NCBI GenBank assembly: GCA_036702865.1
Contig: DATNQD010000059.1
Location: 372,001 to 436,000, forward strand
Length of the DNA: 64,000 bases
Direction: 5' to 3'
From: Trichocoleus sp.
GTDB lineage: Bacteria > Cyanobacteriota > Cyanobacteriia > Elainellales > Elainellaceae
Below are positions 1 to 64,000 of the stretch, piece after piece. The number at the start of each line of letters is the position of its first letter. Position 1 is the stretch's first letter. A program made the position numbers and the translations under genes. The notes under the pieces were generated by a model, which worked only from the letters and a program-made list of their open reading frames with translations, did not search any database and was not told the DNA's origin.

Positions 1-299
1 CCAGGTAATGCCAGAATTCGCACGCTTAACAGCTCCCTGGGGGATACTCGCTCCACAAAAATTTGGATCGGAAATGGGCAGAGACGACTTACCGCTTGAT
101 AAATCAATCCAGGTTTGGGGATAAGACCTCGCGGTACGTTCGTTTTGGCAATCAGGGGATGCCATGAAACATCAGCTAAATTAACGACCTTGCGCCACAG
201 ATCATCCACTGAGGCAGAACTAATGACTTGATAAGTTCCCACAAGCGGAGGAAAATTACAGAAGTTGAAGTGTACCCACCTAGACCAGAAGCCCAACAT
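1..299 (-). CDS. SRPBCC-family (polyketide cyclase/dehydrase-like) protein, 3' end cut off
   Basis: The first 99 codons of a leftward gene run off the window edge. It starts ATG-TTG-GGC and is preceded by a strong Shine-Dalgarno sequence (GAGGAGG on the minus strand, about 306-312). The visible protein reads like the N-terminal half of the small cyanobacterial SRPBCC proteins: an early strand with the motif GTYQVISSASVDDLW, then a WHPLIAKTNVPRGL stretch, matching the usual order of the START-like fold. SRPBCC proteins bind hydrophobic ligands in a deep cavity; the ligand cannot be told from sequence. Family assignment is from remembered sequence pattern, so moderately sure. Confidence 0.65.
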   Translation of the reverse strand, partial: MLGFWSRWVHFNFCNFPPLVGTYQVISSASVDDLWRKVVNLADVSWHPLIAKTNVPRGLIPKPGLIYQAVSRLCPFPIQIFVERVSPRELLSVRILALP

Positions 300-796
300 C
301 GTTATCCTCCTCAGCCTGTCTCAAGTCTCTTAGAGATAGTCTGCAATGGCTTAAGTCGAGAGCATGGTGTTTGAATTTACCATGTCTATTCTGAGACTAT
401 CCTTCCCGCTATTGTAGTTCAGCGAGAAAGAACACTCGATTCGCTTTGTCAAACGCAAAATTTAGCGGCTTTGTCAGGGAACGATCGCTCAAAATCCTAA
501 CCTTTTATTTCTCGATAGGCATAAAGTTTTTAAGATTTATAACGTTCCAATTCAGTCGTGTCCGTCCTGTCCGGTAGACTAACTGAAGTGTGAAATGTGC
601 AATGAGTTTGATCTAGTCTAGATTCAAGAACTCTACTCTCTCGTTCTCATGGCTTGCTCGTTCTCATTGCTTGGAGAAGTGGCAGTGCACTAAATTTGAA
701 ATTTGCACCAGACACCTGCTCGATCCCAGCCCAATAGATTATCGATCGTCCCCGTCCCAGATTTTGAACTGCTCGTTCTAAAGCATCTTTAGCAAT
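300..796. other. Intergenic region between SRPBCC gene and hemF
   Basis: No convincing ORF. It must hold the divergent promoters of the SRPBCC gene and hemF. The only structure I see is a short tandem direct repeat: TCGTTCTCATGGCTTG at 641-656 and TCGTTCTCATTGCTTG at 658-673, one mismatch, period 17. Confidence 0.5.
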
Positions 797-1843
797 ATGG
801 TGAAATCTTCTGTACCCGATACTTCAACAAATGCCTCGGCTTTCATCCCTCCGGCAGACTCCCGTGAGCGAGTGGGCGCATTTCTCAAACAGTTGCAAGA
901 CCAGATCTGTCAAGGTTTAGAAGCACTGGACGGACAAGCAACATTTCAGCAAGATAGCTGGGAGCGTGAAGAAGGTGGCGGTGGTCGATCGCGCGTCATC
1001 AAAGACGGCGGCATTTTTGAGCAGGGCGGCGTGAACTTCTCAGAAGTTTGGGGTAAAGATCTGCCTCCTTCAATTTTGGTACAGCGTCCGGAAGCGGCAG
1101 GGCATGGGTTTTATGCGACTGGAACCTCCATGGTGCTGCATCCGCGCAACCCTTACATCCCCACCGTTCACCTCAACTACCGCTATTTTGAGGCAGGTCC
1201 AGTTTGGTGGTTTGGCGGCGGCATTGACTTAACGCCTTACTATCCCTTTGTGGAAGATGTCGTTCACTTTCACCGTACTTTGAAAGAAGCCTGCGATCGG
1301 CATCATTCAGACTATTACCCCAACTTCAAACTTTGGTGCGACGAGTATTTTTATCTAAAACACCGTCAGGAAACGCGCGGCGTCGGCGGTATTTTCTTTG
1401 ATTATCAAGATCAGCGCACCAAGCTTTATCACGGTCCTGATGCTAAAGGACTGGCAGCAGCCCATAGTAATGCTCTGGGAGAGATCAAACCACGTAACTG
1501 GGAACAGATTTTTGCTTTTGTTCAAGAATGCGGCAACGCTTTCCTGCCTGCCTATGTGCCGATCGTAGAACGCAGAAAAGATACAGAATATGGCGATCGA
1601 GAGCGACAATTCCAGCTTTATCGTCGGGGTCGCTATGTTGAGTTCAACCTGGTTTACGATCGGGGCACCATTTTTGGCTTACAAACCAACGGACGCACCG
1701 AGTCAATTCTGATGTCTTTGCCGCCGCTGGTGCGCTGGGAATATGGCTATCAGCCTGAACCAAACACCCGCGAAGCTCAACTCTATGAGATTTTCCTCAA
1801 GCCGCAGGACTGGCTGAATTGGCAAGGAGAAGCAATTCAGTAA
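797..1843 (+). CDS. hemF: Oxygen-dependent coproporphyrinogen III oxidase
   Basis: HemF converts coproporphyrinogen III to protoporphyrinogen IX with O2, a step shared by heme and chlorophyll synthesis. The 348-residue protein has the family length. The signature region lies at residues 177-202 ([14 protein letters not shown], then RGVGGIFFD), and the substrate-site stretch [13 protein letters not shown] is at 137-149. The ATG at 797 is the natural start. The gene stands alone, with a divergent SRPBCC gene 500 bp upstream and a STAS gene 211 bp downstream. The radical-SAM alternative, HemN, is not in this window. Assignment is secure. Confidence 0.97.
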
Positions 1844-2054
1844 GAAAGCAAAGACTTGTTGAAGCGGTTGCTTAATAAGGGCTCGGCACTGCTGAGTCCA
1901 TTTTTATTGGGAACCCTAAAGTTACGGATTGTTAAAATGCATCGCGAATCACTAAAAAATCTCATGAAGCAGATGTGCAGAGATTGGGTTTTGTAGGGCA
2001 ATCTAGGGATAAGCACTGACGTAGAGTTGGTGCAGCTATCACAAGCAGGGGAAG

Positions 2055-2426
2055 ATGAGCAACCCAATGGAGCAAGCCACACGCAAGACCCAGGATGGTA
2101 AAACCGTAATCGTTCTAACGCCCACAGGACGCTTAGATATTACAACAGCATGGCAGTTTCGCCTAAAGCTGCAAGAGTGTATTGCGAAAACCAGCCCTCA
2201 TGTCATTGTGAATTTGGGGCAGGTGCATTTTATTGATAGCTCTGGGCTGACGTCTCTAGTTGCCGGAATGCGAGATGCGGATAAGGTAAAGGGCAGCTTT
2301 CGGATTTGTAGCGTCCATCCTGAGGCAAAGCTCGTTTTTGAAGTGACTATGATGGACTCTGTATTTGAAATTTTTGATACAGAGGAAGAAGCTTTGGGCG
2401 GCATTCCCCGCAGCATTGCAACTTAG
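2055..2426 (+). CDS. STAS-domain protein (anti-sigma-factor antagonist type)
   Basis: This 123-residue protein is essentially one STAS domain. It has the strand-turn pattern VIVLTPTGRLDITTAWQF, then the conserved phospho-acceptor loop VNLGQVHFIDSSGLTSL with Ser at the position phosphorylated in SpoIIAA/RsbV-type antagonists. Such proteins bind a partner anti-sigma kinase and are switched by Ser phosphorylation; no kinase or phosphatase partner is encoded nearby. The start at 2055 follows AGGGGAAG, a good ribosome site; a second in-frame ATG lies four codons later. A hairpin-plus-T-run terminator follows at 2484-2503. The function of this particular copy is unknown. Confidence 0.88.
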   Translation: MSNPMEQATRKTQDGKTVIVLTPTGRLDITTAWQFRLKLQECIAKTSPHVIVNLGQVHFIDSSGLTSLVAGMRDADKVKGSFRICSVHPEAKLVFEVTMMDSVFEIFDTEEEALGGIPRSIAT

Positions 2427-2483
2427 CTACATCTATTGGGAAAATTGATTGTGCAAATCAGTTTTTAGGCAAATCGTTCTTGG

Positions 2484-2503
2484 GGAGGCAGAGCCTCCTT
2501 TTT
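2484..2503 (+). terminator. Rho-independent terminator after the STAS gene
   Basis: Perfect 6-bp stem GGAGGC/GCCTCC with an AGA loop, followed by five T residues. It lies 57 bp after the STAS stop codon and in the right orientation. It also separates this unit from convergent psbN. Confidence 0.85.
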
Positions 2504-2542
2504 GCACTGCATAAAAGCTGGAAAGCAATTACTGTATGTATC

Positions 2543-2674
2543 CTAGTCCTCATGGTCTTCGAACGGATCGCTCAGCCCCTTCGATGGAGGACCAAATGAG
2601 GTGTAAATTGCTAGCCCAGTAATACCAACCAGGAATACAGCAATTGTTATGCTAAGAACTGTTGCAGGTTCCAT
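2543..2674 (-). CDS. psbN: Photosystem II assembly protein PsbN
   Basis: A 43-residue ORF starting [20 protein letters not shown] and ending in [11 protein letters not shown], the recognisable PsbN pattern: one N-terminal membrane segment (about residues 5-24), a Gly-Pro-Pro turn, then an acidic tail. PsbN is not a stable PSII subunit; it helps early reaction-centre assembly. It is divergent from psbH with only 80 bp between the two starts, the arrangement common in cyanobacteria, although in plastids psbN lies antisense between psbT and psbH. Stop is TAG at 2543-2545. Very secure despite its size. Confidence 0.95.
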
Positions 2675-2704
2675 ATTTGCAGGGGTCATCAATAGTATTA
2701 TCCT

Positions 2705-2710
2705 TATAAT
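2705..2710 (+). promoter_or_regulatory. Likely -10 box of psbH
   Basis: A perfect TATAAT lies 45 bp upstream of the psbH ATG. No well-spaced -35 box is visible (a TTGCAG sits 22 bp upstream, too far). The motif TTACGGATCGTTAAAAT directly follows at 2712-2728 and has a near copy at 1922-1938 upstream of the STAS gene. Confidence 0.45.
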
Positions 2711-2754
2711 ATTACGGATCGTTAAAATCTTAGAAAACTAAGCAAGGGTCACTC

Positions 2755-2958
2755 ATGGCACAGCGGACTCGGTTGGGAGATATTCTGAAACCCCTAAATT
2801 CTGAATACGGTAAAGTTGCTCCGGGCTGGGGAACGACCTCCCTCATGGCAGTTTTTATGGGGCTGTTCTTCGTCTTCCTGCTCATCATCCTTCAGATCTA
2901 CAACTCCTCCTTGATTCTGGAAGGCGTTAACGTAGACTGGTCAAGCCTGGGTAGCTAA
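2755..2958 (+). CDS. psbH: Photosystem II 10 kDa phosphoprotein-family subunit PsbH
   Basis: PsbH is a single-pass PSII core subunit that stabilises the QB side of the acceptor region. The 67-residue protein has the expected stroma-side N-terminus ([22 protein letters not shown]), one membrane helix (about residues 28-48) and the lumenal tail ending NVDWSSLGS. As in other cyanobacteria, it lacks the plant N-terminal phosphorylated extension. It is divergent from psbN and followed by a strong terminator at 2991-3014, so it is probably a monocistronic transcript. Confidence 0.97.
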
Positions 2959-2990
2959 CTAATCGGCTGATTCCAAGCTTCTTTGAAATG

Positions 2991-3014
2991 TCCCCGGCAT
3001 GTCCGGGGATTTTT
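2991..3014 (+). terminator. Rho-independent terminator of psbH
   Basis: Stem CCCCGG/CCGGGG with a CATGT loop, followed by ATTTTT. It lies 33 bp after the psbH stop codon. Confidence 0.9.
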
Positions 3015-3175
3015 GCAGCAATTTTCGCATTGGTTTAAACTCAAAGTCTTTCACTCAGAATCTGCACTGAGAATTTGCTCATCTGGATCAGGTAGTGGGA
3101 AACTAAACTGGATCTAGCGAAGCAACCCATTCGCAATAATTCGGCTTGTTGAATTCGATCGCCTCAGGAGGAACC

Positions 3176-3493
3176 ATGAATATTTTCGGTATCGGCTTGC
3201 CCGAAATGACCCTGATTTTGATTGTGGCACTGCTTATTTTTGGTCCAAAAAAGCTGCCGGAAATTGGTCGGAGTTTAGGAAAAGCCATTCGCGGTTTTCA
3301 GGAAGCGTCGAAAGAATTTGAGAATGAGTTTAAGAAGGAAGCAGAGCGAATTGAGAAGACCGTTAGTGAACCCATGAAGGCAACGCTAGAAACGCCTAAA
3401 GCCCTCGCTTCAACCCCGAAAGATTCTGCAATTGTGGATGCAACGCTGGCTGAAACGCCTGAAGCAACTGAACAAGAAGCAGCAAATTCTTAA
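3176..3493 (+). CDS. tatA: Twin-arginine translocase subunit TatA/TatE
   Basis: TatA forms the oligomeric element that moves folded proteins across thylakoid and plasma membranes. The 105-residue protein has the short N-terminal membrane helix (IGLPEMTLILIVALLIF), the FGPKKLPEIGRSLGKAIRGF hinge and amphipathic helix, and then an acidic Thr/Ala/Pro tail. I chose ATG 3176 over an upstream in-frame ATG at 3146 because AGGAGG sits just before it and family members begin at this point. It is followed 38 bp later by pth. The tatC partner is not in the window. Confidence 0.93.
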   Translation: MNIFGIGLPEMTLILIVALLIFGPKKLPEIGRSLGKAIRGFQEASKEFENEFKKEAERIEKTVSEPMKATLETPKALASTPKDSAIVDATLAETPEATEQEAANS

Positions 3494-3531
3494 GCGCAAG
3501 CTAACGCGGTTTCATCAATCTGATACCAACT

Positions 3532-4170
3532 ATGACAGCGACTTCTGCCGCTGAGGTGAAGCCTCAGTTAATTGTGGGTTTGGGCAATCCGGGCACAAAG
3601 TATGACCAGACGCGCCATAACATTGGGTTTGAAGCGATCGATTCGCTGTCTCGCGCCTGGAAAATCTCGCTTTCTGAGAATCGGAAGTTTCAGGGCACTT
3701 TCGGCGAGGGTCTGAGTCGGCAGGGTGAGAAAATTCGCTTGCTCAAACCTCAAACCTTTATGAATCTCTCTGGGCAGTCGATTCGAGCCGTTACAGACTG
3801 GTACAAAATTCCGCCGGAAGCAGTGCTGGTGATCTATGACGATCTGGACTTACCGGTCGGTCGGCTGCGGTTGCGGCAAACTGGCTCGGCAGGCGGACAT
3901 AATGGCATGAAATCGACGATCGCTCATCTCAACAGCCAAAATTTTCCGCGTCTTCGCATTGGCATTGGTAACCCCAAAGCTAACGCAAACCCCGATCGTG
4001 AGGTTGTGTCTCATGTGCTGGGCAGGTTTTCGGCAGCAGAAAATCAGGTAATGCGAGAGGTGCTTGATCTGGTTGTGGCAGCGATCGACCTCAGCATTAA
4101 GGATGGCATTCCTAAGGCAATGAGCCTCTACAACAATCGATCGGTTCCACTGGCATCGAATGCATCTTGA
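3532..4170 (+). CDS. pth: Peptidyl-tRNA hydrolase
   Basis: Pth cleaves the ester bond of peptidyl-tRNAs that drop off the ribosome, recycling tRNA. The catalytic set is visible in this 212-residue protein: His29 in the TRHNIGF motif, Asn78 in TFMNLSG, the Asp103/Asp104 pair in IYDDLDLP and Asn124 in GGHNGMKS. About the first ten residues are an extra tail compared with the shortest family members. It lies 38 bp downstream of tatA in the same direction, so the two may be cotranscribed. Assignment is secure. Confidence 0.96.
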   Translation: MTATSAAEVKPQLIVGLGNPGTKYDQTRHNIGFEAIDSLSRAWKISLSENRKFQGTFGEGLSRQGEKIRLLKPQTFMNLSGQSIRAVTDWYKIPPEAVLVIYDDLDLPVGRLRLRQTGSAGGHNGMKSTIAHLNSQNFPRLRIGIGNPKANANPDREVVSHVLGRFSAAENQVMREVLDLVVAAIDLSIKDGIPKAMSLYNNRSVPLASNAS

Positions 4171-4292
4171 GTTTGAGCCGGTCGTTTGAGTTGGTAATGC
4201 GGGCTAGAGAATCAGTAATTGCTGCGCCTTGATGCGCCTGGATTGGTTTTCTGCTCTAATTCCTGCCCCCAATTCTCGCTCACCTGCATCAC

Positions 4293-4317
4293 AAAAAATC
4301 CCCCTAGGTCGGGGGAA
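4293..4317 (-). terminator. Rho-independent terminator of the DUF4912 gene
   Basis: On the minus strand a CCCCC/GGGGG stem with a 6-nt loop is followed by ATTTTTT. It lies about 30 bp beyond the DUF4912 stop codon. It also lies between this gene and convergent pth. Confidence 0.85.
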
Positions 4318-4346
4318 GTGGATAAATTAACAAGCAGATTGATGAA

Positions 4347-5951
4347 CTATTGCGGCAGCCATTCCAATGTGGCTTCTTCTTTTGTATTAGTGCGACGTTC
4401 GGGTGTTTCGCGGTTGAAGGTGAGATGTACCGATCGCGTTTGTTCGCCATCTGCAGCAACTGCCATGATGGGGAAGTCAATGACTCCATCCTGGAAGGAC
4501 ATTTGGAAGCGGAATGTGCCGTCTGGGTTAAGTTGAACTGGACGACCGCCAATGGTTACGGTGGCGTCAGGTTCAGTTGCACCATAAATAATCAGTTCTG
4601 CGTCCGCAACCAGCCAGAATTTGCGTGGACGCATGGGCGACGTTGATATGCCAGCCCCTGACATTCCCATGCCTGATGTGGTGTACATACCGACGCCGGA
4701 TGTCGTGTACATTCCCATGCCTGAAGTGGTGTACATACCAACGCCAGACATGCCAGCAGCGCCTATGCCGACACCAGACATCATGCCAACGCCAGACATA
4801 CCAGCAGCGCCTATACCGACACCGGACATCATGCCAACACCAGACATGCCAGCAGCGCCTATACCGACACCGGACATCATGCCGACGCCAGACATACTAG
4901 CCGCACTCATACCGACACCAGACATCATACCGACGCCAGACATGCCAGCCGCACTCATACCAACACCGGACGTCATGCCGACACCAGACATGCCAGCAGC
5001 GCTCATACCAACACCGGACATGCCAGCGCCCGACATGCCAGTAACGCCTTTACCGACACCAGACATCATACCAACACCTGATTCAGTCGGGGCTGCCCAC
5101 TTGCCTACCCCAGAAGGGAACACATAGGAGCTAATGGTTTCCTCAGGAACCTGATGCACTGACCCGAAGACAGAGCCAGCAACGCGTTGTGCTTCTGCGG
5201 CTTGTGCCATTTCAAAGACACGCTCATAAATCGGACTGGAAAGCGCTGCAATTTGCTTGGCTGGATGGGTGAGTTGCACAAAGGTTTTCCCTGGCAGTTC
5301 TTCTTCCCAGGCAACGGTAATGAACTGATCGTCAACCCAATCGGTTGGGTAGACTGGCGGAATGCGAACAGCGGTTGAACGTGACAGCATTAACCAACGT
5401 CCATCGCTGGTAACGTAGCCGATTTCAATCATGTAGTCTCGATCGCTAACGGGAATGGGCAAGTACCACTCGCGCGCCAGTTCGTCACATTCATACTGCT
5501 GCAAGCTATGAGGACGCTGATACTCGATCGAGATATCGGTGACATCGTAGAAGCGTAACGCGAGACGAATACCGCCCTGCCGCCGAAGCTCCTCTTTGTG
5601 GTCATTGGGGATCTCCCAATAAGCGTAAGCCCACTGCGGATCGCGAGGCATTAGGACAATCTGACTATCGCCATAACCAGAGGGAAGATCTGGCAAACCT
5701 TCATCGACGACTGCTAAGGAAATTCCAGCTCGATCGACCTGTCCAATATCAAATTTTGCTGCTTCCACTTCTTCTTGAGCCTCTAGAGTACGGGATGGGC
5801 TAGGAGCAAATCTTGTACGCTGAATTTCCTGAATTGCGCTCAGAAGCTGGTCTTTTCGCATCCGGCTATAGCGCGAGATGCCAAACTCACTGGCAACCCG
5901 ACGGAGTTGCCGTAAGGTCATTTCATCGAGAGGGGGACGTTCAAGTGACAT
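4347..5951 (-). CDS. DUF4912 protein with SAP/Rho-N-like N-terminus and Gly-Met-Ser tandem repeats
   Basis: This 534-residue protein has four parts. Residues about 8-45 (MTLRQLRRVASEFGISRYSR onward) look like a Rho-N/SAP helical domain. Residues about 90-205 match DUF4912, with the conserved RDPQWAYAYWEIP stretch and a DRDYMIEIGY strand. Residues about 290-425 are a low-complexity repeat built from 16-residue units such as GAAGMSGVGMMSGVGI and three 8-residue MYTTSGxG units. The last 90 residues form a second beta-rich segment (FWLVADAELIIYGATEPDA). No signal peptide is visible. The function of DUF4912 is unknown; the SAP-like part suggests nucleic-acid contact, which is inference. It is divergent from the DUF2993 gene. 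Confidence 0.85.
   Translation of the reverse strand: MSLERPPLDEMTLRQLRRVASEFGISRYSRMRKDQLLSAIQEIQRTRFAPSPSRTLEAQEEVEAAKFDIGQVDRAGISLAVVDEGLPDLPSGYGDSQIVLMPRDPQWAYAYWEIPNDHKEELRRQGGIRLALRFYDVTDISIEYQRPHSLQQYECDELAREWYLPIPVSDRDYMIEIGYVTSDGRWLMLSRSTAVRIPPVYPTDWVDDQFITVAWEEELPGKTFVQLTHPAKQIAALSSPIYERVFEMAQAAEAQRVAGSVFGSVHQVPEETISSYVFPSGVGKWAAPTESGVGMMSGVGKGVTGMSGAGMSGVGMSAAGMSGVGMTSGVGMSAAGMSGVGMMSGVGMSAASMSGVGMMSGVGIGAAGMSGVGMMSGVGIGAAGMSGVGMMSGVGIGAAGMSGVGMYTTSGMGMYTTSGVGMYTTSGMGMSGAGISTSPMRPRKFWLVADAELIIYGATEPDATVTIGGRPVQLNPDGTFRFQMSFQDGVIDFPIMAVAADGEQTRSVHLTFNRETPERRTNTKEEATLEWLPQ
4640..5085 (-). repeat. In-frame 48-bp and 24-bp tandem repeats inside the DUF4912 gene
   Basis: At least five consecutive 48-bp units encode variants of MSAAGMSGVGMMSGVG, with M/I, T/M and G/S exchanges, preceded by shorter degenerate units. 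Three 24-bp units (MYTTSGMG, MYTTSGVG, MYTTSGMG) lie at the C-terminal end. All unit lengths are multiples of three, so the array can grow or shrink without breaking the frame. As a by-product the plus strand stays open as a Pro/Thr/Asp repeat, which I regard as a shadow. Confidence 0.9.
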
Positions 5952-6410
5952 CAGAAGACCTCCAACGGGTAAAAGTGTTGAGTGAACGCCAGCGCAGCGT
6001 TGGTGTTAGAGCAATCTGATCGCCCCAAATTGTCCGATTAAACGATTGCAGCAAGATTTTCTTGCTTCATCAGGATACTTTTGGGATCACGGGGATCAGG
6101 TTATGCCCTTTATAGTGTAGAAAATTGCTTCAAGAATCAAGAGGCTGGATCACCGAATATTAAGGCTTTAACGGAATCATGGGCAAAATAGGGATCGTTA
6201 TGTCAAGACTTCATGACATTCTTTAGGGATTGGGATCAAGATTGGGATCGGCAAATGTTAGGAAGCTATGACATTATTCATGGCTTGTGAAAATCAAAAA
6301 TCTGCATTTGCTCTAGCCGTTCATCCAGACGAAGTGAGCAGGAGCCTGTACATTAAGGATTGCAAACGCATCAGCACTGTTATTTCGAGCAGTAACGGAA
6401 CCGGAGGCAC
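5952..6410. other. Intergenic region between the divergent DUF4912 and DUF2993 genes
   Basis: No gene seen. It is rich in the hexamer GGGATC, with about six copies between 6075 and 6250. It also carries an inverted repeat ATGTCA-N8-TGACAT at 6200-6219. Both divergent promoters must lie here, but I cannot place them. Confidence 0.4.
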
Positions 6411-7178
6411 ATGAATCGTAAGTATGATGACTCTGATACTCGCCATAGCCGTTTGATCAGTCGAGTCCTATCGCCTGCATTGCGCTTGTGGCTCCGTTCG
6501 CAAGTTGAAGCCGTTTCAGATCTGCAATTTCAGATTGTGGGAGCCGATCGCCAACTCCTATCGGGATACATTCCCAAGGTTTTGATCGCGGCTCGAAATG
6601 CGATTTATCAAGGAATTCACTTAAGCCGGGTTGAGGTAACGGGCGAAGAAATTCGCATCAATTTAGGGCAAATCTTACGCGGAAAACCGCTCCAGCTGTT
6701 AGAAGTTGTTCCAGTCGTCGGAGAAATGGTGCTGCACCAACAAGATCTAACTGCCTCTCTGTCAGCGCCTCTAATGGTCACGGCTTTATCTGATCTCCTC
6801 AATCTGCTGCTTCAACCGAGCATCCGCTCAACCCTACCGCCTGAATGGGGAGCAATTTTAAGTCAGGGTTCAATCAGGCTGAACCAACCTCAAATCCAGT
6901 TGGGGCATCAGCAACTGACGTTGGGCGGCAACTTGATGACAGAAGACGATCGAGCGGTGCCGTTTTTGCTCCGAACGGGGATAACCCTTGCTTCTGGCTC
7001 TCAGATTCGGCTCGACCAACCCGAATTAATTGAGCATCTCCATTCCACTCAAGGAGTACCTCTGCCACAGTTGCAGAACTTTGAAATTGATTTAGGTGCA
7101 GAGGTCAGTCTGCAAGAACTCAGAGTTGAGCCAGACCAAATAATTTGTCGCGGACGAATTAATATTGTTCCTACCTGA
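6411..7178 (+). CDS. DUF2993 (LmeA-like) lipid-binding family protein
   Basis: This 255-residue protein has the cyanobacterial DUF2993 pattern: VSDLQFQIVGADRQLLSGYI near residue 40, the long alternating strand-rich centre (VEVTGEEIRINLGQ), and a C-terminal INIVPT strand. No signal peptide is evident, and the start MNRKYDDSDT is hydrophilic. DUF2993 includes the mycobacterial phospholipid-binding protein LmeA, so lipid binding at a membrane face is a reasonable inference, but the cyanobacterial role is not known to me. It is divergent from the DUF4912 gene, and 119 bp separate it from the following amylase gene. Confidence 0.8.
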   Translation: MNRKYDDSDTRHSRLISRVLSPALRLWLRSQVEAVSDLQFQIVGADRQLLSGYIPKVLIAARNAIYQGIHLSRVEVTGEEIRINLGQILRGKPLQLLEVVPVVGEMVLHQQDLTASLSAPLMVTALSDLLNLLLQPSIRSTLPPEWGAILSQGSIRLNQPQIQLGHQQLTLGGNLMTEDDRAVPFLLRTGITLASGSQIRLDQPELIEHLHSTQGVPLPQLQNFEIDLGAEVSLQELRVEPDQIICRGRINIVPT

Positions 7179-7297
7179 TCGATCGCGTCTTAATCGACTA
7201 AAAGTCTGCTAAAAGGCTGTAGTCACTCCGCAAAAATGTCGTTATGTTAAGGCGGAGAAGCGCCAGTCAAGATGCAGATTAATTGATCAGAAAAGAT

Positions 7298-8752
7298 ATG
7301 GATGTTCAAACGCCAGATTGGGTGAAGCACGCCGTTTTTTATCAAATTTTTCCCGATCGCTTTGCGAAAGGCGGCAAGCCGGAAGATTTGAGCTTGGCAG
7401 AAATTCAGTTTGAGGGATGGGAAGCTGCGCCAACGCTCCAGGGTTATAAAGGCGGCAATCTTTGGGGCGTGATCGAGAAATTAGATTATCTGCAAAACCT
7501 GGGCATTACTGCAATCTACTTTACGCCAATCTTTCAGTCTGCCAGCAACCACCGTTATCACACCCACGATTACTATCAGGTTGACCCAATCCTGGGTGGC
7601 AATCCTGCTTTCTTTCAACTTTTGGAAGCTGCCCATCAGCGCAATATCAAAGTTGTTTTAGATGGCGTTTTTAACCATGCCAGTCGTGGCTTTTTCTATT
7701 TTCACGACATTCTGGAAAACGGACCTTATTCACCCTGGTTAGATTGGTTCAAAATTGAAGGCTGGCCCCTTTCTGCTTATAACGGAGAACTGCCAGCGAA
7801 TTATGTAGGCTGGGCGGGTAACCGGGCTTTACCAGAGTTCAATCACGCCAATGCTCAGGTGCGTGAATACATCATGCAGATTGCTGAGTTTTGGGTGAGA
7901 GCAGGCATTGATGGCTGGCGCTTAGATGTACCCTTCTGTATTCAGGTTCCGGGCTTCTGGGAGGAGTTTCGCGATCGAGTCAAGGCGGTGAATCCGGAGG
8001 CTTACATTGTGGGAGAAGTCTGGACGGATGCGCGGCAATGGCTCGAAGGTGACCAGTTTGATGGCGTGATGAATTACCTGTTTACAGGACCAACGATCGC
8101 ATTTGCAGCGGGCGATCGAATCATGCCCGAATATGCTGAAGATCGCAGCTATGAACCCTACCCGCCGATCGATGCCACCAGCTATGCCACGAAAATGCAA
8201 CGCTTGCTGAAGCTCTATCCCTGGGAAATTCAGTTAGCGCAGCTCAACCTGCTTGCTAGCCATGATACGGCGCGGTTGCTGACGATGGCAGGAGAGGATC
8301 AAGCGAGTGTAGAACTGGCAATGCTGCTGCTGTTTACCTTTCCGGGCGCACCCAGTATTTATTACGGTGACGAAGTAGGCTTAGTTGGCGGACTCGATCC
8401 AGATTCGCGACGCAGTTTTCCACCAGAGGAGCAGTGGAACCGGGAACTACTGACCTGCCATCAGCAGCTAATTTCGCTCCGTCATGCGCATCCTGCGCTA
8501 CGAACTGGAAACTATCAGATTCTAGGGGCAGAAGATATGGTTTATGCCTTTGCTCGGATTGGTTCTGGTGAAGTGCTGGTGGTGGCAGTCAATGCTGGAC
8601 GGTCTGATGCTCAGATCAATTTAGCGGGTGCTGCAAATCAACTGCCTGCCCAACCGAATCAACTCCTCTATGGCAAAGGAGAACATCACTGGACAGGGGA
8701 CACATTGTTACTGGAGCTTCCAGCCCGATCGGGTATAGTGTTGGGCAGTTGA
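7298..8752 (+). CDS. Glycoside hydrolase family 13 alpha-amylase-type enzyme
   Basis: This 484-residue enzyme has the GH13 catalytic set: nucleophile Asp210 in GWRLDVPF, acid/base Glu240 in VGEVWTDA and transition-state Asp323 in ASHDTARLL, plus DGVFNHASR near 122-130. The absence of a signal peptide points to a cytosolic enzyme acting on maltodextrins or glycogen fragments. The sequence begins WVKHAVFYQIFPDRF, as in neopullulanase/cyclomaltodextrinase relatives, but lacks their N-terminal carbohydrate-binding domain. I chose ATG 7298; a TTG five codons upstream is possible. The last 67 bp overlap the 3' end of the convergent pentapeptide gene. Confidence 0.93.
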   Translation: MDVQTPDWVKHAVFYQIFPDRFAKGGKPEDLSLAEIQFEGWEAAPTLQGYKGGNLWGVIEKLDYLQNLGITAIYFTPIFQSASNHRYHTHDYYQVDPILGGNPAFFQLLEAAHQRNIKVVLDGVFNHASRGFFYFHDILENGPYSPWLDWFKIEGWPLSAYNGELPANYVGWAGNRALPEFNHANAQVREYIMQIAEFWVRAGIDGWRLDVPFCIQVPGFWEEFRDRVKAVNPEAYIVGEVWTDARQWLEGDQFDGVMNYLFTGPTIAFAAGDRIMPEYAEDRSYEPYPPIDATSYATKMQRLLKLYPWEIQLAQLNLLASHDTARLLTMAGEDQASVELAMLLLFTFPGAPSIYYGDEVGLVGGLDPDSRRSFPPEEQWNRELLTCHQQLISLRHAHPALRTGNYQILGAEDMVYAFARIGSGEVLVVAVNAGRSDAQINLAGAANQLPAQPNQLLYGKGEHHWTGDTLLLELPARSGIVLGS

Positions 8753-9429
8753 GAGATCAGAGGATCTGGAGAGACGAGGGCAGGTTGCTGAGCGATCGAG
8801 CCATCGGGCATCGTGGTGTTGATCAGGATTGCACCTTCCAAATCAGCGTCTTGCAGGTCGGCTCCTTGTAGGTTGGCATGGCTTAAGTCAGCATTTTTGA
8901 GAATTGCGCCGCGCAGATCGGCATGGCTCAGGTTGGCGTCGCTTAAATTTGCCTGTTCTAAATTGGCAGCACTCAAATCTGCGTTGTCTAAGTTTGCGTT
9001 GGTTAAATCGGCATCAGCGAGGATGGCACGATTGAGCGAAGCATAGCGGAGGTTGGCTTGCTTCAAATAGGCAGCCCTCAAGTCAGCACTGATTCCCTTT
9101 GCCCGACTCAAAAATGCTGATTGCAGGTTTGCATAACGTAGCGAAGCATGACTCAAATTCGCTCGTTCTAGGTCTGCGCCGCTCAGATCGGCTTCGTTCA
9201 AGTTCGCATGACTCAAATTGATATCTCGCATTTGGCTATGAATCAGCGATGCGCCGCTCAAATCCGCTTCGGCGAACTGAGATTCATGGAGACGCGATCG
9301 ACATAAATTTGCGCCGATTAAGCAAGCCCCAGTCAAGTCAAGCTTTGAGAGATCAATCCCGGCAAGATTGGCATTCTGGGGAACCGCAATCAGAGCAGTA
9401 ATAATCTGCTGTCGGGTCAGTTCAGCCAT
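8686..9429 (-). CDS. Pentapeptide-repeat protein
   Basis: About residues 20-210 of this 247-residue protein are an almost unbroken run of A(D/N)Lxx pentapeptides, for example ADLSGASLIHSQMRDINLSH and NADLSHANLQGADLQDADL. Such runs fold as a right-handed quadrilateral beta-helix. The run is briefly interrupted by LSRAKGISADLRAA. No signal peptide or membrane segment is visible, so it is probably cytosolic. Cyanobacteria encode many such proteins and their functions are mostly unknown. The final 22 codons, a non-repeat tail, overlap the end of the convergent amylase gene, so its stop may be a recent extension. Confidence 0.92.
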   Translation of the reverse strand: MAELTRQQIITALIAVPQNANLAGIDLSKLDLTGACLIGANLCRSRLHESQFAEADLSGASLIHSQMRDINLSHANLNEADLSGADLERANLSHASLRYANLQSAFLSRAKGISADLRAAYLKQANLRYASLNRAILADADLTNANLDNADLSAANLEQANLSDANLSHADLRGAILKNADLSHANLQGADLQDADLEGAILINTTMPDGSIAQQPALVSPDPLISQLPNTIPDRAGSSSNNVSPVQ

Positions 9430-9500
9430 AGGGTTTTATCACTTTGATGTCACCTGATGTTCGCGAATCTTCAGCCGATCGTGACGAAATCAATGCTCGC

Positions 9501-10163
9501 TTAACCCGCAACCTCTTTTGAAGCCTCCGGCAGCAGCGTCATAATTTCTCGAAAGAGCAGATCAAATTCCTCTGCCGCTTCCACTGAAGCTTTGCCCAAC
9601 AGTTCCCAAACGGTTGCCGACTGCCCAAATGTATCCGCGATCGCCTGCCGCTGATGAACTGCCGTATTTAGAATTGGAACTCCCATATTCTCAAGAGCCG
9701 CCATTGCTTCATCCTTGAGTCTTGTGCCTTTGACTGCTCGCGACAGAAAAACGGCTGCCTGAGGAATTCCCTTACGAGCTGCCTGTGCTTGTCGAATTAA
9801 AGAAACCGCATCCGAAGCAGAGCGTAGATCAACGCCTGTAGGCTGGCAGGGAATAATGGCGAGATCAGTCTGAAACACGATCGCTTTGGTCGCATCTGAT
9901 AATCCGGCTGGACCATCGACCACCACATAATCATACTGAGCCGCCAGTTTAGGAATTCGCTTCAGCAAGTCTGCTGATTGTTGCACCACTTCGCAGGGAA
10001 TCGGATCTTCCAGCGACTCCAGCCAGATAGAACTCGATCGCTGAGCATCTGCATCAACCAAAACAACTTTCTGCTGCCGATGCAGCAACCAATAGGCAAA
10101 ATGCACAGCGGTTGTAGATTTCGAGCATCCTCCCTTCTGGTTCACAAATGCCACAATTGACAT
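9501..10163 (-). CDS. ParA/MinD-family ATPase
   Basis: The deviant Walker A motif KGGCSKST spans residues 10-17, with both the signature lysine (Lys10) and the P-loop lysine. It is followed by the Walker A' strand VVLVDADAQRSSSIWL and the switch II region DYVVVDGPAGLSD. At 220 residues with no extra DNA-binding domain, it is a small orphan ParA. No parB or centromere-like repeat is adjacent, so it may position a protein cargo rather than segregate DNA; that is inference. It lies about 70 bp downstream of no gene on its strand and is probably monocistronic. Confidence 0.92.
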   Translation of the reverse strand: MSIVAFVNQKGGCSKSTTAVHFAYWLLHRQQKVVLVDADAQRSSSIWLESLEDPIPCEVVQQSADLLKRIPKLAAQYDYVVVDGPAGLSDATKAIVFQTDLAIIPCQPTGVDLRSASDAVSLIRQAQAARKGIPQAAVFLSRAVKGTRLKDEAMAALENMGVPILNTAVHQRQAIADTFGQSATVWELLGKASVEAAEEFDLLFREIMTLLPEASKEVAG

Positions 10164-10339
10164 ACTGCCTCACTACCTCAAGTGCTGACCTGCCAAAAAG
10201 TTAAGCAATCCTAACTGTACTTCATCTATTCGCTAATTTTCGCTACATGATTCTCTCATGCTGCATGATGCCACTCGATGGATCTGAGAACTTTTTGCGA
10301 TAGCAGCGTCACATGATCGTCACATAGGTTGATTAAAGT

Positions 10340-10403
10340 AATCGACGTGATGCTAACTCATCTGCTTGTGGCAGGGTTTAACCTCCTTCTGGGAGGTTTT
10401 TTA
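10340..10403 (+). ncRNA. Candidate small RNA ending in a strong terminator
   Basis: A perfect terminator (10380-10403) stands on the plus strand with no plus-strand coding gene before it; the adjacent parA reads the other way. A TAAAGT that could act as a -10 box lies at about 10334-10339, giving an RNA of about 55-60 nt with a short unpaired segment (ACTCATCTGCTTGTGGCAGG) before the hairpin. The size, the single-stranded C/U/G-rich stretch and the terminator resemble cyanobacterial Yfr-type sRNAs, but I cannot confirm membership in any named family. Confidence 0.4.
10380..10403 (+). terminator. Rho-independent terminator without an upstream coding gene
   Basis: Seven-base-pair stem AACCTCC/GGAGGTT with a TTCTG loop, followed by a T run ending TTTTTTA. 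It points rightwards in a 390-bp region where no plus-strand ORF ends. Confidence 0.85.
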
Positions 10404-10553
10404 TTGGCAATTTTAAGGCTGCTTTAAAGCCAAGCAACAAAAAATGCAACCCCTCCTGAGAGAAGCCGCAAAAGTCAAAGAATGAATGAGTAGTTAACCT
10501 TTTACAGTTAACCTTCTATGATTAATCTTGGTTAAGGTTAGTCGCATTAATAA

Positions 10554-10626
10554 CGAGCATGGAGGGACTCGAACCCCCGACCCTCAGAACCGGAATCTGA
10601 TGCTCTATCCACTGAGCTACATGCCC
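10554..10626 (-). tRNA. tRNA-Arg (anticodon CCG)
   Basis: The 73-nt minus-strand sequence folds as a full cloverleaf: acceptor GGGCATG/CATGCTC with one G-T pair, D stem GCTC/GAGC, anticodon stem TCAGA/TCTGA with loop TTCCGGT, and T arm with loop TTCGAGT. Anticodon CCG reads CGG arginine codons. The discriminator is G73, and CCA is not encoded. It lies 38 bp from the divergent phosphatase gene. Confidence 0.96.
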
Positions 10627-10664
10627 TTATCGGTCATCTGCGAGTATAGCACTTTTTATCACTC

Positions 10665-11165
10665 ATGACTCACTCACCTTATCGGCTTTTGTTTGTTTGT
10701 CTGGGCAATATCTGTCGATCGCCCTCTGCCGAGAACATTATGAATCACCTGATTGAGCAGCGACATCTGCAAGATCAAATTGTTTGTGACTCTGCCGGAA
10801 CCTCTAGCTACCACATTGGCAGTCCACCCGATCGCCGTATGACTGCTGCTGCCAAGACACGAGGAATTGCCTTAAAAGGACAAGCTCGTCAGTTTGAGCA
10901 TTGTGATTTTGAAGCGTTTGATTTGATCTTGGCAATGGACAAAGATAATTTCGCCAGTTTGGCTGCACTGGATACCCAAATGCAGTATCGCCATAAGATC
11001 AAGCTGATGTGTGAGTTTTGCCGCGAGTATAACGATCGAGAAGTACCTGATCCTTACTATGGTGGCGAAGCAGGCTTTAACTATGTGATTGATTTGCTCC
11101 TGGATGCCTGTGAGGGTCTGCTGGATTATGTCGTGCAGCAGCAGGTCGTTAGCAATCCGTCATGA
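10665..11165 (+). CDS. Low-molecular-weight protein-tyrosine phosphatase
   Basis: The P-loop VCLGNICRSP places the nucleophile at Cys12 and the phosphate-binding Arg at Arg18. The general acid is Asp129 in the EVPDPYYGG motif, the standard LMW-PTP pair. The 166-residue length is typical. Such enzymes remove phosphate from tyrosine kinases and sugar enzymes, often in exopolysaccharide control, and ArsC-type arsenate reductases share the fold. The DPYYGG motif favours a true phosphatase. It begins 39 bp from the tRNA-Arg gene, transcribed the other way; a weak hairpin follows at 11205-11221. Confidence 0.93.
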   Translation: MTHSPYRLLFVCLGNICRSPSAENIMNHLIEQRHLQDQIVCDSAGTSSYHIGSPPDRRMTAAAKTRGIALKGQARQFEHCDFEAFDLILAMDKDNFASLAALDTQMQYRHKIKLMCEFCREYNDREVPDPYYGGEAGFNYVIDLLLDACEGLLDYVVQQQVVSNPS

Positions 11166-11204
11166 TAGTGAGCGATCGTCTGGGGATTTCTCAAAAACAA
11201 AACT

Positions 11205-11221
11205 CCTGCAAGGGCAGGTTT
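11205..11221 (+). terminator. Possible weak terminator after the phosphatase gene
   Basis: A 5-bp stem CCTGC/GCAGG with an AAGG loop is followed by only TTTA. Position and direction fit, but the T run is short. Confidence 0.3.
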
Positions 11222-11306
11222 AGCTATCCAGTTGCCAATTCAATGCAAAGAATACTTTTGCAAAACAGACTCTAATTTGGGAGTATTTCTTTCGTCAAAA
11301 GTTTTC

Positions 11307-11924
11307 TTAGAGCTGCTTCGATCGGCGCTGGCGAATGATCCAGACAATTGCCGCAATCACTACTAGCACCAGCACAATTTTTGAGACGGGGGCAAGGTAC
11401 TGATCAACGACATCATAGTGTTCACCAAGCTTGTAGCCCGCGATCGTCAAAAAACCAACCCAGGCAGTGGTGCCCAGAGTGGAATAGATCAAAAACTGGG
11501 GCATCGGCATGTGGCTAAAGCCCGCTGGGAGAGAAATAAGTGTCCGAATGCCGGGAACCAATCGCCCAAAGAAAACAGCTTTCTTTCCATGTCGATAAAA
11601 CCAGCGTTGAGACTTATCAATTTCTTCGCTGGAAATGCCCAACCATTTGCCGTGCTTGTCGATCCAGCGCTTGATGCGGTTTTCGCCCAAGAGCTTACCG
11701 AGGTAGTACCAGGGAAACGCTCCCAGGATTGTCCCCAATACTCCCGCAACGATCGCTGGCACAAGCTGCATTTTGCCTTGAGCAACAGTAAACCCTGCCA
11801 GTGGCATGATCAACTCCGAGGGAATGGGCGGAAACAAATTTTCCAGAAACATGAGTAAGCCAATTCCCAGGTAGCCAAGGGATTCCATCGTGCGGATTGC
11901 CCATTCTGCGATCGCGTCTGTCAT
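11307..11924 (-). CDS. DedA-family membrane protein
   Basis: This 205-residue protein has the two DedA signatures: the N-terminal ENLFPPIPSELIMPLAG re-entrant segment (about residues 28-44) and the FFGRLVPGIRTLISLPAGFS motif (about residues 117-136). Both carry the conserved Glu/Arg residues, and several membrane helices surround them. DedA proteins (DUF368/VTT superfamily) move polar lipids such as undecaprenyl phosphate or phosphatidylethanolamine across membranes and support proton-motive force; the substrate here is unknown. AGAGGAAC upstream of ATG 11924 is a good ribosome site. It is downstream of ahcY on the same strand after a 141-bp gap. Confidence 0.93.
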   Translation of the reverse strand: MTDAIAEWAIRTMESLGYLGIGLLMFLENLFPPIPSELIMPLAGFTVAQGKMQLVPAIVAGVLGTILGAFPWYYLGKLLGENRIKRWIDKHGKWLGISSEEIDKSQRWFYRHGKKAVFFGRLVPGIRTLISLPAGFSHMPMPQFLIYSTLGTTAWVGFLTIAGYKLGEHYDVVDQYLAPVSKIVLVLVVIAAIVWIIRQRRSKQL

Positions 11925-12065
11925 AAACAGGGTTCCTCTTTGTGGATGTACGATGAGTGCTGATACGGAAGCTAGGACAAAAAAAGGGATAAGTGTAGGG
12001 ATGGAGTGTTTAACTTCTCCTCATTCCTAACCCTTAGCCCCTGAAGGTTTAGCCTAATTTTGGTA

Positions 12066-13355
<1,290 letters not shown>

Positions 13356-13489
13356 TTACAATGAAAATCTTCCTAACTAGCTTAACCGAAACCTGAAGGT
13401 GAATCGGAAGAGGTAGATATTTTGATGGATATTTTCATACAGTAGTCAATCATTTGCCTCAAAATGTTGTATTTCAGATTCGTTTCATC

Positions 13490-13924
13490 TCAATGCTTTA
13501 TGCCTTGCTGCTTTAAGGTTGCCAAATCTTGCTTAACACGATCGAACCCAGCGGGATGACCCTGCTCTAGATACTGCTCTCCGGCTTGCAGCAAATCACT
13601 CACTGCCTGGTCAGCTTGACGGAGATTCGCGCTAGATAGCCCCCGGTTGTGATACGCCTCTGCTAGTGTTGGGTGATCCTGGATTAAATGGGTAAAACGT
13701 TCGATCGCCTGCGGAAAACTGCCCTGACGATAGACATCACAGGCTTTCTGAAACTGAAGCAGCATATCTGGCTCAAGCGCAGTATCAGCCGAGAGGGCAA
13801 TGGGTTCGGCAAACAGAACTGTAAACCCACCCGACCCCTGATATGCACGCAACATCGCTCCCAAACCAATGCTGAAGATGAGGGCAATAAAGACCAGCCA
13901 AATGAGGAAGCTTGTAGTTTCCAT
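13490..13924 (-). CDS. Membrane-anchored TPR protein
   Basis: This 144-residue protein starts with one membrane helix (FLIWLVFIALIFSIGLGAML, about residues 5-24). It then has a soluble tail with about two tetratricopeptide repeats, including the FPQAIERFTHLIQDHP and AEAYHNRGLSSANLRQ signatures. TPRs bind protein partners; none is identified. It lies 48 bp downstream of the LapA-like gene on the same strand, so the two probably form an operon and both would sit in the same membrane. Its specific role is unknown. Confidence 0.85.
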   Translation of the reverse strand: METTSFLIWLVFIALIFSIGLGAMLRAYQGSGGFTVLFAEPIALSADTALEPDMLLQFQKACDVYRQGSFPQAIERFTHLIQDHPTLAEAYHNRGLSSANLRQADQAVSDLLQAGEQYLEQGHPAGFDRVKQDLATLKQQGIKH

Positions 13925-13972
13925 GATTCAGAATTAGCTTACGAATCGAAAAGACAGATCTATACAAATTTA

Positions 13973-14773
13973 TTAGGGATTACGAGACCGATCGGTTTCC
14001 CAGTCATCATCAAAATCCCAGTCATCATCATTGTTTTGAGGCGGCTCTGGGGTTGGGTCTACTGGGGTAGGGCGGTAGGGGGGAGTAATCACTCGATACT
14101 CAGCATCATAAACATCTCGTCCTCCATCCTCTGCTTCATCTTCTGAGCCGCCGTAGCGGTAGGAATAGACCGAGCCAGATTGGCTGCGTGCTGTAGGGGC
14201 TTGCGGTGCTTCAAAGTCAGTTTGTCGCGGACGATCGCTGGGTTCTGCGGTTTTGCGACGCTCCGATCGTTCTCTGCCTTCCCAGTCTTCATCTTGGCGA
14301 TCGCGAGTTTCGGTCGATCTTGCACCAGGGCGATCGATCGGCTCGGGAATATCGTCCCAGTCGTCCCATTCCTCTCTGCCACCCGCCTCCCAGTCATCCA
14401 AGTTTCGATTCGGACGGCTCGTATAACCTGTGGCTGAAGCTCCACCACGGTTTGTGGCTGATGCGTTTGTCTCGGTTGAAGAATTGCCTCTTGTCCAGCC
14501 CACGTTGCGGAACGTTTCACCAAATCCCGATCGCGTTTGTCGCGCAGTTCGACCCGGTTGGCGATTTTCTCTCACTGGACGTCCAAATTGCAGCAGCCCT
14601 GCCATCACCAGCGTTGTGAATGCTCCTGCCCCGATCGCCCCAATCACCCAAACTGCCAGCGGCAAAGCCAGGGTTTTAATCCCAAAAATGACCAGCGAAA
14701 CCGAAGCCAAATTTTGCAGAGCAAACGCCGCAAGTGCGCCTAGAATCACCAGGAGCAGAATCAGTTTCACCAT
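13973..14773 (-). CDS. LapA-like (DUF1049) membrane protein with long charged tail
   Basis: The 266-residue protein has two N-terminal membrane helices separated by a short turn. The second starts TLALPLAVWVIGAIGAGAF, the usual lipopolysaccharide-assembly-protein-A domain order. About residues 70-266 are low complexity and rich in Arg, Asp, Glu and Pro, ending with several DDDWDFDDDW-type acidic blocks; this part is probably disordered. LapA/LapB pairs in proteobacteria combine such a domain with a TPR protein, and here a TPR protein follows directly. Equivalence of function is only inference. AGGAGG precedes ATG 14773. Confidence 0.8.
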   Translation of the reverse strand: MVKLILLLVILGALAAFALQNLASVSLVIFGIKTLALPLAVWVIGAIGAGAFTTLVMAGLLQFGRPVRENRQPGRTARQTRSGFGETFRNVGWTRGNSSTETNASATNRGGASATGYTSRPNRNLDDWEAGGREEWDDWDDIPEPIDRPGARSTETRDRQDEDWEGRERSERRKTAEPSDRPRQTDFEAPQAPTARSQSGSVYSYRYGGSEDEAEDGGRDVYDAEYRVITPPYRPTPVDPTPEPPQNNDDDWDFDDDWETDRSRNP

Positions 14774-14811
14774 AAAGCCTCCTTAGTCACTGATACCTGT
14801 CATTTGCCTCC

Positions 14812-15447
14812 TCAGGATTCCTCACCCAAGTGTCCTTCCCATCGCTTGAGGGGCACACAGTCAATGCCAAACTGATCTAAAGTGCGAGCGACAACGAAAT
14901 CAACGAGGTCTTCGATCGATTGCGGATTGTGATACCAGGCAGGAATAGCGGGGACAATTTTTGCGCCAGCTTCAGCCAGTGCAGTCAAGTTTCGCAGATG
15001 GATCAAGCTAAATGGGGTTTCGCGAGGGACTACCACCAGTTTACGTCCTTCCTTGAGTTGTACGTCTGCGGCACGTTCCAACAAATCAGAACTTAGCCCA
15101 TTTGCCAGCTTTGCGACTGTACTCATGCTACAAGGCATAACCACCATGCCGATCGTCCGAAACGAGCCACTAGCAATATTTGCTCCCACATCTCCCCAAG
15201 GATGACAGCGCAACTTGCCACCACTCTCAACGCCTGCCTGCTGTCGCCAAAACTGTTCTTGCTGCAAAGGTTCAACGGGCATGCGAATCTGATTTTCTGC
15301 CTGCCAAACCATGTAGGTAGACTTAGAAGCAACCAGTTCGATCGCATAGTCTGCCTGCATCAAAAACTTTAGGGCACGCACGGCATAAATCAAGCCAGAT
15401 GCTCCGGTGATGCCCAGGATAAGCGGAAGAGAAGTGTTGGAAGTCAC
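14812..15447 (-). CDS. ubiX: Flavin prenyltransferase UbiX/Pad1 family
   Basis: UbiX attaches a dimethylallyl group to reduced FMN to make the prenyl-FMN cofactor of UbiD decarboxylases, here probably for plastoquinone-type pathways. The 211-residue protein has the N-terminal GITGASGLIYAVRALKFL motif, the GSFRTIGMVVMPCSMSTVAKLANGL flavin/phosphate region and the VVVPRETPFSLIHLRNL motif. The start codon appears to be GTG at 15447; no clear Shine-Dalgarno is visible. It lies 38 bp upstream of the LapA-like gene on the same strand. The partner decarboxylase is not in the window. Confidence 0.95.
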   Translation of the reverse strand: MTSNTSLPLILGITGASGLIYAVRALKFLMQADYAIELVASKSTYMVWQAENQIRMPVEPLQQEQFWRQQAGVESGGKLRCHPWGDVGANIASGSFRTIGMVVMPCSMSTVAKLANGLSSDLLERAADVQLKEGRKLVVVPRETPFSLIHLRNLTALAEAGAKIVPAIPAWYHNPQSIEDLVDFVVARTLDQFGIDCVPLKRWEGHLGEES

Positions 15448-15604
15448 AGGGGTTATGTCGGGGGTAGGAATCAGGTTTTAGAGGATAGGGTTCAGGCAAT
15501 GAGCAACAACTGTATTACCTATATCACCCGTCGCTTTTCGTCTCCTGCTTGCGTCTCCATGTTTCCCCTTCCCCAGCTCTTTCATTCCTCATTCTCTCGT
15601 TCTT

Positions 15605-18025
15605 CTAGTCATAGGCTTCTCCATCCTGCCCGTTCACGTCTCCGTTGAGCTCAGTGAGTTCTTCTTCGTTCGGCGTTACTTCATCGAGCTCGTCTTCATC
15701 AGAGGCTTCGCTACCACCACCCACAGCAACCAGGTCGATTTGTTGACGGTAATAATCAACGCTCTTGACTTGGACTTCAACTCGATCGCCTAGCTTGTAC
15801 TGCTTCCGGTTTTTGCGCCCAACGAGCTTTTGCTGCCGCGATCGATATTCATACCAATCGTCTTTCAGCGAACTAACATGCACCAGCCCTTCGACAAGGA
15901 GTTCCTCGATCTCAACAAAGAAGCCATAAGACTGAACCCCGGTAATCAAACCGTGGAACACTTTGCCCGTATGCTGCTGCATGAACTCAGCTTTCTTCAG
16001 CCCTTCCAAATCGGTTTCGGCTTCTTGTGCCAGTTTTTCTTGTTCGGTCAGATGCACGACCACTGCGGCAAACTCTTCTTCCAGTTCCGCTTGCAGATCA
16101 GTAGGCAGCACATTCCAATTAATCTTGCCGTGACAGGTACTACTGCGAAGGTTAACCCGATCTTTTGATCGCGTGGTGCGGCGATCGCGTCCATGCTCAA
16201 ACAAGGCATGTAAGACTCGGTGAACGAGCAAATCTGGGTAGCGGCGGATCGGTGAGGTGAAATGGGTATAGCCCTTCTCCAACGCCAGCCCAAAGTGTGG
16301 CCCAGGAGTCGTGCTGTAGACCGCAGGCTTGAAGGTTGAGAGCAGCAGGTAAGTCAATACCTTTTCGGTTTTAGACTTAGCGAACTCCTGCACCAATCGC
16401 TGATAGTCTCGCGAATGGACTTCGTCTTCTTCCTCCAGATGAGCATCAATGCCCATATTGCTGACCAATTTCAACAACTCCTGCACATCACTCGGATCGG
16501 GCGTGCGATGCACCCGATAAATAGCAGGAATCTGGAGTTCGATCAGGTGGGATGCAACAAGCTGATTGGTCAGCAGCATCAGTTCTGTGACGATCGATCG
16601 AGCTGGCAAGAACGCGGAGACAACCATTGCGCCCAACGCCCCTTCGTCATCGTACTGAAACTTTGTGGAGAGGAACTGGCTCAGTTCTGGATTCGCCTCG
16701 TTGGGGAAGACCTTTTCAGGCAAATTCAGGTCAAATGCGCCACGCTGGAGCCGCTGAGTCCGAATGGATTGACTCAGTTTGAATAGCTGATCGAGCATTT
16801 CAAAGACAGGCTCAAATTCCTGGAGCTGATCCAGCGTCGGCAGCGGATAGGCAGGCGTCATTGCTGCTGCTGCTTCCGGAGTATCGTGGCGTTGAACGAT
16901 CGCCTGGGCTTGCTGATAATCGAGCCGATAATCAATCCGAATCACGGTTGGCTGAATCTCAAACTCCAGCACTTCACCCTCGCGATTCAGCCGGATCAAA
17001 ACAGAGACTGCAAGACGATCGTGTTCGGCAATCAAAGAGCAGCTTTGGTGAACCCGCTCTGGCAACATCCGAATCACCTGATCACCCAGATAGATCGACG
17101 TACCGCGACGCCGTGCCTCAATGTCCAGATCAGAATCGGGGGTGATGTAGTAAGAAACATCTGCGATGTGGATGCCAACGAGCCATTCATCATTGCCCAG
17201 TTTTTCCAGCGTCAGCGCATCATCAATCGCCGGACCAACCGCAGTTTGTGGACCATCGATCGTAATTGTCGGCAGATCGCGCAGATCAACTCGTCCTTTC
17301 AGGTCAGCTTTGCGGAGCTTATTGGGCAATGCCTTTGCAGCTTGTAACACGTCCTCTGGAAACTGACGCGGCAGATCATGCTTGCAGCATACGACGTCAA
17401 ATTCAGAGGCTGCCTGAGCATCGCTGCCTAAAACTTGAGCCACTTTCCCTAAGGGCGGATGTGAACCAAGCGGATAGCGCAAGATTTCAACATGAGCGAG
17501 TTGATCGACTGCTTCTTCTAAACTTGCCCCATTGGGCTTCAGTTCCACCTCAAACAACAATCGATCGTCTAGTGGGGTTGCCCGATAGCCACTGTCTGCT
17601 TGCTTGACCCTTGCCAAAATTGAGGAGTTCGCGCGATCGAGAATCAGCCGCACTTCTCCTTCAGGGCTGCGTCTCCTGGTCCCTTCCTTCGTGACTCTTA
17701 CCAGAACCCGATCGCCGTTCCAGGCAGTATTGAGGTGACACTCGCGGATGTAGATGTCTTCTGATCCTTCCACATCTTGAATTGCAAAGCAGAAGCCTTT
17801 ACTGGAACAGCGCAGCTTGCCTTCAACCACATCATCTTCAAAGATGCGTCGATATTTGCCCCGATCTTTGACAATAACTCCAATCCGCTCTAGGGCATCG
17901 AGGGCAATTTGCAGCCTACGGACACCCGCTTCATCTTTACAGTTGAGCTTTTTTTCGAGTGCTTTGGGCGCGACGAGTTTATCGTCTGTGAAGTTAGCAA
18001 GTAGCTCTGCAATTGAGAATTCCAT
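15605..18025 (-). CDS. RNB-family exoribonuclease (RNase II/R type)
   Basis: This 806-residue protein has an N-terminal winged-helix-like segment (1-60), cold-shock-like OB folds (70-200), the RNB domain (about 245-580) and a C-terminal S1 domain (about 690-765, HTGKVFHGLITGVQSYGFFVEIEE-like order) with an acidic tail. The family degrades RNA 3' to 5'. The usual catalytic motif TIDGEDARDFDDA is replaced by TIDGPQTAVGPAIDDA at residues 255-270, keeping three of the four metal-binding aspartates and shifting spacing by three. It could be an RNase R, RNase II or the cyanobacterial zam-type relative; I do not decide between them. Confidence 0.9.
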   Translation of the reverse strand: MEFSIAELLANFTDDKLVAPKALEKKLNCKDEAGVRRLQIALDALERIGVIVKDRGKYRRIFEDDVVEGKLRCSSKGFCFAIQDVEGSEDIYIRECHLNTAWNGDRVLVRVTKEGTRRRSPEGEVRLILDRANSSILARVKQADSGYRATPLDDRLLFEVELKPNGASLEEAVDQLAHVEILRYPLGSHPPLGKVAQVLGSDAQAASEFDVVCCKHDLPRQFPEDVLQAAKALPNKLRKADLKGRVDLRDLPTITIDGPQTAVGPAIDDALTLEKLGNDEWLVGIHIADVSYYITPDSDLDIEARRRGTSIYLGDQVIRMLPERVHQSCSLIAEHDRLAVSVLIRLNREGEVLEFEIQPTVIRIDYRLDYQQAQAIVQRHDTPEAAAAMTPAYPLPTLDQLQEFEPVFEMLDQLFKLSQSIRTQRLQRGAFDLNLPEKVFPNEANPELSQFLSTKFQYDDEGALGAMVVSAFLPARSIVTELMLLTNQLVASHLIELQIPAIYRVHRTPDPSDVQELLKLVSNMGIDAHLEEEDEVHSRDYQRLVQEFAKSKTEKVLTYLLLSTFKPAVYSTTPGPHFGLALEKGYTHFTSPIRRYPDLLVHRVLHALFEHGRDRRTTRSKDRVNLRSSTCHGKINWNVLPTDLQAELEEEFAAVVVHLTEQEKLAQEAETDLEGLKKAEFMQQHTGKVFHGLITGVQSYGFFVEIEELLVEGLVHVSSLKDDWYEYRSRQQKLVGRKNRKQYKLGDRVEVQVKSVDYYRQQIDLVAVGGGSEASDEDELDEVTPNEEELTELNGDVNGQDGEAYD

Positions 18026-18769
18026 GTAGCGGCTGATCCTTATAGGGTAGGGTACTCCCTTGAGCGAGACAACGCCAATGAGCGATTCGGAACTGGCTCA
18101 TTAGATGAGTAAATTTTCAGATGGGTTGGTCTGACAAGACGCAAGAGTTCACTTAGATTTCCTGCTCTGTTTCGTCACGATTGCGCTACACCAGTAACCG
18201 TTCTCCGCCTCTCTCAGAGGGAAAAACATACCTTCGCTCAGCTGGTCTGCCAGGATAGATCATTACTCAGAGCCCTCATCCGTGTGAGATTCTGGAATAT
18301 TTACCTATCTCCTGACGCTGTAGCTGCGACTTGCCCCTCAGACCGATCGCCCCTGAAGAATCTACTCTTTGTTCTGCAACGCTCCGAATAATATTCCTCT
18401 AACTGTCACTCTAACCGTTAGAGATTCGCATGTCTGTTACAGAACAAGTCTGCCGTCAAGGAGCAGTATCAACGAACATCGAGTTAAGTAAAACGATGTT
18501 TGGAGTGAGTGCTAGATTTCGCCTATTTTCGCACTTTCTCCATTGTATTCATACTTCGGTTTGAAAAAAGTGGACTGAAAAAGTAATTTTTTGTGAGGTT
18601 AAGGAGGAATTTGGGGTGGAGTCGGTAGAGAACAGGAAGTTTTAGTTTGACGCCTTAGCTTTGAGGATGGACTCAAGCTTGGACAAACGAAGAGAATTCA
18701 CTCAACGTCGATCGCTCACTTAGCTCACTTAATTTAATCTCTATTCCTGCTCCTTCCCCCGCTTCCCAA
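18026..18769. other. Intergenic region between phoU and the RNB gene
   Basis: About 740 bp without a convincing gene. A 44-codon plus-strand frame from ATG 18429 has no ribosome site and no recognisable product. The part nearest 18026 must hold the promoter and leader of the exoribonuclease gene; its length would allow an untranslated regulatory leader, but I see no clear structure. Confidence 0.4.
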
Positions 18770-19423
18770 TCATCTTTGCCCCGTCACAATGTAAGCAACT
18801 CGCTTGCCAATGTTTGTAGCGTGGTCTGCCATACGCTCAAGGTAGCGAATCACTAAAACGAGCAGAACGATTGGTTCAACCACGCCCTGAATATTGGTTT
18901 GGTGTGCCAGGAGATTGTATAGGCTCTCATAATCGTCATCGACGGCATCATCTTTCATTTTGATGTCCAGCCCAGACTCAGCATCCAGATCAGAAAGAGC
19001 CGCCAGACCCATCGCTAACATCGCCCGACAGCGATCGAACATCAGTTTGACTTGTTCCATGCAGGCATGTGTTGGATAGGGAAAAAGCTTGACAGCAACT
19101 TCGCCCAAATCCTCTGCATAATCTCCAATGCGTTCAAGATCGCGGACGAGCTGCATGAGCGCACTCAGCAACCGCAAATCCTGAGTCACAGGAGACTGGA
19201 GAGCCATCAAATTGACGCACTCTAGCTCAATCTGGCGATAGAGTTTATCAATCTGCTTGTCTTGAATCGCAACTTGTTTTGCCGCTTCTAAATCTCGATC
19301 GAACAGAGATTTACGAGCCAACCAACAGGAGTTTTCAACTAAAGCACCCATCCGCAGGACATCTCGCTGCACACGCCTTAGCTGTCGTTCAAATTGAATG
19401 CGAGTAGGTTTAGGGCTCTCCAA
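18770..19423 (-). CDS. phoU: Phosphate signalling protein PhoU
   Basis: PhoU is the negative regulator that links the Pst phosphate importer to the phosphate two-component system. The 217-residue protein shows both three-helix PhoU repeats with their metal-contact motifs: RDLERIGDYAEDLGEVA in the first and RYLERMADHATNIGKR in the second. The start appears to be TTG at 19423; no upstream in-frame ATG exists, and the next ATG, at residue 25, would remove the conserved FERQLRRVQRDVLRMG helix. It is not next to pst genes here. Confidence 0.95.
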   Translation of the reverse strand: MESPKPTRIQFERQLRRVQRDVLRMGALVENSCWLARKSLFDRDLEAAKQVAIQDKQIDKLYRQIELECVNLMALQSPVTQDLRLLSALMQLVRDLERIGDYAEDLGEVAVKLFPYPTHACMEQVKLMFDRCRAMLAMGLAALSDLDAESGLDIKMKDDAVDDDYESLYNLLAHQTNIQGVVEPIVLLVLVIRYLERMADHATNIGKRVAYIVTGQR

Positions 19424-19787
19424 AAGAATATTTGACCTAACGTAAATAAACCCGTTTTCTTAATAATGCCGAAACCGCAACGGAAGGCGCCAGTGTAACA
19501 CGCTCAACATTCTTCTATTGCGTAGTTTCTACGACAATTTTAACATTTCTTTGCAAATTATGATTTGTGACTCTGGTCGAGGAACATCAGAGAGATGGTT
19601 TGTCGGTCTATGCATCAGCCAGTATAGGTTTGAGGTTCTGTTACATGATGTGACAAAGGGTTCCAGAATGCATTGATTTAGCCGACATTGATGTAACGTT
19701 GGCTTGTAATCGCTCCATTGGGTTGCCATGGAGATCGAGCGATGCCAATTATTAAACCACTCGTGACATCAGGAGTTTTCTAACACT
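19424..19787. other. Intergenic region between divergent phoU and psaM
   Basis: No gene seen. It holds the divergent promoters. AGGAG lies about 15 bp before the psaM ATG, rather far for a ribosome site. No phosphate-box-like tandem repeat was recognised near phoU. Confidence 0.4.
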
Positions 19788-19883
19788 ATGTCTCTAACTG
19801 ATACCCAGGTCTACGTTGCGCTGGTCATTGCCCTAATTCCGGCAGTGATGGCATTCCGTTTGTCTACTGAACTCTATAAGTAG
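19788..19883 (+). CDS. psaM: Photosystem I subunit PsaM (subunit XII)
   Basis: A 31-residue ORF reading MSLTDTQVYVALVIALIPA, then VMAFRLSTELYK, matches PsaM. It is a single membrane helix near the monomer interface of trimeric PSI, with the conserved ALVIALIPAVMAFRL core and YK terminus. It is followed by an imperfect hairpin (AGAAAC/GTTTCT, about 19906-19924) without a long T run. Secure despite being tiny. Confidence 0.95.
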   Translation: MSLTDTQVYVALVIALIPAVMAFRLSTELYK

Positions 19884-20517
19884 ACTGCTCATCTGGAGAT
19901 TTAGAAACTGACCGGGGTTTCTATCTCTATTCCAGGCTGTTTTGCCAGGGTATATGCTCTGGTTGAAATGTGAGGGTTGAGAGTCAGAGTCACAGCATCA
20001 GCGCTCAATTCGTCTTTACCTAATCCATAAAGCATTATGAATTGTATGAGTTGATGTAGGATTCTGATCTCCGCCCTACCGCAAGAATTAAGGAATAAAA
20101 CCGTCAAAACCGTCGGATGCTGCCGCAGTTAGGTGAACAAGCCCTCCAGAACACCAAGTTGTCCTTGAGTACAAGCGATCGCAGTCGATGATTTTCGATA
20201 AGACGAGAGACAAGCATCCGCTTTAAGGTACAGGACTTGAGTCGCTAAATCTGGTTGTCTGTAGGTAGTGCCCTGATCCCCAATAATTTTGTTTTAATCT
20301 AAAATTCAGTGCTAAAACTAAGCTAAGATTGCCTTGCCTTTGGCTTGCCTCTTGCTGACGTTTGTTCTCTGTTTGCTGGTCTTCGGTTTAGTTGCGCCGT
20401 CAGCTCTGTTTCGGTCTATCCGCAGCATTTCTGAGGAAGGGGTGGAGTCTACTTTGAATTTAGTTGAGATAGCCTCTGATGAAGCAGGCGTCTCTTTGCA
20501 GCGCGGAATTTTTTGCT
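19884..20517. other. Long intergenic region after psaM with a possible structured RNA
   Basis: About 630 bp. I do not accept a short frame starting at 20334 (hydrophobic start, but it overlaps the next gene out of frame and ends in unrelated sequence). The segment 20113-20222 is closed by an 8-bp complementary pair CGGATGCT/AGCATCCG and contains smaller pairings; it is described as a finding. Confidence 0.4.
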
Positions 20518-21042
20518 ATGAATGCACTTCAACCATCAAGCCCTCCACCTTCTCATTCTCCAAATCGGCAACCTCGCCCTAGAAGCCGTCGGCATCCACG
20601 CCGCAGTGCTCATCAGGCGATCGTTGCTGAAACCAGTGTCAAACTGACCGTAAACCTAATTCTGGGAATTGCTGCAATCACTGCACTAGCAAAACTCATT
20701 CCCTACAACTTGAGCCAACGGCAGGGCTTAGACGAGCTTCAGGTGGAAGTTCAAGAAGTTGAAGGACGAGTAGTTATACTTCAGGCAGATCTCGATCGCC
20801 AATTTGACCCGCAGCAGGCTCGCAGCGTCATGCAGGAACAGGGTTTTCGGGTTGACCCGAATCAGCGGCAGATTGTTTGGATGACTCAGGGTCAGGCAGC
20901 TTCGACTGCCCAGCAGCCCACATCCGATAACACCCAACAGGCTGAAGCTCAAAGTCCATCGATCGAGCAACCGCAAGCAAACCCCTATCCCAATCAGACG
21001 GCTGCTTATCCGGGCAACGTGGGAGCTGTAGGCAATCCGTGA
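20518..21042 (+). CDS. Conserved cyanobacterial membrane protein with coiled coil
   Basis: This 174-residue protein has a Pro/Arg/Ser-rich N-terminus, one membrane helix (VKLTVNLILGIAAITALAKLI, about residues 42-62), a coiled-coil stretch (LDELQVEVQEVEGRVVILQADL) and a Gln/Ala/Pro-rich tail. It resembles the small slr1601-like conserved proteins of cyanobacteria, from memory and not certain. I chose ATG 20518 (MNALQPSSPPP) over an in-frame ATG 13 codons upstream, because the proline-rich start is what I expect of the family. Function unknown. Its only same-strand neighbour is psaM, 630 bp upstream. Confidence 0.7.
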   Translation: MNALQPSSPPPSHSPNRQPRPRSRRHPRRSAHQAIVAETSVKLTVNLILGIAAITALAKLIPYNLSQRQGLDELQVEVQEVEGRVVILQADLDRQFDPQQARSVMQEQGFRVDPNQRQIVWMTQGQAASTAQQPTSDNTQQAEAQSPSIEQPQANPYPNQTAAYPGNVGAVGNP

Positions 21043-21105
21043 GAGTTGGTGAGAGTTTAGGGAATGGGTGCTGAACCGCTCTGATTGACCCCTGATTCCT
21101 GCTGC

Positions 21106-22131
21106 TCAATATCGAATTCGGGGATCGATGTAGGCGTTAATGATGTCGATCGCGATACTGGCAATTACCACAATCACCGAGAAGAAAACCATAACGCCCT
21201 GAACGACTGGATAATCGCGCTGAGAAATGGCTTCATAGAGGCGGTTGGCGAGTCCGGGCCAGGAAAAGGTGACTTCAGTTAGGATTGCCCCGCCCAAGAG
21301 GGAGGCAAAAGTGAGACCCAGAACGGTGATGACTGGAATCAGGGCATTTTTAAGCGCATGGGCAATGATGATCCGACGTTCGGGAATGCCTCTGGCTCTG
21401 GCTGCCTCAACATAATCAGCTTTAAGGGTTTGCTTTAAGTTGACGCGCACCATGCGTTCGAAAATACCGCTTAAGAGAAGCCCAAGGGTTAGGCTGGGGA
21501 GTGCCAGGTAATACAGGCTAGTGAGAAATTGCCCAAAATCAAGATTGAGTAGACTATCAATGACATAAAGCCCGGTGACTCCCTGAGGAGCCTGCGCTGA
21601 GATTGGATAGCGAGTGCCGATCGGGAACCACTGTAGCTGGACGGCAAACATCAACTGCAGCAGCATCCCAAACCAGTACATGGGCACAGCGTAGGTAAAA
21701 ATGCCAAATAGCCTTCCACCCACGTCTGCTGGTGTATTGGGTTTGGCAGCCGCCAGTGCACCCACTGCAACACCCACTACGACAGCGATAATCATGCCAG
21801 ATACCGCCAGTTCGACGGTTGCCGGGAAATGTGCGCCAATAATCTGCCAAACTGACTGTCCCTGGCTGGTCAGCGACGTACCCAAATCGAGATGCAGCAG
21901 ATTACCCAGATAGCGCAAATATTGCAGCCACAGGGGAGCATCCAATCCTAAACTCTGCCGTAGCTCTTGTTTTGCGGCTTCTGGAGCGCGCGGACCTAAC
22001 AACACATCGATCGGATCACCTGGCGTTGCTCGCAGCAGCAAAAAAATCAGCGTTGTGATCGTCCAGATCATCAGCGGAGCCAAGAGCAAGCGAGAGAGGA
22101 CGTAGTAGCGGAGTGCAGAGGAGCGAGACAT
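21106..22131 (-). CDS. Peptide/nickel-type ABC transporter permease (DppB family)
   Basis: This 341-residue permease has the DppB layout: an N-terminal helix, a long periplasmic loop (ATPGDPIDVLLGPRAPEAAKQ) and then five helices. The EAA-type loop that contacts the ATPase reads YVEAARARGIPERRIIIAHALKNALIPV. I placed the start at the ATG of MSRSSALRYYVLSRLLLAP; an in-frame ATG 12 codons upstream lies in CT-rich spacer sequence. It follows the solute-binding gene by 134 bp on the same strand, so they form one unit. No DppC permease or DppD/F ATPase is adjacent. Confidence 0.93.
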   Translation of the reverse strand: MSRSSALRYYVLSRLLLAPLMIWTITTLIFLLLRATPGDPIDVLLGPRAPEAAKQELRQSLGLDAPLWLQYLRYLGNLLHLDLGTSLTSQGQSVWQIIGAHFPATVELAVSGMIIAVVVGVAVGALAAAKPNTPADVGGRLFGIFTYAVPMYWFGMLLQLMFAVQLQWFPIGTRYPISAQAPQGVTGLYVIDSLLNLDFGQFLTSLYYLALPSLTLGLLLSGIFERMVRVNLKQTLKADYVEAARARGIPERRIIIAHALKNALIPVITVLGLTFASLLGGAILTEVTFSWPGLANRLYEAISQRDYPVVQGVMVFFSVIVVIASIAIDIINAYIDPRIRY

Positions 22132-22265
22132 GGAGGGAGGGATGAGGGATAAGGAAAAGGGAGACAAGGAGACATGGGCAAAGGAAGACGTTGCAGGTCG
22201 TCAATCACGGGTAAGTCGGTAATTGACTGAAACCTGCCTTATTCCTGCCACCTGTCCCCTAGCCT

Positions 22266-23939
22266 TTATTTTTTGATCTGCCACAAAAGAAACTGCTGCG
22301 TCGGCTGGATGCTAACACCCTGAATATTGCCTTTGGCAAAAACATAATCCTTGGTCTGCCAGAGGGGGATGTAAGGAACGTCTTCAGCAGTCAGGTCTTG
22401 CAGTTGAGTTAAAGCCTGGTCGCGGGTTTTGGGGTCTTGTTCGCTGCGCTGCTGTTGAACCAGCTTATTGGCTCGATCGCTGTAGTAGAAAGAGCCGCCA
22501 GATTGACTTTGACCTTCCTGACAACCTGTAGTTGGGGAGCCTTTGTCGCAGGTAAGGAAGGGTTGAACGAAGGTATCTGCGTCATAGAAGTCGGGATACC
22601 AGTCCAGCAGAACAGTAGGATAAGTCCCTTTATCCAAATTGCCAAATAGGGTTGCTGTTTCAACGCTGTCCAGTTTGACCTTGACCAAACCGGGAAGCTT
22701 TTGTTCGATCGACGCTTTCAAAGTACTGGCAACGAGATTGCGAGTCGTGGAACTAGAGGAATACCAGATTTGTAAATCAAGTGGATTGCTCTCTGAAATT
22801 CCGGCTTCTTGCAGGAGCGCTTTCGCTTTCTCCATATCCCCATCGCCAAATTTCTCCTGGAAAACGGGCTTGTAGATCGGGAAGGTGTTAGGAATCAGGC
22901 TATAAAGTGGTTCGGCTTGTCCCTGGAAGACGCGATCGACAATCAGTTTGCGATCGATCATGGCGGCGATTGCTTGCCGGACTTTGACATTATCCAGTGG
23001 CTTGTCTTTCTGGTTCAGCACCATGTAATTAATGACGTTCGTGCCTGCTTCAACCACCTGCCAGCCACCCTGCTTTGCACCATCTACAAGGCTGCGAATC
23101 TGTTCAGGGTCAAGCGTTTGATATGCTACGTCTAAACCGCCTGTGCGGAACGTGTTATATAGGTTTGCGGCACTGCTGATGATCTGGATATCAATGCCTT
23201 GATTTGCTGGTTTTTCGCCCCAGTAATCAGGATTGGCATCCAAACGCACTGAATCGGGTGCAAACTGAGCCAGTTTATAAGGTCCTGTGCCAACAAAAGT
23301 ATTGGGTTTGAACTTGCCAGAACCCGCTTCATAAGCTTTGGGAGAAACCGGGGTTAAGCCGGAAAAGGCAAGCAGGGCTGGAAAAGCGGCAAAAGGTTCT
23401 TTGAGCTTAATCGTGATCTCATTTGCGCCTGTTGCCTCCACCGAACTCACGCGATCGGACAGTAAAAATGCCGGACGACCCCCGTTTTGAATAAAGCGAT
23501 TGATTGAAAAAGCCATTGCTTCGGCATCCAACGGCGTACCATCGTGAAACTTGACGCCCTCTCGCAATGAAATCTTGTAAGTTAAGCCATCACTGCTAAT
23601 TTCAGGTAGGGCAGTTGCGAGTTGTGGTTCCAGTTCTGTTGTGCCAGGTTTGTAGCTGTAGAGCCGATCGCCCAGGTTATAGAGCAAGATACCCGGAAAC
23701 AGTTCGTAGGCATCTGCTGGATCAAGCGTTCGCACGGGTAAAGTTGTCCCCAGCGTGACTCGCCCACCCTCTGATCCACCATTGGTTGAAGTGGTTGCCG
23801 GATTAGAAGCCGTATTTTGCGATCGACCACAGCTCACTGCCAAAGCCAAACACAAGCCAAACAAACCAAGCCACTGCAACAGCCGACGACGCGATCGGCT
23901 AAACCCAAAAACTCTAGATGAGAAACCCAACTGACGCAT
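22266..23939 (-). CDS. Family 5 solute-binding protein of a peptide ABC transporter (DppA-like)
   Basis: This 557-residue lipoprotein has a basic N-terminus, a hydrophobic signal and the lipobox LAVSC near residue 37, then a low-complexity Ser/Thr linker. The mature part shows the family 5 signature regions TYKISLREGVKFHDGTPLDAEA and NPDYWGEKPANQGIDI. Such proteins deliver peptides, nickel or oligosaccharides to a DppBC permease. The matching DppB gene is 134 bp downstream; DppC and the ATPases must be elsewhere. Substrate is not predictable from sequence. Confidence 0.95.
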   Translation of the reverse strand: MRQLGFSSRVFGFSRSRRRLLQWLGLFGLCLALAVSCGRSQNTASNPATTSTNGGSEGGRVTLGTTLPVRTLDPADAYELFPGILLYNLGDRLYSYKPGTTELEPQLATALPEISSDGLTYKISLREGVKFHDGTPLDAEAMAFSINRFIQNGGRPAFLLSDRVSSVEATGANEITIKLKEPFAAFPALLAFSGLTPVSPKAYEAGSGKFKPNTFVGTGPYKLAQFAPDSVRLDANPDYWGEKPANQGIDIQIISSAANLYNTFRTGGLDVAYQTLDPEQIRSLVDGAKQGGWQVVEAGTNVINYMVLNQKDKPLDNVKVRQAIAAMIDRKLIVDRVFQGQAEPLYSLIPNTFPIYKPVFQEKFGDGDMEKAKALLQEAGISESNPLDLQIWYSSSSTTRNLVASTLKASIEQKLPGLVKVKLDSVETATLFGNLDKGTYPTVLLDWYPDFYDADTFVQPFLTCDKGSPTTGCQEGQSQSGGSFYYSDRANKLVQQQRSEQDPKTRDQALTQLQDLTAEDVPYIPLWQTKDYVFAKGNIQGVSIQPTQQFLLWQIKK

Positions 23940-24134
23940 GGTAAGCCTTCCCTAAGCAGCAACGAAACGAGCCGTTCCCCTCGAATGTGGATAACGAATC
24001 AGCAGAATATGAGTATCAGGGACTTACAATACAATGTTCGGTTCCAGAACTCAAATAGAGGGTAGATGGCAAGAAGTAGGAATGAGGCTTCGGTCAATTC
24101 CGATCAGCTTTCCTACCTTTTCCTCCTCGTCCCT

Positions 24135-25157
24135 CTAAATTGAGTAATAGATCGGGAATGCCTTTGCTTCCTTCGGTTTGACGTAAACTCGCTTTTGTGG
24201 TTCAAGCTGGAGTTCGTCGAAACGTTCACGGGTGAGGTGAGCATTAACGACCTGACCATCATCTAGCATCAGTTCTGCCTGAATTTCCCAGCCCATGTGA
24301 ATGACGCGATTAACTCTGGCTGGCGTCGAGTTGCCGTTAGGAGTGATATCAATCAGGACATCATGGGGGCGCAGGAAAACTTCGGGATGCGGGGAGTCGA
24401 AGCCATTTGCCTGGAAAATGTGTGAACTGCTGGGCAGAACGTTCACTGGGCCAATAAAGCTCATGACAAAAGAGGTTGCCGGATGGTCATAAATTTCGGC
24501 AGGTGTCCCGACTTGTTCGACTCGTCCCTGATTCATCACCACAATTTCATCCGAGACTTCCATTGCCTCTTCTTGGTCATGCGTTACAAAGACGGTCGTA
24601 ACGTGGACTTCATCATGTAAGCGGCGCAACCAGACGCGCAGATCTTTTCGCACCATGGCATCCAGCGCGCCAAAGGGTTCATCCAGCAACAACACTTTCG
24701 GCTCAACGGCTAATGCTCTGGCTAAAGCAACCCGCTGTCGCTGCCCACCGGAAAGCTGGGAGGGATATCGATCGCCCAATCCCGATAACTGCACTAGCTC
24801 CAGCAGTTCTTCCACTCTGGCTTTAATTTTAGATTTAGGCTTCGGTGGTTTTTGAATTTCCAGCCCAAAAGCAATGTTTTTCCTCACGGTCAAATGCTTG
24901 AACAGAGCATAGTGCTGAAACACAAAACCGATGTTTCGTTCCTGAACACTCTGATGGGTTGCGTCTGTGCCCGTCAACAGGATTCGTCCCGTATCAGGCG
25001 CTTCTAAGCCTGCAATGAGCCGGAGTAAGGTAGATTTTCCAGAACCAGAAGGACCAAGCAACGCCACCAATGACCCCGTTTTGATCTCCAAGCTGACCTG
25101 ATCAACCGCATGGAAATCATCAAATCGCTTCGATACGTTTTCAACAACAATGCCCAC
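24135..25157 (-). CDS. cysA: Sulfate/thiosulfate-type ABC transporter ATPase
   Basis: This 340-residue ATPase has Walker [10 protein letters not shown] (about residues 35-43), signature [16 protein letters not shown], Walker [14 protein letters not shown] and a C-terminal TOBE-like part ([13 protein letters not shown] onward). The start, [25 protein letters not shown], and the length are those of CysA, which energises sulfate uptake. Its usual partners (sbp, cysT, cysW) are not adjacent, so it is an orphan here and could serve another anion importer such as molybdate. ATG 25157 fits the family start. Confidence 0.88.
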
Positions 25158-25398
25158 GGATAACTGACCTCTTAATAAATAGGGAATTGGGGGTTGGGGT
25201 TTGATTGAGCTTGCCAGGGAGATGGGCAGTGACGAGGGGTTAAGCGCCCAATCTCATAATTTCCAGTTTGTCGCTGTACTTACTGTAGTTTTATATCATG
25301 TCTGATGAACGTTGCAGAAGATTTGCAGAACCAGCTCTCCTTCACCCATCACCAATTATCAATTATCGCTTACTTGAAAACAGGCACGACGACTACAA

Positions 25399-26883
25399 CT
25401 AAAACTGGCGTGACCAATCCTTAAACCAGCGTTCCACCACCACTTTTGTTTGCGTGAAAAACTCGATCGCATGTTGTCCCTGTCCATGCAGATCTCCAAA
25501 AAAGCTTTCCTTCCAGCCGCTAAACGGAAAGAATGCCATTGGAGCCGCAACGCCAATATTAATGCCGATATTACCTGCTTCTGCCTCATAGCGAAACTTG
25601 CGGGCGGCTGCGCCGCTATTGGTAAACAAACAAGCCATGTTGCCGTATTGACCGCTGTTGATTAAAGCAATCGCATCATCGATCGTTTCTAAGTGAATCA
25701 GGCTGAGAACGGGACCAAAGATTTCAGTGCGGGCAATTTCGCTCTGGGGATCAACATCCTGTAAAAGCGTTGGCTTCACAAAATGTCCCTGTTCGTATCC
25801 AGAGATCTGGGGCGATCGACCATCAACTAATACTTTTGCTCCCTCATTCGCTCCTTGCTGGATCAGTTGTTCAATTCGTTCTCGGCTTTGAGACGTGATC
25901 ACAGGACCCATCTGGACACCTGTTTCTAAACCGTTCCCGACGACGCGAGTGGCTGCGGCATGGGCGATCGATTCGGTGTAGGTCTGTTTTGCGGCTCCCA
26001 CGGTAATTGCCACAGAAGCAGCTAAACATCTTTGTCCGGCGCAGCCAAAAGCGCTATCTGCGGTAATGCGCGTGGTCATGTCCATATCGGCATCCGGCAG
26101 AACGATCACCGGATTTTTTGCACCTCCCTGACACTGCACCCGCTTACCATTCGCCGCTGCCCGGCTGTAGACATATCGCGCGACTGGGCTGGATCCCACA
26201 AAGCTAATTGCCCGGATGAGTGGATGATCTAGAATTGCGTCTACTGCTTCTTTGCTGCCGTTCACCAGATTGATCACGCCTTTGGGCAGCCCAGCGCGAT
26301 CGAGCAGTTGAAATACCTTTTGCATCGTCAGAGGCACACGCTCTGAAGGTTTAACAATGTAGGTATTGCCGCAAGCGATCGCATAGGGCATAAACCAGAA
26401 AGGAATCATTCCCGGAAAGTTGAAGGGAGCGATCACGGCTGCCACACCCAGAGGTTGCCGAAACAGATGTTCATCTATCCCTGTGGCAATGTCTTCTGAG
26501 TTCGTTCCCTGCATCATCATCGGAATGCCGCAAGCCGTTTCCACATTTTCGATCGCTCGTCGCATCTCGCCTTTTGACTCATCCAGCGTTTTGCCACATT
26601 CGATCGTCACCGTTCGCGCCAGTTCTTCAAACTCCTCTTCCATCAAGTTTTTCAGCTTGAACAAATACTGCACTCGCTGCGGAGCCGGAACCCGTCGCCA
26701 AGACTGAAACGCCTCATGGGCAATCTGAGCCACTCGATCGACTTCTTCTTTCGGTGAGAGCGGCACTTTAGCGATTGGTTCAGCAGTTGCCGGATTCATG
26801 ACCTCCAGAAATTCGGTGGCGCTGGAGACAGACCATTCACCATTGATGTAATTAGGCAGGATGGGCAGACTGGCTTGAGACAT
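25399..26883 (-). CDS. mmsA: CoA-acylating methylmalonate-semialdehyde dehydrogenase
   Basis: MmsA oxidises methylmalonate or malonate semialdehyde to propionyl- or acetyl-CoA with NAD and CoA, in valine, inositol or beta-alanine breakdown. The 494-residue protein has the aldehyde dehydrogenase fold, with catalytic Cys in [12 protein letters not shown] and the characteristic [22 protein letters not shown] region. The tail reads [20 protein letters not shown], as in MmsA. The general-base Glu of ordinary ALDHs is absent ([16 protein letters not shown]), as expected for the CoA-dependent type. No other catabolic gene is adjacent. Confidence 0.94.
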
Positions 26884-26960
26884 GGGAGATCAGCAAGAAA
26901 AGCTAGAGTCCAGTGTCCAATATCTACCCTCTGCTGTCTATCGCTCTGCCGATATTCCGG

Positions 26961-27557
26961 TTACATCCCTGGAAAAACGGAGCTGTCGTTGCCGTAGAAG
27001 GTGAGTCGCCCATAACCGAGGAATTGCCCGTTTTCGGTGTTGTTTGCCGGAAATGCTGTGACACCAAACAAATACACGCCCTGCATTCGGGGGTTGCGTC
27101 TGGGGCGAAGCGCGATCGTGACGGAGGTTCCTGGAGCAACGGGTTCAGCAAATCGAACGGTCAGGGTGTGATCATCTTCGTTGTAGGTTGTGTCGGCGAT
27201 CGGGATATCTGTGCCGCGATCGTTGGCAGTTCCCGTAAAAGCGCGAGTGTCTTCTGAGCGGTAGTCAATTTGCCGCAGAAAATTATCTGCATCTCGCTGA
27301 TTAATCGTGATCTGTCCTAATCCGGAGCCAGCATTTTCTGGCATGTTAAGCGTGAAGAAATAGGTTGCTCTGCTGGCTGCAACTTGTTTTTCCGAGCTTT
27401 CGATCGTCAGTAAACGAGGTGGCTGCGTGAAAGAGGCAGGACGATCGACGGTTTGAGTTTCTTGTGCCTGAAGTGGACTTTGACTAAAGAAGGGAACGGC
27501 TCCCAATGCAATCGATAAAGCAATGATTGTAGGGTTAAGCGATCGAGAAAATTGCAT
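26961..27557 (-). CDS. DUF2808 secreted protein
   Basis: This 198-residue protein has a signal peptide (IIALSIALGAVPFFSQSPLQAQ) and a single DUF2808 domain, with the conserved AASRATYFFTLNMPENAG and TIALRPRRNPRMQGVYLFGVTAFP stretches and the YGRLTFYG end. DUF2808 proteins are common in cyanobacteria and are exported; no activity is established to my knowledge. It lies 77 bp downstream of mmsA on the same strand, but the two share no obvious pathway. The opposite side is divergent from the DUF2267 gene. Confidence 0.87.
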   Translation of the reverse strand: MQFSRSLNPTIIALSIALGAVPFFSQSPLQAQETQTVDRPASFTQPPRLLTIESSEKQVAASRATYFFTLNMPENAGSGLGQITINQRDADNFLRQIDYRSEDTRAFTGTANDRGTDIPIADTTYNEDDHTLTVRFAEPVAPGTSVTIALRPRRNPRMQGVYLFGVTAFPANNTENGQFLGYGRLTFYGNDSSVFPGM

Positions 27558-27756
27558 CTTGGTTTGATCAACTCATCCTCTCATGCTAACGAGATCTTCC
27601 CCCTTAAGGCAGAGCAGATCTATCCGCTAGCACGCCCCTTGGTTGGAGGGGATTCGATCGCTTCGCTCCTTACAATACGGGCAAGCGTTGGGTGAGTTGA
27701 ATCTCGCCCTGCAAAAGCTTTTGCACATTTCAATACACTCACTTGGAGCCGTCATC

Positions 27757-28146
27757 ATGAAATACGACGAATTCATTAAGCACGTCCAAAGTTTTGCTCA
27801 GCTCGATTCGCGTGAAACTGCTCGAAATGTCAGCCGTGGTGTCTTAGAAACGATCGCGGAACGAATTGTGGGCAACGAATCGCACCAGTTAGCCGCACAA
27901 CTGCCTGCCCCCCTATCCGACTATCTCGAAGGACATGAGGGACAGGACGGCAATCCCTTCTCGTTGCGGGAGTTTTATCAGCGCGTCAGCCAGAAGCTCG
28001 ACATCGACCCGATCGAGGCAGCCGATTATGCCAGAGCTGTGTTTGCAGTGCTCAACTCAGCAGTGACACCTGGCGAATTTGCTGATTTCCGGGCAAACTT
28101 CTCCAAAGATTATGAGGAGTTGTTTGCGGCTCCTGGCAAAGTTTAG
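27757..28146 (+). CDS. DUF2267 protein
   Basis: This 129-residue helical protein has the DUF2267 pattern: MKYDEFIKHVQSFAQLDSRETA at the start, LAAQLPAPLSDYL in the middle and FFSLREFYQRVSQKLDI-like heptads. The end reads DFRANFSKDYEELF. I chose the ATG at 27757, preceded by GGAG, because longer readings add a tail without family similarity. DUF2267 proteins are small and soluble with no known activity. The 3' end overlaps the last 4 bp of the convergent tricorn-like protease gene. Confidence 0.88.
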   Translation: MKYDEFIKHVQSFAQLDSRETARNVSRGVLETIAERIVGNESHQLAAQLPAPLSDYLEGHEGQDGNPFSLREFYQRVSQKLDIDPIEAADYARAVFAVLNSAVTPGEFADFRANFSKDYEELFAAPGKV

Positions 28147-31100
28147 GGCAACGGTAAATAGGGGCGATCGCCAAAAGTGGGCAGTGCCACAGGATTTTGT
28201 TGGAGTTGCGTCAGGATCACCTCGATCGCTTTTTCTAATTGTGGATCTTTGGCTTCTGCACAATCTTGTGGCGTAATCTCCACTTCAATATCTGGATCAG
28301 TGCCGTAGTTTTCTACGCCCCAGCCCACATCTTTGAACCAGAAAGAATATTCGGGTTGGGTCACGACGCTATGATCTGCCAGCCAGTGGCTTGGAGAAAT
28401 GCCAATGACTCCGCCCCAAGTGCGCTTGCCGATCAGTTTGCCCAATTTCATGAGTTTGAAGCAATGGCTGAAAATGTCTCCGTCTGATCCGGCATGTTCA
28501 TCAGTGAGAGCAACGATCGGACCCAAGACAGAATCGCTGGGATAGGGTTCGGGTTTGCCCCAGCGCGGTACATCATAGCCGAGTCGCTGCCTTGCCAGTT
28601 TTTCCAGCAAAAGCTGAGAGACATGACCGCCGCCGTTATAGCGCACATCAACAATTAAGCCCTGCTTGTGGACTTCGGCAAAATAGTAGCGATGAAACTC
28701 TGCATAGCCCCATGCGCCCATATTAGGAATGTGCAAATAGCCGATTTTGCCATCACTGGCTCTGGTCACAATTTCGTGGTTGCATTCAACCCATTCCCGA
28801 TAGCGGACATAGGTTTCGTCGCGCAGGGTTTTCACAGCGATCGTGCGAGTTTCGCCTGGATTGGTTCCAGCAAAGGAGAGATTCACCTCACAGCCAGATT
28901 GATGCACCAGTAGCTCTTGAGGCGATCGATGTCGGCTGACGCGCTGCCCATTCACCGCCAGCAGCACATCCCCTTCCTGTATATTGAGACCCACTTGATT
29001 TAAGGGAGAATCCTGCTCATTCCAGGAATCGCCACGAACGATATGCTTCACCCGATAGCCTTTTGCTTCAGCGTCATAGGCAAAATCAGCTCCCAGGAAG
29101 CCCAGCCGATAGTCAGGTTCATTGCGGTAGTCGCCACCATATTCATAGGCGTGAGAGGTTCCCAGTTCACCCTGCATCTCCCAGATCAGATCAGAGAATT
29201 CGGAGCGAGTGGAAACGCGATCGAGCAAAGGTTGATAGCGGTCATAAACCCGATCCCAATCAACACCAGACATATCTGCTGTCCAGAAGTGCTGCTGCTG
29301 CAACCGCCAAATTTCCCGAAACATCTGCTGCCATTCTTGAGCCGGAACCACCGAAACGCGCACCCGGCGTAAATCGAGCCAGCCACTTTTCCGTCCTGGT
29401 TCTTCTTCTCTTGCCCGTTCTTTGTCTTGCGGATTCGTAGAGCAAACGCGTAGTCGATACCCAGAGCGATAGACGATCGTTTTATGATCTCTGGCAACCC
29501 GGAAACTTGTTACCTCACAAGCTAAACGCTCCTGCTTCTGTGCCTCAAAGTCGTAAAGTTCGAGCGTGCCTTTACCCTCTTCGCCGTTCGATCGCCGCTC
29601 TAAACTCCCTGTCACCGGGAAAGAAGTAAACAGCACCTTGCCCTCAACCCCTCGAATTTGCTGATAACGACCTTCTGCAACGGGGAAGCCCAGAACCCGT
29701 CGTTCAATGCCTTCAAAGTCGATTTCGATCGGTTTGACTTTTTGCTCGGCTGGTTTATTCGATTCAGACTTTGCCTCGGTCTGCTGGTTTGGCTCATCCT
29801 GACTTGATTCAGCTTTTGCCTCAGCTTTTGCCTCAGATGCCTCTTCTTTCTTGCCGTTCGTCCCATTGGCAGCAGAGCCATTGAGCAACTTTGATTGCTG
29901 CACAAACGGATTTGGTGTGTCTTTTTTCAGAGCGATCAGGAACGGGCGCATTCCTTTGGGGAAACCCAAGTCGAAATAGATGCTGTCGTAAACGGGGTTA
30001 AAGTCACGGACAGAGAGGAAATAGAGGAACTTGCCGCCTGGATCAAAAGCCGGATTGACATCACGGAAGCGGGGCGGCGTAATTTGATAGGTTGTGCCGT
30101 CAGCAATGCGACAAACCTTAATCGAGAAGGTTAACTGTGTCTCGGCGCAGCTATAAGCAACCCATTCTCCATCGGGCGACCAGCAAAAGCCTTGAATCAG
30201 CGCAAAGTCGCTGCGATCGAGCATTCGCCTTTCTCGCTTTGCTAAATCAATCCAGACCAGTTCATGCCGATGATTCGTCAAAATAATTTGATCTTTGACA
30301 GGAGAAACTTCCAGGCTATTGACTCGCCCAATATCCCAGCCCTCCAAGATTTCTGGTTCTGCTCCTAGTTCTGGACTAAGAATTTCCAGTGCCTCGGCTC
30401 CGGTTCGATCGCTCACTGCTACCAGTCGTTTTTTATCATTCAGCCAGCGAATCAGCCGATATCGTCCTGACTCTGGCACACCTAGCGGCATGACTGCCCC
30501 TTCCCAATTGCTGAAGGCAAATCCTTTGCCGCGTGTGGTGACAACGGTTGCATGTCCTTCTGGATGCAGATCGTAGCCATCGAGAAATTCGTAAGGATCG
30601 ACAAACTTGCGCTGCCGTTGAACTCTAGGGCTATGAAACTGCACTGCGATCGGCGCTGAAGTGCGAGCTTGCGGATCAAAGCAAAACAGATCGGCTCCAG
30701 CATGATAGACAATATGCTGTCCATCGGTTGTGGCGTTGCGGACGTAATATTCTTTGTGGTCAGTTTCGGTTCGCAGATCCTCGCCTTCTGGCGTACAGGA
30801 ATAGAGGTTACCAATCCCTTCGTGATCCGAGATGAAATAAATTCGATCGTCTACCCACATCGGACAGGCAAGATTGCCGTTGATATCGATCAGCTTGCGG
30901 AAATTGCCATCCCCGATCGGATCAATCCAAAGAACCCCAACCGTACCGCCGCGATAGCGTTTCCAGCGAGCCGGATCAGAAGTATTGCGACCAATCACCA
31001 CACCAGGATTACCGAAGCTAATGCTCTGCGCCATGCCAAACGATAGCTGCTCTGGCAAACCCCCTGCCGGATCGATCGTATACAGATGGGTTAAGTGGCG

Positions 31101-31430
31101 AAAAGGCTGCCCAACTGTGCTGATAAAAACAATTTTGCCTTCAGGTGTCCAACCTGCAACTTTGGCTCCTCCCGTGAAGGTGAGACGGGTTGCTTCTCCG
31201 CCTGCCGCAGGCATACAGTACACCTCAGAATGTCCTTCTTCCCGCCCGGTGAATGCCAGTTTTTGCCCATCTGGTGAAAGAAAAGGATGACTGACCTCGC
31301 CCAAATTTGCCGTCAACCGAACCGCAATTCCACCTGCGATCGGCACAGCCCACAAATCATCTTCACAAACAAAAATAGCGCGATCGCCACCAATGGTCGG
31401 ATACCGATAATAGCCAGCCTGCCTAGTCAT
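28143..31430 (-). CDS. Tricorn-like S41 peptidase
   Basis: This 1095-residue cytosolic protease has two beta-propeller segments (about 20-500, several SPDGQKLAFTGRE-type blades), an acidic Lys/Glu/Ala linker (about 520-565) and a second beta region. A PDZ domain (about 815-895, NIQEGDVLLAVNGQRVS) and an S41 catalytic domain follow. Nucleophile Ser982 lies in EHAGSDGDIFSH, the tricorn-type motif. Tricorn proteins trim peptides released by other proteases. The propeller/PDZ/S41 order matches the archaeal enzyme. It is convergent with the DUF2267 gene. Repeated GCCTCAG units in the linker show expansion. Confidence 0.93.
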   Translation of the reverse strand: MTRQAGYYRYPTIGGDRAIFVCEDDLWAVPIAGGIAVRLTANLGEVSHPFLSPDGQKLAFTGREEGHSEVYCMPAAGGEATRLTFTGGAKVAGWTPEGKIVFISTVGQPFRHLTHLYTIDPAGGLPEQLSFGMAQSISFGNPGVVIGRNTSDPARWKRYRGGTVGVLWIDPIGDGNFRKLIDINGNLACPMWVDDRIYFISDHEGIGNLYSCTPEGEDLRTETDHKEYYVRNATTDGQHIVYHAGADLFCFDPQARTSAPIAVQFHSPRVQRQRKFVDPYEFLDGYDLHPEGHATVVTTRGKGFAFSNWEGAVMPLGVPESGRYRLIRWLNDKKRLVAVSDRTGAEALEILSPELGAEPEILEGWDIGRVNSLEVSPVKDQIILTNHRHELVWIDLAKRERRMLDRSDFALIQGFCWSPDGEWVAYSCAETQLTFSIKVCRIADGTTYQITPPRFRDVNPAFDPGGKFLYFLSVRDFNPVYDSIYFDLGFPKGMRPFLIALKKDTPNPFVQQSKLLNGSAANGTNGKKEEASEAKAEAKAESSQDEPNQQTEAKSESNKPAEQKVKPIEIDFEGIERRVLGFPVAEGRYQQIRGVEGKVLFTSFPVTGSLERRSNGEEGKGTLELYDFEAQKQERLACEVTSFRVARDHKTIVYRSGYRLRVCSTNPQDKERAREEEPGRKSGWLDLRRVRVSVVPAQEWQQMFREIWRLQQQHFWTADMSGVDWDRVYDRYQPLLDRVSTRSEFSDLIWEMQGELGTSHAYEYGGDYRNEPDYRLGFLGADFAYDAEAKGYRVKHIVRGDSWNEQDSPLNQVGLNIQEGDVLLAVNGQRVSRHRSPQELLVHQSGCEVNLSFAGTNPGETRTIAVKTLRDETYVRYREWVECNHEIVTRASDGKIGYLHIPNMGAWGYAEFHRYYFAEVHKQGLIVDVRYNGGGHVSQLLLEKLARQRLGYDVPRWGKPEPYPSDSVLGPIVALTDEHAGSDGDIFSHCFKLMKLGKLIGKRTWGGVIGISPSHWLADHSVVTQPEYSFWFKDVGWGVENYGTDPDIEVEITPQDCAEAKDPQLEKAIEVILTQLQQNPVALPTFGDRPYLPLP

Positions 31431-31556
31431 GCTTCTCGTCCAGTCTTGGGGGTGCAGTTCTTTTGATTTTAGTCAATCTGCCTGAATGCAGACGCACATA
31501 ATGTACCCATCGATGGATGACAGCTAAGCTAAGTTTGCATAACTACACCCGAATTA

Positions 31557-31880
31557 TTAGACGGAATCAACCAGACTTGAAAAACAGTCTGTCAAAATCG
31601 ATCGATTCAATCTGTGATATTTCGTTTGCCCGTCTTTGCGAGTTTGAATTAATCCTGCTTCCAGCAAAATCTTGGAATGATGACAAAAAAGGGCAAGGCT
31701 AATTTCTGCCTGACTTGCAATCTCAGAGCCGCTCAGTTCGCCTGCCACTCCTGCTAAAAGTTCGACAATGCGGAGGCGAGTTGGATCTGCCAGGGCAGCA
31801 AAAATCTTGGCTCGTTGCTCAGTATCCGTTGGGGCGATCGAGGCAGATGGATTGGGAGATTTGCTATGGCTGTTGGGCAT
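31557..31880 (-). CDS. ArsR-family winged-helix repressor
   Basis: This 107-residue protein has the ArsR pattern: RAKIFAALADPTRLRIVELL, then GSEIASQAEISLALFCHHSKILLEAGLIQTRKDGQTKYHRL. The metal-binding ELCVCDL box of metal sensors is not present; the recognition helix instead carries a single Cys (LFCHHS). This suggests a redox or electrophile sensor, which is inference. I chose ATG 31880 over GTG codons just upstream. It is divergent from the ene-reductase gene, and the shared region has a palindrome AAACA-AC-TGTTT at 32014-32025 that may be its operator. Confidence 0.87.
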   Translation of the reverse strand: MPNSHSKSPNPSASIAPTDTEQRAKIFAALADPTRLRIVELLAGVAGELSGSEIASQAEISLALFCHHSKILLEAGLIQTRKDGQTKYHRLNRSILTDCFSSLVDSV

Positions 31881-32013
31881 AGGGCGCACCACAGGGGCAT
31901 GAAGGGAGACGACCCCCGATCGAGTGAAATTTCATTGTATCTGGTTTCTGGCTAGCTCAAATAGTTAAATGACCACTTGACTTTATCTGGAGATGTCTTC
32001 TACCATAATACTC

Positions 32014-32025
32014 AAACAACTGTTT
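32014..32025. promoter_or_regulatory. Possible ArsR-type operator between the divergent regulator and ene-reductase genes
   Basis: The palindrome AAACA-AC-TGTTT is flanked by partly symmetric ACTC/AACT. It lies about 130 bp from both start codons. A second AT-rich partly related stretch (CTCAAATAGTTAAATGA) is at about 31956-31972. Size and symmetry suit a winged-helix dimer, but there is no direct evidence of binding. Confidence 0.35.
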
Positions 32026-32152
32026 AACTAACTCGGTAGCTTTGCCTGATTTTTTCCCTGTCCACCGAATCAAAAAAGCCAGGGAAATCTGAAGAAACTA
32101 TCCAAGAACGCTACATCTAAACCAAATTGCAAGTCCATTGAAGGTATTTTCT

Positions 32153-33256
32153 ATGAGTTCAGACCTGAAACTGCTCACCCCCATCAAAGTTGGTCGCTAT
32201 GAACTGCCGAATCGCATGGTGATGGCTCCGCTAACTCGAAACCGAGCCACAACGGGAGACGTGCCGCATGAATTGAATGCACGCTACTACGCTCAACGGG
32301 CTTCGGCAGGGCTGATTGTCACTGAAGCTTCCCAGGTCACTCCGCAGGGCAAAGGTTATCCAGCGACTCCCGGCATTTATTCCCCTGAGCAAATTGCAGG
32401 CTGGAAGCAGGTTACAAAAGCAGTTCACGACAAAGGCGGACGGATCTTTCTGCAGCTCTGGCACGTCGGACGCATCTCTCATCCTGTTTTGCAGCCAAAC
32501 GGCGAACTCCCTGTTGCACCCAGCGCAATTGCTCCTCAGGGTATGGCAAGCACCTACGAAGGCGAAAAGCCCTTTGTGACGCCTCGCGCGCTCGAATTAG
32601 ATGAAATTCCTGGCATCATTGAGGCATACCGTCAGGGCGCAGCCAATGCCCTGGAAGCCGGGTTTGATGGTGTAGAAATTCATGGTGCAAACGGCTATTT
32701 GCTCGATCAGTTCCTTCAGGATGGCTCAAACCATCGCACGGATGAATATGGTGGATCGATCGAAAATCGGGCGCGCTTGCTGCTAGAAGTCACAGAAGCT
32801 GTCGTTGGTGTGTGGGGCGGCGATCGAGTGGGGATTCGCCTCTCGCCCACAGGCACATTCAACGATATGTCTGACTCAGACTCAAAAGCGCTGTTCACCT
32901 ATGTTGTGGATGCGCTCAATCGCTTTAATCTGGCATACCTTCATTTAGTTGAGCCGCGCTGGATTAATCCCGAAACAAGAGACAAATTACAAGACTTGGG
33001 CGCTCATTTCTTCCGATCGATCTACAAAGGCATTTTGGTGAGCGCAGGTGGCTACGATCGGGAAACAGGAAACGCCGTTTTGGCAGCCGGAGATGCTGAT
33101 CTAATCGCCTACGGCAGATGGTTTATCTCAAACCCAGATCTGCCAGAGCGCTTCGCTACAAATGCCCCGCTCAACCCCTACGATCGATCGACCTTCTATG
33201 GTGGAGACGAGCGAGGCTACACAGACTATCCTTCTCTGGAGCTTCAGGCTGTTTAA
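32153..33256 (+). CDS. Old Yellow Enzyme-type alkene reductase
   Basis: This 367-residue FMN enzyme has the OYE core: LLTPIKVGRYELPNRMVMAPLTRNRA at the start, GLIVTEASQVTPQGKGYP, FLQLWHVGRISH, the active-site HGANGYLLDQFLQDGSNHRTD block and the RYG-type phosphate end (YGRWFISNPDLPERF). It reduces activated C=C bonds of enones, maleimides or nitro compounds with NADPH. ATG 32153 replaces a TTG five codons upstream. Divergent from an ArsR regulator, so probably induced by an electrophile that relieves repression. Substrate unknown. Confidence 0.95.
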   Translation: MSSDLKLLTPIKVGRYELPNRMVMAPLTRNRATTGDVPHELNARYYAQRASAGLIVTEASQVTPQGKGYPATPGIYSPEQIAGWKQVTKAVHDKGGRIFLQLWHVGRISHPVLQPNGELPVAPSAIAPQGMASTYEGEKPFVTPRALELDEIPGIIEAYRQGAANALEAGFDGVEIHGANGYLLDQFLQDGSNHRTDEYGGSIENRARLLLEVTEAVVGVWGGDRVGIRLSPTGTFNDMSDSDSKALFTYVVDALNRFNLAYLHLVEPRWINPETRDKLQDLGAHFFRSIYKGILVSAGGYDRETGNAVLAAGDADLIAYGRWFISNPDLPERFATNAPLNPYDRSTFYGGDERGYTDYPSLELQAV

Positions 33257-33677
33257 CGCTTCCCTAACGCTTCACCAATCTAATCATTTTTCAAAATCAA
33301 CGAGGTTTTGGCACTGCCAGACCTCTTTCTTGTCGCAAAAACAAAAAATCCCCAGCCGAAGCCGAGGATTATATCAGGGTGCATCTACCACTCCTATATT
33401 CCTGGTGTCATTCGATACATCCGGACAAACTAGTGCAGAAAAGCTGCTGAAATTGTGCGATTGGGTTCAAAAAATTCGTTGAGAATTATCACTCGAAGTA
33501 AAGAATCATTACCACTCCCCTAGGGCATAGGCAATTAGGGACAGGCTTCATGGCAACTTATTAAGAGTCCTACTTGGCTGTTGGCGGCTAGGCTCTGGTT
33601 TCGCTCCAGTGTCCTGAATCGATCGCTCACGGTCTAGTCCGTTCTTTGTGGTCTGGATCACGCAGTTAAGAAAACCC
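33257..33677. other. Intergenic region between ene-reductase and menA, with a minus-strand terminator
   Basis: No plus-strand gene is visible. A strong leftward terminator at 33345-33375 has no leftward gene in front of it, which suggests a small RNA transcribed from about 33400-33600 leftwards. An alternative tiny minus-strand frame of 34 codons, with an AGGAG before it, runs through the terminator stem; I consider it coincidence. Confidence 0.45.
33345..33375 (-). terminator. Strong leftward terminator with UUCG tetraloop
   Basis: On the minus strand a continuous 10-bp stem (AATCCTCGGC/GCTGGGGATT, two G-U pairs) closes a TTCG tetraloop and is followed by TTTTTTG. No leftward CDS lies within the preceding 1.9 kb, so it appears to end a non-coding transcript or block antisense readthrough. 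Confidence 0.85.
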
Positions 33678-34598
33678 ATGACGATAAAGCCAATTCGATA
33701 TTCCGGCTCATCTGTTCCGCAAGCGGCAAAGCGTAAGCTCTGGATGGCAGCCATCAAACCGCCCATGTATAGCGTGGCAATGATGCCGATCGCCCTTGGG
33801 AGTGCAGTCGCTTACGCCGATACCCAAACCTTTCAGGCAGGGATTTTCTGGACATTTTTAGTTTCAGCAATTTTAATTCTCGCTTGGGAAAACCTGAGCA
33901 ATGATGTGTTCGACTCAGAAACGGGCATCGATCGCAACAAACATCACTCTCTGGTTAATCTCACCGGTAACAAGCTGCTGATTTTCTGGATCGGCACTGC
34001 CTGCCTGCTCTTGGGCATTTTGGGCATTCTGTCGATCGCGTGGTGGCAGCAAGATTGGACGATTTTGGGAATTGTCTTGTTCTGCTGTGCTCTGGGCTAT
34101 GCCTACCAGGGACCACCTTTCCGCTTAGGTTATCACGGGCTAGGCGAAGTCCTTTGCTTCTTTAGCTTTGGTCCTTTAGCCGTTGAAGCTGCTTACTATA
34201 GCCAGACACAGTCCTGGTCGGTTACAAGCCTTGCTGCCTCGCTGATTTTGGGTATCAGCACCAGTTTGATTCTGTTCTGCTCTCATTTTCACCAAGTGGA
34301 CGATGATCTGGCTGCGGGGAAACGATCGCCCATTGTTCGGTTAGGCACTCGTCGGGCTGCTCAATTGCTGGTTTGGGGCAGCAGTAGTATTTTTGCGTTG
34401 ACGGCTCTGTTTGTGGGACTGGGAATGTTCCCTGTCTGGACGCTCTGTTTATTCGCGAGTCTGCCTGCGGCTTTCAAACTCTGCCGTCATGTGGGCAAGT
34501 ATTATAACCAGCCCGATCGCGTCAGCAATTGTAAGTTTCTTGCCGTTTCGCTGCACTTCTGGAGTAGCTTATTACTCTGTCTAGGCTTTGCGCTTTAA
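33678..34598 (+). CDS. menA: 1,4-dihydroxy-2-naphthoate phytyltransferase
   Basis: MenA adds the phytyl chain to dihydroxynaphthoate in phylloquinone (vitamin K1) synthesis, the quinone of photosystem I. The 306-residue membrane protein has the UbiA-family motifs: AWENLSNDVFDSETGIDRNKHHSL, the first Asp-rich site, and FCSHFHQVDDDLAAGKRSPIVRLG, the second. About eight membrane helices are visible. I chose ATG 33678 over the GTG at 33648. A short GGG/CCC hairpin with six T residues follows at 34650-34666, a weak terminator. The other men genes are not in the window. Confidence 0.95.
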   Translation: MTIKPIRYSGSSVPQAAKRKLWMAAIKPPMYSVAMMPIALGSAVAYADTQTFQAGIFWTFLVSAILILAWENLSNDVFDSETGIDRNKHHSLVNLTGNKLLIFWIGTACLLLGILGILSIAWWQQDWTILGIVLFCCALGYAYQGPPFRLGYHGLGEVLCFFSFGPLAVEAAYYSQTQSWSVTSLAASLILGISTSLILFCSHFHQVDDDLAAGKRSPIVRLGTRRAAQLLVWGSSSIFALTALFVGLGMFPVWTLCLFASLPAAFKLCRHVGKYYNQPDRVSNCKFLAVSLHFWSSLLLCLGFAL

Positions 34599-34681
34599 GT
34601 CACTGGCTTTCCCTCATTCAATCTAACTATCGAGTTGCTTAGTGGACGGGGGAAACACCCTTTTTTCAATCTGGATTACCA

Positions 34682-35011
34682 ATGCCCCTCAAAATTGTTC
34701 ATCACTACGACGGTAGCTTTACGCTTGCTCCAGAAGCAAAAGCAGCGCTGTTTGAGCTACTGACTCATCCAACTTTCCTGAACCAGATCAGTCAGGAATT
34801 GCAGTGCGATCGAGCAGAATTTACTGAACTTTTGTTTCAGCCTGTTCCTTATACTCCGCAAGCCACAAAGGGAATGCCTGTTGAGTTTGAGCCATATCAT
34901 GAGTCGCCTGAATTTGCGATCATCAATGTGCCGCCCAACTTTATGTTTAAAGCCAAAATCTTTCAGCCCAGTCGCCTTTGCGCCATTTACCGCAAATATG
35001 ATGCATCCTGA
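34682..35011 (+). CDS. Conserved hypothetical protein of 109 residues
   Basis: I do not recognise a named domain. The protein is soluble, with an opening MPLKIVHHYDGSFTLAPEAKAALFELL and a Pro/Glu/Phe-rich end (VNVPPNFMFKAKIF-like) and a single Cys near the C-terminus. The codon choice and ATG position look normal for a real gene. It sits between menA (83 bp upstream) and the GIY-YIG gene (54 bp downstream), all in one direction, so a shared transcript is possible. Function unknown. Confidence 0.65.
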   Translation: MPLKIVHHYDGSFTLAPEAKAALFELLTHPTFLNQISQELQCDRAEFTELLFQPVPYTPQATKGMPVEFEPYHESPEFAIINVPPNFMFKAKIFQPSRLCAIYRKYDAS

Positions 35012-35065
35012 AAGTTAGGCATCGCTTTCCTAGACTGCTATCCTCTGTTCACTGTCCCTGCCCCT

Positions 35066-35605
35066 ATGACTCCCGACCCTAACCCTACGGCTCTCTCCAC
35101 GTTAGAGTCGATCGCTTACATCAACGAAAACGGTGAGATTCCCGATCAATTTGCTGGAAAAGTCGGTGTCTATGCCATTTTTGACGAATCTGAGACGCTG
35201 CAATACATTGGTTATTCCCGCGATGTTTTTCTGAGCCTGAAGCAGCATCTCGTTCGACAACCACAGAGATGCTACAGCTTTAAGGTACAGACGATCGATC
35301 GTCCCAGCCGCACGATATTAGAAGAAATCCGCAATGCCTGGATTGCCGAAAACGGCACGACCCCGATCGGAAATGGTGCAGATGAACCACTGTGGAGTCA
35401 GGCGATCGATGCGAAAGCACAGATGACTCCAGAAGAAAAAGCAGCTTATCTGGCAAGCGATGATCTGGGTCGAACCAAACTGCTGAAGCAGGTGGCAAGG
35501 CGTGTCGAAGCCGAAGTATTCGCAGTACTGGAATCACGGCAGATAAAAATGGCGCTCCGGTTTGATCCAAAGCTCAAAGAGGAAGGATTGCTGAGTCTGA
35601 AGTAG
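35066..35605 (+). CDS. GIY-YIG domain protein
   Basis: This 179-residue protein has a GIY-YIG domain near residues 32-95: GVYAIFDESETLQYIGYSRD, then the following arginine-containing helix and a Glu near RTILEEIRNAWI. The family contains homing endonucleases, UvrC and SLX1 nucleases, but stand-alone cyanobacterial versions of this kind have no tested activity that I know. The C-terminal 80 residues are helical and without a known domain. It is the last gene of a possible menA-hypothetical-GIY-YIG run and is convergent with the GH57 gene 33 bp away. Confidence 0.85.
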   Translation: MTPDPNPTALSTLESIAYINENGEIPDQFAGKVGVYAIFDESETLQYIGYSRDVFLSLKQHLVRQPQRCYSFKVQTIDRPSRTILEEIRNAWIAENGTTPIGNGADEPLWSQAIDAKAQMTPEEKAAYLASDDLGRTKLLKQVARRVEAEVFAVLESRQIKMALRFDPKLKEEGLLSLK

Positions 35606-35638
35606 GCAGGGGAAAGGGAACAGGTGAAAAGCGGTTAC

Positions 35639-37279
35639 CTACTTAACTAGAGCAATCCCTCGATCGAAAATTGTACGAGCGTAGTCTGTCCAAACTCCCT
35701 GACCCCAATAGCGGAAGCAGCTTGTTTGTAGCAGCAGATTACAGAGTAGGGCTTGCTGATAGTCAGATTGTTGGGTCATAGCAGGGTCAGCTTGAACGAT
35801 CGCATCGTATTTTTGATGAAAGGCTGCACTGAGTTGATTCATCGGTTCCAGCACATTTTCATAGCCTCTGACCCAACTTAATTCATTTGTCCAGGATGCA
35901 CCGTCCATATGGAACTGGTGATCGGTTTGCTTGAGATGAGTAATGGCTGCTTCCACAGCCTCCGTGGTGGGATGCTCAGGGTTCACCTGCTGCCATATTT
36001 TATGCTGCTGGACTGCCTGACAGATCGGGTAATCTGCTGGGTTAACTCCGGCGGCTTCGATCAGTTCTAAATATTCTGTACCGTTCATTGGGACGGTTCC
36101 CGTTGTGTTGCTCTGGTCTCGAATTTCGTAGTAAGTTTTCAGCAAATCACGGGGATATTCATTCATCATGACGCCACCATTTTCACCATCGGCAATTTGC
36201 GTGACGAGTGACGGAATTTGGACTTGTCCGATCGCCTGTTTTCCCTTGCCTTTCGCTTCATGATAAGGCTGCATTTGCGCCACCAATTTGGTGTCCGAGC
36301 CTTGGGTTTTGATCAGAGCCGTGATGGCGATCGTTTCACCCTGCGAATTCCGAGCAACTAACCGATTCGGCACATATTTTTGGTCTTGCTGGAGTGCAGA
36401 ACCATCGAGATTTTCGACTGAATGTTCTTGCACCATCAGCCAGCGATAGCCGCATTCTTTCAAGGCTTTGATATATTCGTAGAGCGTGTCTGGATGATTC
36501 GGCAGGTGCATTTCGGGCGGCGAAAATCCCTTGACTCGCTTCAGTGCCTCAAAGCCAAAAATTGCCGCAAAGTGATGTTGCCACGCTTGAATCTGTAGCT
36601 TCAGATCAGGAATTGGCGTCGAAGGAACAACAGCATGGCTCCACATCGTTCCAAGCCATTCCACATGAAGATAATATTGCGGGTCGCAGGCGATGCGTTT
36701 GAGCGAATTGAGAATGTCATCGCGTCCCATTTGCTGCAAACCCCAGAGCAAATTGCCGGAATAGTCCAGCATAATCCGTGGATTACATCCTTCTGATACC
36801 AGTTGTGGAATAAAATCGCCCATGCGTGAATAGCACCAGGCAAAGGGATCAGCATTGTGATTATCGCCTTCATGTGGATGCTCATACATATACTGCAAAT
36901 TGCTAATGAATGAGCCATTGACGCCTGCGGGAATCGTGGGTTGATGCATATGCAGCGCACAAGCAAACCCAGCCGTGATATTTTTGATATCTAAATTCGT
37001 GATTGGCAAATACAAAGATTCTTGCTGATTAACGATCGATCCAATAACTGATTCTGAACCACAAAAATTAGGTAAATCAGAACGAAATTCATCTGAAGCA
37101 AGTGAGCTTGAAGACAGGCTGACAGTCATAGAAGTTGGTGCCTTAATCAAAAGAATATCTGGCGAAGCAAAGTTCTGTGGGGCGACTCTCCTGGTAAAGA
37201 CGGCTTCGATCGCTGCCTCAACGTTACCGTATTCTGCAAGGAATCTCTCCGCAGCTTGCTTGTTTGCTTCAAGAACCAC
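35639..37279 (-). CDS. Glycoside hydrolase family 57 protein
   Basis: This 546-residue protein has GH57 features: FACALHMHQPTIPAG, LSWVRGYENVL and a region ending FSPPEMHLPNHPDTLYEYIK, which carries the catalytic-machinery-like Glu/His. About 55 N-terminal residues precede the hydrolase part. GH57 enzymes act on alpha-glucans (amylases, amylopullulanases, branching enzymes) with a Glu/Asp pair in a (beta/alpha)7 barrel; the exact specificity cannot be read here. The start appears to be GTG 37279. A glucan role fits the GH13 enzyme at 7.3 kb, but they are not linked. Confidence 0.88.
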   Translation of the reverse strand: MVLEANKQAAERFLAEYGNVEAAIEAVFTRRVAPQNFASPDILLIKAPTSMTVSLSSSSLASDEFRSDLPNFCGSESVIGSIVNQQESLYLPITNLDIKNITAGFACALHMHQPTIPAGVNGSFISNLQYMYEHPHEGDNHNADPFAWCYSRMGDFIPQLVSEGCNPRIMLDYSGNLLWGLQQMGRDDILNSLKRIACDPQYYLHVEWLGTMWSHAVVPSTPIPDLKLQIQAWQHHFAAIFGFEALKRVKGFSPPEMHLPNHPDTLYEYIKALKECGYRWLMVQEHSVENLDGSALQQDQKYVPNRLVARNSQGETIAITALIKTQGSDTKLVAQMQPYHEAKGKGKQAIGQVQIPSLVTQIADGENGGVMMNEYPRDLLKTYYEIRDQSNTTGTVPMNGTEYLELIEAAGVNPADYPICQAVQQHKIWQQVNPEHPTTEAVEAAITHLKQTDHQFHMDGASWTNELSWVRGYENVLEPMNQLSAAFHQKYDAIVQADPAMTQQSDYQQALLCNLLLQTSCFRYWGQGVWTDYARTIFDRGIALVK

Positions 37280-37339
37280 GTCAGGCGATCGACCCTATCC
37301 AGAACGGCTGAGTGTCAGCTTTTTTCCATTCAGTAGAGA

Positions 37340-38431
37340 TTAGCGACCCAACAAATTTGGAATTCCCTCACACCCACCAGGAATTGTTTTGCGCGTTTTA
37401 GAACCGCCCCAGGCACAGCAGTAGTATCGTTGTGATTCAGAGAGCCGTTGGACTTTTGTAAAGTCAGCATCTTCGATCACGGCTCCTGTATAAGCTCCGG
37501 ATTTGTAGTTGGGGAACTCAGCCCGAGTGCGGGGGGTGGCGGTTTTAGTAGAGCCGTAGAACAGGCGCGCTTCAAACAAATCAGCATTAGAAAAGTCAGC
37601 CTCGCTAAGAATCGTTCGGGCAAGGTTTGTTCGTACCAGATCACAGTGATGTAAATTGGCTCGAATCATGTTGATGTCGCTTAGATCTGTCCACCGCAAG
37701 TCAGCCCGTTCTAAATTTGCTCCAGCCAGCATCACGCCTAAATCAATCACCCGCACGCCATTCACTCGATCTTCGGCATAGCCCCCCACACCGTCTAAAA
37801 TTGCTCGTCCTAGACGCTGGTCGCGCAAGAGAGGGGTGAGCAGTCCGGCACTAGAGAGAAACCGCAGCACTTTGGCTTTCCCTGCCGCATCCACACTCCC
37901 CAAAATTGCTGCCGTTCGTCCTTCTGCAATCGCCCGTTCCATGGGAAAATCTTCGAGCAAGCCATCATCATCAAGCGTGAGTTCGGCAATGCCTTGAAAG
38001 TATGAATCGATCGTCTGCTGCTGCGTCACCGTATTTTGCTGGGTCGTCAGGCGTTTTGTTGTAACAAATTGCTCCCAGGTGACATAAAGTGCCAAGACCG
38101 CAATCAAAATTTGTCCGACTGCACTCAACAAGCCAATGAGTGTACCAAATCCATCCCAGTTAATTTGCTGCCACCAGTCTCTAATCCACTGATTTAGGGG
38201 ATCAACCTGTGTCAATCCAATGGCTGCCAAAATTGCTGCCACCAACGCCAATCTAAATCGCCACTGCTGCTGAAAAAAACGTCGCCAATTAATCCGAGAG
38301 AACAGCGTTGTGCCTATCACCCACAGCGACAGCAACAGAGCAACGATCGCTCCGATTCGCCCTAACCAACTGATTCCGGCAACCAAGCCGATGAACATCA
38401 GTCCGATTGCCACTCCAATTAGCCAGATCAC
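37340..38431 (-). CDS. Membrane protein with pentapeptide repeats
   Basis: The longest open frame starts at 38599, but I place the start at GTG 38431. There GAGGAGAAAGGAA stands just upstream, and the first residues (VIWLIGVAIGLMFIGLVAG) form the first membrane helix. The 363-residue protein then has about three more membrane helices, a long soluble part and pentapeptide repeats near residues 225-285 (LAGANLERADLRWTDL, SEADFSNADLFEARL). The end is Cys/Gly-rich. The role is unknown; such proteins may scaffold membrane complexes. The CHAD gene is divergent. Confidence 0.83.
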   Translation of the reverse strand: MIWLIGVAIGLMFIGLVAGISWLGRIGAIVALLLSLWVIGTTLFSRINWRRFFQQQWRFRLALVAAILAAIGLTQVDPLNQWIRDWWQQINWDGFGTLIGLLSAVGQILIAVLALYVTWEQFVTTKRLTTQQNTVTQQQTIDSYFQGIAELTLDDDGLLEDFPMERAIAEGRTAAILGSVDAAGKAKVLRFLSSAGLLTPLLRDQRLGRAILDGVGGYAEDRVNGVRVIDLGVMLAGANLERADLRWTDLSDINMIRANLHHCDLVRTNLARTILSEADFSNADLFEARLFYGSTKTATPRTRAEFPNYKSGAYTGAVIEDADFTKVQRLSESQRYYCCAWGGSKTRKTIPGGCEGIPNLLGR

Positions 38432-38600
38432 TTCCTTTCTCCTCACACAATAACCGCTTGATGCTAACGATTTTCCAACATACCAGCTCGATCGCCCAAT
38501 AATCATAGGCAGCTTCAACCCAATAGGACGATTGGATTCTGCAATGCCCCAGGGTAAGATCAGAATCTTCTGGGAAGATGCATGACCGGGAACCGGCAAT

Positions 38601-39590
38601 ATGAAAAATACAGGAAGGGATAGCGTCTCGAAGGCAGCGGTATCACAACAAGCCTTAGGCGACTTTGCTTACAGCATCATTGCTGAGCAGTTTCGCCGGA
38701 TCATGAAGCGGGAAAAGCAAGTTTTAGAAGACAAAGAGCCAGAACATCTACACCAAATGCGCGTCGGCACTCGACGTTTGCGGACAGCACTGCAAATTTT
38801 TGATCGGGCGATCGTTCTTCCTAAAGTTGCGCGAGCAAACTATATTCGGGATCTGGCGCGAGTTCTAGGGGCAGTCAGAGATATGGACGTCCAATTGGCT
38901 GATCTCCAGAATAACTACCAGCCGCAGCTCGAGAAGCAAGAACAAAAAGACCTGAAGCAGGTTGTCAAAGCGCTAGAACAGCAGCGAGTTGCAGCCCTAG
39001 AGCAAATGAAAGCTACCTTAAAGGGGCGATCGTACAAAGCCTTAAAAGCGGCTTATGAGTCCTGGTTGGAGAAACCAGAATATCAACCGATCGCCAACTT
39101 GTCCCTCGCGATCGTATTGCCTGATGTCTTGAGTCCGCTACTCTCTGAAGTGCTGCTGCATCCGGGTTGGCTAGTCGAGCGGCAGCAAATTTCGACGGAA
39201 AACGGGGAAAGAATTCACGATTTGCGAAAGCTTTGTAAGCAGGCGCGCTACCAAACTGAATTTTTCAGCTCTTTCTATGGAGAAGAATTTCAGATTTGGA
39301 TTGATGAAATTAAAGCAATTCAAGATCGGTTAGGTGTGTTTCAAGATACACAGGTTTTGCAGGCATTACTGGTTCAGGTTTTAGGGCAAAAAACCAAACT
39401 GCCGACGCTGCAACAATTAATTCAACAAAAGCAAACGGAAGCGCTATCGCAGTGGGAAGCAACTCGCCAAAAGTATCTTGATTCCGGATTTCGCTACCAC
39501 CTACATCAAATTCTGTTGCAGCCAACGGTATCGACAACCGCACATCCAGATCTAATTGAATTAAATCCCTTGATCAATCAGTCTAATTAG
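38601..39590 (+). CDS. CHAD-domain protein
   Basis: This 329-residue protein is a CHAD domain: paired helical repeats with the conserved HLHQMRVGTRRLRTALQIF motif near residues 50-68, RDMDVQLADL and RIHDLRKLCKQARYQTEFF. The basic pocket binds inorganic polyphosphate, and CHAD proteins often sit beside polyphosphate kinase or phosphate genes; here none is adjacent. It starts 170 bp from the divergent membrane pentapeptide gene. It is soluble with no signal peptide. Confidence 0.92.
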   Translation: MKNTGRDSVSKAAVSQQALGDFAYSIIAEQFRRIMKREKQVLEDKEPEHLHQMRVGTRRLRTALQIFDRAIVLPKVARANYIRDLARVLGAVRDMDVQLADLQNNYQPQLEKQEQKDLKQVVKALEQQRVAALEQMKATLKGRSYKALKAAYESWLEKPEYQPIANLSLAIVLPDVLSPLLSEVLLHPGWLVERQQISTENGERIHDLRKLCKQARYQTEFFSSFYGEEFQIWIDEIKAIQDRLGVFQDTQVLQALLVQVLGQKTKLPTLQQLIQQKQTEALSQWEATRQKYLDSGFRYHLHQILLQPTVSTTAHPDLIELNPLINQSN

Positions 39591-39794
39591 TTCAGCGATC
39601 GGGTGAATAACCTTAAGATTTTCTAGCTAATTTTCAGCTTCTGATCGAACCAGTTCTACTATCGGCAGTGACTAGCTCAATGTTGATGTAAGCAAATGAT
39701 TTTCAGGATTGAGCCAGCTTCACAAAAGCAACCATTCCTGGTATTTCCATCTGTAGCAGTCATTACAAAGGCTAAGGTAATTTGATCTGACTGA

Positions 39795-41084
<1,290 letters not shown>

Positions 41085-41121
41085 ATCCAATCGTTAAATT
41101 TAATCGTTGGATGCACCATCC
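41085..41121. repeat. Imperfect palindrome directly after the enolase stop
   Basis: Right after the stop, ATCCAA-TCG-TTAAATTTAA-TCG-TTGGAT (41085-41112) is symmetrical except for the TCG pairs. An overlapping perfect hairpin GGATG-CAC-CATCC spans 41109-41121. No T run follows, so neither is a clear terminator. Confidence 0.4.
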
Positions 41122-41172
41122 CTCACCTTGGGGGAACGAGGTTAGTGAAAGATGTGGAGGCTCAGCGGGAAC

Positions 41173-42471
41173 TTACAGGCGGCTCTCAGTCAGGGTAGCA
41201 GCGGCAGGATCAGGTAAGGAACTGGACGCATCAACAGCAGGAGGAACATAATTCGTTGCGCCAGTGAATAGCCCTGCCAGCTTTTTAGCCTCTGTGGTGA
41301 TGTTGTGCTGCTGAGCAGTTCGGTTCGCTCCGGCAAGCCCCATCTGTTCAAGTTGGGCAGTTGGGCACTGAAGCGCCTCTCGCATGGCGGCAGTTAATTC
41401 ATCAAGATCGCCGGGAGGAACAAGCCAACCTGAAATGCCAGAGCGTACCAGTTCAGGGATGCCGTTGATGTGGGTTGTAATCACAGGACGATGCAGCGCC
41501 AGAGACTCCATCAAGACGACTGGTAAGCCTTCAGCAAAACTCGGCAACACCATGGCTCTAGATGCCAAAAGCTCTTGGCGAATCGTGTCGCTATTTGCCC
41601 ATCCGAATAGCTCGATCGTGTTTTCTAACCCAGCAGCCTGAATAGATGACTCGATCGCCTCACGCAACTCTCCATCCCCGATTAAGACAAGCTTGAACTG
41701 GAATCCTTCATTCACAAGCTGTTTTGCAGCTTCAATGAGCAAAAATTGTCCCTTCTGCTCCGTCAGACGACCAATGCAAACAAAACGGGGCTGATCAGGA
41801 ATGGGAACCGGGGTTTGCGCCAAAAAGCTGTCATCAATGCCGCAACGGACGACATGAATTTTAGACCACTGCTTTAGAGAACACCAGCGGTAAAGCTGAC
41901 TTTTACAGTAGGAGCTAATTGCAACGACAAACGCCGCTCGGTTGATCTTCTCAGGCAGGGCAATTGCCTGAACCTTGTCAAACTCTTCAGGACCATGCAC
42001 CGTAAAGCTATAAGATACTTTGCCTAAAGCACTACAAAGCATCGCGACTGTTGTGGAGTTTGTGCCAAAGTGAGCATGAATATGCAGGATGTTTTCTTCT
42101 ACCAACCAATTCCATAGAACACAAGCTTCTGCAAAATAAGCCAGATGGAGAAGAATGCCTCTGTCCGATCGCCAGCTACAGCGTAAGGCAAGTTGAAGGG
42201 CTTGAAGAAACGATCGAGGACGATGGACTGCTACTTTGATTGATCCTGTGAGGAGTCGTCCTAAGCGTTGAGCAATGCCGCCGCCCAGAATGAATCGAGT
42301 CTTCGTCAGTTCTTGCTGATCTGCGGCATCGACCAGTTCACTGCCCTGTGAGCGAAGTGCAAAGCGCGACACCGTTAAGCCACAAGCCTCCAGTGCCAAG
42401 ATTTCTCGTCGAATAAAGCTATGACTAACTTTAGGATACTGATTGACCAGATAAGCAACGCGGAGAGTCAT
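41173..42471 (-). CDS. Glycosyltransferase family 4 (WcaL-like)
   Basis: This 432-residue transferase begins MTLRVAYLVNQYPKVSHSFIRREI, typical of colanic-acid WcaL-like GT4 enzymes, and has the GT-B C-terminal donor-site motif (FAEGLPVVLMESLALHRPVITT, Glu-x7-Glu). An upstream in-frame ATG at 42522 adds 17 residues without family similarity. Soluble, retaining transferases of this kind add sugars to a lipid-linked polysaccharide repeat. It is the last gene of the leftward cluster 41173-48832; the Wzy-type gene lies 179 bp upstream. Donor and acceptor are unknown. Confidence 0.9.
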   Translation of the reverse strand: MTLRVAYLVNQYPKVSHSFIRREILALEACGLTVSRFALRSQGSELVDAADQQELTKTRFILGGGIAQRLGRLLTGSIKVAVHRPRSFLQALQLALRCSWRSDRGILLHLAYFAEACVLWNWLVEENILHIHAHFGTNSTTVAMLCSALGKVSYSFTVHGPEEFDKVQAIALPEKINRAAFVVAISSYCKSQLYRWCSLKQWSKIHVVRCGIDDSFLAQTPVPIPDQPRFVCIGRLTEQKGQFLLIEAAKQLVNEGFQFKLVLIGDGELREAIESSIQAAGLENTIELFGWANSDTIRQELLASRAMVLPSFAEGLPVVLMESLALHRPVITTHINGIPELVRSGISGWLVPPGDLDELTAAMREALQCPTAQLEQMGLAGANRTAQQHNITTEAKKLAGLFTGATNYVPPAVDASSSLPDPAAATLTESRL

Positions 42472-42649
42472 AGAAAAGTTTTGAGTAAAAGAAACTGTTG
42501 CACAGGAAAGCTTTGAACTCACAGCATCCGACAGACGACAGGAAACAACCCCCTGACAGCGATTACTATCGTCACTTGCAGTTCATCCAGTTCATCCGTG
42601 AGAGCAAGTTGAATTGATCCGATCGAATCAGATTGAACCAGCTTTAAGA

Positions 42650-44053
42650 TTAAGCCGTCATTGCGCGTCCAGGGACGGCAGGTCGTCTTACTGCTTGCTT
42701 GAGTTTTTCTGGTTTTAGAACCAAACCCGCAACACCGCCGATCGCCAGAACGTAAATCGGGTTCAGGTGAGCGTTTACCAAACTATCAACCATGTACAGC
42801 AGCACCGTGACTGCCATGACTGCAACCGGAGCTACTTTAGGGTGTGACCAGACTTTTGCTGGGTAACGCATCCAGAAAATGCTTGCTACAGGTAAGAGCA
42901 TCGAGGCTGTCATGCTAATCAGCCCAACAAGACCGTTAACGCCGTAAGCGAGAATCCATAGACTATCTTGAACGGTGATATTGCCATATTCATCAAGGGG
43001 AACGCGCGATCGTCCCCAACCTGCCCAGCCAAATACCATCCGAAGCCTAGCGTGCTGCGTCAAAAGCTCTTCGTTGGTAAAGCGGAATTCCAGCGACTGT
43101 ACCCGCTCTGGGGGTAGAAACTGCGATAAGGTCTCAATGATCTGGTCTGAGAAGTAATGTGAAGTCGCGGTGTTGGCGTAAAGGTAAGAACAGATCAAGG
43201 TGATAATAACGAAGACGGGTAGGGCAGTCCGAAACCTTTTGCCGTAGAACAGCAAGAGCAGTCCTAATGCGAACTGAATGTATGCTCCAGTCGATCGCAT
43301 GAGGATAAAGGTGAAAAGCAACGAACCAACCACCCACTTCATTTGGAAGCCCCAAAGCTGCTTCACGGCCCCGGTTCGCCAGAGCCAAATGCCAATAAGT
43401 GTGGCTGCCATCATGAATGCACCAACTGTCAAGCCATGGCGCATAAATACCAGCGGACGATAGCCACCCAAGCGAACAGATTGACCAAAATCACCAAAAG
43501 CGTAGTCACCGTACACAAAGCGGTGCAGTTGGGGGCTCAACCGTGACTCAAGCAGGCAAAGGGGCATGTAGATTACACCCCCTGTAAAAATTCCAACTGC
43601 CAGTTGTCGAATTCCAGCCAGGTTGTTGAGATAAATTCGTCCTAAAAAGTAGGGAATGCCCCAGGTCATGGTCTGATCGAGAATGGCTGAGAGCCCATCA
43701 TAAGCTCCTAAACCATTTGTCATCGATGAAACAAAGGGGCAAAGACACCAAACGAGCATCGGTAGGTCAATCCAGCCAAAGCGGAAAGAACCAAATCGCC
43801 CGACATCAAAGATAAAGGTTGCTAGAAGTACGCCATAGCAGGTTGCCGACATTTTGGTATAGTCGGGGATGCCAGGAAGTGCCAGGGTGGCCTCTGGTAG
43901 AAACATCCAGGCACCCAGGAAGCTCATGACGACCGCTCTCTGGGCAGGATATTTGCTGAATAGATAAATAACAAAAGGAATCCAGCAAAACATCACAAGG
44001 GGCACAGTCGGTGCGACATGTCCGCCTGGATTGAAGGTTAAAGTAAAGCCCAT
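42650..44053 (-). CDS. O-antigen polymerase/ligase-like membrane protein
   Basis: This 467-residue protein has about ten to twelve membrane helices. A large soluble loop of the kind seen between helices in Wzy/WaaL polymerases and ligases lies near residues 310-350 (SDQIIETLSQFLPPERVQSLEFRF then NEELLTQHARLRM). The fold and cluster context support a role in polymerising or transferring glycan repeats. No residue proves catalysis. GGAGAG precedes ATG 44053. It lies between the 2OG oxygenase gene and the GT4 gene in the same direction, 92 and 179 bp away. Confidence 0.82.
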   Translation of the reverse strand: MGFTLTFNPGGHVAPTVPLVMFCWIPFVIYLFSKYPAQRAVVMSFLGAWMFLPEATLALPGIPDYTKMSATCYGVLLATFIFDVGRFGSFRFGWIDLPMLVWCLCPFVSSMTNGLGAYDGLSAILDQTMTWGIPYFLGRIYLNNLAGIRQLAVGIFTGGVIYMPLCLLESRLSPQLHRFVYGDYAFGDFGQSVRLGGYRPLVFMRHGLTVGAFMMAATLIGIWLWRTGAVKQLWGFQMKWVVGSLLFTFILMRSTGAYIQFALGLLLLFYGKRFRTALPVFVIITLICSYLYANTATSHYFSDQIIETLSQFLPPERVQSLEFRFTNEELLTQHARLRMVFGWAGWGRSRVPLDEYGNITVQDSLWILAYGVNGLVGLISMTASMLLPVASIFWMRYPAKVWSHPKVAPVAVMAVTVLLYMVDSLVNAHLNPIYVLAIGGVAGLVLKPEKLKQAVRRPAVPGRAMTA

Positions 44054-44144
44054 AAGAATCTCTCCGTCACCGCTTGCCCGATCTCACCATTACTCTGTCG
44101 AGTAGACTCCGTTCTAGCATTCCACTTTGCTCGCAGTCCAGCTT

Positions 44145-44945
44145 TTACTTTTTGCTGATCCCTGGAATCATGCTTTTGACCAACTGTTTCACGCTCATTT
44201 TTTCCTTCTTGATTTCTAATTCTTCTCCTGGTCTGGCTCGAAACACCGTGGAATGAGGGACGGCTCTCGTTTCGTGGGCTGGGCGACCATTACTGTAGTA
44301 ATAGAGGGCAAGCGATTTGCGAGTTCGACCTGTTGGACAAGTGAGCGGTTCGGGGTGTCCATGATAAGAAAAATCAGTCGTACTAAAAATCACGCATCGA
44401 TTGAAGATGGGCAGAATTTTTTTGCTGCACTGAGTTACCTCTTGATCCCAAAGCTCTAAATGTCCACCGTATGATTCTTCCCAGTCTTTGTTGAGGTAAA
44501 TCAGTAGGTTTAGACGGCGATCGAGGTTGAGCCGCTCATGCCGATTGAAATCAACGTGCATCTTGAGATATCCGCCTGGCTCGATCTGATGTAGACCGCC
44601 GCCGACAAAGTGTGGATCAGGAATTAATCCCTGGATGCCTGTTAATTGCTCTAGGAAACTGATAAAAGTAGACGAGTTAAGTTGATAGAGCAAAGTGCGA
44701 GTAGATTCTCCCATCTGCAGCTCAGACTTGGTTGCAAGTTTACGCTCTGCGGCTGCTTCAAACTTCTGCCAGTCGATCGATTGAGGGTCAGGAAACTCAG
44801 TCAGAATTGCATCTAGGACTGCTTCTGAGAGAAAGTTATCAATAACGATATGGGGGAAAGGATCTGCCTGAGCATAAGCTTCTTGATATTGTTGTGCCAG
44901 ATTCTCTAGACGGTTTGGGTCAAGGCAATTCATGATAAAACTCAT
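44145..44945 (-). CDS. 2-oxoglutarate/Fe(II) dioxygenase, prolyl-4-hydroxylase-like
   Basis: This 266-residue protein has the iron ligands of the family: His130-x-Asp132 in KMHVDFNRH and a distal His195/His197 in SYHGHPEPL. The 2-oxoglutarate-binding Arg209 lies in GRTRKSLALYYYS, and the DxxLELWD strand sits between. The N-terminal QADPFPHIVIDNFL is usual for P4H-like bacterial proteins. It uses O2 and 2-oxoglutarate to hydroxylate a substrate. Embedded in a polysaccharide cluster, it could modify a sugar, an amide-linked acyl group or a protein; none is shown. Start ATG 44945 follows AAGGG. Confidence 0.9.
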   Translation of the reverse strand: MSFIMNCLDPNRLENLAQQYQEAYAQADPFPHIVIDNFLSEAVLDAILTEFPDPQSIDWQKFEAAAERKLATKSELQMGESTRTLLYQLNSSTFISFLEQLTGIQGLIPDPHFVGGGLHQIEPGGYLKMHVDFNRHERLNLDRRLNLLIYLNKDWEESYGGHLELWDQEVTQCSKKILPIFNRCVIFSTTDFSYHGHPEPLTCPTGRTRKSLALYYYSNGRPAHETRAVPHSTVFRARPGEELEIKKEKMSVKQLVKSMIPGISKK

Positions 44946-45101
44946 GGGGCACCCTTTAGCAATAGAAACAGTAGGGCTTTTATCTCATCAACTATGACAC
45001 TGGAGAATTAGACATTTACCTGCGAGAAACCCGCTTCAAACAAAATTCATGAAGCGGTGCAATTTGCGTAAAAATTCGTAGAAGCTCTGCTTGTGCAGCA
45101 T

Positions 45102-46205
45102 CTAGACTGTCATACCGAGTTCTGATTTCTCAATTGCTTGCTGGAGAGCAGCTTCAAACCGATCGGTTGCATCTTCCCAGGTATACTCGTTCACTCTTGC
45201 ATAAGCTATCTCTGACATTTGCTGCCATTCTGCCTCAGTCATCTGGTAGATCTGCTCAATTGCTTGGGCGATCGCTTCTGGATTTTCTGGCTCGACCAAA
45301 ATTCCCGCCCCATCTGCCAGTAGCTCTGGAGCAGCTCCAGCAGGTGTACCAATGACAGGAGTACGACAAGCCATCGCTTCCAGAATGGGTAGACCAAACC
45401 CTTCTGAGCGGCTAGCAAATAGCCAGGCATCGCACTGAGAATAGAAATCTCGCAGTCGTTCTTGAGGAGGACGATAAGCAAATTTGGCTTCAGGCGGCAA
45501 GGGTAATGACTCGGTGAGTTCGCTGCTGCCAAATGTAACCAGACGCATGTTAGGAATCCGCTGTGCTGCAAGCGCAAATGCTTTGAGACTCAAATCGCAG
45601 CCCTTCCAGGGTGTATGAGAATAAACCATTCCTACAGTTGGGACAGCCTGCTTCTTCCGAGGTGGCGCATAAAACTGCTTCGTGTCTACGCTGTTTGGTA
45701 CAAGAGAAACGTTGTTATCGTTATACAAGGTTTTCATCAAGTCCTGGAGCCACTGAGCCACAACAATTTTGTGCAGTGGCAGTCGGTAGCTCGCAGCAGC
45801 CTGTTCTTCGGGCAAATAGTCGAACACCTCATGATGCTGGACGAAGTAAGCTTTTGCGCCTTTAGAGGGCGATAGCTTAGCAACCCATTCTGCCGTTTCC
45901 CACCAGGTTGCAATCACAACATCTGCATCAGGTAGGTCAGCATCGACAACAGGACGGGCGCGATCGAGCAGTTTGCAGGAGACGCCAAAGTTGTCAAAGT
46001 ATGAGGATTTGGACTGCGGCATGGTAATCCAGCCGTTTCCTTTTAATAGAGAACGAATTTGTTCTCGCAGCCCTGGTTTGGAAAGCGGACGCGAAATTAT
46101 GAATACCTCATGCCCTCGTTGCTGGAGCTGCTTTGCGTAGACGGCAACTACACGGTCTCCTCCAGATAGAGAAAACCCGCTACACATTACAAACGTAATC
46201 TTCAT
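45102..46205 (-). CDS. Glycosyltransferase family 4
   Basis: This 367-residue GT-B enzyme starts MKITFVMCSGFSLSGGDRVVAVYAKQL, with a GGDR loop in the acceptor domain, and has the donor-site motif SRSEGFGLPILEAMACRTPVI with the conserved Glu pair. I chose ATG 46205, preceded by GAGG, over 46232. It is soluble, presumably at the inner membrane face. It lies 156 bp upstream of the oxygenase gene and 163 bp downstream of the GT2 gene, in the leftward polysaccharide cluster. Sugar specificity cannot be predicted. Confidence 0.92.
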   Translation of the reverse strand: MKITFVMCSGFSLSGGDRVVAVYAKQLQQRGHEVFIISRPLSKPGLREQIRSLLKGNGWITMPQSKSSYFDNFGVSCKLLDRARPVVDADLPDADVVIATWWETAEWVAKLSPSKGAKAYFVQHHEVFDYLPEEQAAASYRLPLHKIVVAQWLQDLMKTLYNDNNVSLVPNSVDTKQFYAPPRKKQAVPTVGMVYSHTPWKGCDLSLKAFALAAQRIPNMRLVTFGSSELTESLPLPPEAKFAYRPPQERLRDFYSQCDAWLFASRSEGFGLPILEAMACRTPVIGTPAGAAPELLADGAGILVEPENPEAIAQAIEQIYQMTEAEWQQMSEIAYARVNEYTWEDATDRFEAALQQAIEKSELGMTV

Positions 46206-46367
46206 CGTGACTTGCCTCGGCTCATTCAGCACCTGTCGTTACTTTACATTTTCAGCAGGTGATAATTTAGCGTTGCTGGAGTCCGGGTATAAAACGCTTT
46301 TGGGATAATTGGAAACCTTGTCCAAAGTCCTGCGAAATCACATCGTTATCCAGCAACCTTTGAAATT

Positions 46368-47354
46368 CTAGCTTTCCTCGCTGACTATTCTCGAAGTCAG
46401 TTCTTTACGCGCAGGCTTGATTGCCAGAGCCAGGAGATTGCGCCAGATCTCTAGATTGCCAGGGCGCACCCAAACCGATCGCCACCCCTGCATCAGGGCT
46501 TTTCCTTTTCGACCTGCCTGATGCTCTGCCCATGCACTGCCAATTAACATTCCTTGTTGTTGTGCTGCTGCATCCATCCCAGATTTATGAATGGGTTTGG
46601 GAACTGCTGGAGGGCAACCTCTCTGGAGATCATCACTGCCAAGGGTGAAACGCTGCCGCTGAAACTCCAGTGCAGTAGCATCATAAAATTCTCGTAGCGT
46701 GCTGCTGTAGGAATGTGTTACAGATGCCTGGTGGAGCCTGTAGAGATAATCAATTTTGGGCAAGTACCAAATGCGACAAGTTTCTCCAATCCGCAGTTGA
46801 AAATCAATATCTTCAAAACAGTCAAAATATTCGCGGCTATAGCCCGCTGCTTTGACAACCTCGGCTCGAATTGCGAAGGTGCAGATGTGAGTACGAGTCG
46901 TACCACCTTTAAGTTCGTCAGTAATTTCCACCTCAGGTTCGCTACAGCCCAGATCTGCAATTAAGCCTCCTTTCGTGTCAATGGTTGAAAAACCACCGCA
47001 AACTGCCCCGAATTCTGGATGTTCGGTGAGCCACTTGACTTGTCTTTTGATTCGATCGGGCGGGAATAAGTCATCTCCGTCACAGCGCATCAGAATTTCA
47101 CCTCGTGCGGCAGCATAAGCCACATTCAGTGCAGGCGAAATCCCTTTCTGTGGACCAGGAATAATGCGAACGCGATCGTCTTGAAAAGCAAGCGCTTTCT
47201 CAACCGTTGCATCTGTGCAGCCATTATCAACCAAAACAACTTCCAGCGGGATTTCTCGTTCTTGCAAGATTGATTCTAGAGTTGCTGAGATGTAAGGTTC
47301 GGCATTACGGACAGTAATCAAAACACTTACGGTCGGTGCGGTTTCCTGTCTCAT
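46368..47354 (-). CDS. Glycosyltransferase family 2
   Basis: This 328-residue GT-A enzyme has the family 2 start SVLITVRNAEPYISATLESIL, the nucleotide site VEVVLVDNGCTDATVE and the DxD metal motif in MRCDGDDLFPPDRI. I chose the second ATG (MRQETAPTV), because GGAGAG lies 8 bp before it; the first ATG is five codons upstream. A C-terminal helical tail follows the catalytic part. It sits between the flippase gene and a GT4 gene in one direction. Donor sugar unknown. Confidence 0.92.
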   Translation of the reverse strand: MRQETAPTVSVLITVRNAEPYISATLESILQEREIPLEVVLVDNGCTDATVEKALAFQDDRVRIIPGPQKGISPALNVAYAAARGEILMRCDGDDLFPPDRIKRQVKWLTEHPEFGAVCGGFSTIDTKGGLIADLGCSEPEVEITDELKGGTTRTHICTFAIRAEVVKAAGYSREYFDCFEDIDFQLRIGETCRIWYLPKIDYLYRLHQASVTHSYSSTLREFYDATALEFQRQRFTLGSDDLQRGCPPAVPKPIHKSGMDAAAQQQGMLIGSAWAEHQAGRKGKALMQGWRSVWVRPGNLEIWRNLLALAIKPARKELTSRIVSEES

Positions 47355-47485
47355 CGAATCGCTCTCCATACTTAAATAAAATGGGATACAAGAATTTAGT
47401 GCAGACGACTTCCTTCGTTAGATAATAGTAGAATTACTGAAGTTAAATGTGTTTTTTGATAACATCTTAATTCAATCTTATTGAA

Positions 47486-48832
47486 TCACCCGAATGAAGG
47501 AAAACCAATGCCTAGAAGGGAGCGGAACAGCGTAAGTAACCCCACAGTTGCCAGAAATATCAAAGTCATGGTGATGTCCTGGCGAATAACGCTAATTTTT
47601 TCACGCCCCAATGCGTAGGTAACGATAAGCCAAGGAGGAATATTACTGAGAGCCACGCTTATGACTGCTCCAACTGAACCATAAAGCGAAAAGGTAACTG
47701 GAATTCCGACAATATAAAAGAGGAAACTTAGAAAGCAGCCAAATGCAATATAGCGAGGTTGCCCAATTGCAAAAAGAATGGGGTCAATCGTTTGGGTTAA
47801 CATGACAGGCCAAGTTCCCATTGCTAATAATGGCAACATCCAGGCAGCCGCACGATAACGCCCGTCATAGAGGGTTGTTACCACCAAATCGCCACAGCTT
47901 GTTAAAGCTGCAACAACCACGGCAAGCACTAGCAAAATCATTCTTCGATTGCGGAGGATTTTAGTACGGAACTCCGAGCGGGGTAGCTCCAGCATTTTGG
48001 CATAGGTTGGGAAAATAACCTTATGGCTGACAGCCATCATCAACTGGCGGGGAATATCAGCCAGCGTGAAGGCAACGCCATAAACCCCCAGCATCTCAAA
48101 GGAGAACAGTTTTCCTAAAATCAGTCGGTCAGATTGGGTTGACAGAAAGGTCAGGGCAGTTGAAAGAAAGATCCATTTCCCAAAAGAAACGATTTCGGAT
48201 ACAGCGCTCTTATCCCAAGTAAATCGGTTGGGCTTTCCCTTGTTCATCTGGTGGCTCCAGACCAACTGGAAGAGCGGTGCAACTAAACCACCCGCAACCA
48301 ATGCCCAGATGGAAGGGCTAATTACTGCCCAAGTCAGCATGACGATAACTGAAATCAGCTGTCCTCCCAGCTCAAATATTGCCAGCTGCTTGACGGAAAG
48401 ATTGCGATTAAGTGTGAAAATTGCCGTTGAGTTCAACCCCATTGCTACGGAATTAAGCCCAACAACCGGTAAAAGCCACGCAAGCTGAGGTTCGTTGTAA
48501 AGATGAGCAACTGGGACAGCAATCAGGAGACAAAGCAGCCATAGAATTGCTCCACGGATTACTTGCATTGTCCAGGCTGTATTCAAAAAGTCTGGATCGT
48601 CACCCCGCTTATTTTGGATAACGCTGGTGCCAATTCCTAAATCTGAGAAAAGCAGTAAGCCTGAGATAAAGACATAGACCAGGCTCATCAGTCCAAACAG
48701 ATCGGGGAAGAGTAAACGAGTTAGGAGCAGATTACTGCCAAACCGTAAAATTTGACCTGCTCCATAGCCTGCGACCGTCCAGACAGCTCCACGAATCGCG
48801 AGCTTTTTAATTGAATTTGTACTAGATGCCAT
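47486..48832 (-). CDS. Polysaccharide flippase (Wzx/MATE-like, oligosaccharide flippase family)
   Basis: This 448-residue protein has about twelve membrane helices and the family opening KLAIRGAVWTVAGYGAGQILRFGSNLLLTRLLFPDLFGLMSLV. It would move lipid-linked glycan repeats across the membrane, and with the Wzy-like gene downstream it suggests a Wzx/Wzy-type route. I chose ATG 48832 (MASSTNSIKK); a start at 48862 adds ten residues of no similarity. It is the first gene of the leftward cluster, with its promoter in the 480-bp gap to argC. Confidence 0.93.
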   Translation of the reverse strand: MASSTNSIKKLAIRGAVWTVAGYGAGQILRFGSNLLLTRLLFPDLFGLMSLVYVFISGLLLFSDLGIGTSVIQNKRGDDPDFLNTAWTMQVIRGAILWLLCLLIAVPVAHLYNEPQLAWLLPVVGLNSVAMGLNSTAIFTLNRNLSVKQLAIFELGGQLISVIVMLTWAVISPSIWALVAGGLVAPLFQLVWSHQMNKGKPNRFTWDKSAVSEIVSFGKWIFLSTALTFLSTQSDRLILGKLFSFEMLGVYGVAFTLADIPRQLMMAVSHKVIFPTYAKMLELPRSEFRTKILRNRRMILLVLAVVVAALTSCGDLVVTTLYDGRYRAAAWMLPLLAMGTWPVMLTQTIDPILFAIGQPRYIAFGCFLSFLFYIVGIPVTFSLYGSVGAVISVALSNIPPWLIVTYALGREKISVIRQDITMTLIFLATVGLLTLFRSLLGIGFPSFG

Positions 48833-49346
48833 GATGTATTGTTTGTGGAAATGACACGGCAAACGTGAGATTTTGCAGCCTGCTTCGGATGTAATCCATT
48901 GTGAACACTCAAGGACTATAACCTGTGGCAGTTACAGAGTAATCATCACTTGTCAAGATGCGTCACTCGTCATTTCATACTGACGTGTGGAGTCGCATTT
49001 GACGGCTACTGAACCGAGTCCAGTCCAACAACATCTGAAAATGAATCGTTGACTCTGTGGGAGCACGTTAGTCTTCTCTGACCCACTGAACTGCCTTTAC
49101 TAAATGAAATATAAGGCTGTGATAGTAAGGATGGACAGGAGGAAACAGTACCTTCACCTTTTCTTTTTTTTCAATTCCGCTTCTTTAGAGGTGGGATGAA
49201 GCCAAAGGAGAACCTAAATTTCAGCCTCTACCGAAAGTTAGACCTTTTTGGCAGCAATTTTAGTAATTTGCTAGCAAAAAAAAGCGGGGTTGCCTGATCT
49301 TAATTCCTGCAACCCAATTCGCCTCAACTTAAAAAGGATTCAGTTT
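48833..49346. other. Intergenic region between the polysaccharide cluster and argC
   Basis: About 510 bp with no gene. It holds the argC terminator at 49274-49316 and probably the leftward promoter of the polysaccharide cluster. No other structure was noticed. Confidence 0.4.
49274..49316 (-). terminator. Rho-independent terminator of argC
   Basis: On the minus strand the stem GGGTTGC/GCAACCC closes a 15-nt loop and is followed by CCGCTTTTTTTT. It lies about 30 bp beyond the argC stop codon. Confidence 0.8.
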
Positions 49347-50405
49347 TTAAGGATAGAAACTTAACTGAGGTAAGCCTAGTGTTTCTTCCCATCCCAGCAT
49401 CAGGTTAAGACACTGAATTGCTTGTCCTGCCTGTCCTTTTAACAAATTGTCGATCGCTGAGATAACGATGACGCGATCGGTACGCGGATCAACCTCAATG
49501 CCGATGTAACAGAGATTGGTGCCACAAGCCCATTTCGTTTGGGGATAAACGCCACTCGGCAGAATTTTCACCCAGGGCGAAGACCGATAGAACGCTTGAT
49601 AGATGGTAATTAAATCATCTCGAACCAGACCCGGATCACGCAGCGTTGCATAAACTGTGGCGAGAATGCCTCGCACCATCGGGATCAAGTGAGGCGTAAA
49701 CTGAATCAGCACCTCATGCCCTGCCAGATCGCTGCAAACTTGCTCAATTTCGGGGGTATGGCGGTGACGCGCCACATTGTAAGCGCCCAAAGACTGGTCA
49801 GCTTCTGCCAACAGTAAATTTGTTTTTGGCTGACGACCGCCCCCAGAAGTGCCTGATTTCGCATCAATAATAGCTGTTTCAGGAATAACTAAACCCTGCT
49901 TCAGTAAGGGGGAGATGGCGAGGAGGCTGGCAGTGGGATAGCAACCTGGACAACCAATAAGCTGTGCTTCTGAGATTCGATCGCGGTAAAGCTCTGGCAG
50001 CCCATAAACTGCTGTTTCAGCAATGTCTCGATCGGTACGTTGCTTGCCGTACCAGGCTTCGTAGGTGTCCAGGTTATCAAACCGATAGTCTGCTGAGAGA
50101 TCTAAAACCTTACATCCTTTTGCCAACAAAATTGGTGCCATATCGCAGGCAAGCCCGTTTGGGAGCGACAAAAAGACAACCTGACAGCGACGGGCAATTT
50201 CTTCTAGATCGATCGGTTCAATCGTCAGTTTCGTTTGATGTGCGAGATGGGGGTAGAGTTCCCCAAAAGACTTACCTGCACTGCTTTCACCACCCAGATA
50301 AACCAGTTCTAACTTCGGATGCTCTTGGAGCAGGCGTACCAGTTGTACCCCGCCATAGCCCGAAGCGCCTACTATTCCAACTGGTATTCGTCCTGAATCC
50401 CCCAT
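49347..50405 (-). CDS. argC: N-acetyl-gamma-glutamyl-phosphate reductase
   Basis: ArgC reduces N-acetylglutamyl phosphate to the semialdehyde in arginine synthesis, with NADPH. The 352-residue protein has the NADP fold [17 protein letters not shown], active-site Cys155 in [10 protein letters not shown] and the [10 protein letters not shown] region. The start [10 protein letters not shown] is at 50405. It is a single-gene unit between the polysaccharide cluster and divergent ribBA. The other arg genes are not in the window. A terminator follows at 49274-49316. Secure. Confidence 0.96.
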
Positions 50406-50695
50406 GATCCCTTATCACTCCAAGCCTAAGTAGAAATACAATAAGTTAACTAACAGGTCACGTCTATCAAATGCAGCATTTTAATACTAAAGCGGTCAGC
50501 ACAAAGGTAATACGGAGTGCAAATTGAGATGAAGTCAACGCTCAGTTGAGGGCTCAAAGCGAGCTAGGATGGGCAAATCACTTTTATAAAAATTAACATT
50601 AGAACTAGACGCTTTTTTAATTTGCTAAGGCAGACAATAAGCTGCCACTGGACTGATTCTACTCGTTCATTATCGATACATTGGGATGTTTTATT

Positions 50696-52438
50696 GTGGA
50701 ACCGCTGCATCAGTCAGAAAACACGACCTCTGAAACTTTTCCTAGCTTCAAGTTTGATTCGATCGACGCTGCTCTGGCTGATTTAAAGGCTGGACGAGCG
50801 ATTGTTGTTGTGGATGACGAAAACCGGGAGAACGAAGGAGACATTATTTGTGCGGCTCAATTCGCGACCCCCGACATGATTAATTTCATGGCTGTTGAGG
50901 CACGCGGGCTAATTTGTTTGGCAATGACGGGCGATCGACTCGATGAGTTAGACCTGCCGCTAATGGTGAGCGGTCGCACCTTTGAGGATAGCAACGAACA
51001 GACTGCTTTTACGGTCAGCATTGATGGGGCACTCCATTTAGGAGTTACCACAGGGATTTCGGCTGAGGATCGGGCACGCACCATTCAAATTGCCATCAAT
51101 CCTACCAGTAGACCTGCTGATCTGCGTCGTCCAGGTCATATCTTCCCGCTACGGGCAAAAGAGGGCGGCGTTTTAAAGCGAGCGGGTCATACGGAAGCTG
51201 GAGTTGATCTATCCCAGCTTGCAGGGCTGTATCCAGCGGGAGTAATTTGCGAAATTCAGAACCCGGATGGTTCAATGGCGCGACTGCCTCAGCTGGTCGA
51301 TTATGCTCAGCGTCATCACTTGAAAATTATCAGCATTGCTGATTTGATTAGCTATCGCTTACAGCATGAGCGGTTTGTTAAGCGAGAAGCCGTTGCCGAT
51401 CTGCCAACTCAGTTTGGGCTATTTCAAGTCTATGCTTACCGCAATTTGCTTGATAAAACAGAGCATCTAGCGATCGTTAAAGGCGATCCTGCCAGTTTCA
51501 AGGATCAAGCCGTTATGGTGCGAGTTCACTCAGAATGCCTGACTGGGGATGCGCTTGGCTCTCTACGCTGTGATTGCCGGATGCAACTTCAAGCTGCCCT
51601 AAAGATGATTGAAAATGCGGGGCGGGGCGTTGTTGTTTACTTGCGGCAGGAAGGACGGGGCATTGGATTAGTTAACAAGCTAAAAGCCTATGCGCTGCAA
51701 GATCTGGGGCTGGACACCGTTGAGGCAAACGAGCGACTCGGTTTTCCGGCAGATCAGCGCAACTATGGAATTGGGGCTCAAATTTTGAACGATTTGGGCG
51801 TACAGCAATTCTGTCTCATTACCAACAACCCGCGCAAAATTGCTGGATTGAAGGGCTACAACCTAGAGATGGTCGATCGCGTTCCACTGCTGATTGAGGC
51901 AACTTCTTACAACGCAGATTATTTGGCAACCAAGGCAGAAAAGCTGGGACACCTTTTATTACGCAGCTATCTCATTACGGTTGCAATTCAAGGACAGGAC
52001 GATCGCCTGCCAATTCAAGAACGCTATGAGCGGTTGGAGAAAATTCGGCATCTGACGCAAGCACATCACTTGCTGTTGCAGGAAGAAGCTCGCCCAGTTG
52101 CCACTGCTTTGTTTGGAGAGTCTTCGTTGATCTTCCATCTCGGCTTTGATCAGTTGAATACTGAGAACCCTGATTGGTATCACCAGCCTGATCACCCTTA
52201 TGTGAAAGCGATCGGTGAGATTTTAGATGAACTGGCGAGCTGGCAATCTGTCCGGCAGCTAGAGTTTTTGGTTTCTCCGGGAGGCGATCCTTTGAGCAAC
52301 CTACAAGTCCAGCTCGATCGCCAGATCTTCCGCCTTGATCACTCATCGCCTCAAAACAATGTGAAACCTTCTGAGGTCTGTCGAAATCTGGAAACTCAGC
52401 GTATCTATGTTTTCTCCAATCATCCGGTGATTGATTGA
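50696..52438 (+). CDS. ribBA: Bifunctional DHBP synthase / GTP cyclohydrolase II
   Basis: RibBA starts riboflavin synthesis from both ends: DHBP synthase makes the four-carbon unit from ribulose 5-phosphate, and GTP cyclohydrolase II opens GTP. The N-terminal half has [32 protein letters not shown] and [11 protein letters not shown]. The second half has the zinc cysteines in [16 protein letters not shown] and the [16 protein letters not shown] motif. The start looks like GTG 50696; a TTG five codons upstream is possible. About 180 extra C-terminal residues follow the cyclohydrolase and are unexplained; I see no FMN riboswitch upstream. Confidence 0.95.
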
Positions 52439-52554
52439 AGTAAGTGCTAGAGAGTTTGGATCAGGGAATTGGAGTAGGCTGACGATTTGCGATCGGTTTT
52501 GTTCGATTCGCATTATCCGAAGTTAGTACTACCCCAATTCCCGCTGCAATGGAG

Positions 52555-53688
52555 TTAGCTAACCGATGCCAGTTTAGCCTCAGCCCGCTTTTGCAAAAGT
52601 TGCAGAATCGAAGCCTTTTCTAGTAGCCCGACGAGTGTACCGCTGTCCTTGAGCACAATCAATGCAGGAAGGTTTTTCTCTTCAATCAGGTTTACCACTT
52701 CCAAAAGGGGTTGATCTGAGGAAACCGTTTCCAGGCTCTCAGTTGGCTGCATTAGTTCTCGGATAGACACATCCCACCAAGTGTTGGTTGGGACTGCTTT
52801 CATGTCATCTGTATTAATTTCGCCAATGAGTTGTCCATTCTCGTCTGTCACCAGATATTTCCGCCAGTTTTCGGTGCTGCCAATGACATAATTGTTGGCA
52901 AACTCCCGCAGGGATAGAGTGACAGGTACGATCGGGCTATTGGGAATGACAGCATCAGCAGCAGTCAAACCACTCAACTGTTCTTGCACAGCTGCCGCCT
53001 GAGCATAGCGATCGGCATTTTGCAGCAGGAACCAGCCAACGAGTAGCGTCCAGACACTTCCCACCTGAGTAATTCCAAACACTGAGAGTGTGCCGATCCC
53101 AATACCGAGCCAACCCAGCACTTTACCTAAGCGACTGGCAAAGGCAATGCCCTTATAAGGCTTTCCAGTGATTTTCCAGACCAGTGCTTTTACAACGTTA
53201 CCACCGTCTAGTGGCAAACCAGGCAGCAGGTTAAATACTCCTAATGCCAGGTTGATATAGGCGAGCAGACTAACGATTGCGGCGATCGGCGCAGGCAAAG
53301 TGGTGACAGCATTGATGCCAGTAAACAGCCCAAACAAGACAAAGCTAACCAGGGGACCAGAAATAGCAACCCAGAAAGACTCTGCGGGCGTTTTCGACTC
53401 TTCTTCTAAGCTGGCAAGTCCCCCAAAGATGAACAGCGTAATGGATTTAACGCTAATTCCTTGCCGCATCGCAATCAGGCTGTGTCCCAATTCGTGAGCC
53501 AGCACCGAAGCAAACAAAAGCAAGGCGGTCAACAGTCCAAGAACCCAGGTAGAAGCTCCTAACTGGGGAAAAGCAAACCCTAGCTCGCTGCCATAGTCCC
53601 AGGTGACCAGAGCCAGTACCAGAAACCAGGAGAAATTAATGTAAAAGGGAATGCCAAATAAACTACCGATACGTAAATTGCCGTCCAT
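52555..53688 (-). CDS. Site-2 protease (M50) with two CBS domains
   Basis: This 377-residue membrane metalloprotease has the zinc motif HELGH at residues 65-69 and the second ligand region NLLPGLPLDGGN. About six membrane helices are visible, then a tandem CBS pair (about 240-370) ending ALIVLKDSGTLVGLLEKASIL. S2P enzymes cut membrane-anchored anti-sigma factors or peptides; CBS domains bind adenine nucleotides and could sense energy status. I chose ATG 53688 (MDGNLRIGS), preceded by GGAGG. It is separate from the downstream-facing amino-acid importer, with no clear substrate gene nearby. Confidence 0.93.
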   Translation of the reverse strand: MDGNLRIGSLFGIPFYINFSWFLVLALVTWDYGSELGFAFPQLGASTWVLGLLTALLLFASVLAHELGHSLIAMRQGISVKSITLFIFGGLASLEEESKTPAESFWVAISGPLVSFVLFGLFTGINAVTTLPAPIAAIVSLLAYINLALGVFNLLPGLPLDGGNVVKALVWKITGKPYKGIAFASRLGKVLGWLGIGIGTLSVFGITQVGSVWTLLVGWFLLQNADRYAQAAAVQEQLSGLTAADAVIPNSPIVPVTLSLREFANNYVIGSTENWRKYLVTDENGQLIGEINTDDMKAVPTNTWWDVSIRELMQPTESLETVSSDQPLLEVVNLIEEKNLPALIVLKDSGTLVGLLEKASILQLLQKRAEAKLASVS

Positions 53689-53842
53689 GTTTTCTATCCT
53701 CCAGATCGGCGAGCGAGCCTTTCCTGATATCATTCCTAATAGTTTTATCGTAACGAGATATTAAAGCTGTTTTAATCTGGCTCATGCCGTAATACCCGTC
53801 TATCTAAGGTGTGGAATCTGCAACCCTATGAAAAAAGCTATG

Positions 53843-53867
53843 AAAAAAGCAGGCTTTTCACCTGCTC
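53843..53867 (-). terminator. Rho-independent terminator of the amino-acid importer genes
   Basis: On the minus strand the stem AGCAGG/CCTGCT has a 7-nt loop and is followed by six T residues. It lies 27 bp beyond the ATPase stop codon. Confidence 0.85.
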
Positions 53868-53893
53868 TAGACAAAATAAAGTCAAGCCAAACA

Positions 53894-54616
53894 CTACAGC
53901 ACTTTTTCTAAGAATTGGCAGGCGCGTTCGCTCTTGGGTTTGGAGAAAAAGACATCAGGTGGCGCATCTTCAGCAATGTTGCCATTGTCAAGAAAGATGA
54001 CCCGATCGGCGACTTCACGCGCAAAGCCCATTTCGTGAGTCACAATTGCCATCGTAATCTTTGTTTGTGCCAGAGCTTTCATCACATCTAGCACCTCTTT
54101 CACCATTTCTGGATCAAGGGCAGAAGTAGGCTCATCAAAGAGCATAACCTGGGGTTCCATTGCCAACGATCGGGCAATTGCGACCCGTTGTTTCTGTCCA
54201 CCGGATAACCGCGAAGGATAAACTTCAGCTTTCTCTGCCAGACCCACCCGAGTTAAGAGTTCGATCGCTCGTTGTTCTGCCTGTGCTTTCGGGACTTTCT
54301 TGACTTTTATTGGTGCATAAGTCAAGTTATTCAACACGTTCATGTGGGGAAACAGGTTGAAATGCTGAAACACCATACCAATATTCTGACGCACTTCTTT
54401 GATGTCAGTTTTAGGATGGGTGATGTCCACATCATCAATGTAAATTCGTCCCCCAGTTGGGGTTTCTAGCAGATTAAGGCAGCGTAAAAGGGTGGACTTG
54501 CCGCAGCCAGAAGGACCAATAATGGCAACAACTTCCCCTTTTTTAATCTCAGTTGAGATGTCTTGCAGAACATTTAACTTGCCAAAAGATTTAGATAAAA
54601 GTTCAGTTCTAATCAC
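53894..54616 (-). CDS. glnQ: Polar amino-acid ABC transporter ATPase (GlnQ type)
   Basis: This 240-residue ATPase has Walker [10 protein letters not shown], the signature [16 protein letters not shown], Walker [15 protein letters not shown] and the H-loop VTHEMGF. The [14 protein letters not shown]-loop and lack of a C-terminal domain fit the GlnQ/HisP group. It overlaps the upstream permease gene by 8 bp, so the two are translationally coupled. It powers import with the permease and the lipoprotein gene at 55652. The amino acid may be glutamine, glutamate or another polar one; not settled. Confidence 0.93.
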
Positions 54617-55355
54617 TTTTCCGCATCCTCCTTTCTAAGCGACGAGCCAGTACGGTAAAGCCCATCACCATGATGTAATAGATAAGACCGACTAAGATGA
54701 GAGGCTCAAAGTAAATGAACTTCTCTGAGGCAACAATTTGACCCCGACGCATTAAATCTAGCGCGCCAACCGTAGAGACGAGGGAGGAATCTTTCAGGAG
54801 CGCAATACTCTCGTTCACTAAGGCAGGCAAAATGTTCTTGAAAGCCTGCGGTAGGATTACGTCCCGCATCATTTCAGGATAGGGAACTCCCATTGACAGA
54901 GCAGCTTCTCGCTGTCCTTTATCAACTGCCATAATGCCACCACGAATGGTTTCTGAACTGTAGGCAGCAGAGTTGAGCGAAAAAGTAATTACCCCTGCCA
55001 CAAAGGGAGAAATTGCGTAGTTAATGAGCTGAGGAGTTGAGAAGTAAATGAGAGCAAGCTGCAAGATGAGCGGTGTGCCTCGAAAAACAGAGGTATAAAA
55101 ATCAGCAAACCATCTTAGCGGTCTAAATTTAGAGATTTTAAAGATAGAGAGAACAGTTCCCCAGGTAAAACCAAATAAGGCTGAAACGAGTGTAAAACTG
55201 AGCGTTACCCAAACCCCCTGTAAAATAAAAGGAATGTTGGGGACAATCTTAGAAAAGTCTAAATTAAGCCCTGAAGGTGCAGCTTGCCCTAAAAACTGAA
55301 AGACATTTGGTACTATTCCCGAAATTGATAAGAGGCTAGACAAAACCAACTCCAT
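54609..55355 (-). CDS. Polar amino-acid ABC transporter permease (HisM/GlnP type)
   Basis: This 248-residue permease has about five membrane helices and the EAA loop [30 protein letters not shown] that docks the ATPase. The motifs [16 protein letters not shown] and [14 protein letters not shown] are typical of this permease group. The unusual N-terminal 40 residues ([16 protein letters not shown] then [13 protein letters not shown]) form an extra hydrophobic segment. The 3' end overlaps glnQ by 8 bp. The solute-binding gene lies 297 bp upstream; the gap is long for an operon but the direction is the same. Confidence 0.93.
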
Positions 55356-55651
55356 TCGTTCTGTTCCGTTGAATTAAAGATGCGATCGGCTTTAAGCCTA
55401 CCTTACTAAAAATACCTTGGCTCAGACGATCGACATTCATCATTTTGTATAGCAACAATCAGTTTATTAAACTGTGCTTCTTGTACGGTCTGTTGACCTA
55501 TTTAAAGCTTATTGAAAAAGACTGTGGAAGCAGGTTGAACGAACGAATCATTGCAAGTTGTGTTTAGCTGTGATCAGTCATTTAACCCGCTCCTGTCTCT
55601 CCCTTAAATTGTGGGAATACCTGAAGGCACTATCTTTGGACGGCAGAACCT

Positions 55652-56455
55652 CTAGCTCGCGGGCTTTTGCTGTGTTGGTGCCTGATCACCAAACCACTTG
55701 TTAACCAGTTCTGTGATCTTGCCGCTGCTGACCATTTCTTGCAGGATGGGATCAAACTGGCTAACCAGAGGAGAACCTTTGGGGAAGGCAATTGCAGAAC
55801 CCGCTTCTCCCTGGTTGGGAATTGTGTTAAATACGAGGTCTGGATTTGACTGAACAAATCCTTTTGCCACAGTGTCTTCTACAATTGCGGCATCAATTCG
55901 ACCTGTTTTTAACTCTTGGATGATCTCACTAATCCGGTTCAACGCTACCGCATTCAGGTTTAGCTTTTTCGCTTCTTGCTCTTGAGTGGTGCCCAACTGA
56001 ATGCCAACTTTCTTTCCTTTCAAGCTGTCTGCTGTTTTGTAATCTGTGCCTTGCTTGGCAACGATCGTATTTTTGGCTTCGTAGTAGGTTTGCGAGAAAT
56101 CAACATTCTGTTTACGTTCTGGCGTCGGCGTCATTCCTGCCATGACAAAGTCAGCCCGCTTTGATTGCAGTGCCGGAATTAGACCATTGAAGTCAATATT
56201 TTGAATCTGCAATTCCTGACCCAATTTGCTGGTGATGTACTTGGCAATATCGACATCAAAACCAATAATTTCTTGTCCACCTTTACTAGAATCAACAAAT
56301 TCGTAAGGAGGATAGTCCGCTGATGTTGCCATTATTAAAGCTTTTGCGCCACCGCTGGCTCCCTGCTGAGCATTACAAGCCGTGACGAGGAAGATGGTCA
56401 AAACTGTAGATACAAGCGCTGTAAACAAGAATTTAAGTTGCTTCATCATCTTCAT
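55652..56455 (-). CDS. Amino-acid ABC transporter substrate-binding lipoprotein (family 3)
   Basis: This 267-residue protein has a hydrophobic signal ending in the lipobox LVTAC, then a family 3 binding domain: ADYPPYEFVDSSKGGQEIIGFDVDIAKYI, FNGLIPALQSKRADFVMAGMTPTPERKQ and the ATP-free ligand motifs typical of polar amino acid binders. I placed the start at ATG 56455; the codons before it, to 56545, have no signal-like features. It feeds the permease and ATPase downstream. The specific amino acid is not determinable from these motifs. Confidence 0.92.
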   Translation of the reverse strand: MKMMKQLKFLFTALVSTVLTIFLVTACNAQQGASGGAKALIMATSADYPPYEFVDSSKGGQEIIGFDVDIAKYITSKLGQELQIQNIDFNGLIPALQSKRADFVMAGMTPTPERKQNVDFSQTYYEAKNTIVAKQGTDYKTADSLKGKKVGIQLGTTQEQEAKKLNLNAVALNRISEIIQELKTGRIDAAIVEDTVAKGFVQSNPDLVFNTIPNQGEAGSAIAFPKGSPLVSQFDPILQEMVSSGKITELVNKWFGDQAPTQQKPAS

Positions 56456-56932
56456 AAGAATCGTTGCTAGAGGATAAATGGGGTAAAGAGCGATCGAACA
56501 ATTCAAATTGTGGCTTGTGGAATCGGAGTTACAAAATCTGCTCAAAGGATATGACGATCTCGTTTTGTCATAGGTAGCTAATTTGTCAACCTTTATTCAT
56601 ATTTCGTCTTCACTAAAAGTTTCCCTCGCACTTTCATTGCCGAAGCTCAAATACCACAACAAAACATTCGCAGTTTTTATTGTTCGTTAAATAGCAAGTG
56701 AAATCATCATCCGAATGCATGAATTGTGAACCTGTAAACGAGTGAGATTGGAGGCTAACTTTACTGATGCTGGATTTAGATGCTCAGGGGATTAGTACCT
56801 GCTTCAGAAATAGTTGAAGTCGCAGAAATGTAACTTTTCTTACTGAAATTTTGTTGACATCCGGAGCATCTAACAATGTCGCTTCCACCGATCGGCTGGG
56901 AATACTGACAAAGTTCGGAAGTGGTTAATTAG
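56456..56932. other. Intergenic region between the binding-protein gene and the hybrid kinase gene
   Basis: About 480 bp containing divergent promoters. A GTA-N8-TAC (NtcA-like) box at 56830-56843 and a TTGACA at 56854-56859 are visible, but the spacing to a -10 box is not good for either gene. No gene seen. Confidence 0.4.
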
Positions 56933-59900
56933 ATGGCAGATCCTGTGGAGAAATCCAGATCCTGGCTCAATTCTGACTTAGAGAGCAGAGTTCTAAGAAT
57001 CAATCTCTGGCAAATTGGGCAGCTTGTCTGGTTCTTGCTTCTGTCTACTCTGATGGTGATTGGGTTAGCCCAAACTGTGTCTGGTCACGCTATTCAATCA
57101 ACCCTTAATTGTTCAGAGCACTCATCCCAATCGATCGCCCCTTTTCTCTCTGGCATTTTGCTAGGTGGATTGGGTACGTGGGGGATTCGCTTGCTAAAGC
57201 AGCTCAAAACTCGGCAGCCTCTGGTATTAACCCTCAATTCCCTCCAGGACGATCGAGGCAGGCTGTCCATTACAGAACACAAACAGAACGAAGCATTGCT
57301 GAAACTGCGCGATCGAGCCATTGCTGCCAGCAGTAGCGGCATTGTCATTACAGATGTTCGTCTCCCCAATATGCCGATTGTTGATGCAAATCCAGCATTT
57401 GAACAAATAACAGGCTATGCCATTGCTGAAGTATTGGGGCAGAACTGTCTATTTTTGCAGGGAGAAGAGCATCAGCAGCCCGAACTCGATCGCGTGAGAG
57501 AAGCAATGCGGACAGGCAAAAACTGCACTGTTGTTCTCCAAAGCTATCGCAAAGATGGAACGATGTTCTGGAATGAACTGAGCGTTTCCCCCATTCATGA
57601 TGATGCAGGCACACTGACTCACTTCATTAGCATTCAAACCGATGTCAGCGATCGAATTCGGACTGAGGAAATTGTTCACGCTGCAACATCACGTTTGTCT
57701 GCCCTCATTCAAAATTTGCAGGCAGGGGTACTGGTAGAAGATGAATTTCGGCAGATTGCACTAGTCAATCAACAGTTCTGCAACTTATTCAATTTGCCTA
57801 AGTCGGCTGAAGATCTAATTGGCGCAAACTGTGATGAAATGGCTGAGGCTTTAAGTCAGGTGGTTATTCAGCCTCAACCGTTTGTGCAGCGGATTGATCA
57901 ACTGCTTCGGGCGCAAGAGGTGTTCACGGCAGAAGAAGTTTCGCTGGTTGATGGACGGATTCTAGAGCGAGATTACGTCCCCATTCTGGTGGGTAGTCAT
58001 CACCAGGGACATCTCTGGCAATATCGCGATATTACAGAACGAAAGCGAGCAGATGCTGCCTTACTCGAAAGCCAGACCCGTTTGAGCTTGCTGAATAGCA
58101 TTTCAACGGGTGAAGAAGCCCTCCAACTTAGTGAAGAGCGCCTAAAACTTGCACTGGAAAGTACAGAAGATGGGCTTTGGGACTGGAACTTGATGACGGG
58201 TGACTGCTATTTTAGTCCTCGCTGGCTAGACATGCTGGGCTATCAAGTGGGTGAAATTCCGCAGCATATCTCAGCCTGGGAATTGATGCTGCATCCCGAA
58301 GATAAGCAGATCACCCAACGCGAACTCCAAGCCCATTTTGCTGGCAAGACACCAGTTTTTGAATTAGAACATCGGCTGAGGCATCAATCTGGTGAATACC
58401 GCTGGATCTTAGGACGGGGCAAGGTGGTTCAACGAGATGCCTCAGGTCAACCCTTGCGGATGATTGGTACAAATATTGATGTGACGGAGCGAAAGCAAAC
58501 CGAAGAAGCCCTGGAACGTCAACTCGATCGCGCCCTGCTTTTAAAACAAATCACCGAGGAAATTCGGCAAAGCCTGGATATTAAACAGATCTTTGAATCT
58601 GCTGCCATTCAAATCGGACAAACCTTTGGCGTCGATCGCTGTCTCATTCATGCCTTTACTGGTAATCCAGGCACGATTCCCCTGGTTACAGAATATTTGA
58701 AGCCAAGCTATGCTTCCATGATGAGTTTGGAAGTGCCAGTCAGCGGCAACCCCCATGCCGAGGCTATGCTTGCTCATGATGAGCCGGTGATTTCAAACAA
58801 CGTTTATGATGATCCGCTCTTAAAGGCAACGCGTTCGCTTTGTGAACAGGTTGGGGTGAAGTCAATGCTGGCAATTCGCACCTCTTACCAAGGTGAGCCA
58901 AATGGAGCGATCGGCTTACATCAGTGCAGCTATTTTCGAGACTGGACAGAAGACGAAACTGATCTGCTCAAAGCAGTCGCGGCTCAAGTTGGCATTGCGC
59001 TGGCTCAAGCCCATCTGCTAGGGCAAGAAACCCAAAGACGGCAAGAACTGACTCAAAAAAACGTTGCTCTGGAGCAAGCTCGGCATGAAGCAGAAGCCGC
59101 AAACCGTGCCAAAAGTGAGTTTCTTGCTGTAATGAGCCACGAAATTCGGACACCGATGAATGCGGTGATTGGGATGACTGGTTTATTGCTTGATACTTCC
59201 CTTTCACCCCAACAGCGTGATTTTGTAGAAACGATCCGCAGTAGCGGAGATGCCTTGCTGACGATCATCAATGACATTCTCGATTTCTCCAAAATTGAAT
59301 CAGGCAAACTGGAATTAGAGGGGCAACTGTTTGATCTCCGGGCTTGTATTGAAGGGGCGATCGATCTGCTGGCACCGAAAGCAGCCGAGAAAAACATTGA
59401 ACTTGTTTGTCTCATCAGTCCTCAAACACTGCCCTATATCCTGGGTGATGTGACGCGAGTCAGGCAGGTATTAGTGAATCTGCTCAGCAACGCTGTGAAG
59501 TTTACTGAAACTGGAGAGGTTGTAGTCACTGTGACTGCCCGACAACTCAGTTCTAAATCTGCCGCTCACAGAAACTCAGCTCAAATCCTCTCTGAAATCG
59601 ACCTGCCCAAACCTTGCTACTATGAAGTCCAAATTGCTGTCAAAGATACTGGCGTTGGCATTGCACCTAACAAAATGGCTCGGCTGTTTAAGCCCTTTAG
59701 CCAGGCAGATAGTTCAACGACGCGACAATATGGTGGCACTGGGCTGGGATTAATCATTAGCAAACGACTCAGTGAGATGATGGGGGGCACGCTCTGGGTG
59801 AAGAGTCGGGGTCGCCTTGGTGGTACACCACCCCCCCAGGTAATGAAAAAGCATCTGAATCAGATAACCGGACGCGATATTAGTCGCCTTTTGGAAGATA

Positions 59901-61357
59901 AGTTGGCAGACTGCCTGAACGGCATCAAGCCTTCAGAATGTGCAGCAGTGGATATTGGTTCGACTTTCTACTTTACGATCGTCGTTCCAACCACCTCCAA
60001 CCCAACCCAGGGGCAATTTAGCTCTACTGCTCCTCAAATGATGGGTAAGCGGCTGCTGATCGTCGATGATAACGCTGCCAACTGCAAAATTCTGGAATTG
60101 CAAGCAAAATCATGGCAGATGCAAACACGAGTGGCTCGATCGGGGGAGGAAGCTCTCCAGTACCTTGCCCAGGGAGAGGGATTTGATCTGGCGCTTCTCG
60201 ATATGCAGATGCCTGGCATGGATGGGTTAATGTTGGCAAATCGAATTCGACAGCACCCTGAATACAGCTGTTTGCCGCTGATCATGCTGACTTCCCTAGG
60301 GGGGCTAGAAGCGAGTGCTCAGGCAGAGGTTACTCTAGCAGCCTGTCTCTCTAAACCCGTAAAGCAGTCTCAACTGTACGATGTTTTGATTCGGATTCTG
60401 GCAAACCAATCGTTTAAGGCCGAATCCTCTCCTCCACTCACGATGATTGATCCACATATGGCAGAACGTCTACCGCTCAGAATCTTGCTGGCAGAAGATA
60501 CAGTCGTCAACCAGAAAGTGGCATTACTCATGCTGCAAAAAATGGGCTATCGGGCGGATGTTGCTAGTAACGGTCTAGAAGTGCTGCAAGCCCTCAAGCG
60601 ACAGCCCTATGACGTGGTGCTGATGGATGTTCATATGCCCGAAATGGATGGTTTAGAGGCAACTCGACAGATTCGCCAGGCTTGGGCACAGGGAGACATA
60701 GGGAAATATTTGGAGCTGGAAACCAGAGGTCAGAAAAATCCACGGATCGAGCCTGCTCCAAGTGATCTGCAACCTCTCCAATTTACAGAACCACGCATTA
60801 TTGCGATGACTGCGAACGCGATACGCGGCGATCGAGAAGCTTGCTTGGCGTCCGGGATGGATGACTATATCAGTAAGCCTATTCAGATTGAAGAACTGGC
60901 GCAATCCCTCGGCAAATGCCAGCTTTTGATGCCGCTCCCTGTGCCCATTGCTTCGCTGACAAAAGTTGGCACCTCGTTTAGTTCCCTTGCTGATGCTGCT
61001 TTGACTTCACCACAGACTGTTGTGCTTGATCTGGCAGCTCTGGCAGAAATTCGAGAGATAGCAGGAGATGATCCGCTGGTGTTTGTCCAAATTGTTGATT
61101 GCTATTTAGAGGAAGCCCCTCAACTGATTGCCAGAATTCGGGAGGCGCTCGATCAAAACAATCCTATGCTGCTCTGTCGGGCGGCTCATACCCTCAAATC
61201 CAGCAGCCTGTCGCTTGGGGCAGTTGTGCTCTCGCGCTACTGCGAAGAACTAGAACTGATGGGGCGATCGGGCAGTACGGTTGGAGCAGAGCCAAAACTC
61301 CGCCTTTTAGAAGCAGAATGTACGCTTGTAGAAGCAGCCCTACGACAGGAATGCTAA
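56933..61357 (+). CDS. Hybrid histidine kinase with LOV-like PAS, PAS, GAF, two receivers and HPt
   Basis: This 1474-residue sensor has two membrane helices (about 24-48 and 67-90). A LOV-like PAS domain follows (130-242, Cys172 in GQNCLFLQG), then another PAS (252-372), a PAS-3 fold (400-522) and a GAF domain (545-692). The kinase core has phospho-His736 in SHEIRTPMN, N box NLLSNAVKFT, G1 DTGVGI and G2 GGTGLGL, with a long insertion near 960-1008. Two receivers follow (Asp1090, Asp1232) and an HPt domain (His1419 in RAAHTLKSSS). It can therefore run a whole phosphorelay in one chain. No output regulator is adjacent, so the target is unknown. Confidence 0.94.
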   Translation: MADPVEKSRSWLNSDLESRVLRINLWQIGQLVWFLLLSTLMVIGLAQTVSGHAIQSTLNCSEHSSQSIAPFLSGILLGGLGTWGIRLLKQLKTRQPLVLTLNSLQDDRGRLSITEHKQNEALLKLRDRAIAASSSGIVITDVRLPNMPIVDANPAFEQITGYAIAEVLGQNCLFLQGEEHQQPELDRVREAMRTGKNCTVVLQSYRKDGTMFWNELSVSPIHDDAGTLTHFISIQTDVSDRIRTEEIVHAATSRLSALIQNLQAGVLVEDEFRQIALVNQQFCNLFNLPKSAEDLIGANCDEMAEALSQVVIQPQPFVQRIDQLLRAQEVFTAEEVSLVDGRILERDYVPILVGSHHQGHLWQYRDITERKRADAALLESQTRLSLLNSISTGEEALQLSEERLKLALESTEDGLWDWNLMTGDCYFSPRWLDMLGYQVGEIPQHISAWELMLHPEDKQITQRELQAHFAGKTPVFELEHRLRHQSGEYRWILGRGKVVQRDASGQPLRMIGTNIDVTERKQTEEALERQLDRALLLKQITEEIRQSLDIKQIFESAAIQIGQTFGVDRCLIHAFTGNPGTIPLVTEYLKPSYASMMSLEVPVSGNPHAEAMLAHDEPVISNNVYDDPLLKATRSLCEQVGVKSMLAIRTSYQGEPNGAIGLHQCSYFRDWTEDETDLLKAVAAQVGIALAQAHLLGQETQRRQELTQKNVALEQARHEAEAANRAKSEFLAVMSHEIRTPMNAVIGMTGLLLDTSLSPQQRDFVETIRSSGDALLTIINDILDFSKIESGKLELEGQLFDLRACIEGAIDLLAPKAAEKNIELVCLISPQTLPYILGDVTRVRQVLVNLLSNAVKFTETGEVVVTVTARQLSSKSAAHRNSAQILSEIDLPKPCYYEVQIAVKDTGVGIAPNKMARLFKPFSQADSSTTRQYGGTGLGLIISKRLSEMMGGTLWVKSRGRLGGTPPPQVMKKHLNQITGRDISRLLEDKLADCLNGIKPSECAAVDIGSTFYFTIVVPTTSNPTQGQFSSTAPQMMGKRLLIVDDNAANCKILELQAKSWQMQTRVARSGEEALQYLAQGEGFDLALLDMQMPGMDGLMLANRIRQHPEYSCLPLIMLTSLGGLEASAQAEVTLAACLSKPVKQSQLYDVLIRILANQSFKAESSPPLTMIDPHMAERLPLRILLAEDTVVNQKVALLMLQKMGYRADVASNGLEVLQALKRQPYDVVLMDVHMPEMDGLEATRQIRQAWAQGDIGKYLELETRGQKNPRIEPAPSDLQPLQFTEPRIIAMTANAIRGDREACLASGMDDYISKPIQIEELAQSLGKCQLLMPLPVPIASLTKVGTSFSSLADAALTSPQTVVLDLAALAEIREIAGDDPLVFVQIVDCYLEEAPQLIARIREALDQNNPMLLCRAAHTLKSSSLSLGAVVLSRYCEELELMGRSGSTVGAEPKLRLLEAECTLVEAALRQEC

Positions 61358-62124
61358 CTCGTTAACAAGCTAAACCGCTGAAGCTGAGTCTCGATCGCCT
61401 CTGGTAAAGACTTGTGCAGATCAGTTTTGTTGCGGAACAGCAGTCGATTATTGTTTGGCACATCAAACGGAAACTGCCCAGCGATGTCCGCCCGATCCAT
61501 CTGGGTCAGGATGATCTGCTCAATCCGCTTACATTGCAACGCATACCCCACTTCGACGCAGACCTTGGGGCTGGGGATTGGTTGGGCTGGAGTGCCGTCT
61601 AGTTGAAAAATGGGTGTGCCATCCGCAATGAAAATAAGGCTCTTCCGAATCTTTCGCATCAGAGTGCTGTTGAGGCGGGCAGGTCCTTCCGTGAGCCGAT
61701 GAGATTCCTCCAGGGTTAGCGGCAGGCGCGATCGACGGTTAATTTTCTCAAGCGTGGCTTGTAGTTCAGCTCGGAGCAGTTCGCTCGATTCAGAAAATTC
61801 GGTTTGATAACAAAGAAAAATAATGGGTTCCAGATGTGCCATGACATCCTGCTTTGTAAAGTAGATTTCATGGCTAATTAAATCAATATTACTAACTGTA
61901 TAGCCGCCGCTACCTTCGATGTAAAACTCGATCGATTCACCGTCTAAATATCGCTGAAACCATTCTGATTTTTTGACTTCTTCTGCTTCATCTAAAAAAT
62001 CGGCTCGAAACCCTGATTTCAACAAACTGCTTTTACTTAATCGCAGATCGTGATGACGTTTTTCTAATTCTCGAATTGGCTCAAACTTTTGCAGATACCA
62101 AGCTTTTACAGCAATAATTGCCAT
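61354..62124 (-). CDS. Conserved protein with TIR/deoxyribosyltransferase-like C-terminal region
   Basis: I do not recognise an official family. The 256-residue protein has an unusual N-terminal half (MAIIAVKAWYLQKFEPIREL, then FYIEGSGGYTVSNIDLI). The C-terminal half (about 155-250) has the Rossmann-like pattern of TIR-like and nucleoside 2-deoxyribosyltransferase-like domains: KSLIFIADGTPIF, PSPKVCVEVGYALQCK with Glu191, a strand IEQIILTQM and PFDVPNNNRLLF. The conserved Glu and PFD motifs fit nucleotide-base or NAD-related binding, but activity is unproven. It overlaps the convergent hybrid kinase gene by 4 bp. ATG 62124. Confidence 0.8.
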   Translation of the reverse strand: MAIIAVKAWYLQKFEPIRELEKRHHDLRLSKSSLLKSGFRADFLDEAEEVKKSEWFQRYLDGESIEFYIEGSGGYTVSNIDLISHEIYFTKQDVMAHLEPIIFLCYQTEFSESSELLRAELQATLEKINRRSRLPLTLEESHRLTEGPARLNSTLMRKIRKSLIFIADGTPIFQLDGTPAQPIPSPKVCVEVGYALQCKRIEQIILTQMDRADIAGQFPFDVPNNNRLLFRNKTDLHKSLPEAIETQLQRFSLLTS

Positions 62125-62787
62125 ATTTTTCCTCTGTCTCTCCCTTTAAAGCAGTAACAGCACCCACGCTATAGAGTTGTTGAGTGATTTCCTCCCCCAT
62201 CATAATTCTATCTAGAGTTGTACTGCTTCAACCATCAAAGAATGAATGGGATTCAGCACATCGCTCTCAGAGTTAAAGTAGAGGAAATATCAACAATCTG
62301 CTGGATGCTGTTACGGATGAGCGAGACAGATTCAATTTGACCAGTGGTTTTACCCCTTTTCTAAGTTAACTAGTTTTTGGATCTGCCAGGGAAGCTTGGT
62401 TGCTTCAATTCCCAATATAGCTCCTTCCATTTCGTGATCCTTGCCTTGATATCAAAGTTTACTTTCGCTTGTTTGCCCTCAATGAATGTATTAATTCAGT
62501 CATTGAATCTTGGCGATCGGCTCTGATTTAACTGCTGTCTATCCTTGCTCGATCGAGCAATAGTTTTAATGCTCAAAATTAGCTCAATTTAAGCTTTATT
62601 TAATAGGTGCTAGATGTAGCGTAAAAGGCAAAAAAATGGCGATCGGTAAGCTTATCTTAGGGTTTTTGGGCTTTGTAACGCGGTTCGTTATTCTTGTGGC
62701 AATCCTACTTTTTAGTTGCGATATTTTTACAAAATCTAGCAGTGCAATTGCTAAAATACTTCATACTTCTTTAGAGAAAGTTCTACT
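62125..62787. other. Intergenic region upstream of the UgpC-type ATPase
   Basis: About 660 bp without a secure gene. A short frame from ATG 62636 has one hydrophobic helix (GKLILGFLGFVTRFVILVAILLF) but no ribosome site of note and overlaps the next gene out of frame; I do not count it. Confidence 0.4.
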
Positions 62788-63891
62788 GTGGCACGGGTTT
62801 ATCTGGAAGACATTAGCCGTCGATTTGATGCGGTAACAGCGATCGAAAATATTACGTTTGAAGTGCCAGATGGTCAATTTTGGGTTTTGGTTGGTCCTTC
62901 TGGCTGTGGCAAGTCAACAATTCTCCGCACGATCGCCGGATTAGAAGGCATCAGCAGCGGTAGTCTCTATATTGGCGATCGATTGGTCAATTCGCTTCCA
63001 GCAAGACAGCGCGATGTGGCAATGGTGTTTCAAAACTACGCCCTCTACCCCCACATGACGGTTGCAGAAAATTTGGCGTTTGGGCTGAAAATGCGCGGTA
63101 TCGATCAGCAAACCATCCAGCCCCGCGTTGAAACAGTGGCTCGATCCCTACAAATTGACCATCTACTCGATCGCAAACCTCGCCAGCTTTCGGGTGGACA
63201 ACAGCAGCGGGTCGCACTGGGACGGGCGATTGTGCGGCAGCCGCAAGTTTTTCTACTGGATGAACCGCTCTCTAATCTGGATGCTCAACTGCGAGACGAA
63301 ACCCGCGCTGAACTGAAGCAACTCCATCAACAATTTGGCATTACGACAATTTATGTGACCCATGATCAGGTCGAAGCGATGACCCTGGCGGATCAAATTG
63401 TGGTTCTAAAACAGGGAAAAATTCAGCAGATCGGCACGCCCCAGTCGATCTATGCAGCACCCGCTAATCAAATGGTCGCTACTTTCCTGGGCAATCCCCC
63501 CATGAATCTTTTACCTGCCATCTACCATCAGGATCGGTTGCAAGTTCAAAACCAGGCGCTTGACTGTCCCTTTGCTTGGCAGCAGCAGTATTCGCTCATG
63601 CCAAACCAAGCTTTGAATTTGGGCATCCGTCCTGAGCATCTTCATGTCACTCCTGCCTCAGAAACGCCTGATTTGATGGTGGAAGTACAGCTTGTTGAGC
63701 CGCTTGGACGCGAAATTCTGGTGCGATCGACCCTTGTAGGGACTGCATCCCCAATCGTCAATTTTCAAGTCCTACCTGATGTCCAGGTTAGACCGGGCGA
63801 TCGACTCCACCTGACGCTTAATTTTGCTGATCTGCTGGCATTTGACCCAGAGACCGGCGATCGGCTTGATGCTAAACCTCTGCCACTTTAG
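62788..63891 (+). CDS. ugpC: Carbohydrate ABC transporter ATPase (UgpC/MalK type)
   Basis: This 367-residue ATPase has Walker [10 protein letters not shown] (about residues 37-45), the signature [15 protein letters not shown], Walker [14 protein letters not shown] and the [17 protein letters not shown]-loop. C-terminal MOBE/TOBE beta domains include [13 protein letters not shown]. Such ATPases serve several sugar or glycerol-phosphate importers, often as a shared subunit. The start is GTG 62788; no ATG fits. No permease or binding protein is visible beside it, although the window ends soon after. Confidence 0.92.
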
Positions 63892-63910
63892 AGAAGGGTC
63901 GGGCGGGTGA

Positions 63911-64000
63911 ATGTTTACCGTTGCCCTTTTGCCCGGTTTGCTGGCTGCTGCCGGGTCGATCGCCATCGACAAGCTCAACGTTGAAGCGGTAGCCCACATT
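63911..64000 (+). CDS. Start of an unidentified gene, cut by the window edge
   Basis: From ATG 63911 the frame stays open for 30 codons to the end of the window (MFTVALLPGLLAAAGSIAI, then DKLNVEAVAHI). The N-terminus is hydrophobic and could be a signal or membrane segment. It follows ugpC by 19 bp in the same direction, so a transcript with it is plausible. The protein cannot be named from this fragment; the frame could also be chance. Confidence 0.4.
   Translation, partial: MFTVALLPGLLAAAGSIAIDKLNVEAVAHI

Follow-up and report, generated by a model that had tools for sequence, protein, structure and literature searches.

A multiplied SGxG motif in the predicted disordered linker of a widespread Rho_N–DUF4912 protein of Cyanobacteriia

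The protein described in this study is encoded in a 64,000-nucleotide stretch of Trichocoleus sp. DNA (hereafter the window), and its linker, which joins DUF4912 to an Ig-like domain at the C-terminus, carries an array of S-G-x-G motifs that recurs, in varying copy number, in nearly all of the relatives compared. Our preferred reading, held at a probability of roughly 0.38, is that the array is an expandable, intrinsically disordered and multivalent sticker linker that may promote weak association; a neutral spacer that slips in length is considered just as probable. The former is preferred as the better account of a seed motif that hardly varies, of the constraint on a hydrophobic residue rather than on methionine, and of the purifying pattern seen in the DNA.

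Results

Domain organization and predicted structure

The features of the gene and its product are collected in Table 1. An earlier note on this DNA had named a DUF4912 protein, and that assignment holds, with PF16258 reaching 147.7 bits against a curated cut-off of 29.4 over the whole model; missing from the note was the N-terminal Rho_N domain, which scores 40.8 bits against a curated cut-off of 24.9. The note had also placed the repeat between DUF4912 and a C-terminal beta domain, which agrees with the array occupying the linker between DUF4912 and the Ig-like domain.

Table 1. Features of the Rho_N–DUF4912 gene, in window coordinates.
Feature	Position	Strand	Description or evidence
CDS, 534 aa	4347..5951	minus	Rho_N - DUF4912 - helix - disordered SGxG linker - C-terminal Ig-like domain
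Rho_N domain, aa 8-40	5832..5930	minus	Pfam PF07498, E 2.1e-10
DUF4912 domain, aa 93-208	5328..5675	minus	Pfam PF16258, E 2.2e-43; FN3-like beta sandwich (predicted)
Predicted helix, aa 241-259, then conserved AGSxFGSMxQVP segment	5175..5231	minus	AlphaFold2 (low confidence); alignment conservation
Conserved SGxGxW element (SGVGKW, aa 280-285), start of linker array	5097..5114	minus	SGxGxW in 126/130 Rho_N-type linkers
SGxG array of linker, aa 291-435	4647..5081	minus	Repeat sequence; low pLDDT
48-bp tandem array, period 48/96/144, 7.2 copies	4734..5075	minus	TRF
24-bp tandem array (MYTTSGxG), 3.1 copies	4671..4745	minus	TRF
C-terminal Ig-like domain, aa 441-516	4404..4631	minus	In 151/155 class genomes, E <= 1e-8

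The AlphaFold2 models are of single chains, each built with 29–30 sequences. The Rho_N domain is predicted to be helical, with a pLDDT of 70–90 per 10-residue block, and the N-terminus of Rho in PDB entry 3l0o is hit by a profile built from relatives (E 0.0024). DUF4912 is predicted to have a fibronectin type III-like fold (best Z 9.5, rmsd 3.1, 94 residues aligned), which is a statement at the level of the fold only, many FN3 entries being tied. In the list of fold matches to the window model, those of DUF4912 to FN3 are the clearer ones, and the C-terminal and Rho_N parts are barely probed; the C-terminal domain is beta-rich in the models. The array has a pLDDT of ∼26–31 and no secondary structure, so that the flexible spacer proposed in the earlier note is borne out as regards disorder. 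In a short-linker relative the array region likewise has low pLDDT, and the whole model of this relative (mean pLDDT 51.5) gave no Foldseek match at E <= 0.001.

The repeat array

The 48-bp tandem array has 84% matches between copies, and its score of 453 is reached at period 96 (TRF). Translated from the minus strand, the 48-bp and 24-bp arrays together read MSAAGMSGVGMTSGVG, MSAAGMSGVGMMSGVG, MSAASMSGVGMMSGVG and two copies of IGAAGMSGVGMMSGVG, followed by a further IGAAGMSGVG and then by MYTTSGMG, MYTTSGVG and MYTTSGMG. In agreement with the earlier count, there are five full 16-residue units and three of 8 residues; a sixth long unit is incomplete, and additional SGxG copies precede the 48-bp array. 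The 237-aa linker holds 20 SGxG motifs, compared with a mean of 1.6 and a maximum of seven in 2000 shuffles, and the repeat thus exceeds chance and is confirmed as real.

Base differences between pairs of the five full units number 10/4/54 at codon positions 1/2/3, with 54 of the 68 at the third position. Where codons differ, the change is non-synonymous in 20 of 61 pairs (0.33); 1000 runs of random mutation gave a mean of 0.79 and a minimum of 0.56. The peptide is thus retained whilst the DNA drifts. The array of 161 residues is almost uncharged and mildly hydrophobic (three charged residues, mean Kyte-Doolittle hydropathy 0.69). It has both the predicted disorder and the repeated sticker-spacer unit by which phase-separating or elastin-like low-complexity linkers are recognized, and a phase-separating linker, one of the earlier suggestions, is compatible with the sequence.

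Strand and assembly

A second open reading frame of 168 aa, rich in PTPD repeats, overlies the array on the opposite strand (4621-5127, plus). It is hardly credible that this frame is the real gene, or that the array is an assembly artefact, even with a source genome in 90 contigs and a plus-strand frame that stays open across the array. Independent genomes have arrays of this motif too, three of them assembled as single contigs (G002, G007 and G407); the minus frame runs on into DUF4912 on one side and the C-terminal domain on the other, and the plus-strand frame has no Pfam match. Read in its own frame, the plus strand also shows mostly synonymous differences (34/58), so the synonymous count alone cannot pick the strand and separates the two frames poorly; the minus strand was chosen because the flanking domains lie in its frame. 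The repeat on the sense strand probably gives rise to the plus-strand frame incidentally.

Conservation of the SGxG motif

A relative of the window protein was found in all 60 genomes searched, its own included. The C-terminal domain was detected in 151 of the 155 class genomes (E <= 1e-8) and Rho_N, by profile search, in 142 of 145, some of which have further, shorter Rho_N frames; these were separate searches, and their counts alone do not imply co-occurrence in one gene. Linkers were compared in 157 proteins that combine DUF4912 with the C-terminal domain, drawn from 164 loci (L001–L164) of which the other seven DUF4912 proteins lack a C-terminal match. Of the 145 distinct linkers obtained, 130 follow a Rho_N match. 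SGxG is present in 142 of the 145, often in two or three copies and in as many as 66 (L159), the three linkers devoid of it (L154–L156) coming from other classes of the phylum. Part of this set came from a search that had the repeat as its query, and the subset recovered by the family model gives the cleaner figure, with at least one SGxG in 43 of 46 linkers, at least two in 42 and at least six in five. A contig labelled as a Chloroflexaceae MAG (L083) has a typical cyanobacterial version of the gene and may be misbinned.

The conserved unit is S-G-[VAIM]-G followed by a hydrophobic residue, and a typical short-linker sequence reads SGVGMWAVPTxSGLTMSGVGMSGVGFSAS. Copy number follows linker length closely (r 0.97). 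With the motif present in nearly all linkers and the number of copies tracking length, the array seems to have grown by multiplication of an ancestral motif rather than by insertion of a foreign repeat.

The short linkers also bear on a reading in which SGxG serves for docking, either to a separate folded partner or, by beta-strand addition, to the adjacent FN3-like and Ig-like domains, and expansion would raise avidity rather than cause self-association. In its favour, short-linker proteins have one copy at a fixed place (the SGxGxW element) and another just before the C-terminal domain, and paralogs that share the motif also have both flanking domains in common. In the AlphaFold2 models the motif packs against neither domain (array pLDDT <35), though single-chain models from 29–30 sequences are weak evidence either way. 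We regard docking as unlikely; it lies close to the sticker linker, from which only experiment would separate it.

A hydrophobic position rather than methionine

The unusual density of methionine remarked on in the earlier note is evident, the densest 100 residues containing 21 Met compared with at most eight in 35 other hand-picked open reading frames of the window. With 28 Met in its 161 residues, the array could be taken for a Met-rich metal-binding or redox-sensing segment, as was also proposed, but the relatives make this highly improbable. The residue after SGxG (n=1334) is M in 841 cases, F in 125, L in 120, Y in 72, I in 63 and V in 29, so that one of F, L, Y, I or V takes the place in 409. 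In the protein with 66 copies it is Y in 38, L in 21 and M in only three, and in family f2, whose genomes are small, the 11 orthologs read (L145–L153, L162 and L164) never have Met after SGxG. Since Met is exchanged for other hydrophobic residues, it is mostly hydrophobic character that is retained and not the thioether. Methionine does not hold fixed ligand positions as in Met-rich metal-binding segments; the hydrophobic position is what is conserved, and the array contains neither Cys nor His.

Turnover of copy number

The copy number varies between species, as the earlier note had expected: two loci with flanking domains 99.3% identical have 10 and six copies (L043 and L053), and where the cores of two proteins are more than 88% identical the number of SGxG motifs differs in 172 of 459 pairs. 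On a FastTree phylogeny of 130 Rho_N-type cores the label changes 12 times at a threshold of at least 10 copies and 14 times at one of at least six, gains and losses together. Close relatives do not share a fixed, non-repeated linker, 18 of 29 distinct linkers having at least six SGxG (loci L001–L034 from the own and nearest genomes, with the own paralog included). Individual cases of differing copy number may be due to short-read assembly error.

Such turnover is also what a neutral or near-neutral entropic spacer would show, in which a seed of two or three copies slips and selection acts only on solubility, flexibility and reading frame. Disorder, here by prediction, and variation between close relatives both fit this account, and other linker segments have expanded in tandem too, with AGSVQHVPGS-type units in L060 and L074, IGASEKY in L062 and VPGSVQH in the G012 paralog (L196). 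Tandem arrays of at least three copies were found in the flanks of three of 31 loci with at least 10 SGxG copies, six of 24 with 6–9 and two of 44 with fewer than six; combined, this is 9/55 for at least six copies against 2/44 for fewer. Against a neutral spacer stand the retention of the peptide despite synonymous drift, the near-invariance of the seed motif in the sampled linkers, and the result that TRF reported no other array above 2.3 copies in the 64-kb window. The genome G012 also argues against it, having expanded a different segment and SGxG in neither of its paralogs. Taking both sides together, we give the neutral spacer the same probability as the sticker linker.

A membrane-type paralog and the pairing of arrays

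The genome of the window encodes a paralog made up of a PBP-like part, a membrane segment, DUF4912, an SGxG linker with 21 copies and the same C-terminal domain. Membrane-type paralogs at other loci (L002, L056 and others) have one to three DUF4912 domains; the PBP part was named by Pfam (PBP_like_2) in L056 and read by eye in the others. The own genome has two more DUF4912 proteins (L003 and L005). One is PBP-like, has two copies of the DUF4912 domain and lacks an SGxG linker; the other is a short membrane protein with a divergent DUF4912.

SGxG counts of the two types are correlated, with a Spearman coefficient of 0.84 in the first 25 genomes having both and 0.85 in 43. The 18 genomes added to reach 43 comprised 16 picked by hand, with both places listed, and two contig pairs from a repeat-biased scan; six of 49 two-locus genomes (G010, G014, G020, G208, G303 and G310) were excluded, with a domain or Rho_N match missing in the piece of DNA retrieved for each. 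Counted as both arrays long, only the Rho_N-type long, only the paralog long and both short, the 43 genomes divide 20/2/1/20 at a threshold of five copies, 20/0/0/23 at six, 17/0/3/23 at eight and 13/0/7/23 at 10. Independent contrasts gave r 0.67 (p 1e-6) and a rank correlation of 0.54, on a tree built from the same two proteins and covering these 43 genomes, with 13 later ones outside it. The tree contains three independent switches, all concordant, a number at which a sign test cannot reach significance (p 0.25).

Perfect pairing of the two arrays (43/43 genomes) was rejected when 13 further genomes broke it. These are part of 19 with two C-terminal-domain matches, of which G225, G230, G010, G020, G022 and G030 were not added. 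In family f3 (G037, G339 and G353; L303, L305 and L306) the Rho_N-type protein has 11–13 copies and the membrane-type paralog three, this second protein being short and, by eye, without a PBP part. In the six genomes of family f29 (L292, L294, L296, L297, L299 and L301) the PBP-like paralog has lost its linker, of which 5–6 residues are left, and the Rho_N-type protein has three copies; both arrays are short in the remaining four. For all 56 genomes the table reads 20/3/0/33 at a threshold of six copies and 20/5/1/30 at one of five, with a Spearman coefficient of 0.76. Long arrays also occur in G377 (62 copies) and G384 (43), whose genomes have a single C-terminal-domain match, and in G208, G303 and G310 (41–66 copies), where a second DUF4912 frame has 0–1 SGxG and no C-terminal domain in the stretch examined; a paired array is therefore not needed. 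The lengths of the two paralog arrays are correlated and not locked.

Gene conversion as the main cause of co-expansion is weak at best, same-genome paralogs barely sharing units. The share of common 8-mers is 0.100 within genomes against 0.087 between them (525 of 5000 permutations as high); words of six residues are held in common slightly more often within genomes (0.195 against 0.173, 114 of 5000). Under a neutral spacer the correlation would reflect slippage or repair acting across a lineage, or ancestry, and the small number of independent switches and the expansion of one paralog alone in family f3 agree with this. A more ambitious proposal is that, where both arrays are long, Rho_N–DUF4912 and the membrane-anchored PBP–DUF4912 protein would form one assembly through their SGxG arrays, in which an outward-facing ligand sensor brings a partner that binds nucleic acid to the membrane of bacteria without Rho, the arrays being selected to lengthen together; we consider this improbable. 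The sticker linker, in whose favour the correlation of the two arrays counts, is itself weakened by the one-sided expansion in f3, the loss of the linker in f29, the unpaired long arrays and the few switches, by the somewhat greater number of tandem repeats in the flanks of long-array loci, and by the many lineages that do well with two or three copies.

Gene neighborhood

Among 164 clustered loci, the most frequent neighbor is an LmeA-like gene (49 loci), followed by a CesT-like gene (29), an ARC6/Ftn2-like division gene (19), DUF2358 (14), a gene with a NAGPA domain (14) and an ArsA-type ATPase (10), counts in which some genomes appear twice and one representative per cluster was named by Pfam. 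The neighborhood was rejected as a guide to function; no neighbor is universal, and nothing on function is drawn from it. In the window, an LmeA-like gene of a phospholipid-binding family lies upstream and is divergently transcribed (6411-7178), and an ARC6/Ftn2-like gene is found near the DUF4912 gene elsewhere, for example upstream in L062, L088 and L113. Positions 2055-4170 hold what we take, by eye, to be genes for a STAS protein, PsbH, TatA and peptidyl-tRNA hydrolase (Pth). TatA, Pth and PsbH adjoin the gene in one of 80 loci, and the Pth cluster occurs in nine loci of the 164-locus clustering.

Discussion

A proposed route from motif to function

The functional unit would be S-G-[V/A/I/M]-G-hydrophobic, of which most short-linker relatives have two or three copies between the FN3-like DUF4912 and the Ig-like domain. 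Replication slippage or unequal recombination would multiply it, a step seen indirectly in the differences in copy number, and each extra copy would add a weak hydrophobic sticker, separated from the next by Gly and Ser, and so increase valency. The protein might then associate with itself, with the array-bearing membrane-type paralog or with a common partner, conceivably as a condensate, and the Rho_N head, judging from its domain family, may bring nucleic acid into the assembly as cargo.

Rho_N in bacteria without Rho

The Rho model TIGR00767 scored above its cut-off in none of 59 class genomes, against eight of 14 control genomes, and the window protein is not Rho itself, matching the model only over aa 8-46 with 13.3 bits against a cut-off of 509.45. 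Since Rho passed its cut-off in 0/59 genomes while Rho_N was found in 142/145, the protein is a candidate for a nucleic-acid-linked role; from its sequence it can be put forward as a candidate for RNA- or DNA-linked functions and nothing more. A search of the own genome for S1 domains proved irrelevant, and a phage collection gave no match. The Rho_N domain (PF07498) also occurs in plant RHON1. A BLAST search with plant RHON1 is described in a 2026 study as giving weak cyanobacterial hits and no convincing homolog, and around 80% of the transcription units of S. elongatus are reported there not to be ended by canonical mechanisms (PMC13289151). The table of a BMAA proteome study lists a Nostoc 'all2705 Rho termination factor' with a value of 2.17 (PMC8147232).

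The SGxG array is without description in the literature searched. There, DUF4912 occurred only in an expression table for cotton, titles returned for SGVGM included nothing on cyanobacteria, and listings on Met-rich or Gly-rich repeats and condensates held nothing specific. DUF4912 with Rho_N is thus widespread in the class and almost unstudied in that literature, and represents a widespread Rho_N protein in bacteria that are without Rho and where termination in S. elongatus is reported to be largely non-canonical (PMC13289151). The SGxG motif is common to two otherwise different proteins and, with as many as 66 copies among Rho_N-type proteins, offers a natural allelic series in which the effect of valency in a disordered linker of bacteria could be studied.

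Comparison with known systems

The window protein matches the whole Pfam model of the DUF4912 family (PF16258), while the SGxG linker and the C-terminal domain lie outside that model. The C-terminal domain has a weak likeness to domain B of glucodextranase (E 0.098 in the window protein, E <= 0.01 in three of 29 relatives), but it remains below the Pfam cut-off for Glucodextran_B (PF09136, 13 bits against 27) and has no attached enzyme. With the Rho factor, the window protein and all 29 aligned relatives have Rho_N in common, but the Rho ATPase is absent. For the array, the families for comparison are elastin-like GVGVP repeats and FG-type sticker-spacer linkers, which it resembles in its short, Gly-rich pentapeptides with a hydrophobic residue, in being nearly uncharged and in its predicted disorder. 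It differs from elastin-like GVGVP in having Ser in place of Pro, in a hydropathy of 0.69 rather than 1.20, and in being bacterial.
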